DNA of 44,994 bases. Origin: Desulfocapsa sp. (GTDB lineage: Bacteria > Desulfobacterota > Desulfobulbia > Desulfobulbales > Desulfocapsaceae). The notes beneath the pieces are model-generated. The model searched no databases. It was not told where the DNA came from and saw nothing but the letters and a program-made list of their open reading frames with translations. Below are positions 1 to 44,994 of this stretch, piece by piece. How positions within the stretch are numbered: the first letter of the stretch is position 1; every line of letters starts with the position of its first letter. Location: contig JAOZKN010000004.1 of the NCBI GenBank assembly GCA_029935315.1, positions 29,135 through 74,128 on the forward strand. The letters run 5' to 3'. A program made the position numbers and the translations under genes.

Positions 1-14
1 CAGGAGAAAGTAGA

Positions 15-1220
15 ATGCCAATCTATATTTGGAAAGGTATCAATTCATATGGTGAGAAACGCAAAGGGGAAGTTGAAGCTCCCGACCAGGTTGCAGCACT
101 TGCCCATGTTAAACGACTCCGTATAAAAGATCCGATTGTCAAAGAAAAACCCAAGGATCTTTTGGCAAACATTGCCATTTTTAAACCAAAAGTCACCGGC
201 AAAGATATTGTTATCTTTACCAGACAGCTTTCGACAATGATTGATGCTGGACTTCCCCTTGTTCAAAGCCTTGAAATTCTTGGAAAGCAACAGGAAAACT
301 CCACCTTCAAAACAGTATTAACAACTATCAGAAGTGACGTGGAAACGGGTACGACATTTGCTGATGCGATGCGAAAGCACCCCAAGGTATTTAACAATCT
401 TTTTTCAAATATGATCGAAGCTGGAGAAACAGGTGGTATCCTGGATACCATTCTTGGACGTTTAGCAGTCTTCATGGAAAAGGCCATGGAGTTGCAGAAA
501 AAGATTAAAGGAGCGATGACATATCCTGCGATCTGTCTAGCTATTTCTATACTTATCCTTGTCATTATTCTGGTCTTCGTTATCCCGGTTTTTGAAGAGA
601 TGTTTGCAAGTCTCGATTCTGCCCTGCCAATTCCCACGCAGATTGTTGTAACCATGTCTGACTTTGTAAAATCAAATTTCTTGTACATAATGATGGCCGG
701 AGTTGCCTTTTTCTATGTAATAAAAAAGATATACAACACAGAAAGGGGTAGAATCAAAATGGATGCGATGGCACTAAGGTTGCCCATTGTTGGAACGCTT
801 ATCAGAAAAGTAGCTGTGGCAAAATTTACCAGAACCCTTGGCACAATGCTGCAAAGTGGTGTCCCCATTCTTGAAGCACTCACGGTCGTTGCCAAAACTT
901 CTGGTAACAAGATTATTGAAGCTGCTGTCTTTCGTGTAGCTGACAGTATTGCAGAAGGTCGTCCCATTGCTGAGCCCCTCGAAGAGAGCGGTGTTTTTCC
1001 AAACATGGTGGTGCAGATGATTAACGTTGGTGAACAGGTCGGTGCACTTGATACAATGCTTGAAAAAATTGCCGATTTTTATGATGGAGAAGTCGATCAC
1101 GCTGTTGAAAACCTGACAGCCATGATTGAACCTTTGATGATGGTGGTTTTAGGTGGAATGATTGGCGGGTTAGTGGTCGCTATGTATCTTCCAATTTTCA
1201 CAATGGCTGGAGCCGTATAA
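15..1220 (+). CDS. pilC: Type IV pilus inner-membrane platform protein PilC
   Basis: PilC is the polytopic platform protein of the type IV pilus machine. It couples the cytoplasmic ATPases PilB/PilT to pilin insertion and extraction in the inner membrane. The 401-residue length is normal for the family. Two type II secretion F domains are visible, at about residues 66-190 and 269-392, each with the family's acidic, Gly-containing EAGETGG or NVGEQVG motif (around 135 and 340). Predicted membrane segments lie at about 170-195, 221-238 and 372-396. The start is supported by an AGGAG Shine-Dalgarno at 2-6, eight bases before the ATG. Upstream neighbours (probably pilB/pilT) lie outside the window. 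A T2SS GspF protein is the only serious alternative; the overall sequence reads more like PilC. Confidence 0.93.
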   Translation: MPIYIWKGINSYGEKRKGEVEAPDQVAALAHVKRLRIKDPIVKEKPKDLLANIAIFKPKVTGKDIVIFTRQLSTMIDAGLPLVQSLEILGKQQENSTFKTVLTTIRSDVETGTTFADAMRKHPKVFNNLFSNMIEAGETGGILDTILGRLAVFMEKAMELQKKIKGAMTYPAICLAISILILVIILVFVIPVFEEMFASLDSALPIPTQIVVTMSDFVKSNFLYIMMAGVAFFYVIKKIYNTERGRIKMDAMALRLPIVGTLIRKVAVAKFTRTLGTMLQSGVPILEALTVVAKTSGNKIIEAAVFRVADSIAEGRPIAEPLEESGVFPNMVVQMINVGEQVGALDTMLEKIADFYDGEVDHAVENLTAMIEPLMMVVLGGMIGGLVVAMYLPIFTMAGAV

Positions 1221-1236
1221 AAACGCACTCTTTCTA

Positions 1237-1264
1237 TTGACATTTCTCTCTAAAAACATATGAT
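1237..1264 (+). promoter_or_regulatory. Sigma-70 promoter of the HU/IHF gene
   Basis: TTGACA (1237-1242) and TATGAT (1259-1264) are separated by 16 bases, a near-consensus sigma-70 promoter. Transcription would begin near 1271, giving a leader of about 45 bases before the ATG at 1316. It sits just after the pilC stop, so the HU/IHF gene is transcribed independently of the pilus operon. Confidence 0.65.
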
Positions 1265-1315
1265 TAAATACAGAGTTTGACAAACTAATCAATCACGAAA
1301 GAGGAGAAACAACTC

Positions 1316-1603
1316 ATGACTCTTACAAAAGCCGATCTTGTACAGCAGGTATACAAATCGCACGGTTCTTTAACAAAAGCACAGGCAACTCAATCCGTTG
1401 AGGCATTCCTGCAAATTTCCAAATCATCCCTTATTTCAGGAACTGATCTCCTGCTCAGCGGATTTGGTAAATTCAATGTTAAAGATAAAAAATCACGCAG
1501 AGGCAGAAATCCGCAAACTGGTGATGAGCTCACTCTTGATGCCAGACGAGTGGTCACCTTTAAGCCATCTGGAATCTTACGCGAAAAGATCAACGAAGCC
1601 TGA
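1316..1603 (+). CDS. HU/IHF-family nucleoid DNA-binding protein, IHF-alpha-like
   Basis: This is a small basic DNA-bending protein of the bacterial histone-like family. At 95 residues it has the usual family length. The hallmark beta-arm is visible as GFGKFNVKDKKSRRGRNP (about 49-66), followed by TGDEL and the ARRVVTFKPS strand and C-terminal helix. The RRGRNPQTGDEL type of arm is closer to IHF-alpha than to HU, but the sequence alone does not settle which, so no symbol is given. GAGGAG at 1301-1306 lies ten bases before the ATG. The gene is monocistronic, with its own promoter at 1237-1264 and a strong terminator at 1646-1690. IHF/HU proteins organise the nucleoid and assist promoters, recombination and replication. 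Confidence 0.92.
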   Translation: MTLTKADLVQQVYKSHGSLTKAQATQSVEAFLQISKSSLISGTDLLLSGFGKFNVKDKKSRRGRNPQTGDELTLDARRVVTFKPSGILREKINEA

Positions 1604-1645
1604 GTGGTCAGGATTCCAGTCTTTCCTTAGCCTGTTGTCAGAGAC

Positions 1646-1690
1646 AACCTGTGTTGGTTTACACTTTTGTAAGGTAACACAGGTTTTTTT
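1646..1690 (+). terminator. Rho-independent terminator after the HU/IHF gene
   Basis: A perfect 10-bp stem (AACCTGTGTT 1646-1655 with AACACAGGTT 1676-1685) encloses a second small stem (TTACA 1659-1663 with TGTAA 1668-1672) and runs into a T7 tract ending at 1690. It ends the HU/IHF transcript before the next gene. Confidence 0.85.
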
Positions 1691-1726
1691 GTGCCTTTTT
1701 CATCCTCTCCTTACCGCAATGAACAA

Positions 1727-2683
1727 ATGTACCCTTTAGCAAGTTTTACAGAAATCCCGGTTGGTAGCATTCAGACTGAAAGCCCATGGAATCTGCAACC
1801 ATTTATCATCCCTGCACCATCAAAAGATCTCTGTGCATCCATTACAACCTTAGGCTTAATCCGTCCTCCAATTGTCATTATTTCAGGTAAAAAAGACTAT
1901 ATATTACTCACTGGGCGACATCGACTCATGGCTTTTCGCGACTCCTTTCCTGACAAATCAGCAATTCCAGTATTGCTCCTACAAGAAAATAACAGCCAGG
2001 AAACGATCCTTCATTTCCTGCTAACGGATAAGATTCACTCAGAGTATTTTAGTCCCATGGAAAAAGCATATTTTTTTCAGTACTGTCTTGAGTGTATGAG
2101 TGTAAAGACTGCCGCTCAAAAATTTCTGCCTTTGATGAACGAAAAAGTACAGCCTCATATCATTACCAGACTGATATCTTTATGCAATTTAGAACCAGAG
2201 GTCCAGCAGAGCATTCACAGTGGACAAATAAATCCCAAATTGGGTCTCGAATTATTATCATTCTCACAAACAGATCGTAAGACTCTTCACACACTGTTCA
2301 AGCAACTTGAATTTGGTGGAGGAAAACAGAAAAGACTTTTAACCCTCTGCAGAGACCTGAGCGGAAGACAACAGACCACGATTACAACATTGCTCGCAGG
2401 GAAAGAATACAACGACATTCTCAATCACCCTGAAATGAATATCCCTCAGCAGGGAGCATCCCTTCTTACTTTGTTACACAAACAGTTATATCCACAAAGC
2501 AATAGAGCAGAAGAGGATTTCAACAGACGGGTGAAAAGAATGGAACTGGCACCAACCTGTTCTGTTAAACATAGCCAGGCCTTCGAAAGAGACGAGGTTC
2601 GGTTACAAGTGACCTTTGCCACCCTGAGCCACCTGGAAAAACAGCTTGCAACAATAAAAGAGATACAAAAGGCAGTGGACTAG
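1727..2683 (+). CDS. ParB/sulfiredoxin-fold nuclease-domain protein, orphan
   Basis: About 318 residues. The N-terminal part resembles the ParB N-terminal domain: a short segment naming what to bind (around 30-45), LGLIRPPIVI (about 49-58) and the nucleotide-binding box LLTGRHRLMAF (about 69-79). The central part is helical, as in ParB helix-turn-helix regions. The C-terminal third has no recognised domain. An in-frame GTG at 1691 would sit on the terminator T-tract of the preceding gene, so the ATG at 1727 is preferred; neither start has a clear Shine-Dalgarno. There is no parA partner in the window, so chromosome partitioning is unlikely. Related orphan ParB-fold proteins act as CTPases, nucleases or regulators. 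It converges on ribD and overlaps it by four bases. The domain call is firm; the role is unknown. Confidence 0.75.
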   Translation: MYPLASFTEIPVGSIQTESPWNLQPFIIPAPSKDLCASITTLGLIRPPIVIISGKKDYILLTGRHRLMAFRDSFPDKSAIPVLLLQENNSQETILHFLLTDKIHSEYFSPMEKAYFFQYCLECMSVKTAAQKFLPLMNEKVQPHIITRLISLCNLEPEVQQSIHSGQINPKLGLELLSFSQTDRKTLHTLFKQLEFGGGKQKRLLTLCRDLSGRQQTTITTLLAGKEYNDILNHPEMNIPQQGASLLTLLHKQLYPQSNRAEEDFNRRVKRMELAPTCSVKHSQAFERDEVRLQVTFATLSHLEKQLATIKEIQKAVD

Positions 2684-3807
2684 GCAATATCACCTTGAAT
2701 CATGATATCATCACCCAGTGGGGTATAATTGACATTGCAAAGCATGGGAGCTGCTTGACGATCGGCAACAGAAAAGTTATCCAGAAGAGCAGTGCCTGCT
2801 GTCCCGGCAAAAAGAGGTGCCATGAACAGTATAACCCTGTCCACCAGTCCACGTTTCAAAAAACTTGTGTGAATTTCAGCCCCGCCTTCCACCAGCAAAG
2901 AACATATCCCAAGTTTTCCTAAATATCGCAAAATGCGTTCCAGGTCCAGGCCACCATCTTGTTGTTGCGCTACTGTATAAACCTGTACGTTTTTCAATTC
3001 TGACAACTGTTTTACTTTCTTTAAATCTGCTGTTTGTCCACAAACAATAATCGTCTGCGACGTAGAGTCCAGATGGAGGATTTTTGACTGACGGGGGATC
3101 TGTAAAGAACTGTCAAGAATCACCCGGACAGGATCTCTGCCACCCTCAGGAGTTCGGGTCGTGAGCGATGGATTATCGGCAAGCAAAGTGCCTCGCCCAA
3201 CGAGAATGGCATCGAATGAATCCCGCAAAACATGCAGCCTTGCAAAACTCTCTTTCCCTGTCATTTTCCCGGGAACTCCCTTTTGGTAAGAGAGTTTACC
3301 ATCAAGGCTCATCCCAGCCTTCATAACAACAAAAGGAGTGCCAGTAGTGATATGTTTGATAAAGGGACGGTTGATTTCCTGGCACTCTTTCTCAAGAACA
3401 CCAGTAAGTACTTCAATTCCCTGCTCACGCAGATATTGGTTGCCACTGCCACTGACCAGAGGATTCGGGTCAGTCATCCCCACGACAACGCGCTCGATAC
3501 CAGCTGCGGCCAGGGCATGACTGCATGGTGGTGTCCGCCCCGTGTGATTACAGGGCTCAAGGGTGACATATATTGTAGCACCACAAGCATTGTCACCTGC
3601 CCTTTTTAAAGCATGGATCTCTGCGTGCGGTGTCCCGGCTTTTTGATGGTAGCCCCGACTAATTTCACGTCCATCACGTACAATAACTGCTCCGACGCAA
3701 GGATTAGGAGCAGTACGGCCTAATCCTTTTTTGGCCTCTGCAAGAGCAAGAGCCATAAACTCTTTGTCTGTCTTGTCATGCTCTCCCACAAGCTCAGGCA
3801 GCTTCAT
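2680..3807 (-). CDS. ribD: Bifunctional riboflavin-specific deaminase/reductase RibD
   Basis: RibD performs two successive steps of riboflavin synthesis in the cytoplasm: deamination of the pyrimidine intermediate and NADPH-dependent reduction of its ribosyl group. The N-terminal deaminase domain shows the zinc site as HAE (about residues 61-63) and [11 protein letters not shown] (about 85-95). The reductase domain follows from about 155, with [11 protein letters not shown] and the [10 protein letters not shown] motif. The start chosen is the ATG at 3807, which has AGGA five bases upstream; a longer in-frame start at 3822 lacks a well-spaced Shine-Dalgarno. It overlaps the end of nrdR by 14 bases, so the two are translationally linked. 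The usual downstream ribE, ribBA and ribH genes are missing: the next gene converges on it. Confidence 0.93.
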
Positions 3808-4276
3808 CAGGATCCTGTTCATCCCTGGAATCCAAAAGCCCTTTAAGCTCGCTCATAAATTCGTTAACATCTTTAAACTGGCGGTAAACAGAGGCAAAAC
3901 GAACATAAGCAACCTCGTCAAGTTTTGCCAACTCCTCCATGACCCATTCGCCAATAACGGCTGCCGGAACTTCCTTCGAGGGATAATCCTGCAACCTGCT
4001 TTCCATTTCGTCAACAAAGGCGTCGATATCGTCACAACTGACTGGTCGTTTCTCACAAGCTTTTTCAAGCCCTGCCGCCATCTTATTTCTATCCCATATT
4101 TCGCGCCTGCCATCCTTTTTGACGAGCATTGGCAACATCACCTCTAAACGTTCATAGGTGGTAAAACGCTGCTCACAGGAAAGACATGACCGGCGCCTTC
4201 TGGTGATGGTGCATTCTTTATTCAAACGAGAATCTATTACTTTATTATCCAGATGACCACAGTATGGACATTTCAT
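3794..4276 (-). CDS. nrdR: Transcriptional repressor NrdR
   Basis: NrdR is a zinc-finger, ATP-cone repressor that binds NrdR boxes and switches off ribonucleotide reductase genes when dATP is plentiful. The zinc ribbon is complete (C3, C6, C31, C34), with the RRRRSCLSC stretch typical of the family. The ATP-cone covers about residues 49-139. The 160-residue length is normal. AAGGAG lies eight bases before the ATG. It sits between glyA and ribD, a common arrangement in Deltaproteobacteria-type genomes, and is probably co-transcribed with both. No ribonucleotide reductase gene is present in this window. Confidence 0.95.
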
Positions 4277-4299
4277 TGAAATATCTCCTTATGCACGTG

Positions 4300-5538
4300 C
4301 TAGATGACAGCGGAAAGTGGAAACTGATCACATAAAGAACGTATTTCCTGACGAACAGCAGTGATACTGGCCTCGTCACGATTTTCAATAATACGTGCAA
4401 TCCATTGACCGATACGTTCAACTTCAGCTATTTTAAGGCCTCTGGTTGTTACTGCTGGCGTACCGAGACGAATCCCGGAAGTAACAAAACGTGGCTGTTT
4501 ATCAAACGGTATTGCATTTTTGTTAGCTGTAAGTCCAGCCTGTTCCAGCAATACTTCAGCTTCTTTTCCGGTAATATCCTTACTTGAGAGATCAAGCAGA
4601 ATCAAATGATTATCCGTTCCACCGGATACAAGTCTAAATCCTTTGTCTACAAGGGTATTACCAAGAGCTGCGGCATTGTCTATCACCTGCTGCTGATAGA
4701 CCTTAAAAGAATCGTTTGAGGCCTCCTTAAAGCCAACAGCTTTAGCAGCAATCACATGGACAAGTGGACCACCCTGGATACCCGGAAATATTTTAGAATC
4801 AATACTTTTTCCCCATTTTTCTTTAGCAAGAATCAACCCACCACGTGGCCCACGCAATGTTTTATGGGTTGTTGTCGTTACAAAATCAGCATAGGGCACT
4901 GGAGAAGGATGAACACCCGCTGCAACAAGACCGGCGATATGAGCCATATCAACCATAAACATGGCACCAATCTGGTCTGCAATTTTTCTAAAGCCTTCAA
5001 AGTCAATATGACGGGAATAAGCACTGGCACCAGCGACAATCATTTTAGGACGATTCTCGAAAGCGATTCGTTCGACTTCCTCCATATTGATCATCTCGGT
5101 TTCTTTATCAACCCCGTAAGAGAGGAAGTTAAAGAGTTGTCCGGAAAAGTTCACCGCACTGCCATGGGTCAAATGCCCACCATGCGCCAGATCCATACCC
5201 AGAACCTTATCACCAGGCTTCAGGGTGGCAAAATAGACGGCCATATTCGCGCCAGAGCCTGAGTGAGGTTGTACATTTGCATACTCCGCACCAAAGACTT
5301 CCTTCGCCCTGTCAATGGCAAGGGTTTCTACCTCATCAGCGTAATCGCAGCCGCCATAATAACGTTTCCCGGGGTAGCCTTCTGCGTATTTATTGGTAAA
5401 GATGGACCCCTGGGCCTCCATAACGGCGGCTGAAACAATATTCTCGGATGCAATTAACTCAAGCTGACTGTTCTGGCGTTCGTACTCACTGTTTATGTGT
5501 TTGTAAATATCAGGATCTGTTTCTTTCAAGGATGACAT
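4300..5538 (-). CDS. glyA: Serine hydroxymethyltransferase GlyA
   Basis: This PLP enzyme interconverts serine and glycine while charging tetrahydrofolate with a one-carbon unit. The 412-residue length is standard. Visible motifs are the N-terminal [17 protein letters not shown] segment, [15 protein letters not shown] (about 55-69), and the PLP-lysine motif [14 protein letters not shown] with K226 as the Schiff-base lysine. GAGGG lies seven bases before the ATG. A terminator at 5580-5613 separates it from rpiB upstream, so it probably starts a separate transcript glyA-nrdR-ribD. I could not identify a convincing promoter in the short gap 5539-5580. Confidence 0.97.
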
Positions 5539-5579
5539 GACTATTCCCTCTATAAATTTAATTCGTATTTCAATCAGAC

Positions 5580-5613
5580 AAAAAAACCGGCATTACCAAA
5601 AGGATGCCGGTTT
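5580..5613 (-). terminator. Rho-independent terminator after rpiB (minus strand)
   Basis: AAACCGGCAT (5584-5593) pairs perfectly with ATGCCGGTTT (5604-5613) around a ten-base loop. Read on the minus strand, the hairpin is followed by a run of seven T (complement of 5580-5586). It should end the long fatty-acid cluster transcript between rpiB and glyA. On the plus strand the tail is much poorer. Confidence 0.8.
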
Positions 5614-5638
5614 ATAAAATTCTTACCATTTTCTAGGT

Positions 5639-6064
5639 TCAGCTAAACAATTCTATACGTCGCAGGTGTCGTCCTCCACCAAAGGAGGTTTCAAGCCAAA
5701 CACTGACAATTTCTTCAGCAACGCCAGGACCTGTTACTCGCTCGCCAAGACAAAGAACATTCGCATCATTGTGTTCACGGCTCATAACAGCTGTATAATG
5801 TTCACTGCATAAAGCAGCGCGAATCCCTTTGTGCTTATTAGCTGCCATTGACATTCCAATGCCAGTCCCGCAAATCAGAATTCCTTTTTCAGCCACACCA
5901 GCTTGCACCTTTTCGCAGACAAGATCGGCAAGTCCAGGATAATCTACGGACTCAGTATCAAAACATCCTACATCAAGAACTTCATGCCCGTTTTTCTGTA
6001 AAAGGGGTAATATAACTTCCTTCAACGCAAAACCACCATGATCGGAACCTATTGCAATCTTCAC
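5639..6064 (-). CDS. rpiB: Ribose-5-phosphate isomerase B
   Basis: RpiB interconverts ribose-5-phosphate and ribulose-5-phosphate in the pentose phosphate pathway. The family motifs are all present: KIAIGSDHGGF at the N-terminus, the catalytic cysteine in ICGTGIGMS (C65), and HNDANVLCLGER near 100. Two GTG starts are possible. The one at 6082 abuts the fabF stop. The one at 6064 has GGAGAG six bases upstream (complement of 6071-6076) and gives the typical N-terminus MKIAIGSDHGG, so 6064 is chosen (141 residues). It is the last gene before the terminator at 5580-5613 and is tightly coupled to fabF. A related LacAB or allose isomerase role is less likely given the housekeeping context. Confidence 0.93.
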   Translation of the reverse strand: MKIAIGSDHGGFALKEVILPLLQKNGHEVLDVGCFDTESVDYPGLADLVCEKVQAGVAEKGILICGTGIGMSMAANKHKGIRAALCSEHYTAVMSREHNDANVLCLGERVTGPGVAEEIVSVWLETSFGGGRHLRRIELFS

Positions 6065-6082
6065 CTTATTCTCTCCAGACAC

Positions 6083-7327
6083 TTATGATTTAAAGCGTTT
6101 CATAACGAGAACACCGTTGGTTCCGCCAAATCCAAATGAATTCGATATGGCAATGTTCATATCCATTTTTCTTGCAGCATTCGGCACGTAATCAAGATCA
6201 CACTCAAGACTTGCTGTCTCAAGGTTCATGGTTGGTGGAGCAATTTGCTCTTTTAGAGACATGGCAGTAAATGCTGCCTCAAGTCCACCTGCTGCACCAA
6301 GAGCATGTCCTGTCATAGATTTGGTGGAACTGATAGCAAGTGATTTTGCATGCTCACCGAAAACAGTTTTAATAGCTGCTGTTTCACATCTGTCATTAAG
6401 AGGTGTTGATGTTCCGTGGGCATTGATATAATCAACATCCGAGGCCTGCAGTCCGGCACTCTGTAAAGCCATTCGCATACAACGAGCAGCACCTTCTCCG
6501 TCTTCAGGTGGTGCTGCTATATGGTGCGCGTCACTTGATGCCCCAGTCCCTATCACTTCGGCATAAATTTCCGCCCCGCGATTGATGGCATGCTCGTATT
6601 CTTCGAGAACTAGCATACCGGCACCTTCTGCGATAAGAAAACCATCCCTGTCCTTATCAAAAGGACGAGAAGCTTTTTCCGGATCATCATTTCGGGTGGA
6701 TAAGGCTTTCATGGAAGCAAAACCACCAACGCCCAATGGACAGATAACAGATTCTGTACCTCCTGTTACCACCATATCAGCAGATCCTAGTTGAATGGCA
6801 TGATACGCCTCTCCAACGGCATGGGTTCCGGCAGCACAAGCGGTGGACAAAGAAAGATTTGGACCTTTTGCACCAATCTGCATGGAGATATGTCCGGAAG
6901 GCATATTGGGAATAGCCATGGGAATAAAAAATGGAGATATCCGTTTTGCACCTTTTTTCAAATACACATTGTGATTGTTTTCAATGGTGGGAAGTCCTCC
7001 CATGCCACAACCGGTAATAACACCGACCCTATCACAATTATCTGCATTTATGACTAGCCCACTGTCGTCAACGGCCATACGGGCAGCCACAATTCCATAC
7101 TGAACAAAATAATCCAGATGTTTGGCGCTTTTTTTATCGAAATGATCTAGGGCCTCAAAATCCTTTACTTCAGCAGCAATCTGACTGGCGAAACCAGAGG
7201 CATCAAAACGTGTAATCGGTGCGACACCGCTTTTCCCGTTTAACAGATTATTCCAGGTTTTTTCCGTACCTGTTCCTAAAGGGGTTACCAGACCAATGCC
7301 GGTAACCACCACTCTACGTAGAGCCAT
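6083..7327 (-). CDS. fabF: 3-oxoacyl-ACP synthase II (FabF)
   Basis: FabF elongates acyl-ACP by condensing it with malonyl-ACP. The catalytic triad is intact: C164 in STACAAGTH, H304 in NAHGTSTPLND and H341 in MTGHALGAAGG. The 414-residue length is standard. AAGAGG lies five bases before the ATG. It lies between acpP and rpiB in the fatty-acid cluster, and the rpiB start region abuts its stop. No fabB homologue is visible in this window. Confidence 0.97.
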   Translation of the reverse strand: MALRRVVVTGIGLVTPLGTGTEKTWNNLLNGKSGVAPITRFDASGFASQIAAEVKDFEALDHFDKKSAKHLDYFVQYGIVAARMAVDDSGLVINADNCDRVGVITGCGMGGLPTIENNHNVYLKKGAKRISPFFIPMAIPNMPSGHISMQIGAKGPNLSLSTACAAGTHAVGEAYHAIQLGSADMVVTGGTESVICPLGVGGFASMKALSTRNDDPEKASRPFDKDRDGFLIAEGAGMLVLEEYEHAINRGAEIYAEVIGTGASSDAHHIAAPPEDGEGAARCMRMALQSAGLQASDVDYINAHGTSTPLNDRCETAAIKTVFGEHAKSLAISSTKSMTGHALGAAGGLEAAFTAMSLKEQIAPPTMNLETASLECDLDYVPNAARKMDMNIAISNSFGFGGTNGVLVMKRFKS

Positions 7328-7376
7328 TGAAATCCTCTTGATTTTCCGAAGAAAATGAATCCCCGGGGGGAAACAA

Positions 7377-7607
7377 TTATTTCAAGTTATTTACAAAATC
7401 GATGGCGTTCTGGACGGTTGTGATTTTTTCCGCCTCTTCATCTGGAATCTCAACATCAAATTCCTCTTCCATGGCCATAATCAACTCAACAAGATCAAGG
7501 GAGTCAGCGCCAAGGTCGTCAACGAAGGAAGCTCCGGAAACAACTTTATCTTTATCAACACTCAACTGCTCAACAATAATATCAACCATCTGCTGTTCAA
7601 TTGCCAT
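7377..7607 (-). CDS. acpP: Acyl carrier protein AcpP
   Basis: This small acidic protein carries growing acyl chains on a 4'-phosphopantetheine arm. The attachment motif [12 protein letters not shown] places the modified serine at S36. The 76-residue length is standard. AGGAG lies six bases before the ATG. The 98-base gap upstream (fabG side) is wide for this operon and contains a candidate promoter (7664-7692). It also holds a small hairpin, TTTCGG 7643-7648 with CCGAAA 7654-7659, which would sit in the leader of an acpP transcript. This fits extra expression of this abundant protein. Confidence 0.97.
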
Positions 7608-7663
7608 TTTATACTCCTGTATTTTTTTATACTTTAAATAAATTTCGGTTGTTCCGAAAAGTT

Positions 7664-7692
7664 AATATAACGTCTCACTACAACAAAGTCCA
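7664..7692 (-). promoter_or_regulatory. Candidate internal promoter for acpP-fabF-rpiB
   Basis: On the minus strand, TGGACT (complement of 7687-7692) is followed after 17 bases by TATATT (complement of 7664-7669), a fair sigma-70 promoter. It would begin transcription near 7657, inside the fabG-acpP gap. The -35 is imperfect, so the call is tentative. Confidence 0.4.
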
Positions 7693-7705
7693 GACATGCT
7701 GAAAA

Positions 7706-8449
7706 TCACATGTACATGCCACCATTGACATGTATCGTCTGGCCAGTCACATAAGCCCCATCATCACCGACAAGATAGGCAACGGCACCGGCAACATCTT
7801 CCGGGTTCCCCAAACTTGCAAGCGGTATTTCGGCTTTAATTTTTTCCTGGATATCTTCAGACAATTCACGTGTCATATCTGTGACAATATATCCGGGGGC
7901 AACACTATTCACTGTGATATTTCGGCTTGCAAATTCTCGGGCCATTGATTTTGTCAGGCCCTGCATGCCTGCCTTGGCTGCGGCATAATTGACCTGACCG
8001 GCATTTCCGGCAAAACCGATGACGGAGCTGATATTGACAATTCGTCCCCATCTCTTTTTCATCATGGAACGTGCTGCAGCTTTAGAACAGATAAAAGATC
8101 CTTTCAAGTTGGTGTCAAGAACTGCATCCCAGGCATCTTCTTTCATTCTTGCCATCAGGCCATCCCGGGTGATTCCTGCATTATTCACAAGAATATCAAG
8201 GGAACCAAAGTTCTTGATTAAATCTTTAATAGCATCATTGCATGCTGCACTATCAGCAACGTCAAATCCTAATATATCAGCAACACCACCGGCAGCAACA
8301 ATCATCTGCTCTGTTTCTTCAGCAGCTGCTGAATTACTCACATAATTGATGAAGACATGGGCTCCCATGGAGGCCAGACGCAGACAGATCGCACGACCAA
8401 TTCCTCTGCTGCCACCAGTTACCAGTGCATTCTTTCCTGCTAAACTCAT
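7706..8449 (-). CDS. fabG: 3-oxoacyl-ACP reductase FabG
   Basis: This short-chain dehydrogenase reduces 3-oxoacyl-ACP to 3-hydroxyacyl-ACP with NADPH. The Rossmann motif TGGSRGIGR (11-19), NNAG (89-92) and catalytic residues S142, Y155 and K159 (YAAAK) are intact. The 247-residue length is typical of FabG. Its ATG overlaps the etfA stop by one base (TAATG), which suggests translational coupling to the ETF genes. Position between etfA and acpP supports a role in chain elongation rather than another SDR activity. Confidence 0.95.
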   Translation of the reverse strand: MSLAGKNALVTGGSRGIGRAICLRLASMGAHVFINYVSNSAAAEETEQMIVAAGGVADILGFDVADSAACNDAIKDLIKNFGSLDILVNNAGITRDGLMARMKEDAWDAVLDTNLKGSFICSKAAARSMMKKRWGRIVNISSVIGFAGNAGQVNYAAAKAGMQGLTKSMAREFASRNITVNSVAPGYIVTDMTRELSEDIQEKIKAEIPLASLGNPEDVAGAVAYLVGDDGAYVTGQTIHVNGGMYM

Positions 8450-9639
8450 TATTTTTGCCTTCCTTCAATTGTACTGATTAGTTTAGGAAGTACTTCAAAG
8501 AGGTCTCCCACAATACCAAAATCTGCCACATTAAAGATTGGCGCCTCAGCATCACGGTTTATGGCAACTATCGTTTCAGCCGATTGCATACCGGCTACAT
8601 GCTGTATGGCTCCGGAAATCCCACAGGCGATATACAGTTTAGGGGCAACTGTCTTACCGGTCTGCCCAACCTGGTGTGGATATCCTATCCATTTGGAATC
8701 AACTGCAGCACGACTGGCCGCCACAGATCCGTTCAGACTTTTAGCAAGTTCACGAATAAGATCAAAGCCCTTCTCGCTCTCAAGTCCTCTTCCACCACCG
8801 ACCAGAATATCTGATTCCTGAATGTTGACATCATCGTGTTCTGAAATCACTGACTCCAGAACCTGTACCTTTGCCTGCAACATTGCAGGTTCGAGGTCAA
8901 CATCAATAAGCTCCCCACTTCGGCTGGCATCTGTGTCGAGCGCCTTCATGACATTGGGCCGTACCGTAGACATCTGTGGTCTCGAATGTGGACAGACGAT
9001 AGTGGCCATAATATTTCCACCAAAAGCCGGTCTTGTCTGAAGCAGGGCACCATCATCTGCACGAATATCAAGCTGGGTGCAATCAGCTGTCAGGCCAGCT
9101 CCCAGGGTGTTGGCAACTCCGGGAATAAAGGAACGTCCAATTGCAGTTGCACCTGCAAGCACAACTTCCGGTTTATGTTCCTGGATCAGTTTGGTAAGTA
9201 CTGCGCCATAGGTTTCATCTGTAAAATATTTCAGTGCAGCATTATCAGCGCGATACACGATATCTGCACCGTGGGCTATAAGTTTTGCGGCACTCTCTCC
9301 GGTATCTGAGCCAATAAGCACAGCAGAAAGTTTAACACCTCTTGCATCAGCTAACTTACGCCCAATACCCAGAAGTTCAAGGGACACAGGGGCAAGGAGC
9401 CCTGCCCTGAATTCGCAATAAACCCAGACTCCACTCCAGCTATCCAGATCAGCCTGTACACTTTTCTCCCCACCTTCGATATGAAGTGCTTCAACTTCGC
9501 AGCTATCAACACAGGCACCACATAAGGTACATGCATCACCAACAACGGCTAGACCATCTATCACAGTAATGGCACCAAATGCACAGTTGTCCACACATAC
9601 TTCACATCCGACACAGAGGTCTTTATCTACTATCAGCAT
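8449..9639 (-). CDS. etfA: Electron transfer flavoprotein alpha subunit with N-terminal 2x[4Fe-4S] ferredoxin domain
   Basis: EtfA binds FAD and, with EtfB, passes electrons between acyl-CoA dehydrogenases and a redox partner. Residues 1-60 form a two-cluster ferredoxin domain: C9, C12, C15, C19 and C37, C40, C43, C47. The ETF alpha N-domain occupies about 70-250. The C-terminal FAD domain (about 265-390) shows GGGRGLES, VGQTGKTV and YIACGISGAIQH. The 396-residue length reflects the added ferredoxin domain; plain EtfA is about 310-330. Ferredoxin-type EtfA is known from strict anaerobes. AGAGGA precedes the ATG. The gene is coupled to fabG downstream by a one-base overlap and follows etfB with a 17-base gap. 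Confidence 0.93.
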   Translation of the reverse strand: MLIVDKDLCVGCEVCVDNCAFGAITVIDGLAVVGDACTLCGACVDSCEVEALHIEGGEKSVQADLDSWSGVWVYCEFRAGLLAPVSLELLGIGRKLADARGVKLSAVLIGSDTGESAAKLIAHGADIVYRADNAALKYFTDETYGAVLTKLIQEHKPEVVLAGATAIGRSFIPGVANTLGAGLTADCTQLDIRADDGALLQTRPAFGGNIMATIVCPHSRPQMSTVRPNVMKALDTDASRSGELIDVDLEPAMLQAKVQVLESVISEHDDVNIQESDILVGGGRGLESEKGFDLIRELAKSLNGSVAASRAAVDSKWIGYPHQVGQTGKTVAPKLYIACGISGAIQHVAGMQSAETIVAINRDAEAPIFNVADFGIVGDLFEVLPKLISTIEGRQK

Positions 9640-9656
9640 CTGTTCTTCCTCTGTCC

Positions 9657-10436
9657 TTATAAGTAGGTAGCCAGTTTAGCAACCAACTGCTCAACCTGTT
9701 CATCTATGTTTCCAGTGAGTATTGCGCGCTCACCACGTGGTGGTGGTGGAAAAACATCCACAACCTGAGTGGGTGAACCTGCAAGACCAATACATGCTGC
9801 ATCTGCACCAACATCCGCTGCAGTTAACATTTCAATCTTGGCCTTTTTTGATTTCATTTTCCCTTTCAGCGAGGGAACACGAGGCTCATTGAGATCCTTA
9901 ACAACTGTGAGTAAGACCGGATATTGAACGGAGACGACATCATAGCCGTCATCCATCATCCGTTCCATGACCAGGTGTTTCTCATCTGCCTCGCGGACTT
10001 TTTGAATGCAGGTAATAAAAGGAATTTCCAATTGTATCGCAAGGCCGGGACCAACCTGGGCCGTATCACCATCAATAGCCTGTTTACCGCAGAGGATCAG
10101 GTCAAAATCACCTATTTTATTCACAGCTTTAGCTAATGTATAAGATGTTGCCCAGGTATCAGCACCGGCAAAGGCACGATCAGAAATCAATACCCCACGA
10201 TCAGCACCACAGGAAATGGCCTGTCTGAGTACCTCTTCAGCCTGGGGAGGTCCCATACTGAGAACGGTCACTTCGCCGCCAAGCTGTTCTTTAAGACGGA
10301 CAGCCTCTTCAAGGGCATGCTGATCATAAGGATTCATGATAGACTGTACGCCCTCACGAGCCAGAGTATTTGTCTCCGGGTCTAGACGAACATCTTTGGC
10401 ATCTGGTACCTGTTTTATGCAGACGATAATTTTCAT
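9657..10436 (-). CDS. etfB: Electron transfer flavoprotein beta subunit
   Basis: EtfB is the small ETF subunit; it binds AMP, or a second FAD in bifurcating ETFs. The 259-residue length fits. Family signatures are the N-terminal KIIVCIKQVPD, NPYDQHALEEA (about 36-46), and CGKQAIDGDTAQVGP (about 115-129), the beta-subunit nucleotide-binding signature. It starts six bases after the acd stop and lies 17 bases before etfA, so acd-etfB-etfA form a tight unit within the fatty-acid cluster. Whether the ETF bifurcates cannot be read reliably from these motifs. Confidence 0.94.
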   Translation of the reverse strand: MKIIVCIKQVPDAKDVRLDPETNTLAREGVQSIMNPYDQHALEEAVRLKEQLGGEVTVLSMGPPQAEEVLRQAISCGADRGVLISDRAFAGADTWATSYTLAKAVNKIGDFDLILCGKQAIDGDTAQVGPGLAIQLEIPFITCIQKVREADEKHLVMERMMDDGYDVVSVQYPVLLTVVKDLNEPRVPSLKGKMKSKKAKIEMLTAADVGADAACIGLAGSPTQVVDVFPPPPRGERAILTGNIDEQVEQLVAKLATYL

Positions 10437-10442
10437 TCCAGC

Positions 10443-11597
10443 TTATTTCCGAGAGTATTCTTTATTGAGTTCCTGCCCAACCACATTGCGCTGCACCTGG
10501 TTCGTTCCCTCATAAATCTGCAGGATCTTGGCATCACGCATCATTTTTTCTACAGGATACTCACGCATATAGCCGTAGCCGCCCATTACCTGCACAGCAT
10601 CTGTGCTTACTTTCATGGCCATATCCGTGGCCATGACCTTGCACATAGAAGAAACTTTGGACATATCTTTGGGATGGGCATCGATGTGTTTGGCAGAAGA
10701 ATAGACAAGGGCCCTGGAGGCTTCCAGTTGAATTGCCATATCTGCCAGTAAATGTTGTACTGCCTGAAAGGCTATAATGGGCTTTCCAAACTGAACACGT
10801 TGTTTTGCATAAGTTGCGGCTTCATCAACACAGGCCTGACCGATACCAAGACCAAGTGCTGCAATTCCAGGCCGTGAAGAATCAAGGGTTTTCATAACTG
10901 TTATAAACCCGGTGCCCTTACGACCAACCAGCCTGTCTTTTGGGATTCGGCAATCTTTAAAAATAAGCTCAGTGGTGGACGATGCACGGATTCCCATCTT
11001 CTTTTCTTTTGGCCCGCAACTAAAACCCGGGTCGCCCTCTTCAACGACAAAGATGGAAGCACCACGTGCGCCTTTGCTTCTGTCGGTAATGGCTATAACA
11101 GTGTAAATCTGGGCTTCACCACCGTTGGTAATCCATTGTTTAGTGCCATTCAGCAACCATTCATCACCATCTAAAACCGCAGTGGTCTGGATTCCTGAGG
11201 CATCTGATCCTGCATTGGCCTCGGTCAGACCAAATGCGGCAAATTTTTCACCAGCGGCTACAGGTGTGAGATATTTCTTTTTCATCTCATCGGAGCCTGC
11301 AATTATAATGGGATAAATGCCAAGGGCACTGGCTGCGAATGCAGTTGCAACACCAATGCAGCCCCGTCCTAATTGTTCAAGGGCGAGAACAATATCAAGA
11401 CACCCTCCGCCAAAACCACCATATTCTTCAGGAATCGGGATAGCAAAAAGATCAGCCTGTCCCATGGACTTTAAAATCTCACGGGGAAATTCATCTTTTT
11501 CATCAAGCTCAGCACGGTTTGGAATGATTTTCTCGTCGGTAATCTGACGAGCAATATCCACTATCATTTCCTGTTCTTCCGTAAGAAAGTAATCCAT
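10443..11597 (-). CDS. Acyl-CoA dehydrogenase family flavoprotein
   Basis: A 384-residue acyl-CoA dehydrogenase with the standard N-terminal, middle and C-terminal domains. The middle domain shows AFGLTEANAGSD (about 126-137) and the FAD/substrate strand WITNGG. The C-terminal part has the flavin motif QVMGGYGYMREYPVEKMMRDAKI. The catalytic base is E363 in IYEGTNQVQR, as in short- and medium-chain enzymes. GGAG lies six bases before the ATG. The family oxidises acyl-CoA to enoyl-CoA with ETF as acceptor, or runs the reverse with ferredoxin/ETF in some anaerobes. Here it lies between fabH and etfB, where fabD usually stands. Its substrate could therefore be an acyl-ACP or acyl-CoA linked to synthesis rather than to beta-oxidation; that is inference from context. 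Confidence 0.93.
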   Translation of the reverse strand: MDYFLTEEQEMIVDIARQITDEKIIPNRAELDEKDEFPREILKSMGQADLFAIPIPEEYGGFGGGCLDIVLALEQLGRGCIGVATAFAASALGIYPIIIAGSDEMKKKYLTPVAAGEKFAAFGLTEANAGSDASGIQTTAVLDGDEWLLNGTKQWITNGGEAQIYTVIAITDRSKGARGASIFVVEEGDPGFSCGPKEKKMGIRASSTTELIFKDCRIPKDRLVGRKGTGFITVMKTLDSSRPGIAALGLGIGQACVDEAATYAKQRVQFGKPIIAFQAVQHLLADMAIQLEASRALVYSSAKHIDAHPKDMSKVSSMCKVMATDMAMKVSTDAVQVMGGYGYMREYPVEKMMRDAKILQIYEGTNQVQRNVVGQELNKEYSRK

Positions 11598-11663
11598 TCT
11601 ATCTCCAGTTCTAACTATTCAGATAACAGCTAATTTTAGCAAAAAACAGCCGTACTCTAATAC

Positions 11664-12638
11664 TTACCATCTCAACAACCCGGCACCCCAGGTAAATCCA
11701 CCACCAAAAGAGCAAATCAAAAGTAAATCTCCATGCTTAATAAGCCCCTCCCTGTTTGCCTCATCTAAGGCAATGGGAATGGAAGCTGCTGATGTATTAC
11801 CATATTTCTGTACGTTTATGAATACTTTTTCCTGCTTCACCCCAAGTCTTGAAAGCAACTTATTCAGAATACGAATATTTGCCTGATGAGGAATCATAAG
11901 TGAAATATCATCGATACTGATTTTTTCTTTTTCAAGAAGCTGCAGAACTGCGTTTTCCATTGCCCGCACAGCATACTTAAAAACCTCACGCCCTTCCATA
12001 AGCATATAGGGCCCGGGATTATCAGGTGGGTCAATTGCAGGATTACAGGACGGAGCACCATGCATATGCAAAAGTTTCCATAGATTCCCATCTGAAAAAA
12101 GTTCTGAGGCAAGTACTCCACGATTATTCTCTGCATAGCGCATAACTATTGCCCCTGCACCATCTCCAAAAAGAATACAGGTGTTTCTGTCTTCCCAGTT
12201 TGTTCTTGCTGACAATGTTTCAGCCCCAATAACCAGGATTGTTTTATCACGGTCCACAAGAGCATGCTTACTGGCGGTATCAAGACTGTAAAGAAAACCA
12301 GAGCAGGCGGCATTTAAGTCATAGGCAAAGGCATTAGCTGCTCCCAGCTCTTTTTGCACAAAGCAAGCACAGGATGGCATAATCATATGAGGACTTATGG
12401 TAGCGACAATGATAAGATCGATTTCATCTGCAGTAACATTCGCCATTTCCATGGCTCTTTGAGCTGCTACAGTGGCAAGACGATAGACCTCCTCACCTTC
12501 ACCACTGATCCGTCTCGTGGCGATGCCAGTTCTACTTCGAACCCACTCATCGTTGGTATCGACTATTTCCTCAAGATCATGGTTGGAAAGCACCCTGTCA
12601 GGAAGACAGGAGCCTGTCCCTAGAATAACCGCACCCAT
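11664..12638 (-). CDS. fabH: 3-oxoacyl-ACP synthase III (FabH)
   Basis: FabH starts fatty-acid synthesis by condensing acetyl-CoA (or a branched primer) with malonyl-ACP. The triad is intact: C112 in NAACSGFLYS, H251 in MIPHQANIRI and N281 in KYGNTSAAS. The 324-residue length is standard. The ATG overlaps the plsX stop by one base (TGATG), indicating coupling. A 66-base gap separates it from acd downstream. Confidence 0.96.
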   Translation of the reverse strand: MGAVILGTGSCLPDRVLSNHDLEEIVDTNDEWVRSRTGIATRRISGEGEEVYRLATVAAQRAMEMANVTADEIDLIIVATISPHMIMPSCACFVQKELGAANAFAYDLNAACSGFLYSLDTASKHALVDRDKTILVIGAETLSARTNWEDRNTCILFGDGAGAIVMRYAENNRGVLASELFSDGNLWKLLHMHGAPSCNPAIDPPDNPGPYMLMEGREVFKYAVRAMENAVLQLLEKEKISIDDISLMIPHQANIRILNKLLSRLGVKQEKVFINVQKYGNTSAASIPIALDEANREGLIKHGDLLLICSFGGGFTWGAGLLRW

Positions 12639-13657
12639 CAGCTTTTCTCCTCGGAGACTTTACGGTTCTCGGCAAGACTTAACAAAATATTCTCATTTAC
12701 CTTTGCGTTCACTGTCTGTTGTGCCACAAGGATTGCATTTTTAATAGCCACCGCACTGGATTTACCGTGACAGATAATCCCCGTACCGTTAATTCCAAGT
12801 AATGGCGCGCCACCATATTCAGCATAATCGACACGTTTTTTAAACTTTTTAAATACTGGGCGTGCCAGCAGATAACCTAGCTTAGCAATACTTGAACTCA
12901 TAATCCCCTCGCGAATCATATGCGTTGCTGCTTCAACCAGACCCTCACTGACTTTTAAACAAACATTACCCACGAAGCCATCACAGACAATCACGTCAAC
13001 ATCGCCCTGAAAAATATCACGACCTTCTACATTGCCTATAAAATTAAGGGAACTTTCAGCCAAAAGAGGCCATGTATCTTTCACCAGCTGATTTCCTTTA
13101 CCAGCCTCTTCCCCTATCGTAAGAATACCTACGCGCGGTGATGCAATATCATACACACGGGAAAAGGAAGCAGCCATAAGGGCAAATTCGAGGAGATGCT
13201 GAGGACGACAATCAACATTGGCACCAACATCCATCAGAATAACAGGTTTGTTCAGTGTTGGAAAGGCATTGGCAATCCCTGGACGGGATACATTTTTCAA
13301 ACGACCAAGCTTGCGGATTGCTGCAGCCATAGTGGCGCCGGAATTTCCGGCACTGACGGCAGCCTGTGCCTCGCCTTTCTTGACAAGATCAAAGGCGAGC
13401 ATAACAGAGGAATTCTTTTTCTTGCGAATGGCGTCAACAGGAGACTCCCCCATTTCAACCATTTCTGTGGTATGAACAATCTGCAGGCGGTTGGCCACAG
13501 ATTGTTTCGGTTCAAGGGTATTGAGACATTTTCTGATTGCAGATTCATCCCCAACCAGACTCAACTCAAGATCAGTTTCTTCAAGAGCGAGTATTGCCCC
13601 GGCTATCAGCTCTGCAGGGCCATGATCTCCACCCATGGCATCCAAGGCAATACGCAC
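12638..13657 (-). CDS. plsX: Phosphate acyltransferase PlsX
   Basis: PlsX makes acyl-phosphate from acyl-ACP, the first step that commits acyl chains to phospholipids via PlsY. The family N-terminus RIALDAMGGDHGP and the segments AAVSAGNSGATMA (about 100-112) and VDVIVCDGFVGNV (about 210-222) are visible. The 339-residue length is normal. It starts with GTG, supported by AGGGG six bases upstream. The order rpmF-plsX-fabH is conserved in many bacteria. Confidence 0.96.
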   Translation of the reverse strand: MRIALDAMGGDHGPAELIAGAILALEETDLELSLVGDESAIRKCLNTLEPKQSVANRLQIVHTTEMVEMGESPVDAIRKKKNSSVMLAFDLVKKGEAQAAVSAGNSGATMAAAIRKLGRLKNVSRPGIANAFPTLNKPVILMDVGANVDCRPQHLLEFALMAASFSRVYDIASPRVGILTIGEEAGKGNQLVKDTWPLLAESSLNFIGNVEGRDIFQGDVDVIVCDGFVGNVCLKVSEGLVEAATHMIREGIMSSSIAKLGYLLARPVFKKFKKRVDYAEYGGAPLLGINGTGIICHGKSSAVAIKNAILVAQQTVNAKVNENILLSLAENRKVSEEKS

Positions 13658-13665
13658 TGTAACCC

Positions 13666-13854
13666 CTACTCTATTTCGGTGTCCATACTATACACAGAAC
13701 GTCCCTTGTACATTCCGCAGCTGGGGCAAATACGATGGGGCATCTTTGGTTCGCCACATTCGGCACAAACATTAATACCTGGTGCACTCAGTGCATCATG
13801 TGATCTTCTTTTACGGGTACGGGAACGGGAATGTCTTCTTTTGGGTAACGCCAT
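13666..13854 (-). CDS. rpmF: 50S ribosomal protein L32
   Basis: A 62-residue basic protein. The conserved N-terminus [20 protein letters not shown] and two zinc-ribbon pairs (CAEC around 29-32 and CPSC around 43-46) identify L32 of the zinc-binding type. GGAGG precedes the ATG. The eight-base gap to plsX indicates co-transcription. Confidence 0.97.
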
Positions 13855-13899
13855 GATAAACCTCCAATAAATAAACTGCCCTGTGGACAGACGAATAAC

Positions 13900-14412
13900 T
13901 TAATTTTGTTGTAACGTTTTTAATATCGCAAAGGGAGAATTTTCATTGATCTCCCCGCATTGACACTTCTTATTGTTTAAATTAACACCACACTTTTTAC
14001 ACAATCCTTTACAGGATTCATTACACAACTGCCGCAATGGTATTGCCAGCAGGATTTGTTCTCTCAATATTTCATGACTGTCCAAAGAGGACTCTGCAAG
14101 AAATAATGTCTCGCAGTCTTCATCACTGCATTGATACTCCGTGGAAAGATCCGGCTCTGCTTCAACCCGGAGAACATATTTAAAATGTTGTTCAAGAACA
14201 ACAGGAGTCAATTTTCCACAACGATTACACGCAGTTTCCGCAAGAGCCTTCAGGCTCCCGGACATACTGTATACATCAGCCGCCTGTTGATGGATCCTGA
14301 ATTCCGCATCAACCGGAACCTTCAGCTCAAATCCGCCACCAACATTTTCTAATATTTCAGAAGTGTTAAGCGGTTTATTAATTTTTGCTGCGTCAGCAAG
14401 GTGAATCTCCAT
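13900..14412 (-). CDS. yceD: YceD/DUF177 family protein
   Basis: A 170-residue protein of the YceD (DUF177) family, which is nearly always encoded next to rpmF and, in plants and E. coli, is linked to 23S rRNA accumulation. The central CNRCG (around 62-66) and the C-terminal cysteine cluster CNESCKGLCKKCG with CQCG are typical of the family and probably bind a metal. GGAGAGAG precedes the ATG. It is the first gene of the yceD-rpmF-plsX-fabH series. The 134-base region upstream up to 14546 must hold the operon promoter, but no box pair stands out. The family call is solid; the exact biochemical role is not settled. Confidence 0.88.
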   Translation of the reverse strand: MEIHLADAAKINKPLNTSEILENVGGGFELKVPVDAEFRIHQQAADVYSMSGSLKALAETACNRCGKLTPVVLEQHFKYVLRVEAEPDLSTEYQCSDEDCETLFLAESSLDSHEILREQILLAIPLRQLCNESCKGLCKKCGVNLNNKKCQCGEINENSPFAILKTLQQN

Positions 14413-14546
14413 ACTCTCTCCACATCTGGCAATGACAGATTACTCAACAAAACAGAGAAAAATACTCAATTTTTACAGGAATGGCCAGAAAAAAATTTCA
14501 GAAACACAATTATTTGAGAATACAGAAGAATGGACAGGCAAATTTC

Positions 14547-14951
14547 TTATAAAATATGCGCTAATCGTTCAGATGTTTTTTCCAGACGTAAACTGACAAC
14601 AGCAAGCAGGTATTCAAAAAAACGAGCGGCAAGAGCAGGGTTTTCTTTTTGCAGAACCTGGTGTTTTTCTTGGGTAAGGCAGTATAACAGTGCACTTTCA
14701 ATAACCGTGACTTTCGTTTTATGGCATTTTTTTTCAAGCAGAGCCGACTCACTGACCACCGTAGCATTATCAAGCAAAGCGACCACCTGCATCTTTTCCT
14801 GAAACCCGGTGAATTTGTGTACAGCCAGGCGACCCTCTGTGAGAAAATACAGTGTCAGTGACGGTTCACCATATTCAAATAACACGTCCCCTACAGATAA
14901 TCGTTTTTCTGAACAATAGGAAAGTATGCTCCGTTTGTCGCTCTCATTCAC
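14547..14951 (-). CDS. Stand-alone cyclic-nucleotide-binding-fold (CRP effector-type) protein
   Basis: A 134-residue protein consisting of one cNMP-binding beta-roll: GDVLFEYGEPS (about 21-31) and LYFLTEGRLAVHKF match strands of the fold, and a helix follows at the C-terminus. There is no helix-turn-helix, so it is not a CRP-like transcription factor. In the phosphate-binding cassette, the usual G-E-x-A-L-L is SESALL. The position of the conserved Arg reads HKTK, so cAMP/cGMP binding is doubtful. It starts with GTG overlapping the mlaC stop by four bases (GTGA), which makes it the last gene of the Mla operon. A regulatory or scaffolding role in lipid transport is suggested by context only. 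Confidence 0.75.
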   Translation of the reverse strand: MNESDKRSILSYCSEKRLSVGDVLFEYGEPSLTLYFLTEGRLAVHKFTGFQEKMQVVALLDNATVVSESALLEKKCHKTKVTVIESALLYCLTQEKHQVLQKENPALAARFFEYLLAVVSLRLEKTSERLAHIL

Positions 14952-15571
14952 GACTGACTCCCTTCCTGCGCGAAAGTGGCATTTTTTTCCTCAAGAACCT
15001 TAATCAAACCATCAAATTTTTCTTTCCGCACAATTGACTTAAACTGGGCCTTGTAATTGCGCAACAGGCGAACACCTTCAATCTTAATATCATAAACCCG
15101 CCAACCGGAATCACTATTTACCATTATGTAATTCACAGGAAGAGTAACACCATTATTCATCACAAGGGTACGAACTTCAGCCTTTTTCCCTTTAATTCGC
15201 TCACCCTCGTATTTGGTAACCTGTCCGGTATAATCTTCAAGTTTTCCAATGTAGGCATTCTCAAGCAACTTCGTGAAAAGTTCCTGAAAATGTTCGCGCT
15301 GTTTACTGTCAATCTTTTTCCAGTCCTTCCCAAGTGCAATTCTGGACATCATTGTAAAATCAAAGCCTTTCCGGGCGATTTCCATTATTATAGTACGCCG
15401 TTGTTCCTTATTTACTGGACCTTCATAGGCAGGATCAGTAATAACAGCCATAATTCCATCAAGAGTGGGCTTCAGTTCTTCTGTCGGAGTGGTGGAAGAA
15501 GTAGCAATGGAAATCCCAAAAACAGAAAAAACTAGTAAAAGACTAAAAATAAAAACAGCTTTTATACGCAT
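14948..15571 (-). CDS. mlaC: Periplasmic phospholipid-binding protein MlaC
   Basis: MlaC shuttles phospholipids across the periplasm between the outer-membrane MlaA complex and the inner-membrane MlaFED complex. A signal peptide is visible at 1 to about 25 (positive start, then FIFSLLLVFSVFG). The mature part has the Tol-Ttg2 fold signatures: RRTIIMEIARKGFDFTMMSR (about 63-82), then ALGKDWKK, and the terminal GWRVYDIKIEGV (about 156-167). The 207-residue length is normal. It lies 24 bases after mlaA and overlaps the next gene by four bases. Confidence 0.9.
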   Translation of the reverse strand: MRIKAVFIFSLLLVFSVFGISIATSSTTPTEELKPTLDGIMAVITDPAYEGPVNKEQRRTIIMEIARKGFDFTMMSRIALGKDWKKIDSKQREHFQELFTKLLENAYIGKLEDYTGQVTKYEGERIKGKKAEVRTLVMNNGVTLPVNYIMVNSDSGWRVYDIKIEGVRLLRNYKAQFKSIVRKEKFDGLIKVLEEKNATFAQEGSQS

Positions 15572-15595
15572 GACGACTCTCTTTGAACTGTAGTC

Positions 15596-16432
15596 CTACA
15601 GCTCATTATCATTTTTTTGTACTGTTGCTCTATCCTCAATCTTATGCCTTCTGTAATCCAGATACACCTGACGCATTGAGACATAAGGGTCAAGTGAGTA
15701 TTTTTTCAAATCTTCATACACACCCGGATTCAGTGAAAGCAGGTTCAGCCTGCTTCCAACATAGTACCCGGCACTCACTGAATAATCTTCAACATAATAA
15801 ACCATGGGATGTGCATAAACATCCCCGGCAAAACCGATACTATCACGGACATTTGACGGGCCAATGACTGGCCAGCAGAAGTAGATCCCCTCCCCAACTC
15901 CCCAGACCCCAAGAGTCTGACCAAAATCTTCTGGCCTGGGCTCAAGGTTAAATTCCCTCAAAGCAGGATCCGCCAGACCAAAAACACCAAGGCTACTGTT
16001 AATCACAAAACGGGAGAGAACGACTCCCGCATCAGCTATTTTCCACTGCAGCAGGTTGTTTAACAGGCGGACAGGAGCAGCGATGTTATTTACAAAATTA
16101 CCAAGACTGAGACGAATATCATAGGGTAATACTGCTGTGTAGGCATAATTTGCAGGCTTAAGCACCCAATAATACAGTTTGTCATTAAAGGCAAAGAAGG
16201 CACGGTTCATAGGTTCAAGGGGATCATAATAATCCGGTTCGTCCTCTTCCCCTTCATCGAAATCATCAAAATTGTCAAAGTCATCAAAGTCGTCATCTGT
16301 CAGTGACTCATCCTCACCCATATCAACTTCAACCGGTAGCTCCTCTGCAACATCTTGTAGTGAAGTGCTATTCTGCCGCGCACAACCACAAAAAAATAAG
16401 GAGAGAACAGCAATCAGGATAAGAGTTTTCAT
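15596..16432 (-). CDS. mlaA: MlaA/VacJ outer-membrane lipoprotein
   Basis: MlaA removes misplaced phospholipids from the outer leaflet of the outer membrane. The N-terminus has a short lipoprotein-type signal ending in FFCGC (around residues 13-17). The MlaA domain starts at YDPLEPMNRAFFAFND (about 68-83) and includes the GEGIYFCWPVIGPSNVRDSIG segment (about 179-199). Between the two lies an unusually acidic linker with repeated DDFDxF units (about 45-63). At 278 residues it is longer than the roughly 250 of E. coli MlaA, because of this linker. In E. coli mlaA lies apart from mlaFEDCB; here it is inside the operon between mlaD and mlaC. Confidence 0.92.
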   Translation of the reverse strand: MKTLILIAVLSLFFCGCARQNSTSLQDVAEELPVEVDMGEDESLTDDDFDDFDNFDDFDEGEEDEPDYYDPLEPMNRAFFAFNDKLYYWVLKPANYAYTAVLPYDIRLSLGNFVNNIAAPVRLLNNLLQWKIADAGVVLSRFVINSSLGVFGLADPALREFNLEPRPEDFGQTLGVWGVGEGIYFCWPVIGPSNVRDSIGFAGDVYAHPMVYYVEDYSVSAGYYVGSRLNLLSLNPGVYEDLKKYSLDPYVSMRQVYLDYRRHKIEDRATVQKNDNEL

Positions 16433-16454
16433 AATTTACGGGTAAATGTCACTA

Positions 16455-16901
16455 TCACTCAACGCTGCCAAAGGCAAACTTACTTATCAGGGACTCAATA
16501 TCAACCGACGATTCAGTGTCCACCAGTAAACCGCCATCTGAAAACAGTTCATCTTCGCCACCAGGGCTGAGAGCAATAAACTTATCCCCGATGAGTCCGG
16601 TGGATTTTACAGATGCCATGGAATCAACAGGAAGCTCCAGTTTGTTTTCTACCTGCATGGCCACATTGGCATACCCATCGTCATCAAGCCATATCCTGGA
16701 CACCTGCCCGACAACAACACCTGCCACCTGTACAGAAGCACCCTTCTTCACTCCGGCAATGTTGTCAAACTGGGCCACGATTGTATAGTTTTTACTGCTG
16801 GAAAGCATGGTGACCTCGCCAAGTTGCAGGGCCAGATACCCAAACGCAACAAAGCCAGCGATCATAAATATACCAACCAGGAATTCCATTCCATTTTTCA
16901 T
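16455..16901 (-). CDS. mlaD: MCE-domain protein MlaD
   Basis: MlaD is the membrane-anchored MCE-ring subunit that guides lipids between MlaC and the MlaFE transporter. One membrane helix is visible at about 7-27. A single MCE domain covers about 38-115, including FDNIAGVKKGASVQVAGVVVG and the STGLIGDKFIALSPG segment. The 148-residue length is close to the family norm of 150-180. Its ATG overlaps the mlaF stop by one base. Confidence 0.93.
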   Translation of the reverse strand: MKNGMEFLVGIFMIAGFVAFGYLALQLGEVTMLSSSKNYTIVAQFDNIAGVKKGASVQVAGVVVGQVSRIWLDDDGYANVAMQVENKLELPVDSMASVKSTGLIGDKFIALSPGGEDELFSDGGLLVDTESSVDIESLISKFAFGSVE

Positions 16902-17683
16902 TATTCCACCAAATGACTCTGATAAATTTCACCCATCGTTGTTTTAACGAATTCTTTAATATGGGTTTTTTGCGACCATTGTATTTCCTCAGGAGAAGGA
17001 AATACATCCATGTTTCCGTTGTGCAGCACTATAACCTGGTCGGCGAGGTTAAAAACTTTAGGAATATCATGGCTCACAATAATTGAAGTATAGCCAATCT
17101 GTGCCTGGGTTCTGGCAAAGAGTTGATAAATCTCCTGGGTCATCACAGGATCAAGACCGGTTGTCGGCTCATCAAAAAGCATAATTTCAGGTTTTAACTG
17201 CAAGGCCCTTGCAAGCCCTGCCCTTTTTTTCATGCCACCACTCAGTTGTGCGGGAAATTTATCTTCATGCCCCAGTAACTCCAGCTGTTCAAGACTTTCC
17301 AGCACAAGTTTCTTTATCTCTGCTTCTGACTTCCGCGTTCTCTCACGCAGAGGTAAAGCAACATTATCAAACACACTCATGGAATCAAAAAGTGCGGCAC
17401 CCTGAAAAAGTACACCGAAACGGGTTCGCAACTTTTTTAACTTACCGCCTCGTATGCTGGTGATATCGTCACCTGCCACCATGATCTGACCACTTTCAGC
17501 ACGCATTAAGGCAAGAACGAGCTTCAGAGTAACACTTTTTCCCTGCCCACTTCCCCCTGCTATTACTGTGGTTTTGCCAGCAGGAATTGAGAAATTAACT
17601 TTATCCAGAATAACCTGCCTGCTGCCATTGTCTTTGACAAAGGATTTTTCAACATCCTTAAATGTAATTGCACTTTCACTCAT
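16901..17683 (-). CDS. mlaF: Mla lipid transporter ATPase MlaF
   Basis: This is the ABC ATPase of the MlaFED complex. Walker A is GGSGQGKS (43-50), the ABC signature LSGGM precedes KKRAGLARAL, and Walker B is IMLFDEPTTGLDP, followed by the switch histidine in IIVSHD. The 260-residue length is standard. It overlaps mlaE by four bases and mlaD by one, so the three are tightly coupled. The MCE-protein partner and YrbE-type permease on either side separate it from other ABC ATPases. Confidence 0.95.
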   Translation of the reverse strand: MSESAITFKDVEKSFVKDNGSRQVILDKVNFSIPAGKTTVIAGGSGQGKSVTLKLVLALMRAESGQIMVAGDDITSIRGGKLKKLRTRFGVLFQGAALFDSMSVFDNVALPLRERTRKSEAEIKKLVLESLEQLELLGHEDKFPAQLSGGMKKRAGLARALQLKPEIMLFDEPTTGLDPVMTQEIYQLFARTQAQIGYTSIIVSHDIPKVFNLADQVIVLHNGNMDVFPSPEEIQWSQKTHIKEFVKTTMGEIYQSHLVE

Positions 17684-18471
17684 AGCAGTATGGCCGTCAG
17701 CAGATAGTCAAAAATCAAAACCGAAATGGAGGAAAGTACAACTGCCTGGGTGGTCACTGTTGAGACACTACGAGCACCAAAACCGGCCCCTTTTATCTGA
17801 TGAACCAGATAGCCGCGCCCCGTACAGATCCAGACAATAAGCAAAGCGAAAACAAAGGATTTGACGGTACCAAGCAGAATATCATGATTGGTCACACTTG
17901 AACGCATGCCTTCAATATAACTTCCTGGATTCACCCCCATAAGATGTACTCCGGCAACATAACCGCCGGCAATACCAACCACATCAAAGAGCACGGTGAG
18001 TAAAGGAACAGAAATCAGAGCGGCAAGAAGCTTTGGGGAAATAAGATATCGAAAAGGATCAATGGCCATACAGTCAAGGGCATCGATCTGTTCGGAAATA
18101 CGCATAATGCCAAGCTCAGCACACATGGCTGAACCTGCTCGTCCGGTCACCATCAAGGCAGTAAGAACTGGCCCTAACTCCATAATAAGAGTCAAAGAAA
18201 CTGCAGAACCAAGCATCCCGTCAGCCCCGAACTTATGCAGAGAATAATAGCCCTGCAGACCCAAAACCATACCGGTAGAGGCTGCGGTAAAGAAAATAAC
18301 CGCAAGGGATCCGACGCCAATAAAACTCATCTGCCGCATAAATTCAGAAAACCTGAAAGGCATCCGGAAACAACCCTGGATCATCTGGAGAAGATACAAT
18401 CCCATGCGACCAAGATCAGCAACCACACTTATCCCGGTCCCACCAAATCTGCTTACAGAATTTACGCGCAT
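17680..18471 (-). CDS. mlaE: Mla lipid transporter permease MlaE
   Basis: MlaE is the permease of the phospholipid ABC system in the inner membrane. The 263-residue sequence has the YrbE/MlaE permease signature GRAGSAMCAELGIMRISEQI followed by DALDCMAIDPFRYLISPKLL (about 129-168). Five or so hydrophobic segments are visible. It is the first gene of mlaE-F-D-A-C. The upstream Shine-Dalgarno is weak, so the exact start is less certain than the gene. A strong promoter lies 92 bases upstream. Confidence 0.93.
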   Translation of the reverse strand: MRVNSVSRFGGTGISVVADLGRMGLYLLQMIQGCFRMPFRFSEFMRQMSFIGVGSLAVIFFTAASTGMVLGLQGYYSLHKFGADGMLGSAVSLTLIMELGPVLTALMVTGRAGSAMCAELGIMRISEQIDALDCMAIDPFRYLISPKLLAALISVPLLTVLFDVVGIAGGYVAGVHLMGVNPGSYIEGMRSSVTNHDILLGTVKSFVFALLIVWICTGRGYLVHQIKGAGFGARSVSTVTTQAVVLSSISVLIFDYLLTAILL

Positions 18472-18562
18472 ACGTCCATCTTCGAATCGTTTATTATTTA
18501 GGGTTGCGGATACTAATTAAAAAGCAAAATGGAGTAATCCACCAATTTTCAACACAATTTTT

Positions 18563-18591
18563 ATGATAAAATCAGAATACAGAAATGTCAA
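18563..18591 (-). promoter_or_regulatory. Sigma-70 promoter of the mla operon
   Basis: On the minus strand, a perfect TTGACA (complement of 18586-18591) and TATCAT (complement of 18563-18568) are 17 bases apart. Transcription would begin near 18556, with a leader of about 85 bases before mlaE. Confidence 0.65.
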
Positions 18592-18686
18592 CTCTTGAGA
18601 ATAATTCCAACAAAAGAAAATTTTCTCTTTTCTTCAACAATGATGTAGCTCCGCAAGCTTGGGCCAGGAAACAGTGCTAAAAAAAA

Positions 18687-19733
18687 TTAATTTTTCCGGG
18701 GATCAAAAGTTTCGCGCAGAGCTTCTCCAATAAAAATCAACAAAACGAGAGTTCCCACCAGAACCGTAAAAGTTGAAAGGGAAAGCCACCAGGCATCAAT
18801 ATTTGCCTTCCCCTGTGCCAGCAACTCTCCAAGACTAGGTGTTGATGGGGGAACTCCAAGACCCAGGAAATCGAGGCTGGTCAAAGCCAGGATTGAGGCA
18901 GACATCCTGAAAGGTAAAAAGGTAATCACCGGAGTCATCCCGTTTGGCAGGAGATGACGGTGCATGATGGTAATATTAGAAACGCCAAGAGCTCTGGCAG
19001 CCTTCACATATTCCATATTCCTGCCCTTTAAAAATTCAGCACGAACATAATCCGAGAGCCCCATCCAGCTGAATAAGGAGAGCAGTACAAGGAGAAGCAA
19101 AACGCTGGGTTTAAAGATGGAGGCAAAGATAATGAGCAGATACAGCTCAGGCATAGCTCCCCAGATCTCAATAAAACGCTGAAAGAACAGATCCGTTCTT
19201 CCTCCGAAAAAGCCTTGCACAGCACCTGTTATGATGCCAACGATTGTACCGACAAACGTAAGGGCAAAGCCAAAGAGTACGCTTAATCTAAAGCCATAGA
19301 GTAAGCGGGCAAAAACATCGCGGCCGCGGTCATCAGTTCCCATGATGTTTTCACGGGTGGGAGGTGCAGGTACGGGCCCTTCAATATTAAAATTAATGGA
19401 TTGATAACTGTGCTGATTAAATGGAAAAAAAACCTTATTGTCTCCCCCTGTCATCAACTCGAGCATATAGGGGTCGAGATAATCCGTTTCTGTTTCAAAA
19501 TCGCCACCAAAAGTGGTTTCAGGGTACTCTACAAACAGTGGAAAATAGCTCTCCCCTTCGTAAATCACCAGTAATGGCACATTATTTGATATGGCTTCCG
19601 CAAAAAGGGAAATAAAAAAGATTGAGCCAAAGATCAGCAGGCTGTAAAACCCCCTCCGGTTCCGGCAGAAACGTCGCCAGCGTCTCCTGGAAAGGGAGAT
19701 AGAAGACTGAGTAGTTTTACTGGGTACTGTCAA
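18687..19733 (-). CDS. yejE: Peptide ABC transporter permease, YejE/OppC type
   Basis: This is an inner-membrane permease of the dipeptide/oligopeptide ABC family. The binding-protein-dependent transport signature is visible as EFLKGRNMEYVKAARALG, followed by the post-loop LGVSNITIMHRHLLPN. The motif NIMGTDDRGRDVFARLLYG precedes the domain, as in YejE and OppC. A long periplasmic loop follows the first membrane segment, a YejE trait. A TTG start at 19733 is chosen because AAGGA lies six bases upstream; it gives 348 residues, close to E. coli YejE (341), and overlaps yejB by 17 bases. An upstream in-frame extension to 19841 looks non-coding. No yejA or yejF is adjacent. Confidence 0.85.
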   Translation of the reverse strand: MTVPSKTTQSSISLSRRRWRRFCRNRRGFYSLLIFGSIFFISLFAEAISNNVPLLVIYEGESYFPLFVEYPETTFGGDFETETDYLDPYMLELMTGGDNKVFFPFNQHSYQSINFNIEGPVPAPPTRENIMGTDDRGRDVFARLLYGFRLSVLFGFALTFVGTIVGIITGAVQGFFGGRTDLFFQRFIEIWGAMPELYLLIIFASIFKPSVLLLLVLLSLFSWMGLSDYVRAEFLKGRNMEYVKAARALGVSNITIMHRHLLPNGMTPVITFLPFRMSASILALTSLDFLGLGVPPSTPSLGELLAQGKANIDAWWLSLSTFTVLVGTLVLLIFIGEALRETFDPRKN

Positions 19734-20763
19734 AATGAATCCTTGGATCAACCACCACATAAGATAAATCGGAGAGCAGACGGGAGAAAAGACCAATAAT
19801 TGTGAAAAAATAGAGCGTCCCCAGAACAACAGGATAATCACGGTTCAAAACAGACTGATAGGCAAGCAGTCCCATGCCATCAAGGGAAAATATTGTTTCA
19901 ATAAGAAGGCTGCCGGTGAAAAATGCCGCAATAAAATATCCGGGAAAGCCTGTTATAATGGGGATAATTCCATTGCGAAACACATGCTTATACAAAACCT
20001 GGTGCTCACTTAAACCTTTTGCTCTGGCAGTAAGTACATACTGTTTACGAATTTCTTCAAGGAATGAATTTTTGGTGAGCATGGTCATAACGGCCAGACT
20101 GCCAACAGCACCGGAGGTAATGGGCAAGACCATATGCCAGAGGTAATCAAGGATTTTCTGCATGGTTCCCATGTCTGACCAGCCATCAGAGACGATTCCG
20201 CGCAAGGGAAAAATATTCCAGAAAGACCCACCACCAAAGAGAACAATCAAAACTATTGCCAGTACAAAACCGGGAATGGCATAGCCTATAAGAATAGCAG
20301 TGGAAGAAATAATATCAAAACGCGAACCGTCACGAACTGCCTTGCTGATGCCAAGAGGTATACACACACCGTAAACAATAATAAAACTCCATAAGCCCAG
20401 AGACATGGAAACCGGCATACGTGAAATAACAAGATCAACAACTGACTGGTGATAATAATAGGAAGAGCCAAAATCAAAGACCAGATAATTTTTCATCATA
20501 CTCAGGAAACGTGCAAGGGGTGGTTTGTCAAAGCCGTAGAGTGCCTTGAGCTTCTCAATGCGTTCAGCATCAAGGCCTGAATCGCCACGGTACATCGAGA
20601 CACCCGCAGCGACCTCTCCACCATCCCCCAATCCTTCCATCTGGGAAAGAAGCTGCTCAACCGGGCCACCAGGCACAAACTGGGTCACAGCAAAGGTAAG
20701 GAGCATCACTCCGAAGAGTGTGGGGATCATTAATCCCATGCGTTTTAAAATATAAAAAACCAA
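19717..20763 (-). CDS. yejB: Peptide ABC transporter permease, YejB/OppB type
   Basis: This is the partner permease to YejE. The N-terminus (FYILKRMGLMIPTLFGVMLL) and FVPGGPVEQLLSQMEG match the YejB/DppB N-terminal module. The transport signature EEIRKQYVLTARAKGLSEHQ is at about 240-259. The 348-residue length is close to YejB (about 364). The start is a TTG at 20763, chosen because it restores the usual first residues before the first helix; no good Shine-Dalgarno is visible, and the next ATG is nine codons in. YejABEF imports peptides such as microcin C in E. coli; the substrate here cannot be inferred. Confidence 0.85.
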   Translation of the reverse strand: MVFYILKRMGLMIPTLFGVMLLTFAVTQFVPGGPVEQLLSQMEGLGDGGEVAAGVSMYRGDSGLDAERIEKLKALYGFDKPPLARFLSMMKNYLVFDFGSSYYYHQSVVDLVISRMPVSMSLGLWSFIIVYGVCIPLGISKAVRDGSRFDIISSTAILIGYAIPGFVLAIVLIVLFGGGSFWNIFPLRGIVSDGWSDMGTMQKILDYLWHMVLPITSGAVGSLAVMTMLTKNSFLEEIRKQYVLTARAKGLSEHQVLYKHVFRNGIIPIITGFPGYFIAAFFTGSLLIETIFSLDGMGLLAYQSVLNRDYPVVLGTLYFFTIIGLFSRLLSDLSYVVVDPRIHFDSTQ

Positions 20764-20838
20764 AATAATTACTTTTTTTATTCCTTGTATTTTTCGTATC
20801 TGTATGGCTAGTTACACATTCAATGAAGAAAACAGGAG

Positions 20839-20855
20839 ACATGGTTAAGCCATGT
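20839..20855. promoter_or_regulatory. Short inverted repeat in the yejB-rnd divergent region
   Basis: ACATGG (20839-20844) and CCATGT (20850-20855) flank a five-base spacer, an operator-like dyad between divergent yejB and rnd. The 127-base region shows no convincing promoter boxes. The arms are short enough to arise by chance. Confidence 0.2.
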
Positions 20856-20890
20856 AAAACCTGACACACTCTATCAAGCGACAGTAAGCC

Positions 20891-21985
20891 ATGCAAAATC
20901 AAACTATAACAACAGCCAAAGATCTCCAGGCCCTTATGGAAAGGGCACATAACACAGATGCAGTAGCACTGGACACAGAATTTGTCTGGGAACGAACCTA
21001 CTATCCTGAACTTGGTCTGATACAGCTGGCGCTTTCTAACGAGGAGTGTTTCCTTATCGATCCATTGGCCATAGATGACCTGGCACCTCTGGGAAAATTA
21101 CTCGCTGATCCTGCAGTTGTCAAAATATTTCATGATGCACCCCAGGATATTGCAATCTTACGCACTGCAACAAAGCATGATCCGCAAAATATCTTTGACA
21201 CGCGACTTGCTGCCGGATTTTCCGGTCTTACCTCCACCCTTTCTCTGGCAGCCCTGATAGAACTCCTCCTAGATATCAAACTGGAAAAAACCCAGACGCG
21301 CACAAACTGGCTTAAACGTCCTCTGGACAGTAAACAAATGGAATATGCACTTGATGATGTGCGATACCTGCGCGCTGTACGGGTGCTGCTTCTTGCCAGG
21401 ATTCTTCCCCAGACCCAAAAATGGCTGGATGAGGAGCTTCTCTCCCTCAACGACCCGGAAAATGATCCCGGTGTAACAGATGAACAACGCTACAGCAAAG
21501 TAAAAGGTGCCGGGAGTCTCGAGAGAAAATCACTGGCAATCCTTCAGGATCTTGCCATATGGCGTGAACAGGAAGCCAGAAAAAAGAACCGGCCACGTGG
21601 TCATATTATCAAGGATACCGTCCTGGCCACAATTGCCAGGGATTGTCTTGACACCCATGAAGCCATAGAAAAATGCGGTGAGATATCTGCAAAAACCGTA
21701 AAAAATTATGGCGATGCTGTAATACAAATAGTTACAGCAGGGAGCAATCGCAAAGAAGCTGACTGCCCCGCCTCTCTGCGTGAAGCCAAGCTCAGTTCAA
21801 ATGAAAAGTCAGCACTCAGCAGCCTGCAGAGCTTTATCACCCTCAAAAGTGATGTTGCCGGAATAGATCCTGCCCTCCTTGGCAATAAGAGAGAGTTAAA
21901 AAAACTAATCAAAAACTCACCCGGGCCATCCAGACAAAATAAAGGATGGCGGAAAACGTTTCTTACTGATCCGGAAAGTAATTAG
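20891..21985 (+). CDS. rnd: Ribonuclease D
   Basis: RNase D is a 3'-5' exoribonuclease that trims the 3' ends of tRNA and other stable RNAs. The DEDDy active site is readable: D28 and E30 in VALDTEFVW, the conserved Asp in FHDAPQDIAIL (about 82-92), and Tyr/Asp in YALDDVRYL (about 152-160). An HRDC domain occupies about 205-285. The 364-residue length is close to E. coli Rnd (375). The Shine-Dalgarno is weak. Confidence 0.93.
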   Translation: MQNQTITTAKDLQALMERAHNTDAVALDTEFVWERTYYPELGLIQLALSNEECFLIDPLAIDDLAPLGKLLADPAVVKIFHDAPQDIAILRTATKHDPQNIFDTRLAAGFSGLTSTLSLAALIELLLDIKLEKTQTRTNWLKRPLDSKQMEYALDDVRYLRAVRVLLLARILPQTQKWLDEELLSLNDPENDPGVTDEQRYSKVKGAGSLERKSLAILQDLAIWREQEARKKNRPRGHIIKDTVLATIARDCLDTHEAIEKCGEISAKTVKNYGDAVIQIVTAGSNRKEADCPASLREAKLSSNEKSALSSLQSFITLKSDVAGIDPALLGNKRELKKLIKNSPGPSRQNKGWRKTFLTDPESN

Positions 21986-22025
21986 CGTCAGGCCCATGGT
22001 TACATGATTTAGCTGAAAAATCCTT

Positions 22026-22568
22026 ATGAATGCATATTTTCGTAAAATGAAGGGGGGCGGAAAAAGCCCTGCCATGACCCCTTTAGCCAATATATTCTGG
22101 TCTTTTATTGGTGCATTCGCCGGCATAGCTTCTCTGCATTTTATTCACTCCAGTCATATAGCAGCCACCGATATCAACATGATTATCGGTTCTTTTGGAG
22201 CATCTGCAGTACTCGTCTACGGAGCCATTGACAGTCCACTGGCGCAACCCAGGAATCTGGTTGGCGGTCATGTTCTGTCGGCTCTGGTTGGTGTTTTTTG
22301 CTACCAGTTTTTTGCACCTTATGGGCTCTGGCTGGCGGGTGCCCTTGCCGTGGCCTCTTCCATTGCCCTTATGCACCTGACCAAGACCCTGCATCCGCCG
22401 GGAGGTGCCACCGCCCTTATTGCTGTAATCGGCAGTCCTCAACTCCACGAGACTGGCTATTTTTTTGCCGTTTTACCTGTTGGACGAGGTGCCCTGATCC
22501 TTCTTTTTTACGCACTCCTTATAAACAATATCCCCAGAAACAGACGATACCCGAAATTCTGGTGGTAA
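22026..22568 (+). CDS. HPP family integral membrane protein
   Basis: A 180-residue protein with about four hydrophobic segments and the family-defining motif TLHPPGGATAL (about 121-131). The FGASAVLVYG segment and QPRNLVGGH (about 74-82) are also typical. HPP proteins in cyanobacteria and chloroplasts have been linked to nitrite transport; the role in heterotrophic bacteria is not known. It starts 40 bases after rnd on the same strand and ends 13 bases before the convergent U32 gene. Confidence 0.85.
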   Translation: MNAYFRKMKGGGKSPAMTPLANIFWSFIGAFAGIASLHFIHSSHIAATDINMIIGSFGASAVLVYGAIDSPLAQPRNLVGGHVLSALVGVFCYQFFAPYGLWLAGALAVASSIALMHLTKTLHPPGGATALIAVIGSPQLHETGYFFAVLPVGRGALILLFYALLINNIPRNRRYPKFWW

Positions 22569-22581
22569 GCACAACGTTTCC

Positions 22582-24975
22582 TCAGGTCAGCCCACGCTCA
22601 AAATTAAAATATGTTGTCCCTGGAAGATGACTGTCTTCGTCATATGCCCGAAGGATATCCTGACCGTCTCTACTCAGGAATCCGATTCCTCTCAGATCCA
22701 GCACAAAATTAGAACAATTCATTTTCCGAAGATTCTGTACCTTGCCAATCAGGGAATAAGAATTTTCTGCCTGGGTTAAAGTTAAGCCCTGCCTTCTTGT
22801 CAGTTTCAGCAGGCCACCCTTATCACTTTGTAAAATAAAATCTTTCTCAGGAATCGAAGGCCTTATACGCGAAGTAAACAAATCCACCGGCGAATACACT
22901 GTAATCAACAGATTCTGTTGTTCTTTCCCCCCAAGAAGCGCACTCATATTCCAGCGATCATCTTCAAGGGACAATGTCCATTTCCGTATTCCAATTTGTG
23001 AAGTGCTTTGCAAGGCCTGACTATTCATAGAGTAGAGCCAGGGGCCTGCTATCAAATTCACCGCTGAATAGTTCAAGAAAATCATTCCATGCCCATGATT
23101 ATTCAGGCGAAAGGTGTCAAAACCTGCGTTGACCAAAGCGGCAACCATGTCCTCCAATTCCTGCCATTGCCCATCGAAGACAATGGAGGGCAGATCCCAG
23201 ATTATCTGTCTTTTTTCTCCCTGAAACCTCTTTTGATCCTGAATAATTTCCTTGTAAAATTTGGATATTAGGGGGAAGACAAACTGTAGCTCCGGATATT
23301 CTGCAACAGCATTCAGGTCATGAATATCGTCACTGACCACAAAAAGTTCATCACGTTCCTGTGCTGTTACCTGATCACTCTGCAGCTCAAGGGTACTTTG
23401 AATTTCAAGAACTTTTCTTTTTTTCTTTCCCTGCTCTTCTTTTTGAAAAAGGGACAGTAACTCACGGTAGAATGCACGTCTTATTTCTTTGAGCTGACTT
23501 GGCCGGATCACGATTGCAGGGAGATCGTCCGCCTCAAGAGATGCAAGAAACAGGACCTGGCTTCCCGTTCCTGCAAATACTTTCAACAAGGTCGGTTGGG
23601 AAAGAGGAGAACGTTCCGCAACAAAGCTTTCAACAGGGTATTTCCTTTCCAGTTCAAACCCCGCGACTGTTGCCACAACTGATAGGTCATGGGGAGTACA
23701 TTCAATCTTTAGCTGTACGGGATAACGACACAAGGCTGCAGTACTTAATCGCCTGCGACATGCCTCTTCACTCATGGTAAATGCCTTCCCGGTTGAAAGC
23801 TTAAACACAAGATCACCACTCCTGAATTTTGCTTTAAAGGGAAGAGGAAGAGTAACAAAACTTCCACCACCTGCACGTTTTACCATTCGGTCTTGAATTT
23901 TCAGCGCCCGTACCGTAAAACCCTGCCCGGCTCTGTCATTTTCAGGTTGAATACGCAATCTATCACCAACATGAATGGGATCCGTCGGTTTAAAGGAAAC
24001 AGATTTTCCCTGTACACGTTGAACCCTGCCAATGATCTTGCCAATACCGCCTTTCTGTTGTGACAACACCAGATCCGCATTTTCTGTACCTTTCAAAAAA
24101 CCATGACTTGATGCACGTCCCACAGCATTGTTTAAATTTTCCAGGGCTGCCTGCAGCGTTTTCTTTTCCTCGCCGGCGGCTGCGTCCATAACCATCCGAT
24201 AACTGGAAACCACGGTGGCTACATATTCCGCACTTTTCATCCGGCCTTCTATTTTAAAGCTGGTGACGCCAGCCCTGATCAGCTCAGGAACAAGTTCAAT
24301 GGCAGAAAAATCGCTGGTTGAAAAATGAAATCCTGCTTCACCGTTCTTATGATAACGTCTTCTGCACGGCTGAATACAACGACCGCGATTTCCGCTGCGC
24401 CCATCGATATAAGAGGAGAAAAGACAATGCCCGGACATTGAATAGCAAAGCGCACCATGAACAAAGTGTTCCAGTTCCAGACTGCTTTGCCTGCTGATGG
24501 CACCAATTTCCTCAAGCGTTAACTCTCTTGCAAGTACTACTCGACGAAATCCCAGACGCTCAAGCATCAGTACTCCTGCAAGATTATGGGTAAGCATCTG
24601 AGTGGAGGCGTGGAGTGGAATCCCGGGGAAGTACCGGTGTGCAATACGATACAAACCTAAATCCTGAATGATAAGTCCATCCACAGAGATACACTCAAGT
24701 TCAGCAAGTAATGCTACAAGAGCAGGCAACTCACATTCTTTTATCAGGGTATTTAAAGCAACATACACCTTTATTCCTCTGGCTCCGGCATATCCCTTCA
24801 GACGTTCAAGTTCTTCCAGGGTGAAATTCTTGGCCTTCGCACGGGCGGAAAAGGTCTTCAAGCCGCAGAAAACGGCATCGGCACCATTTTCGACGGCGGC
24901 AAAAAAAGATTCGAGAGAGCCAACGGGAGCAAGTAACTCAACAGGCTTGCGATTTGTTTTTTTCATATGCAGCAT
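22582..24975 (-). CDS. U32-family protein, long RlhA-like type
   Basis: A 797-residue member of the U32 family. The N-terminal barrel begins ELLAPVGSLESFFAAVENGADAVF (about 13-36 overall), and the cysteine motif HGALCYSMSGHC continues to RCIQPCRR (about 168-204). The sequence after about 300 resembles the beta-barrel and DUF3656 parts of RlhA (YdcP). U32 proteins were named collagenase-like peptidases, but several are now known to be iron-dependent RNA or quinone hydroxylases; RlhA hydroxylates C2501 of 23S rRNA. The conserved cysteines fit an Fe-S site. It is about 140 residues longer than E. coli RlhA. The gene starts 12 bases after the YkgJ-like gene, so the two form an operon. Confidence 0.85.
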   Translation of the reverse strand: MLHMKKTNRKPVELLAPVGSLESFFAAVENGADAVFCGLKTFSARAKAKNFTLEELERLKGYAGARGIKVYVALNTLIKECELPALVALLAELECISVDGLIIQDLGLYRIAHRYFPGIPLHASTQMLTHNLAGVLMLERLGFRRVVLARELTLEEIGAISRQSSLELEHFVHGALCYSMSGHCLFSSYIDGRSGNRGRCIQPCRRRYHKNGEAGFHFSTSDFSAIELVPELIRAGVTSFKIEGRMKSAEYVATVVSSYRMVMDAAAGEEKKTLQAALENLNNAVGRASSHGFLKGTENADLVLSQQKGGIGKIIGRVQRVQGKSVSFKPTDPIHVGDRLRIQPENDRAGQGFTVRALKIQDRMVKRAGGGSFVTLPLPFKAKFRSGDLVFKLSTGKAFTMSEEACRRRLSTAALCRYPVQLKIECTPHDLSVVATVAGFELERKYPVESFVAERSPLSQPTLLKVFAGTGSQVLFLASLEADDLPAIVIRPSQLKEIRRAFYRELLSLFQKEEQGKKKRKVLEIQSTLELQSDQVTAQERDELFVVSDDIHDLNAVAEYPELQFVFPLISKFYKEIIQDQKRFQGEKRQIIWDLPSIVFDGQWQELEDMVAALVNAGFDTFRLNNHGHGMIFLNYSAVNLIAGPWLYSMNSQALQSTSQIGIRKWTLSLEDDRWNMSALLGGKEQQNLLITVYSPVDLFTSRIRPSIPEKDFILQSDKGGLLKLTRRQGLTLTQAENSYSLIGKVQNLRKMNCSNFVLDLRGIGFLSRDGQDILRAYDEDSHLPGTTYFNFERGLT

Positions 24976-24987
24976 GCCAATAGTATT

Positions 24988-25719
24988 TCAGCTGAGATCC
25001 TGCTTATTGTTCAATATATCCTCTATGCTCCGGCCTTGGACCTCATGCGAGAATATGGCCTCCAGCAAAGGTCCTACCTTTTCCATTTCTTCTTCCACCA
25101 GTAAAAACCCTGGGAGAGGAAGGGCCTTTGTCACTTTAGCACGTCCCTGATCAGCCAACGATGCTGGTAAAAGAGAGACATACTTTCTGTTTTCAGGCAG
25201 ATCACAAAGGGCCAGGAGGACATCAAACATATTGCCTAGGTACTCTCCCTGCCCAAGGTGCTCAACAATCTGCATAACTGCTGAGGAAGCGGAAAGATAG
25301 GTTCCCCCAATAACTGCCGGAATCCCTGGTTTGCAGAGCTTTTCCGAAATAAAACAACGGCAGGAAAAAGGACGGACTTCATAGATAGAACAGCAGTTGT
25401 CTTCAAGAAAAGGACACGCTTCCTCATTCCCGTAGGACACTGGCATCACATCTTCACCTTGCAGGCAACTTGCAGCAAATGCATTGGTGGTTAATTGAAC
25501 TTTTTGAGTGTCACCCTTTTCCTGCAGTTTACCTGCCATCCATGCTTCACGTCCACGCTCCCTGATTTTACGATGAATAAGATCACCTTCCACAGCCGTA
25601 ATGATAACATTCTGGCTGCAACAGACAGAACAGCCTTTGCTGCAGACTACATCTTCGCTGATCCAGTTTTCAAACTCTTCGTAAATTCCAATCAGTATTT
25701 CTTCTTTCAATGAAAGCAT
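24988..25719 (-). CDS. YkgJ-family cysteine-cluster protein
   Basis: This protein carries the YkgJ CxxCxxCC-type metal cluster: CSKGCSVCC near the N-terminus (about 26-34) and a second set CPFLEDNCC with RPFSCRCF (about 101-125). The family is thought to bind zinc or Fe-S; its function is unclear. An upstream in-frame ATG at 25767 would add 16 unlike residues. It also overlaps a candidate promoter whose transcript would begin downstream of it, so the start at 25719 (243 residues) is preferred. It lies in an operon with the U32 gene. Confidence 0.8.
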   Translation of the reverse strand: MLSLKEEILIGIYEEFENWISEDVVCSKGCSVCCSQNVIITAVEGDLIHRKIRERGREAWMAGKLQEKGDTQKVQLTTNAFAASCLQGEDVMPVSYGNEEACPFLEDNCCSIYEVRPFSCRCFISEKLCKPGIPAVIGGTYLSASSAVMQIVEHLGQGEYLGNMFDVLLALCDLPENRKYVSLLPASLADQGRAKVTKALPLPGFLLVEEEMEKVGPLLEAIFSHEVQGRSIEDILNNKQDLS

Positions 25720-25737
25720 TATCTTACTATTCCTGTA

Positions 25738-25767
25738 ATAATATTTATTAGTTTTAATTCCTGGCAA
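25738..25767 (-). promoter_or_regulatory. Candidate promoter of the YkgJ-U32 operon
   Basis: On the minus strand, TTGCCA (complement of 25762-25767) and TATTAT (complement of 25738-25743) are 18 bases apart. Transcription would start near 25731, giving a very short leader to the ATG at 25719. It lies back-to-back with the efflux promoter on the other strand. Confidence 0.4.
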
Positions 25768-25772
25768 AATCG

Positions 25773-25802
25773 TTGACTTTGAACAATCGCTTCCACTATA
25801 GT
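25773..25802 (+). promoter_or_regulatory. Candidate promoter of the RND efflux operon
   Basis: TTGACT (25773-25778) and TATAGT (25797-25802) are 18 bases apart. Transcription would start around 25809. The ATG at 25811 would then be almost leaderless, which argues for the ATG at 25910 as the true start of the first gene. Confidence 0.5.
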
Positions 25803-25909
25803 TAGGAAAAATGAATTTGCATGCACTTTCCAGGCGTTCACCCTGCGTTATTATACTACGCTGGCATATATGGTTCCTTCAACGCATAATAATCCGACAG
25901 TATATATCT

Positions 25910-27391
25910 ATGACAGCATCCAGGCAACAACAACATCTGCTCAAATTTTACAGGTGTTCACTTCTCTGCGGAATAGTAGCCCTTGGTCTACTCCTCCCCG
26001 GATGTATGGTTGGCCCAGACTATCAGGTACCTGACGCACAGGAATCAATCCGTATAAGCAGCATCGTCTATCCGGATGTCCGTTTCGAACAAACTGACCT
26101 CAGTCACTGGTGGGATATATTTGAAGACCCTCACCTCAGCGCCCTTATTCGGCGAGGTGAGCAGGAAAACCTTGATATTAAAAAGGCCCTTGCCAGAGTA
26201 AAGGAATCTCGTGCAGTTTTAGGTATCGAAGATTCTGCACTCTATCCTGCAGTGGACGCAAACGGAGCAATTGCCTGGGGGAAAGAAAGCGAAAGTATCT
26301 TTCCTGACGCAACGAGTGTGGCTACGAAATATTCCCTCTCTGCCGATGCCAGCTGGGAAATAGATTTTTTCGGGCGTATCAGACGCTCCATTGAAGCAGC
26401 CACAGCAGATTATCAGGCATCCTGGGAAGACCACAATAATGTTCTGATAACGATCAGGGCTGAAATTGCAACGAACTACCTGTTATTTCGCAGCCAGCAA
26501 GCACAACTTGAAACCTCAAAAAAGAACATCATATCCCAACGGGACATGTTGAATCTTACAGAGATTCGGTACGAGAACGGAATTGCAACCTATCTCGATG
26601 TTGCACAGGCGACACGTGTTCTCGCCAATACAGAAGCGGACATGCCTGTCATCAGAATGAATTTAATGAAAAGCATTACTGCCCTGAGTGTCCTTACAGG
26701 GCTGACTTCAGACACGCTCCGCCTGCAATTGCAAGAACTGCAACCTGTACCACTTCCTGCGCCAGGCATAGCCATCGGCATTCCTGCAGAGCGTATCCGG
26801 CAACGACCAGATGTTAAACTGGCAGAGCGCAGACTTGCCGCTCAGACCGCACGAATCGGTGTTGCAACTGCTGACCTCTATCCGAGTTTTTCCCTCCTTG
26901 GCACCCTGGGACTTGCATCTTTTAGTGCCGGGAATTTTTTAGACTCTGCCAGTCAGATTTATGGAGTAGGTCCGACCCTCCGCTGGAATATCTTTGATAT
27001 GGGACGTATACGACAAAACATTGTTATACAGGATGCAAGAACAGAACAGGCACTCTATGGTTATGAATTAACCATGCTCAAAGCCATCAAAGAGGTGGAA
27101 GACAGCATGACTGGATACCATGAACAGCAGCAAAGACTTATTGCCTTAAAACGTTCCGTTTCTGCCTCACAGGATACCCTGGATATGTCCACAACCCTGT
27201 ACAAAGACGGGCTTACGCCTTTTCAGGATGTACTGGACGCACAACGCGCCTTGTTAGACGCAGAAAGTTCCCAGGATATAGCCACAGGAAATTCTGCCAT
27301 CCAGCTGGTTAATTTATACAAAGCCCTGGCAGGAGGCTGGACAAGCCAGGCCCAGGAAGACAATGAACTCTCTCAACAATCGACTCCTTAA
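25910..27391 (+). CDS. RND efflux outer-membrane factor lipoprotein (NodT/OprM type)
   Basis: This is the TolC-like outer-membrane channel of a tripartite efflux pump. From the ATG at 25910 the protein is 493 residues, with a signal ending in the lipobox LLPGC and then MVGPDYQVP, the classic NodT-family mature N-terminus. Two OEP repeats follow; LSADASWEIDFFGRIRRSIE in the first and VGPTLRWNIFDMGRIRQNI in the second are family motifs. A longer reading frame to 25811 adds 33 residues ahead of the signal peptide, which is unusual for a lipoprotein. The C-terminal end overlaps the next gene by 29 bases. Confidence 0.92.
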   Translation: MTASRQQQHLLKFYRCSLLCGIVALGLLLPGCMVGPDYQVPDAQESIRISSIVYPDVRFEQTDLSHWWDIFEDPHLSALIRRGEQENLDIKKALARVKESRAVLGIEDSALYPAVDANGAIAWGKESESIFPDATSVATKYSLSADASWEIDFFGRIRRSIEAATADYQASWEDHNNVLITIRAEIATNYLLFRSQQAQLETSKKNIISQRDMLNLTEIRYENGIATYLDVAQATRVLANTEADMPVIRMNLMKSITALSVLTGLTSDTLRLQLQELQPVPLPAPGIAIGIPAERIRQRPDVKLAERRLAAQTARIGVATADLYPSFSLLGTLGLASFSAGNFLDSASQIYGVGPTLRWNIFDMGRIRQNIVIQDARTEQALYGYELTMLKAIKEVEDSMTGYHEQQQRLIALKRSVSASQDTLDMSTTLYKDGLTPFQDVLDAQRALLDAESSQDIATGNSAIQLVNLYKALAGGWTSQAQEDNELSQQSTP

Positions 27392-28535
27392 TTCCATGAA
27401 AAAACTTATCTCCTGCACACTATTTGTAACTGCATGCCTGACAAGCCTGCTGTTAACCGGATGTGACCCAAAAAAACAGGAAACTGCGCCACCACTTCCC
27501 CCTGAAGTAACCGTTGCTTTCCCCACTGTCCAGGACGTAACCAATTACAAATATTTCACAGGCTATACAGAAGCCCGTAAAGAAATTGATATACGAGCCC
27601 GGGTTGAAGGATACCTCGACAGTTTTTCTTTCGAACCCGGCACTCTCGTCAAAAAAGGAGACCTCCTGTTCACCATCGACCCCAGCCCCTTTGAGGCCGA
27701 TGTCGCAAGGGCACAGGCGGATCTTGAAACAAAACTGGCAGAACAGAAACTGGCAGATGCGACATTACAAAGAAAAGAGAGTGCCCATAAACAAAAAGCA
27801 GTGAGTGAAATTGCTGTCCTTGAAGCACGTGCGCAAGTGAGCAAGGCAAAGGCCCAGGTCAAAGAATCAAAAGCCATGCTGATCACAGCGCAGCTGCAAC
27901 TCTCCTACACCAAAATGTATGCGCCAGATGATGGCCATATCAGCAGAAACCTTGTTGATGCAGGTAACCTTGTAGGCGCTGGCGGTGACAAAACACTCCT
28001 GGCCACCCTTGTTAACTATTCTCCCATTTTTGCCTATTTCAACATGGATGAACGCTCATTCCTGGCCTTTCGAAAGACTTTTCATAAAGCAGGAGACAGT
28101 ACTCTTGCTGACACTCCCATCCCTGTAGATCTCAGTCTTGAAGGAGACTCCGGCTATCCTTATTCAGGCGAAGGTGACTTTATCAGCAATCAGGTTGATC
28201 TTTCCACCGGCACCATTCTGGTAAGAGCTTCATTTGCAAATGAAGACCTGTTTATCATGCCCGGCCTTTTTGCCAAAGTTCGCATTCCGTTAAACGTACG
28301 TAAGGATGCCCTTCTTGTCCCGGAAACCGCACTCTCTTCTGATCAGCGCGGACGATTTCTTTTGAGTGTCCAGAGCGATGGAACTGTGGAATACAAAGCT
28401 GTTGAAACAGGAGCACTTGTTGACGGGCTTCGGGTCATTACGAATGGAATAAAAGATGATGACAATATCGTTATAAAAGGTATTCAAAGAGCACGACCGG
28501 GTGCAAAAGTCAGCGCTAAAAGGGCTCAGGATTAA
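27363..28535 (+). CDS. RND efflux membrane fusion protein (AcrA/MexA type)
   Basis: This periplasmic adaptor joins the inner-membrane pump to the outer-membrane channel. It has a lipoprotein signal with lipobox LLTGC (C34). A biotinyl-lipoyl-like segment (IRARVEGYLDSFSFEPGTLVKKGDLLF, about 77-103) precedes an alpha-hairpin rich in Ala, Lys and Glu (about 113-165), then a beta-barrel ending in ETALSSDQRGRFLL. The 390-residue length is normal. AGGA lies five bases before the ATG at 27363; an internal ATG at 27396 would also give a good signal peptide. It overlaps the upstream outer-membrane gene. Confidence 0.94.
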   Translation: MNSLNNRLLNSMKKLISCTLFVTACLTSLLLTGCDPKKQETAPPLPPEVTVAFPTVQDVTNYKYFTGYTEARKEIDIRARVEGYLDSFSFEPGTLVKKGDLLFTIDPSPFEADVARAQADLETKLAEQKLADATLQRKESAHKQKAVSEIAVLEARAQVSKAKAQVKESKAMLITAQLQLSYTKMYAPDDGHISRNLVDAGNLVGAGGDKTLLATLVNYSPIFAYFNMDERSFLAFRKTFHKAGDSTLADTPIPVDLSLEGDSGYPYSGEGDFISNQVDLSTGTILVRASFANEDLFIMPGLFAKVRIPLNVRKDALLVPETALSSDQRGRFLLSVQSDGTVEYKAVETGALVDGLRVITNGIKDDDNIVIKGIQRARPGAKVSAKRAQD

Positions 28536-28572
28536 TCCCATGGAACAACAACCATCTTAAGAGAACTATTTT

Positions 28573-31500
28573 ATGAGTCGTTTTTTCATTAACCGCCCTA
28601 TTTTTGCAGCAGTCATTGCCCTTATCATCGTCCTGGCAGGCGCTGTAACCCTCATCGGTTTACCCATTGCTCAATATCCTGAACTTGCCCCCCCCACAGT
28701 CCAGGTATCGACGGCTTACCCCGGCGCCAATGCACAGGTTATTGCAGATACAGTGGCGGCACCAATCGAACAGCAGGTGAACGGTGTTGAGGGCATGATT
28801 TACATGTCTTCAACATCCACGAATTCAGGAACTTACGGCCTCACAGTTTCCTTTGAAACCGGAACAGATGCTGACATGGCTGCAGTTCTGGTGCAAAACC
28901 GTGTAGCCATAGCCATGGCCTCCCTGCCCCAGGAAGTAAAAAGCATTGGTGTCACCACCAAAAAAAGGTCTAATTCCATCGTCCTTATGGTGACCCTCAC
29001 CTCACCCAATAAGACCTACGACAAATATTATCTCAGCAACTACATAACCCTTCGTTTAAAAGATGAAATGTCTCGAATTGAAGGAGTTGGTGATGTTCAG
29101 GCATATGGTGCCGGCGATTATTCCATGCGTATCTGGCTTGATCCTTATTTATTACGATCCAGAGATCTTACCACCAGTGATGTAACAAACGCCCTTCGGG
29201 AACAGAATGTTCAGGTCGCAGCGGGTCAGATTGGTGCACCTCCTGCCCCTGGTGGACAGGCGTTTCAATATACTATCAGCACCCTCGGTCGATTAAGTAA
29301 TCCTGAAGAATTTGGAAATATCATTGTAAAACAGGCCCCTGGCGGAAAAATCACACGAATAAAGGATATCGCCAAGGTTGAAATGAAGTCCAAAGATTAC
29401 AACTATGACACCAAGCTCAATGGCCAGAATACTGCTATGATGATGGTCTACCAGCTACCTGGAGCAAACGCCATTGCACTCAAGGAACAGATCGTGGAAA
29501 AGATGGAAGAATTGCAAAAATCCTTCCCACCCGACCTTGAATATGCCATCCCTTTTGACACCACCCTCTTTGTCGAAGAAGCCATTGCTGAAGTGGAAGA
29601 AACCCTCTGGATTGCTATTGTCCTGGTGCTGATCGTTATTTTTATCTTTCTTCAGGACTGGCGGGCAACCCTTATCCCTCTTATCACCATCCCGGTTTCC
29701 CTTATCGGAACCTTTGCTGTCATGGGAATGATTGGGTTCTCCATTAATATGATCACGCTTTTCGGTATTGTGCTGGCCATTGGTATTGTCGTTGATGACG
29801 CCATTGTGGTTGTTGAAAATACCATACGAAATATTGATGAACACAAGATGAGTGCCAAAGAAGGTGCTTTGGCTGCAATGGATGAAGTGACCGGCCCAAT
29901 TGTTGCCACCACCCTTGTCCTCCTGGCAGTTTTTATCCCCACGGCCTTTCTTGGCGGGATAACCGGGGAACTGTACAGACAGTTTGCCCTCACAATTGCC
30001 GCCTCAACCTTTTTCTCGTCAATCAATGCGCTCACCTTAAGCCCCGCCCTCTGCGCTATTATTTTACGCCCCACACCTGAAAAGAAGATGTTTTTTTTCA
30101 GATGGTTTGACATCCTCTTTGATAAATCACGTAATGCCTACGAGGCAGTTGTTCGCATTATGGTGCGGCGCTCTCTTATTACCATGCTCTTCTTTGCCTG
30201 CATTGCAACTGCTGCATGGACCGGATTCACGGGACTTCCCACAGGATTTATCCCCACCGAAGACCAGGGATATGCCATGTATGCGGTACAATTACCCGAT
30301 GCTTCATCCCTTGAGCGAACCCAGGCCGTGGTGAAAAAACTTACAGATGCCCTCGAGAAAATGGATGGGGTGCAGGATGTTATCTCCGTTGCCGGCTATT
30401 CGCTTCTTGATGGTGCTGGAATGTCTAATGGTGCTGCCCTGTGGGTTGTTTTTGAAGATTTTACAGAACGTATACCTGAAGGTCATGACCTTGAAAACAT
30501 CCTTATGCAAATGGCAGGTGCCGGTGAAAAAATCCAGGAGGCCATGATTATGCAGTTCCCTCCACCACCAATCTCAGGAATTGGAAATGCCGGAGGTTTT
30601 CAGTTACAGGTCGAAGATATGTCCGGAGTAGGCCTGCCTGCACTACAGAAAATAACAAACGAACTGTCCTTTGCAGGGGCAAAAGACCCTTCCATTGCCT
30701 CGGCTTACACAACCTTCAGGGCAAATGTACCGCAACTCTTTGCCGATATTGACCGCACCAAGGCAAAGACCATGAACATTCAGCTCTCTGAAATTTTTGG
30801 TACCATGCAGGCCTTCCTCGGCGCTGCCTATGTAAATGACTTCAACAAATTCAACCGTACCTTCCAGGTCAATATCCAGGCGCAGGCTGATGCCAGATCG
30901 CAGATAGAAGATATTTCCAACCTGCAGGTCCGATCCCGTGATGGAAAAATGATCCCCCTTGGCACACTCCTTTCCGTTGAGGAAATATTCGGACCTGCAG
31001 TTATTACCCGTTACAACATGTACCCCACTGCCACCATCACCGGAGCAAGTGCTCCGGGAGTCAGCTCCGGGCAATCCATGAATGCCATGGAAGACATAGC
31101 AGCACGGGTATTACCAATTTCCATGGGATCCGAGTGGACAGGTATGTCTTTTCAGGAAAAGAATGCTGGCAATCCCGGCCCTATTTTTGCCCTCTGTATT
31201 GTCCTTGTCTATCTCGTTCTGTGCGCCCAGTATGAAAGCTGGTCCATTTCCATTGGAGTTATTCTGGCCGTACCCCTTGCACTCCTTGGAACTGTCATTG
31301 CCCTTATGGTAAGGCAGATGGATAATAATGTATATACCCAGATTGGAATTGTACTGCTTATTGCCCTTGCCTGTAAAAATGCCATTCTTATCATTGAGTT
31401 TGCAGTGGAGGCACGGGAGAAAAAGGGGATGTCTATTTTTGATGCAGCCATGGACGCAGCAAGACTCCGATTTCGTCCAATCCTGATGACATCCTTTGCA

Positions 31501-31680
31501 TTTATTTTAGGTGTCTATCCACTGGTCATTGCAAATGGTGCAGGAGGTGCTTCGCGACAGGCCTTAGGTACTGCCGTCTTTGGTGGAATGATAGCCGCAA
31601 CCCTGCTTGCTGTTCTCTTTGTACCCGTTTTTTATAAAGTTATTCAAGGAAGCAGTGAACGCTTTTTCCCACAAAAATAA
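28573..31680 (+). CDS. RND multidrug efflux pump, HAE1 family (AcrB type)
   Basis: This is the proton-driven inner-membrane pump. At 1035 residues it is full length for the family. The N-terminus MSRFFINRPIFAAVIALII is typical. The proton-relay aspartates are D408 and D409 in GIVVDDAIVVVEN, matching D407/D408 of AcrB. The two halves each have a large periplasmic loop and six predicted helices. Late motifs include GIVLLIALACKNAILIIEFA and RFRPILMTSFAFILGV. Hydrophobic compounds are the expected substrates; which ones cannot be told. No TetR or MarR regulator lies next to the operon. Confidence 0.96.
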   Translation: MSRFFINRPIFAAVIALIIVLAGAVTLIGLPIAQYPELAPPTVQVSTAYPGANAQVIADTVAAPIEQQVNGVEGMIYMSSTSTNSGTYGLTVSFETGTDADMAAVLVQNRVAIAMASLPQEVKSIGVTTKKRSNSIVLMVTLTSPNKTYDKYYLSNYITLRLKDEMSRIEGVGDVQAYGAGDYSMRIWLDPYLLRSRDLTTSDVTNALREQNVQVAAGQIGAPPAPGGQAFQYTISTLGRLSNPEEFGNIIVKQAPGGKITRIKDIAKVEMKSKDYNYDTKLNGQNTAMMMVYQLPGANAIALKEQIVEKMEELQKSFPPDLEYAIPFDTTLFVEEAIAEVEETLWIAIVLVLIVIFIFLQDWRATLIPLITIPVSLIGTFAVMGMIGFSINMITLFGIVLAIGIVVDDAIVVVENTIRNIDEHKMSAKEGALAAMDEVTGPIVATTLVLLAVFIPTAFLGGITGELYRQFALTIAASTFFSSINALTLSPALCAIILRPTPEKKMFFFRWFDILFDKSRNAYEAVVRIMVRRSLITMLFFACIATAAWTGFTGLPTGFIPTEDQGYAMYAVQLPDASSLERTQAVVKKLTDALEKMDGVQDVISVAGYSLLDGAGMSNGAALWVVFEDFTERIPEGHDLENILMQMAGAGEKIQEAMIMQFPPPPISGIGNAGGFQLQVEDMSGVGLPALQKITNELSFAGAKDPSIASAYTTFRANVPQLFADIDRTKAKTMNIQLSEIFGTMQAFLGAAYVNDFNKFNRTFQVNIQAQADARSQIEDISNLQVRSRDGKMIPLGTLLSVEEIFGPAVITRYNMYPTATITGASAPGVSSGQSMNAMEDIAARVLPISMGSEWTGMSFQEKNAGNPGPIFALCIVLVYLVLCAQYESWSISIGVILAVPLALLGTVIALMVRQMDNNVYTQIGIVLLIALACKNAILIIEFAVEAREKKGMSIFDAAMDAARLRFRPILMTSFAFILGVYPLVIANGAGGASRQALGTAVFGGMIAATLLAVLFVPVFYKVIQGSSERFFPQK

Positions 31681-31688
31681 TAGAGACT

Positions 31689-34010
31689 ATGAAAACAAAA
31701 ACCACATCGTTTTTTTCCGGACTATTTCTTGTTCTTTTCCTTATTCCCTGCCTTGCAACTGCCGCCCAGGTTGCAACAGAAGGAAGCAAAATCAATCTGG
31801 AAACGGTTCCGCCTGAGCAAGTTGATTCGATACTTGGACAATTAAGTGATGCACAGATACGAAGCCTTCTTATCGCTGAACTCTCAAACACCCCCGTAAG
31901 CGACAAAGCAACAGGGAAAGGGAAGGAGGGACTGGTACAAAAAGTAAGGACATTACTCCATATTTTAGATAAGAAGGAAGACACAGCAAAAGATGCAACA
32001 GGCCTGTTCAGCGCTATTCGCAGGGTCCCATCCGATTATATACAACTGGCCAGAAAAATTGGAAATGGCTCATTTGGCGCATTTATCCTTACCCTGCTGA
32101 TTTTTGCAGCAATCTTTACAGCAGCTTTCCTGGTAGAATTTATCAGTCGTCGTTTTACTGCCGACTTTTCCCGTCAATTTAAAGAGAAGGCCATCCCAGA
32201 CCTGGATGGTCCCATGCGCCTTGTTGCGGGCATTATGCGTGCGGTTCCTGCTGTTATTCTTGTTCTTGTTTTTACAACAACTGCGATTCTCTTCTTCTTC
32301 CTGACACCCGGTGCCGACTATGGTCCCAAGCGTTACCTCTTTTTGGCTATCCTCTTTCTTATTGTATTCTACAGACTACTGAACCAACTTTCCAGAATCT
32401 TCTGCGCACCCCAATCCCCCTCACTACGTATACTCCCCCTTGATGATGCCAAATCTTTGTCCCTGCACAGAAGCATTCTCATATTGTTTAACTACACTTT
32501 TACCGTACTCATCACACTTTCCCTGTTTAGCGAATTGCAAATGCCCATTCATAGCCTGCGTATCAATGTAATGTTTTTTGCTTCCGGCCTTATTCTTCTT
32601 GTACTCACGTACATAATACGTGTACGGACCTCTGTGCGTGACAGTATTCTTGCCAGAAGTGAGAAGAACAAGACCCGAAACTGGGTGACAGAGCAATTTG
32701 CCACGTTCTGGCACGTCCCCACCATTCTTTATTTTATTATTATCTGGCTGATTATGATGGGTGATCAGGTGAATGGTATTCAGCGCCAGAATGCAGCCTT
32801 TCTTATGAGTCTTTTGATTCTTCCCCTCTTTGTTATCTTTAACAGCATTGGTCAATGGCTTGTTCGAATCTCCATTAAGACCCTGCAAGTCAATAACCCG
32901 AACGCTAAACATCCTGACAACGAAGACTATAAGGAAAAGATGGCGGAAGGTGAAGCAAAAGAACTCAAACTCATGGTCACCTCAGGCCGTTTTATGAGTC
33001 TTGCTATTCTGACCTCACTGCTTATCTGGGTATTTGAACGATGGGGCCTTGACATTCCCTATGCGACAAAACTTGCCGGAGCAATTTTTGAAACCTTAAT
33101 CATCATGGCTCTCGGTCTTGTTTTCTGGCGCTTTGCTTCCAGCTACATAGAAAGGAAAATCGCAGAATCAACACCTGAAAAGACTGAAGAAGAAGACAGC
33201 GATGACGAATGGGGAGCAGCAGCTGATCGTGGCCGTAGTTACACCCTGCTGCCCATGCTGCGAAAAGTCCTGGCCTCCACTTTACTGGTAATGGTCACCT
33301 TACTTGTTCTCTCGGCCACGGGAATGGATATAGGACCACTGCTGGCCGGAGCTGGTGTTCTCGGTCTGGCAATAGGTTTTGGTGCGCAAAAACTTGTCAG
33401 TGATGTTTTTTCCGGCTTTTTCTATCTGCTGGATGATGCCTTCAGGGTGGGTGAATATATAGAAGCGGGTTCTGTCTCTGGAGCAGTTGAAGCAATAACC
33501 CTTCGAAATGTTATGCTTCGCCACCACCGGGGAATGCTGCAGATTGTCCCCCACAGTGACCTTGGCTCAATCACCAACTTTATGCGTGGTGGAATCATTG
33601 TAAAATTCAACCTCGAATTTCCCTATGATGCAAACGTTGATAAAATCAGGAAAGTGATCAAAAAAGTCGGTAAAGCCATGATGGCGGATGAAGAATTTGC
33701 AAAAGATTTTATTAATCCGGTTAAATCTGCCGGAGTACGTGAAATTACCGGATCAGTAATGGTGATTCGGGTGAAATTCAAGGCCCAGCCGGGTACACAC
33801 TTTGTTATTCGCCGGGAGGCGTATCGTCGTATTACCGAGGCCCTGGCAGCACAAGGTATCCATTACGCCCATCGAAAGGTGATTGTTGAACTTCCCGAGC
33901 AGGCTAAAAATCAACTCAGCGAGCAGGAAAAAGCAACGCTTATGGCAGGGGCTGCTGCAGAAATTACTCAACAGGAAGAAGATACAAAAAACAACTCCAC
34001 GAAAAAATAG
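31689..34010 (+). CDS. Large MscS-family mechanosensitive channel (YbiO-like)
   Basis: A 773-residue channel. A signal peptide (1-25, ending LATAAQ) leads to a periplasmic segment. Multiple membrane helices follow from about 125 to 560. The MscS pore/beta domain lies at about 520-690: LLAGAGVLGLAIGFGAQKLVSD is the pore helix region and DDAFRVGEYIEAG starts the beta domain. A charged insert EKTEEEDSDDEWGAAAD (about 497-513) precedes the pore. A Lys/Glu-rich tail ends the protein. Such channels release solutes on hypo-osmotic shock. It starts eight bases after the RND pump, so it may be co-transcribed with it, which is unusual. Confidence 0.9.
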   Translation: MKTKTTSFFSGLFLVLFLIPCLATAAQVATEGSKINLETVPPEQVDSILGQLSDAQIRSLLIAELSNTPVSDKATGKGKEGLVQKVRTLLHILDKKEDTAKDATGLFSAIRRVPSDYIQLARKIGNGSFGAFILTLLIFAAIFTAAFLVEFISRRFTADFSRQFKEKAIPDLDGPMRLVAGIMRAVPAVILVLVFTTTAILFFFLTPGADYGPKRYLFLAILFLIVFYRLLNQLSRIFCAPQSPSLRILPLDDAKSLSLHRSILILFNYTFTVLITLSLFSELQMPIHSLRINVMFFASGLILLVLTYIIRVRTSVRDSILARSEKNKTRNWVTEQFATFWHVPTILYFIIIWLIMMGDQVNGIQRQNAAFLMSLLILPLFVIFNSIGQWLVRISIKTLQVNNPNAKHPDNEDYKEKMAEGEAKELKLMVTSGRFMSLAILTSLLIWVFERWGLDIPYATKLAGAIFETLIIMALGLVFWRFASSYIERKIAESTPEKTEEEDSDDEWGAAADRGRSYTLLPMLRKVLASTLLVMVTLLVLSATGMDIGPLLAGAGVLGLAIGFGAQKLVSDVFSGFFYLLDDAFRVGEYIEAGSVSGAVEAITLRNVMLRHHRGMLQIVPHSDLGSITNFMRGGIIVKFNLEFPYDANVDKIRKVIKKVGKAMMADEEFAKDFINPVKSAGVREITGSVMVIRVKFKAQPGTHFVIRREAYRRITEALAAQGIHYAHRKVIVELPEQAKNQLSEQEKATLMAGAAAEITQQEEDTKNNSTKK

Positions 34011-34016
34011 GTGAAA

Positions 34017-34069
34017 CTGAGCTGTTTTTCATCACTCCCGCAAACCGCGTATGAGAACAAACAGCTCAG
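34017..34069 (-). terminator. Inverted repeat between convergent mscS and DUF4214 genes
   Basis: CTGAGCTGTTT (34017-34027) pairs perfectly with AAACAGCTCAG (34059-34069) around a 31-base loop, between two convergent genes. It probably forms a bidirectional stop, but only a short T tract follows on either strand, so its efficiency is doubtful. Confidence 0.4.
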
Positions 34070-34083
34070 CAACATTTATCCAA

Positions 34084-34488
34084 TTATTTATGATGATTTT
34101 TATATTCCTGACTTTCGCGTAAACTGTCACGAACCTGTTTTTCTGACCAATGGTCCTTGGAAATTTTTTCTCTGTACAATTGTAACCCACCACGGTCAGG
34201 CTGGCGTCCCAGAAGATCTTCATAGGCACGTTTAATAATGTCATCGCTACCCTGCTTATTAGATTCAGGACTCTTACGAAGAGCTTCTCTCACTTGCTTT
34301 TCAGTCCAGCCATCATCAATCATCTTGCTGCGAAACATTCGCATGCCAGCCTTGTCGGCTTTTCTGCCAAGAATATCTTCGTACGCTCTTTCAACCACGG
34401 CTGTGGGATCTTGCGCAGAAACGGGGCCCGTTGTAACGGCCAGGAAACACAGACAAGCCAGCAAAGTACTGATATACGTTTTTTTCAT
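34084..34488 (-). CDS. Exported protein with two DUF4214-like repeats
   Basis: A 134-residue protein with a clear signal peptide (about 1-25, cleavage after VSA before QD). The mature part is two tandem repeats of about 42 residues, each starting RAYEDxLGR and ending in a KQVRxxLRxSxE segment (about 34-76 and 87-129). This pattern resembles DUF4214, which often appears in surface and S-layer-associated proteins. AAGGAG lies eight bases before the ATG. It is a single-gene unit convergent with the mscS-like gene. Function unknown. Confidence 0.8.
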   Translation of the reverse strand: MKKTYISTLLACLCFLAVTTGPVSAQDPTAVVERAYEDILGRKADKAGMRMFRSKMIDDGWTEKQVREALRKSPESNKQGSDDIIKRAYEDLLGRQPDRGGLQLYREKISKDHWSEKQVRDSLRESQEYKNHHK

Positions 34489-34721
34489 ACTCTTCTCCTT
34501 TTGATAAAAAAATATTTAGATTTGATCCATATACAGGAACTACAGGCAAAACACATAATACTGATTACCACTAAGATTTTCCACTTGCAACTATTTTTGA
34601 TTTTTGCTGTATATGGTTATATCATATATTATCCATAACTATAGAATGCACTTCATCTTTACTTGCCCTGTTTTACTATGGAGACTGTGGTCAGAAAAGC
34701 AATTACTTCTGGAATTTATTT

Positions 34722-36023
34722 ATGAAAAAATCCTCCAATAATTCTGTTATTTTTCTATTTTTGCATTTGCTCGCACTCTCTTTACTTTCCGGCTGCGCCG
34801 AGCCTCGGTCAGTTACAATGATGCCGGCACCGGTTATTTATCATGATACAACGGTTGATCCCTTTTCCCACCTTCGCCATGATGAAAAAACCACTACCTT
34901 ACCTGTCTTTTTTGCAACCAATCGTGCTCCGCTTCCCTCTTCATCTGATACCTCCTACGGCAATGACATGAGCAACAGCCTGCATTTAGGCAAAACACAA
35001 ATTCGTTTTGGCGATACATTAACAAGCTGGAAAGACCTCTTTCTTGCCTCTACGAATCCAGAATACTCCGGTACTTTAGAATTAGGTATTGAAGAAAGCA
35101 TCGAAATTGCAAAACACCAGCTCAATGAGCTTCCAGGATGGACAACTGCATTATCTCCGGCCGTAAAAGAATTCACCCTTGAAATCAACGAAGCCCTAGC
35201 TCAGGCAAGAGATAAGGAGATTATCATCTATGTTCATGGTGCCAAGGGAAGTTTTCTCAAATCCGTTGTCCTTGCAGCTGAAATTGACCACTTTTCAGGG
35301 CGTGATTTCCTGGTCATTGCCTTTGCCTGGCCCTCCCATCAGAATATCCTCAGCTACATATGGGGAACGGATGCCTGGAGAGCCGAGCACTCAACAAACG
35401 CGTTGAATGCATTGATACAGCTCCTCGCCGAGCACACGACTGTTGAACGTACAAATATAATTTGTTATAGCGCTGGAGGGAAGTTGGTAGCCAACGCTAT
35501 ATCCGAAATACATTCACAGCACCCACTCCTGAACCCTGAAGAATTGCAGCAAAAATTCAAACTGGGGACAGTTCTTTTTACCGCTGCCGATGTATCGGTT
35601 GATCAATTTATTGAGAAACTTCCAGCCATCAGTGAAATGGCCAGCCAAGTTGTAGTCACCATTTCAGACGGTGATAATGCCCTGTATTCTGCCAGTCTTG
35701 TTATGGGCGGCAACAGCCGGATTGGCATGAAAAGTGCCGAAGATGAAGAGATAGAATTTGCAACAAATAATCAGATCAACAATTTTGAAGTGATAGATCT
35801 TTCCTATGGCCAGGACTTACGGGGCTTTGATATCACAGGACACCACTACTGGCACAGACATCCCTGGGCAAGCAGCGACATTATGTTTCTCCTTCGCAGC
35901 GACCTTTCCGCCAGCCGTCGTGGGCTTACAGCATCAGGTATAGAAGATGTATGGTATCTCTCCGAGGAATATCCCAGACAAGTAAGGCAGGCAATCAAAC
36001 ATGAGTTTGACGGGCAGTGGTAA
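34722..36023 (+). CDS. Lipoprotein alpha/beta hydrolase (DUF900 type)
   Basis: A 433-residue lipoprotein: signal ending LLSGCAEP (about 21-28), then PVFFATNRAP (about 61-70), a motif common at the start of DUF900 hydrolases. The alpha/beta hydrolase core has IIIYVHGAKGSF (about 167-178, oxyanion loop) and the nucleophile elbow CYSAGG with S250. A candidate catalytic histidine lies in the C-terminal GHHYWHRHPW stretch (about 375-384). The elbow is CxSxG instead of GxSxG. The usual substrate of this family is not known; an esterase or lipase-like role in the periplasm or outer membrane is a guess. Confidence 0.82.
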   Translation: MKKSSNNSVIFLFLHLLALSLLSGCAEPRSVTMMPAPVIYHDTTVDPFSHLRHDEKTTTLPVFFATNRAPLPSSSDTSYGNDMSNSLHLGKTQIRFGDTLTSWKDLFLASTNPEYSGTLELGIEESIEIAKHQLNELPGWTTALSPAVKEFTLEINEALAQARDKEIIIYVHGAKGSFLKSVVLAAEIDHFSGRDFLVIAFAWPSHQNILSYIWGTDAWRAEHSTNALNALIQLLAEHTTVERTNIICYSAGGKLVANAISEIHSQHPLLNPEELQQKFKLGTVLFTAADVSVDQFIEKLPAISEMASQVVVTISDGDNALYSASLVMGGNSRIGMKSAEDEEIEFATNNQINNFEVIDLSYGQDLRGFDITGHHYWHRHPWASSDIMFLLRSDLSASRRGLTASGIEDVWYLSEEYPRQVRQAIKHEFDGQW

Positions 36024-36270
36024 CAATATCCTCTGAGAACCTTTTTCCTGCCTGCCTGAGCCCACTGATTACCGCACAACATCTCCGCCGCCAATGTATC
36101 CAGCCACGAAAGTACACACCCTGTCTGCTTTGGCTCTGACAAGTATCTGCCAATTAAAATCTTTCCTAAATTACATTGTGTTTTTTATCACTTTGCGTTA
36201 ATAATAATTGATAATAATCACCTGCAACCACCAACTTTTTTCACCACCCTTCTAAAAAAAATCACCGTTT

Positions 36271-38178
36271 ATGAGTCAACATACCATCCCAGTCATTGAT
36301 GATCTGTTTCTGGCCTTTGCTTCAGCCTCGCCTGACATCATCCACTTAAACGACCTGCAGGGCAATATAATATATACGAATGCGGCCAGTGAGACCTTGC
36401 TGGGATATAATCAAAGTGAACTCCTGCAGCAACCTGCCGCTGGTCTTATCCATCCTGACGACCTGGATGCTATCGGCACTGATATGCAAAAAATTTCAAA
36501 AGAGTACTCGCCGCCTGCCCGGGAAATACAGTTACGTAAAAAAGACGGCTCCTGGCTCATTGCCGAAGTACGTGGTTTTTTTGTATCCTCTGAGCAAACC
36601 CATTTTATTGGCGCAACTATCCGGGATATTACGAAACGCAAAAAGTTAGAACAACATCGTATCCAATTCACAGATACTGTCCTCACAAGTCAGCTCGAAA
36701 CCACCATGGATGGAATTCTGGTGATTGCCCCTGACAACACAACCCTTATCAGCAACAGTCAATTTCAAGCCATGTGGGACCTCACCGCCCCCATTGCCGA
36801 ACCTTATTACGACCAGTTACAACACGAAACAATCCTCAGCCAGTTAACGGACTCAGGGGCATTCACTGCCAAAGTGCAACACCTGCATAAGCATCCGGAC
36901 GAACAGAGTAGAGATACCCTCCAATTAAAAAACAGCCGTATCTTCGAATACCATTCACTCCCACTGTATGATCAAAGCCAAACACATCTTGGCCGTATCT
37001 GGTATTTCCGAGATATCACTCAGCTCAGACAACAAGAGATGGAACGCCTAAGGATAAAAAAGCTTGAATCCATTGGTGTCCTGGCAGGAGGTATAGCACA
37101 CGATTTCAACAATATCCTTACAGCCATCCTCGGCAACATCGAAATTTCTTCTCATTCTATTGCCAAAGAAAACAAAGCCACTGCACTTCTGCAGCATGCA
37201 AAGAACGCGTGCCTGCATGCCAAGATACTGACCATGCAGCTGCTCACATTTTCCAAGGGTGGCTCACCATTCAAGGAAATCGTACAACTCAGGAAAATCA
37301 TAGAAGACTGCTGCAATTTTTCTCTCAGTGGCTCTAATGTTAACTGTCATTTCACTATGGCCCAGGATCTGTGGCAGGTGGAATGTGATATAGCTCAGAT
37401 CAATCAGGTGATTCGAAACCTGATTATTAACGCCAGCCAGGCCATGCCCGAAGGCGGCACCATTGATGTTCGCTGCGAGAACATTCAGCACCCGGATACT
37501 GAAAATCTTATGGCAGGTGACTACCTGCGTATCACTATCCATGACCATGGATCAGGTATCCCTGATAAAATCCTGCCGAAGATATTTGACCCCTATTACA
37601 GTACAAAAGATATTTCCACTGATAGAGGGAAGGGACTTGGTCTGGCCATTGTTTATTCTATCATCACCAGACACAAAGGCCATATTGAGGTCGAATCACA
37701 GGAAGCAAAAGGAACCACAGTCACCGTTTTCCTGCCAGCTATTGCCTGTAAAAAGATTCAATGCAATGATAATAAACAGACTTCCCATGCCAAAACAGCT
37801 CGTAAAGGCAAAATTTTAGTAATGGATGACGAAGAAATGGTTCGCAGGGTGATGAAGATCCTGCTCGAAACCTTAGGTCATGAAGCAATTATGGCTGAAG
37901 ACGGCCAGCAGGCCCTCAGACTCTACCAGGAATCACAAAACCATAAACATCCTGTGGATCTGGTTATCATGGATCTTACCATCCCCGGAGGTATGGGAGG
38001 GAAAGAAGCTGCCGCACAACTGCTCGCAATAGACCCTCAGGCTAAACTCATCGTTGCCAGTGGCTACTCTGATGATCCGGTTATGGCCAACTTTCAAGAC
38101 CATGGATTTAAAGCAGCCATGAGCAAACCATTTATCCTTGATACCTTAGATGACGCCATTAATATCTGCCTGACCTGA
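36271..38178 (+). CDS. PAS-domain hybrid sensor histidine kinase
   Basis: A 635-residue soluble hybrid kinase with no membrane segment. In order: a PAS domain with PAC segment (about 10-130); a second, weaker PAS-like region (about 140-250); HisKA with the phospho-acceptor H277 in GGIAHDFNNILTAI; HATPase with NLIINASQAMPEGG (N box), DHGSGIPDKILPKIFDPYYSTK (G1/F box) and GKGLGLAIVYSI (G2); and a C-terminal receiver domain with D568 in VIMDLTIPGG. It is a member of the NtrB-like, zinc-independent kinase group by its H box. There is no output-regulator gene beside it; the receiver may pass phosphate to a distant partner. The 247-base gap upstream is AT-rich with no clear promoter. Confidence 0.93.
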   Translation: MSQHTIPVIDDLFLAFASASPDIIHLNDLQGNIIYTNAASETLLGYNQSELLQQPAAGLIHPDDLDAIGTDMQKISKEYSPPAREIQLRKKDGSWLIAEVRGFFVSSEQTHFIGATIRDITKRKKLEQHRIQFTDTVLTSQLETTMDGILVIAPDNTTLISNSQFQAMWDLTAPIAEPYYDQLQHETILSQLTDSGAFTAKVQHLHKHPDEQSRDTLQLKNSRIFEYHSLPLYDQSQTHLGRIWYFRDITQLRQQEMERLRIKKLESIGVLAGGIAHDFNNILTAILGNIEISSHSIAKENKATALLQHAKNACLHAKILTMQLLTFSKGGSPFKEIVQLRKIIEDCCNFSLSGSNVNCHFTMAQDLWQVECDIAQINQVIRNLIINASQAMPEGGTIDVRCENIQHPDTENLMAGDYLRITIHDHGSGIPDKILPKIFDPYYSTKDISTDRGKGLGLAIVYSIITRHKGHIEVESQEAKGTTVTVFLPAIACKKIQCNDNKQTSHAKTARKGKILVMDDEEMVRRVMKILLETLGHEAIMAEDGQQALRLYQESQNHKHPVDLVIMDLTIPGGMGGKEAAAQLLAIDPQAKLIVASGYSDDPVMANFQDHGFKAAMSKPFILDTLDDAINICLT

Positions 38179-38250
38179 TTACTGCAAAACAACCGCCTCC
38201 ACACATTTCACCTCCTCAAAACTGTCTTTCAGCAAACCATTAAATTATTA

Positions 38251-38261
38251 CCACATTGTGG
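38251..38261. promoter_or_regulatory. Palindrome upstream of the cytochrome gene
   Basis: CCACA and TGTGG flank a single T (38251-38261), an 11-base dyad about 77 bases before the cytochrome start. It could be an operator, but it is short and no matching promoter boxes were found nearby. Confidence 0.25.
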
Positions 38262-38337
38262 CAAGCGTTTTGTTTTTTAGTGCTTACTGTAGTTTTCACA
38301 TTCAAACAGGAAAACTATCTTATAAAGGAGAAAGACA

Positions 38338-38739
38338 ATGAAGCACTTTGCTATCTGGCTGGTCTGTATTTTTACCCTTGCAGTTACTGCATACTCTGTC
38401 TTCGCCACCCCATCCAAACGCTATGACGCCGGGACGCAAACATGCAGAGTACTCAGCGAAGGCCCACTGGAGTGGGAGACCCGATCATGGGGGAAAGGTG
38501 GCAAGACCTTCAAACAATTCTGTAAGAACTGTCATTCCCGTGACAATAAAAATGGCGGAAGCTATGTCTGGGAGGAGTCAAAAACGTCAAATGGATGGAA
38601 TAATTTCTTTACCAGAAAAAGTGCCAAATGTGCAAAATCCGGTGAATGGGATAAACTCAGCCAGGATCAGTTGCTCCTGGTAAACGATTACCTGTATCGC
38701 TGGTCCTCCACTTCCATTGACCGCTTCGACAGTCGCTGA
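38338..38739 (+). CDS. Small exported mono-heme c-type cytochrome
   Basis: A 133-residue protein with a signal peptide (about 1-23, cleavage near VFA before TPS). One heme c site, CKNCH (C62 to H66), marks a periplasmic electron carrier or heme sensor. The mature chain has no methionine and no histidine besides H66, so a standard His/Met or bis-His ligation is not possible from this chain. Other cysteines are C36 and one near 97 (KCAK). AAGGAG lies seven bases before the ATG. It follows the hybrid kinase by 159 bases and precedes the Kef-type antiporter. No electron-transfer partner gene is next to it. Confidence 0.85.
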   Translation: MKHFAIWLVCIFTLAVTAYSVFATPSKRYDAGTQTCRVLSEGPLEWETRSWGKGGKTFKQFCKNCHSRDNKNGGSYVWEESKTSNGWNNFFTRKSAKCAKSGEWDKLSQDQLLLVNDYLYRWSSTSIDRFDSR

Positions 38740-38996
38740 CGATAGACAAAGACTTCCGGTTCGGAAGCCCAAACCCTAAAACATGCCAGAATACTTTCCA
38801 AGTTGCTTACAATCCTCAGAGGCGAAGTCATTCACCTGATTCTGCCTTTTTCATGTCTTCACTTCAAGTTGTTCGTCTTCAAGAATCGATTCGTATTTGT
38901 TTCCCCATGACCTGTGTGGTATCATTTTCCAAACCACATCCTTTTCATTTGAATAAATACATTCCTGAATCCACAAGTCATAGAATGGGGTAAGAG

Positions 38997-40592
38997 ATGG
39001 ACGCAATAATGATTTTAGTGGCCTTTATCTTTGGCTTTCTTTTAAAACAGATCGGATTACCCCCACTGCTCGGATTCCTTGCTGCCGGGTTTGTGTTGAA
39101 TGCTTTCGGTCTGCAAGGTGGGGAGGATCTCGAAGAAGTGGCCCACCTTGGTGTCTTACTGCTTCTCTTCAGTATTGGTCTGAAGGTTCGCGTGAAAAGC
39201 CTTTTCAAGCCCCAGATATGGGCAGTAGCCTCGGGTCATATGATACTGACCGTGGTTTTGCTTGGGGCTTTTATCTATTTACTCTCCTATACCGGTCTTT
39301 CTCTTTTTACGGGAATAAACGGACAGACAACCCTGCTCATTGCCTTTGCCCTCAGTTTTTCCAGTACCGTTTTCACGGTGAAAGTACTCGAAGATAAAGG
39401 AGAAATGAACTCCAAACATGGCCAGATTGCCATTGGTATTCTTATCCTTCAGGATTTTTTTGCAGTCCTCTTCCTGACTCTCTCCAGCGGGAAAGTACCT
39501 TCTCCCTGGGCAATATGCCTGTTTGGTCTGATTGCTCTGCGAAAACCTATTCTCAGCCTGATGAACCGAAGTGGTCACGGTGAATTGTTAATCCTCCTGG
39601 GCTTGCTTATACCGTTTGGTGCAGCCAGTCTCTTTGAATTTGTTGGTATCAAGCCGGATCTTGGCGCACTCCTTATCGGCATGTTACTGGCAGGCAATCC
39701 TAAAACCAATGAACTGGCCAAGGCAATCTTAAGTTTTAAAGATCTTTTGCTGGTAGGATTTTTTCTCACCATAGGTCTCTCGGGTTTACCAACGGTACAG
39801 ATTTTACTGGCTTCAACACTCCTGGTTTTTGCAATTCCTTTTAAAATCGCTCTCTTTTTCCTGTTGCTCACCCGTTTTAAATTACGGGCCAGAACGGCGA
39901 CTTTTTCCTCACTCAGCCTGGCAACATACTCAGAATTTGGACTTATTATTGGTACATTGGGAGCAGCAAAAGGATGGATCAGCAGTGAATGGTTAATTGT
40001 TTTTGCTTTATCATTATCCATTAGTTTTGTACTGGCATCGCCTTTAAATAGTATGGCATCGGCTATTTACGAAAAATTAAATATTTTCCTCTGTCGTTTT
40101 GAAACCAGGGAGCGACTGGCCGATGACAAAGTCGTTTCAGTAGGTGACGCCCAAGGGATTGTTTTTGGAATAGGTAAAATTGGTGCCGCTGCCTATGAGA
40201 GGATGCATAATCTATACGGCAAAAGAATTGTCGGTGTGGATTTTGACCTTGATGTTGTCAATACACTCCGTGCCAGAGGCTGGAATATAATCCAGGGAGA
40301 TGCCACTGATTATGATTTCTGGCAGCGTGTAGAAATACAGGCAGATCATGTAAAAATGCTGATGCTGACCATGCCCAATTTTGAAGCAAATATTTATGCT
40401 GCAAGGAGAATACGAGCCACAGGATTTAAGGGTACATTAGCCGCAATTGTTGCCTACGACGACCAGACTGATGAATTGCAGAATGCAGGAGTTGACCTGG
40501 TTTTCAACGCACAACAAGAAGCCGGCACCGGGTTTGCAGATCATGTCTGCGCTCAAATGAAACTCCCGGGTGTAAAAAAGGCAGACAAGTAA
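38997..40592 (+). CDS. CPA2-family cation:proton antiporter with TrkA-N domain (Kef/YbaL type)
   Basis: A 531-residue membrane antiporter. About twelve hydrophobic segments (1 to about 365) form the Na+/H+ exchanger domain, beginning with LLKQIGLPPLLGFLAAGFVL. A cytoplasmic TrkA-N (RCK) Rossmann domain follows, with the nucleotide motif VFGIGKIG (389-396) and acidic VDFDLD. There is no TrkA-C domain. GGGG lies six bases before the ATG. Likely role: K+ or Na+ efflux controlled by a nucleotide. It stands alone, without the KefF/KefG-type partner that E. coli Kef systems use. Confidence 0.9.
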   Translation: MDAIMILVAFIFGFLLKQIGLPPLLGFLAAGFVLNAFGLQGGEDLEEVAHLGVLLLLFSIGLKVRVKSLFKPQIWAVASGHMILTVVLLGAFIYLLSYTGLSLFTGINGQTTLLIAFALSFSSTVFTVKVLEDKGEMNSKHGQIAIGILILQDFFAVLFLTLSSGKVPSPWAICLFGLIALRKPILSLMNRSGHGELLILLGLLIPFGAASLFEFVGIKPDLGALLIGMLLAGNPKTNELAKAILSFKDLLLVGFFLTIGLSGLPTVQILLASTLLVFAIPFKIALFFLLLTRFKLRARTATFSSLSLATYSEFGLIIGTLGAAKGWISSEWLIVFALSLSISFVLASPLNSMASAIYEKLNIFLCRFETRERLADDKVVSVGDAQGIVFGIGKIGAAAYERMHNLYGKRIVGVDFDLDVVNTLRARGWNIIQGDATDYDFWQRVEIQADHVKMLMLTMPNFEANIYAARRIRATGFKGTLAAIVAYDDQTDELQNAGVDLVFNAQQEAGTGFADHVCAQMKLPGVKKADK

Positions 40593-40607
40593 CCTCCTGT
40601 CTGCCTT
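40574..40607 (-). terminator. Terminator of the small exported-protein gene, inside the antiporter 3' end
   Basis: AAGGCAGACA (40578-40587) pairs perfectly with TGTCTGCCTT (40598-40607). On the minus strand the hairpin runs into four more T (complement of 40574-40577), so it ends the minus-strand gene at 40697. The antiporter stop codon (40590-40592) lies in the loop, and the plus-strand tail has no T run. Confidence 0.6.
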
Positions 40608-40696
40608 GCTATCTCTCACACGTTAACCACACTTGAAAGAAGATGCTGCTGCCTGCAACCTGATTTCCCAAAATCCGTTGCAGACTGGGTCGCAAA

Positions 40697-41056
40697 TCAG
40701 CAACCAGTATCCAACAGCAGCTCAACTTTTACAGCTTTGTTCTCTTCGCCTGCGAGATTATACCAAACCTTCAGCCGCTGTCCTTTTTTCAACTCGACAA
40801 GTGATTTCATTCCTACAAAAGCAGTGTCTGCTGTAAATTGAATACTGATTTTTTCTTTCTTGGAAACTTTTAGAAAAACACTATTCTTTTCCACTGAGAC
40901 CTTTCTGATACTCCCCTGCGTTACCAGCACCCCATCAACTGACATCTCTGTACTGCTGTCTTGTGCGGCAACAAACGAGGAAGTAGAAATAAAGAGACAT
41001 CCTGTAAAAAAAATAAGCCAGATGGCGTTTCTGTTACATTCTGTTATCGCTTTCAT
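40697..41056 (-). CDS. Small exported protein of unknown function
   Basis: A 119-residue protein with a signal peptide (about 1-31, cleavage after VAA before QD). The mature part is a single beta-rich domain with alternating hydrophobic strands: GVLVTQGSIRKVSVEKNSVFLKVS and ISIQFTADT. It resembles small DUF5666/OB-like periplasmic domains, but no family can be named. The ATG at 41056 has GGAGAG eight bases upstream; a TTG five codons earlier lies within that Shine-Dalgarno and is not used. It converges on the antiporter and has a terminator at 40574-40607. Confidence 0.75.
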   Translation of the reverse strand: MKAITECNRNAIWLIFFTGCLFISTSSFVAAQDSSTEMSVDGVLVTQGSIRKVSVEKNSVFLKVSKKEKISIQFTADTAFVGMKSLVELKKGQRLKVWYNLAGEENKAVKVELLLDTGC

Positions 41057-41322
41057 AAAATTACTCTCCAATATAGTTATAGGTATTATTGATAACTCCT
41101 ATCGACAACCTAAGCACAAATACCACATCGTGCTACACATTTTCTTAATAAACACCTTTCACTACGGTTAGGGGACTGCAAGGAAACACGCTGGAACATT
41201 TCTGAACACATCTACTGCCGTCGAATTTACGAAAATTTCCATTATTTATTCAACCAGCCTTTACACTTTCTCTGTACATGCGTCTCAACTTCTACTATCA
41301 TTTTTATGCATAGCAATAATAA

Positions 41323-41334
41323 TTGTAGTTACAA
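41323..41334. promoter_or_regulatory. 12-base palindrome just before the second mscS-like gene
   Basis: TTGTA and TACAA flank GT (41323-41334), 17 bases before the ATG at 41352. It sits in the leader, so it could be an operator or a small hairpin near the ribosome site. The surrounding 280-base gap is AT-rich without a clear promoter. Confidence 0.25.
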
Positions 41335-41351
41335 CTTGTTATCAGGAAAAG

Positions 41352-43835
41352 ATGAAGAAAAACAAAAGCATTTATCCTCCAATGAATTATATTTCAGCTC
41401 GCATAAATAACTCTTTGCGGTCAGCCAGCCACTGGGTCGGCAAGTCGACATTGCTCATTTGTCTGGCAATGGTGTTCTGCTACCCGCAGGTTATTGTTGG
41501 GGCTCAGGAAGCAATCCCCGTTCAAACCGTTCAGGCTGTCCCCCCGGTCCCCGTCGTAAATAAAAATCTGGCAGACCTCCAGCCAAAGCTTACCGAACTG
41601 CGCAAAAAACTGCTGGATATGCAAGCCGAGATGTCAACAGTTGATGATACCCAAAGCATAATCGACCGATTGCTCAGCTTATCAGAAAAGAAAAATACCT
41701 TTGAAGAGCAGTTCCATCAATTAAAAATTGATCCGCACAGCAATGTTCAACAGTTAAACGAACTGCAGAATAAATTACAGTCCATAGAACAGGATATCGT
41801 CAATGCTGTCGACACCCTGGACAGCAGCATCGCCATCCTCGATAACTGGCTGGATTTCTGGGCTGCAGAAAAAAACAAGTTGGATGACTGGCAGAAAGGA
41901 CTCGGTTCAAGCAGTTCCCTGCAAACTGTGGAAAAAACACTGAACAAGCTTGCAACAACCGTTGTAAAAGCCAATACCGATATCAATGACCATCTGTTAC
42001 CATTACTTGCCCTCCAGGAGAAAGCCGGCTCAATGCAGGTCGCAGCATACAACCTGCATATCCAGATAGGCCTTCTTTTTAAAGACAAATACCAGCCCGA
42101 ACTGCATAAACATGCTGCACCACTCTTTTCCAGTGAATTCACCAAAGATTTCACCATAAAACTCTGGCAGGATACGAAACATGGATTCCTGCTGGCCCTC
42201 AAACCTGACACACAATTTATCATCCAGCAAAAAGCGCTACTGACAGCCACTGCAGTATTCTTTTTGATCCTTCTTGTTGTATTCTCCACTGGCAGGAGTT
42301 ACCTGTCTAGTTCAAGCAGATGGAATTTTGTCTCCCGACGTCCCATATCCGTCGCCCTTTTTCTCAGCTTTTTTTTAACGGTTGCCCTGACGGACAAACT
42401 TCCTCCCTTCTGGCTTGCTGTCTTTCGTGATCTTTCTCTTCTTTGCGTAATTCGTATTGGCAGAGTAATTGTATCAAATAAGCTACATAAGAATGCTATA
42501 ACCAGACTGGCACTGCTGTTACTTATCACCAATCTGCTGGTCATGATTACCCTGCCAATGCCTTTGATGCGCTTGTATATCCTTGCAGTTGCACTTGTTT
42601 TTCTACCACTTTTTCTCATACAACGAACACAGCTTATCAAATCCAGCACCACCTCTCCATTGGCTATCTGGATCAGACGTTTTGCCATTTTGTGTCTCCT
42701 GATTATCCTGTTTGCCGAAATAAGCGGACAAGCTGAACTGGCATTCTTTATTTTCTCTGCCTGCTTGAAAACCTTTTACTCAGGACTTTTTCTCTGGGTG
42801 TTCTACCTTATCCTGATGGCCATGGTCGAGCTTTGTCTGCATTATACGCCCCTGTCCCTTATCAAAAATAATATCAGACAGGTTGCCACAATGATCCGTC
42901 CTGTCCTCCTCGTCGGGTGTCTGCTTACTTTTTTGGTCCGCTCCCTGGTGGACTGGCGTCTATTTACAACAACAAAAGAGGGCTTGCGTTATTTAATTGA
43001 CCTCACTCTTTCTTACGGTGAAATCCATATTTCCTTTGGCCTCGTCCTTGTAGCAGTATTGCTACTGTACTGTTCATATTGCCTTTCCAGAACATTGCAG
43101 GCCATCCTCCTCCAATCTGTTCTCCCCCGACAACATATGGATGAAGGTGTTCAACTGTCCATTACCAGGTTGTTACATTATGCAATTATGCTGATTGGGT
43201 TTCTCCTGGCCATGGGTGCCATGGGGTTCAGCCTGACAAACCTCACCATCCTTGGCGGAGCACTTGGTGTCGGAATAGGCTTTGGCTTACAGGAAATCAT
43301 TAAAAACTTCGCCTGCGGCCTGATCCTCCTCTTTGAACGTCCCATTAAATTGGGAGATACCATTCAGATTGGCGAGGATATGGCAGTGGTCAAAGAACTG
43401 GGACTGCGTGCCACCGTGGTGCAGACCTTTGATAATGCGGAAATCGTCTTGCCAAACTCTGACCTGATCACAGGCCCGGTAACAAACTGGACCTTAAAAG
43501 AACGACGGGTACGAATCAAGGTACCGATTGGCGTGGCTTACGGTTCGAATATCGAAAAAGTGGTGGAGATTCTACTGAGCTGTGCAGAAGCTCATCCACT
43601 AGTGCTCTCTACGCCAAAAGCCAGCGCCCTGTTCCTTGCCTTTGGTACCAGTTCTCTGGATTTTGAGTTACGGGTCTTTATTCCTGAGTTCACTGACCGT
43701 CGTCTTGTACTCAGTGAACTCAACCAGGCTATTAACAGTGAATTCACAGATGCCGGAATTGAGATTCCTTTTCCGCAAAACGATCTGCACTTGCGCAGCA
43801 TTGATAAGGATCTTACGCATCTTTTTACAGCGTAA
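41352..43835 (+). CDS. Large MscS-family mechanosensitive channel (MscK-like)
   Basis: An 827-residue channel of the MscK/KefA type. An N-terminal hydrophobic stretch (about 33-50, cleavage near GAQEA) acts as signal. A long periplasmic coiled-coil region (about 70-250) follows. About ten membrane helices lie between 295 and 640. The MscS domain is at about 625-800, with the pore helix ILGGALGVGIGFGLQEIIKN and the beta-domain start ERPIKLGDTIQIG, then LPNSDLITGPVTNWT. AGGA lies four bases before the ATG. MscK-type channels respond to tension, and E. coli MscK also to external K+. It shares fold but not length or architecture with the channel at 31689. Confidence 0.92.
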   Translation: MKKNKSIYPPMNYISARINNSLRSASHWVGKSTLLICLAMVFCYPQVIVGAQEAIPVQTVQAVPPVPVVNKNLADLQPKLTELRKKLLDMQAEMSTVDDTQSIIDRLLSLSEKKNTFEEQFHQLKIDPHSNVQQLNELQNKLQSIEQDIVNAVDTLDSSIAILDNWLDFWAAEKNKLDDWQKGLGSSSSLQTVEKTLNKLATTVVKANTDINDHLLPLLALQEKAGSMQVAAYNLHIQIGLLFKDKYQPELHKHAAPLFSSEFTKDFTIKLWQDTKHGFLLALKPDTQFIIQQKALLTATAVFFLILLVVFSTGRSYLSSSSRWNFVSRRPISVALFLSFFLTVALTDKLPPFWLAVFRDLSLLCVIRIGRVIVSNKLHKNAITRLALLLLITNLLVMITLPMPLMRLYILAVALVFLPLFLIQRTQLIKSSTTSPLAIWIRRFAILCLLIILFAEISGQAELAFFIFSACLKTFYSGLFLWVFYLILMAMVELCLHYTPLSLIKNNIRQVATMIRPVLLVGCLLTFLVRSLVDWRLFTTTKEGLRYLIDLTLSYGEIHISFGLVLVAVLLLYCSYCLSRTLQAILLQSVLPRQHMDEGVQLSITRLLHYAIMLIGFLLAMGAMGFSLTNLTILGGALGVGIGFGLQEIIKNFACGLILLFERPIKLGDTIQIGEDMAVVKELGLRATVVQTFDNAEIVLPNSDLITGPVTNWTLKERRVRIKVPIGVAYGSNIEKVVEILLSCAEAHPLVLSTPKASALFLAFGTSSLDFELRVFIPEFTDRRLVLSELNQAINSEFTDAGIEIPFPQNDLHLRSIDKDLTHLFTA

Positions 43836-43850
43836 TGCACAATTCTTTTA

Positions 43851-44129
43851 TTAGAAGGCAGGAATAGGCAGGCCAGGCCCAGGCGTTACCAACAGGCAAA
43901 TCATGGTAACATTATAACCGTTGTCATCACCGGAGGAACCATGGACATACATGGAAAACGCCGTGAATATGATGCAATTGCCTTTGATCTGCTGCGGGGT
44001 GGATCCTAATAGATTGAAATTAAAATACGATACTGTCCCCTTCTGATAAATCGAGGAGAGATCATCAGAGTTCACTGAAACTGGTGGTTTGAGAACCGCC
44101 AGCAACAGGGTTGTTCGAAGGTGAATCTC
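43851..44129 (-). pseudogene. Degraded ORF, C-terminal remnant of an unknown protein
   Basis: An open frame of about 92 codons (complement of 43851-44129) has no ATG and no Shine-Dalgarno; the only candidate start is a TTG at 44105. The C-terminal half (IKGNCIIFTAFSMYVHGSSGDD and MICLLVTPGPGLPIPAF) reads like protein, whereas the N-terminal half crosses an element-like motif (44025-44040) and looks like chance translation. This suggests the 3' end of a gene broken by insertion or deletion. The region 43836-44348 (513 bases) otherwise holds short repeats and a terminator; no other gene is supported. Confidence 0.3.
44025..44040 (+). repeat. ATACTGTCCCC-type motif, possible REP/Y1-transposase-associated scar
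   Basis: ATACGATACTGTCCCC (44025-44040) resembles short motifs ending in TGTCCCC found beside IS200/REP-type Y1 transposases in proteobacteria, from memory of such sequences. A second GTGTCCCC occurs in the same orientation at 44184-44191. No transposase gene is present. Confidence 0.3.
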
Positions 44130-44205
44130 TTAATACGTGGACATTATAGTATTTAGATGGTTGTTTGCAAAAGAAACAGTGTTGTGTCCCCTGTAGTATC
44201 TCCCC

Positions 44206-44227
44206 GATTTACCTCTGATTTACCTCA
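44206..44227. repeat. Short tandem repeat, two 11-base units
   Basis: GATTTACCTCT (44206-44216) is followed directly by GATTTACCTCA (44217-44227). It is a minor slip-type duplication in the intergenic region. Confidence 0.5.
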
Positions 44228-44259
44228 ATTTTCATTTGACCATATCCGCTCCAGGTACC

Positions 44260-44301
44260 CTTAAAACAGAAACAGGCAAAACCGTTACCGGTCCTGCCTG
44301 T
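44260..44301 (-). terminator. Probable terminator of the surface-protein gene (minus strand)
   Basis: ACAGGCA (44272-44278) pairs with TGCCTGT (44295-44301), and within it ACCG (44281-44284) pairs with CGGT (44289-44292) across a two-by-two internal loop. On the minus strand the hairpin is followed by TTTCTGTTTT. It lies about 48 bases after the stop codon of the surface-protein gene. Confidence 0.55.
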
Positions 44302-44348
44302 CTATATACAATCTATGGGGGAACTCCAGGTTCCCTCTCTTTATTGTA

Positions 44349-44994
44349 TTATTTCTTTCCTACTCCTGTAGTTGCGGGTATAAACGTGGGCCATGGAAAT
44401 TTATAGAATTCAGCAGATACCGTCTGCGTGGCAGACATGTGCACTGTGCAGAGCCCTGTACCGGAACATGCCCCTGACCAGCCAACGAAGGTTGACCCAT
44501 TTTGCGGTGCGGCTGTAAGAATAACAGTGGTACCGCCAGCAAATTCAGCAGTACAGTTGTCGCCACAGTCTATTCCCGGAGGATTACTGGCCACCGTGCC
44601 GCTGCCAGCACTCTTTTTGGTAACAGCAACAGTTAAGCTAGTGTGCTTGGTATTGGTGAAGGTACAGGTCACGGTCTCGCCCGGATCCAACGTAATGTCA
44701 TCGGGAGTGCTACCGTCACTACATTGAGCAGAGCTCAGATCCCAACCGGCGACCAAAGGAGTCTCGGCCAGGCTGTAGGTACCCGGTTTGATTTGACCAC
44801 TGTCATACGGTGCAGCTGCATCGGTGAGTGCAAAACTCTGATTCACGATGTCCGTGTCTGGCCCGCCTACCAGGACGAATTCAAAGGATTGGACGTCACC
44901 GGCAGGTTCAGTCACTTTGTCGACGATGATTCGACCGCGCCGGGTGTTGGTAAAGGCGCAATGGACTGTTTCTCCTAAAACCAATTCGAAATCC
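44349..44994 (-). CDS. Large surface/adhesin-like repeat protein, C-terminal part (partial)
   Basis: The frame is open to the window edge, so only the last 215 or so residues are seen. Two units ending GETVxCxFTNT (near the edge, and about 90 residues later) are separated by a beta-sandwich with FEFVLVGGPD, SGQIKPGTYSLAETP and AGWDLSSAQC. This is the prealbumin-like/SpaA-type repeat common in secreted adhesin proteins. A divergent InlB/bacterial-repeat domain follows, with TKKSAGSGTVASNPPGIDCG, then GSTFVGWSGACSGTGLCTV and TVSAEF. The protein ends shortly after in FIPATTGVGKK with no obvious sorting signal. Paired cysteines suggest disulfides outside the cell. The DNA looks richer in G and C than the flanking region, which may point to acquisition. 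Confidence 0.8.
   Translation of the reverse strand, partial: DFELVLGETVHCAFTNTRRGRIIVDKVTEPAGDVQSFEFVLVGGPDTDIVNQSFALTDAAAPYDSGQIKPGTYSLAETPLVAGWDLSSAQCSDGSTPDDITLDPGETVTCTFTNTKHTSLTVAVTKKSAGSGTVASNPPGIDCGDNCTAEFAGGTTVILTAAPQNGSTFVGWSGACSGTGLCTVHMSATQTVSAEFYKFPWPTFIPATTGVGKK

Follow-up and report, generated by a model that had tools for sequence, protein, structure and literature searches.

A predicted His/Cys-ligated monoheme cytochrome c of Desulfocapsa and its relatives in the Desulfobulbales

The 44,994-nucleotide stretch of Desulfocapsa sp. DNA analyzed here (the window) encodes a small cytochrome c, apparently secreted, in which heme ligation by His66 and Cys98 is very probable. In the reading that we prefer, to which a probability of about 0.62 was assigned, this protein is a class I monoheme cytochrome c that serves as a low-potential electron carrier or redox partner in the periplasm of sulfur-cycling Desulfobulbales. 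Heme c would be attached at Cys62 and Cys65. Its proximal ligand would be His66 and its distal ligand a thiolate, that of Cys98, which lies in the loop that bears the distal ligand in ordinary cytochromes c. Such a heme would be six-coordinate and low-spin, with a potential of about -300 mV if TfcP of Myxococcus xanthus is a guide. Given His/Cys ligation, a role in electron transport is likely. The gene itself, the invariance of Cys98, the exchange of loop ligands among relatives and the lack of a conserved kinase partner rest on observation; the bond between Cys98 and iron, the value of the potential, the location in the periplasm and the role as electron carrier are matters that we infer. 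Features of the gene are listed in Table 1.

Table 1. Features of the cytochrome gene and its product, in positions of the window.
Feature	Position	Strand	Basis or remark
Monoheme cytochrome c gene, 133 aa	38338..38739	+	ORF and 102 distinct near relatives; His66/Cys98 heme ligation predicted
Signal peptide, residues 1-23	38338..38406	+	Cleavage after VFA (Ala23) placed by eye; hydropathy maximum 2.16 at residue 4
Mature chain, 110 residues	38407..38736	+	Predicted class I cytochrome c fold with N-terminal beta-hairpin (AlphaFold2)
Cys36 codon	38443..38445	+	Cys in 96/102 near relatives; possible disulfide partner
Heme c attachment motif C62-K-N-C65-H66	38521..38535	+	His66 as proximal ligand; invariant, 102/102
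Distal loop, Phe91 to Trp104	38608..38649	+	Length 14 residues in 102/102 near relatives
Cys98 codon, putative distal heme ligand	38629..38631	+	Invariant, 102/102; C, H or M in loop of 74/74 tree rows

Translation of the open reading frame bore out an earlier sequence-only reading, which had described a mature chain in which CKNCH occurs once, with histidine found nowhere else and methionine not at all; the four cysteines are C36, C62, C65 and C98. The single CxxCH lies toward the N-terminal end of the domain, as in class I cytochromes c. The window protein matched no Pfam or NCBIfam model above the curated cut-off. Its score against Pfam PF13442 (Cytochrome_CBB3) was 16.2 bits, below the cut-off of 27 bits that was passed by three distant relatives (33.9, 38.2 and 34.8 bits). 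The possibility, raised in the same reading, that a frameshift or sequencing error conceals a Met or His ligand was ruled out because homology spans the full length of the protein; full-length relatives form an unbroken series from 80% identity downwards, the closest (in genome G009) matching over residues 1-133. A whole-genome search indicated one copy of the cytochrome in the window's own genome. The gene begins 159 bp after the end of an upstream kinase gene, and a scan of the interval revealed no forward-strand terminator and no remarkable fold. The only forward promoter-like site lay inside the 3' end of the kinase gene and has little meaning, three promoter-like sites having been found in the scan against 1.6 expected. 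Near the cytochrome region, the reverse strand at 34084-34488 encodes a small protein that looks secreted and matches DUF4214 (46.9 bits, cut-off 23.2).

The fetched loci yielded 135 distinct hits, of which 102 were assigned to a near family (E below 1e-20) and 33 were more distant. A profile search over the 257 genomes of the order detected the family in 116 of them, with one to five matches per positive genome when all matches below the search threshold were counted. Desulfocapsa was among the named hits in the search of relatives. For six of the 116 the best E-value was above 1e-10; these six probably belong to the wider superfamily, and 110 remain without them. Of 395 genomes drawn from the phylum, 6 gave matches as strong as those of the near family (E below 1e-40), all of them from the window's order. 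Tandem copies of the cytochrome gene occurred in some genomes (loci L181, L182 and L186).

The probable distal ligand was suggested by conservation within the near family, where a distal-loop cysteine is conserved and no methionine or histidine is, as in the His/Cys class. Cys98 was present in all 102 near relatives, whereas the best histidine and methionine columns outside the heme motif each reached only 23%. The residues invariant outside the motif were R28, D30, R37, G54, W87, F91, C98, G102, W104, D117 and L119, of which Cys98 alone is a usual, or plausible, iron ligand. The sequence-only reading had offered Lys, Tyr, Cys or a residue of a partner in place of the missing His or Met; the absence of the latter residues was upheld and Cys was the option retained, while Lys and Tyr were not supported, their best columns being 76% and 87% respectively. 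Methionine was missing from the mature chain of 28 of the 102 near members and both methionine and non-heme histidine from 13, and therefore the absence of His and Met is common to part of the family.

The same reading had allowed for a five-coordinate heme. In such a protein Cys98 would be tied up in a disulfide with Cys36, leaving a distal site that is either vacant or occupied by Lys, Tyr or a residue of a partner. This arrangement is consistent with the occurrence of C36 in 96 of the 102 near relatives and, more particularly, with 22 members, including the window protein, in which C36 and C98 are present but a C-terminal cysteine is not. Accordingly, a C36-C98 disulfide is possible in the window protein itself. 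However, a C-terminal cysteine was found in 80 near relatives, together with C36 in 74 and alone in 6, so that an alternative partner for C36 is available in the majority of members; 72 members have three extra cysteines, and in these a bond between C36 and the C-terminal cysteine is conceivable. Moreover, six near relatives that lost C36 retained C98, and distant clades that lack the C36 region also retained the loop residue, which argues that C98 is not kept merely as the partner of C36. Nor would a disulfide explain the presence of His or Met in the loop of other relatives. Given these findings and the invariance of Cys98, a five-coordinate heme is very unlikely and the heme is probably not open.

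Among the 33 distant hits, groups could be distinguished by a Cys, His or Met residue in the loop. Histidine was found four residues past a W...F anchor in 12 rows, while cysteine was found at seven residues after the anchor in 12 rows and at nine in 5. The remaining four rows were domains of two diheme proteins, L195 and L194, the latter encoded at C48:13412-13678 in the same genome as the window, both of which carry a loop methionine in a canonical MPxF in the second domain and a conserved histidine (HDF) in the first. His and Met ligand types thus coexist within a single diheme protein. Profile-profile alignments of the near family gave 98.8% with the His group, 97.5% with the Cys group, 98.05% with the degenerate group and 95.4% and 92.5% with the second and first diheme domains, respectively. 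These results support common ancestry of the near family with the Cys, His, degenerate and diheme groups. In the aligned columns, Cys98 matched the cysteine of the distant clades, with the histidine about two columns earlier and the methionine about four columns later, so that an exact positional match with Cys98 was seen for cysteine only. An ordinary Met-ligated monoheme cytochrome profile gave 28.6% and aligned with the near family at the heme motif only; the comparison with Met therefore rests on the diheme relatives.

The distribution of these loop residues was also examined on a tree, built from few columns, in which 35 of the 102 near members were combined with 39 distant rows to make 74. 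The distal-loop block contained Cys in 52 rows, His in 17 and Met in 5, with no row lacking all three and with a second such residue in 7 of the 74. Since ligand states were assigned from the loop itself, the question asked was whether they agree with the remainder of the sequence; the three states required two changes when the loop columns were left out of the tree and three changes when these columns were retained. The pattern of Cys, His and Met is that of a swapped distal ligand, and it is from this pattern that six-coordinate His66/Cys98 ligation of a class I cytochrome c would follow.

An AlphaFold2 model based on a 124-row alignment (pLDDT 90.8, pTM 0.85), which superseded an earlier 43-row model (pLDDT 78), consisted of an N-terminal beta-hairpin and helices resembling those of class I cytochromes c. 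Foldseek returned no match to this model at E up to 0.001, the best E-value being 0.28. The best structural neighbors identified by VIA were class I cytochromes c, with a diheme cytochrome c ranked first and c550/c549 and PsbV2 chains next, at Z of 5 to 5.8, although Z below 8 may reflect a common arrangement only. The likeness to PsbV2 and cytochrome c550 (4lji, 1f1c, 1mz4) extended over the full length of the model, including the N-terminal hairpin, but was weak (Z 5-6), and the PS_II_C550 model TIGR03045 scored 13.8 bits against a cut-off of 177.75. PsbV2 has His/Cys ligation. Cys-ligated c hemes are rare. NaxLS of anammox bacteria is likewise Cys-ligated. It resembles the window protein in that small c-type cytochromes are proposed as specific electron shuttles, and differs from it in being a complex of two cytochromes. 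NaxLS is named in the available portions of PMC8388095 and PMC12954380, and the structure of PsbV2 is referenced beside Cys-ligated cytochromes in that of PMC4423706.

Among the closest counterparts of known ligation was TfcP. According to the available portion of PMC8833165, its distal ligand is a cysteine, its potential is -304 to -320 mV and its g values are 2.51, 2.26 and 1.88, with an EPR spectrum typical of a thiolate ligand; the His/Cys features are lost from a Cys91-to-Met variant. TfcP serves here as the reference for the marks expected of a His/Cys cytochrome, namely thiolate-iron charge-transfer bands, lack of a red shift of the Soret band on reduction, g values of about 2.5/2.26/1.88 and a very negative potential. 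TfcP is, and the window protein is predicted to be, a small periplasmic monoheme class I cytochrome with a CxxCH motif, a distal cysteine in place of methionine and no conserved Met or His nearby. In contrast with TfcP, for which His/Cys ligation was measured, that of the window protein is predicted. Nor was the charged C-terminal helical extension of TfcP seen in the window model, in which the last helix ends at residue 98 of the 110-residue mature chain with no helix thereafter, and the minor pilin/PilY1 cluster that contains the TfcP gene has no equivalent among the five annotated neighbors of the window gene. The low potential proposed for the window protein follows by analogy from the effect of the distal cysteine in TfcP, and a low-potential carrier is favored because such a potential would suit an anaerobic, sulfur-cycling periplasm.

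The gene directly upstream does encode a PAS hybrid kinase, as had been noted from the sequence (PAS, HATPase and receiver domains above Pfam cut-offs, HisKA weak), and a sensor or small-molecule-binding cytochrome had been preferred to a simple electron carrier. In a redox or small-molecule sensor, Cys98 would ligate the iron in one state and leave it in another, NO, CO or sulfide would bind and a signal would pass to a partner protein. The Cys ligand of TsdA is in fact dissociated by a substrate mimic, as stated in the available portion of PMC9562282, and expression of many near-family genes looks controlled, since divergent regulators of TetR type (9) or DJ-1/PfpI-AraC type (11) were found in the 79 near-family loci sampled (78 distinct places, as L192 lies inside L186; examples are L078, L038, L039, L060, L063, L151, L066 and L067). 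Such regulators, although suggestive of dedicated expression control, act on the gene and say nothing of sensing by its product. No conserved signaling partner was found in these loci. A kinase core lay within 500 bp of the cytochrome at only 3 of the 79, the window being one, and different genes flank the cytochrome in its closest relative (L057, with 80% identity), so that a conserved kinase-cytochrome pair was rejected. The best 19-residue hydropathy of the window kinase was 1.34 compared with 2.16 for the signal sequence of the cytochrome. The kinase, having no membrane-spanning stretch, is probably cytoplasmic and the cytochrome is probably exported, which makes a direct sensor pair unlikely. 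Nothing was found to favor a sensor over an electron carrier, and a sensor is an unlikely alternative to the low-potential carrier.

A shared operon with the downstream potassium/proton antiporter gene was also rejected, a homologue being present at 1 of the 79 loci, namely the window itself. Near-family genes thus look mostly solitary and often under separate regulation; a DUF3373 porin and NrfD were each found at 1 of the 79 loci and octaheme and molybdopterin genes at none. Genes of the distant groups, by comparison, are within electron-transfer modules, adjoining those for DUF3373 outer-membrane proteins (porins), TIGR04315 octahemes, a PhsA-like molybdopterin subunit and NrfD. TIGR04315 octaheme cytochromes are of the tetrathionate-reductase family, and the PhsA-like subunit scored below its NCBIfam cut-off. 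Electron-transfer neighbors recurred in varying combinations at L082, L084, L124, L126, L134 and L140, and a literature search turned up one paper in which DUF3373 and cytochrome occur together. Because near-family genes are mostly solitary, the electron-carrier role depends on these distant relatives and on analogy, and it is the weakest part of the explanation, as TfcP itself is thought, in the available portion of PMC8833165, not to be an electron carrier. A TlpA-like thiol oxidoreductase gene (CPPC) was co-directional with the cytochrome gene in six rows, representing five distinct places, and lay directly downstream at L186 (G499:C121) and L187 (G500:C103); its product perhaps keeps the extra cysteines reduced.

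The sulfur-metabolizing hosts, among them those with Desulfocapsa names, and a Cys ligand on a c-type heme, predicted for the window protein, are also features of the TsdA/SoxA family, in which the action of TsdA involves an S-thiosulfonate formed on the Cys that ligates the heme (available portion of PMC4423706). The window protein could similarly be an enzyme or carrier of sulfur chemistry, with a thiosulfonate or persulfide on Cys98 and with Arg28 and Arg37 binding the anion. All three residues are invariant, and one distant clade adjoins TIGR04315 octahemes. However, TsdA is an enzyme with two hemes whereas the window protein has one CxxCH, and thus no second heme to take electrons away; the octaheme gene was missing from the near-family loci, and no SoxA or TsdA chain appeared among the listed PDB sequence hits. 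A sulfur-handling function is for these reasons distinctly unlikely. A broader speculation, which we consider improbable, is that small cytochromes of the Desulfobacterota make up an as yet unnamed superfamily with exchange of the distal ligand among Met, His and Cys, the Cys branch in the Desulfobulbales being a single-heme sulfur handler that would store or report periplasmic reactive sulfur as Cys98 reversibly carried sulfane, thiosulfonate or persulfide on and off the iron, with Arg28 and Arg37 as anchors, and a side branch having lost the heme attachment site.

Cytochromes c with His/Cys ligation are already known, and literature searches revealed no paper on the present family and no described family that matches it. 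Conserved cytochromes of cable bacteria are named in the available portion of PMC11976967, none of which could be matched to the present family, and the family is not described in those of PMC5516251 and PMC3739170. Since 116 of the 257 genomes of the order have the Cys family (110 with strong matches), these proteins and their relatives with His or Met offer a natural experiment on ligand swap, potential and function. When hemes of sulfur-cycling bacteria are counted automatically, proteins of this kind can be taken for ordinary cytochromes or open-heme sensors.

The heme motif itself was replaced in a clade of five relatives (L047, L048, L049, L138 and L140; for example, L049:1465-1800:-), which was found in 5 of 395 genomes of the phylum with support of 100/94. 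In place of CxxCH, three of these sequences have YxxCH and two have YxxCQ or YxxCK, while the distal-loop Cys and the C-terminal Cys are kept. To judge from these replacements, the clade represents a path from single-thioether heme to probable heme loss.
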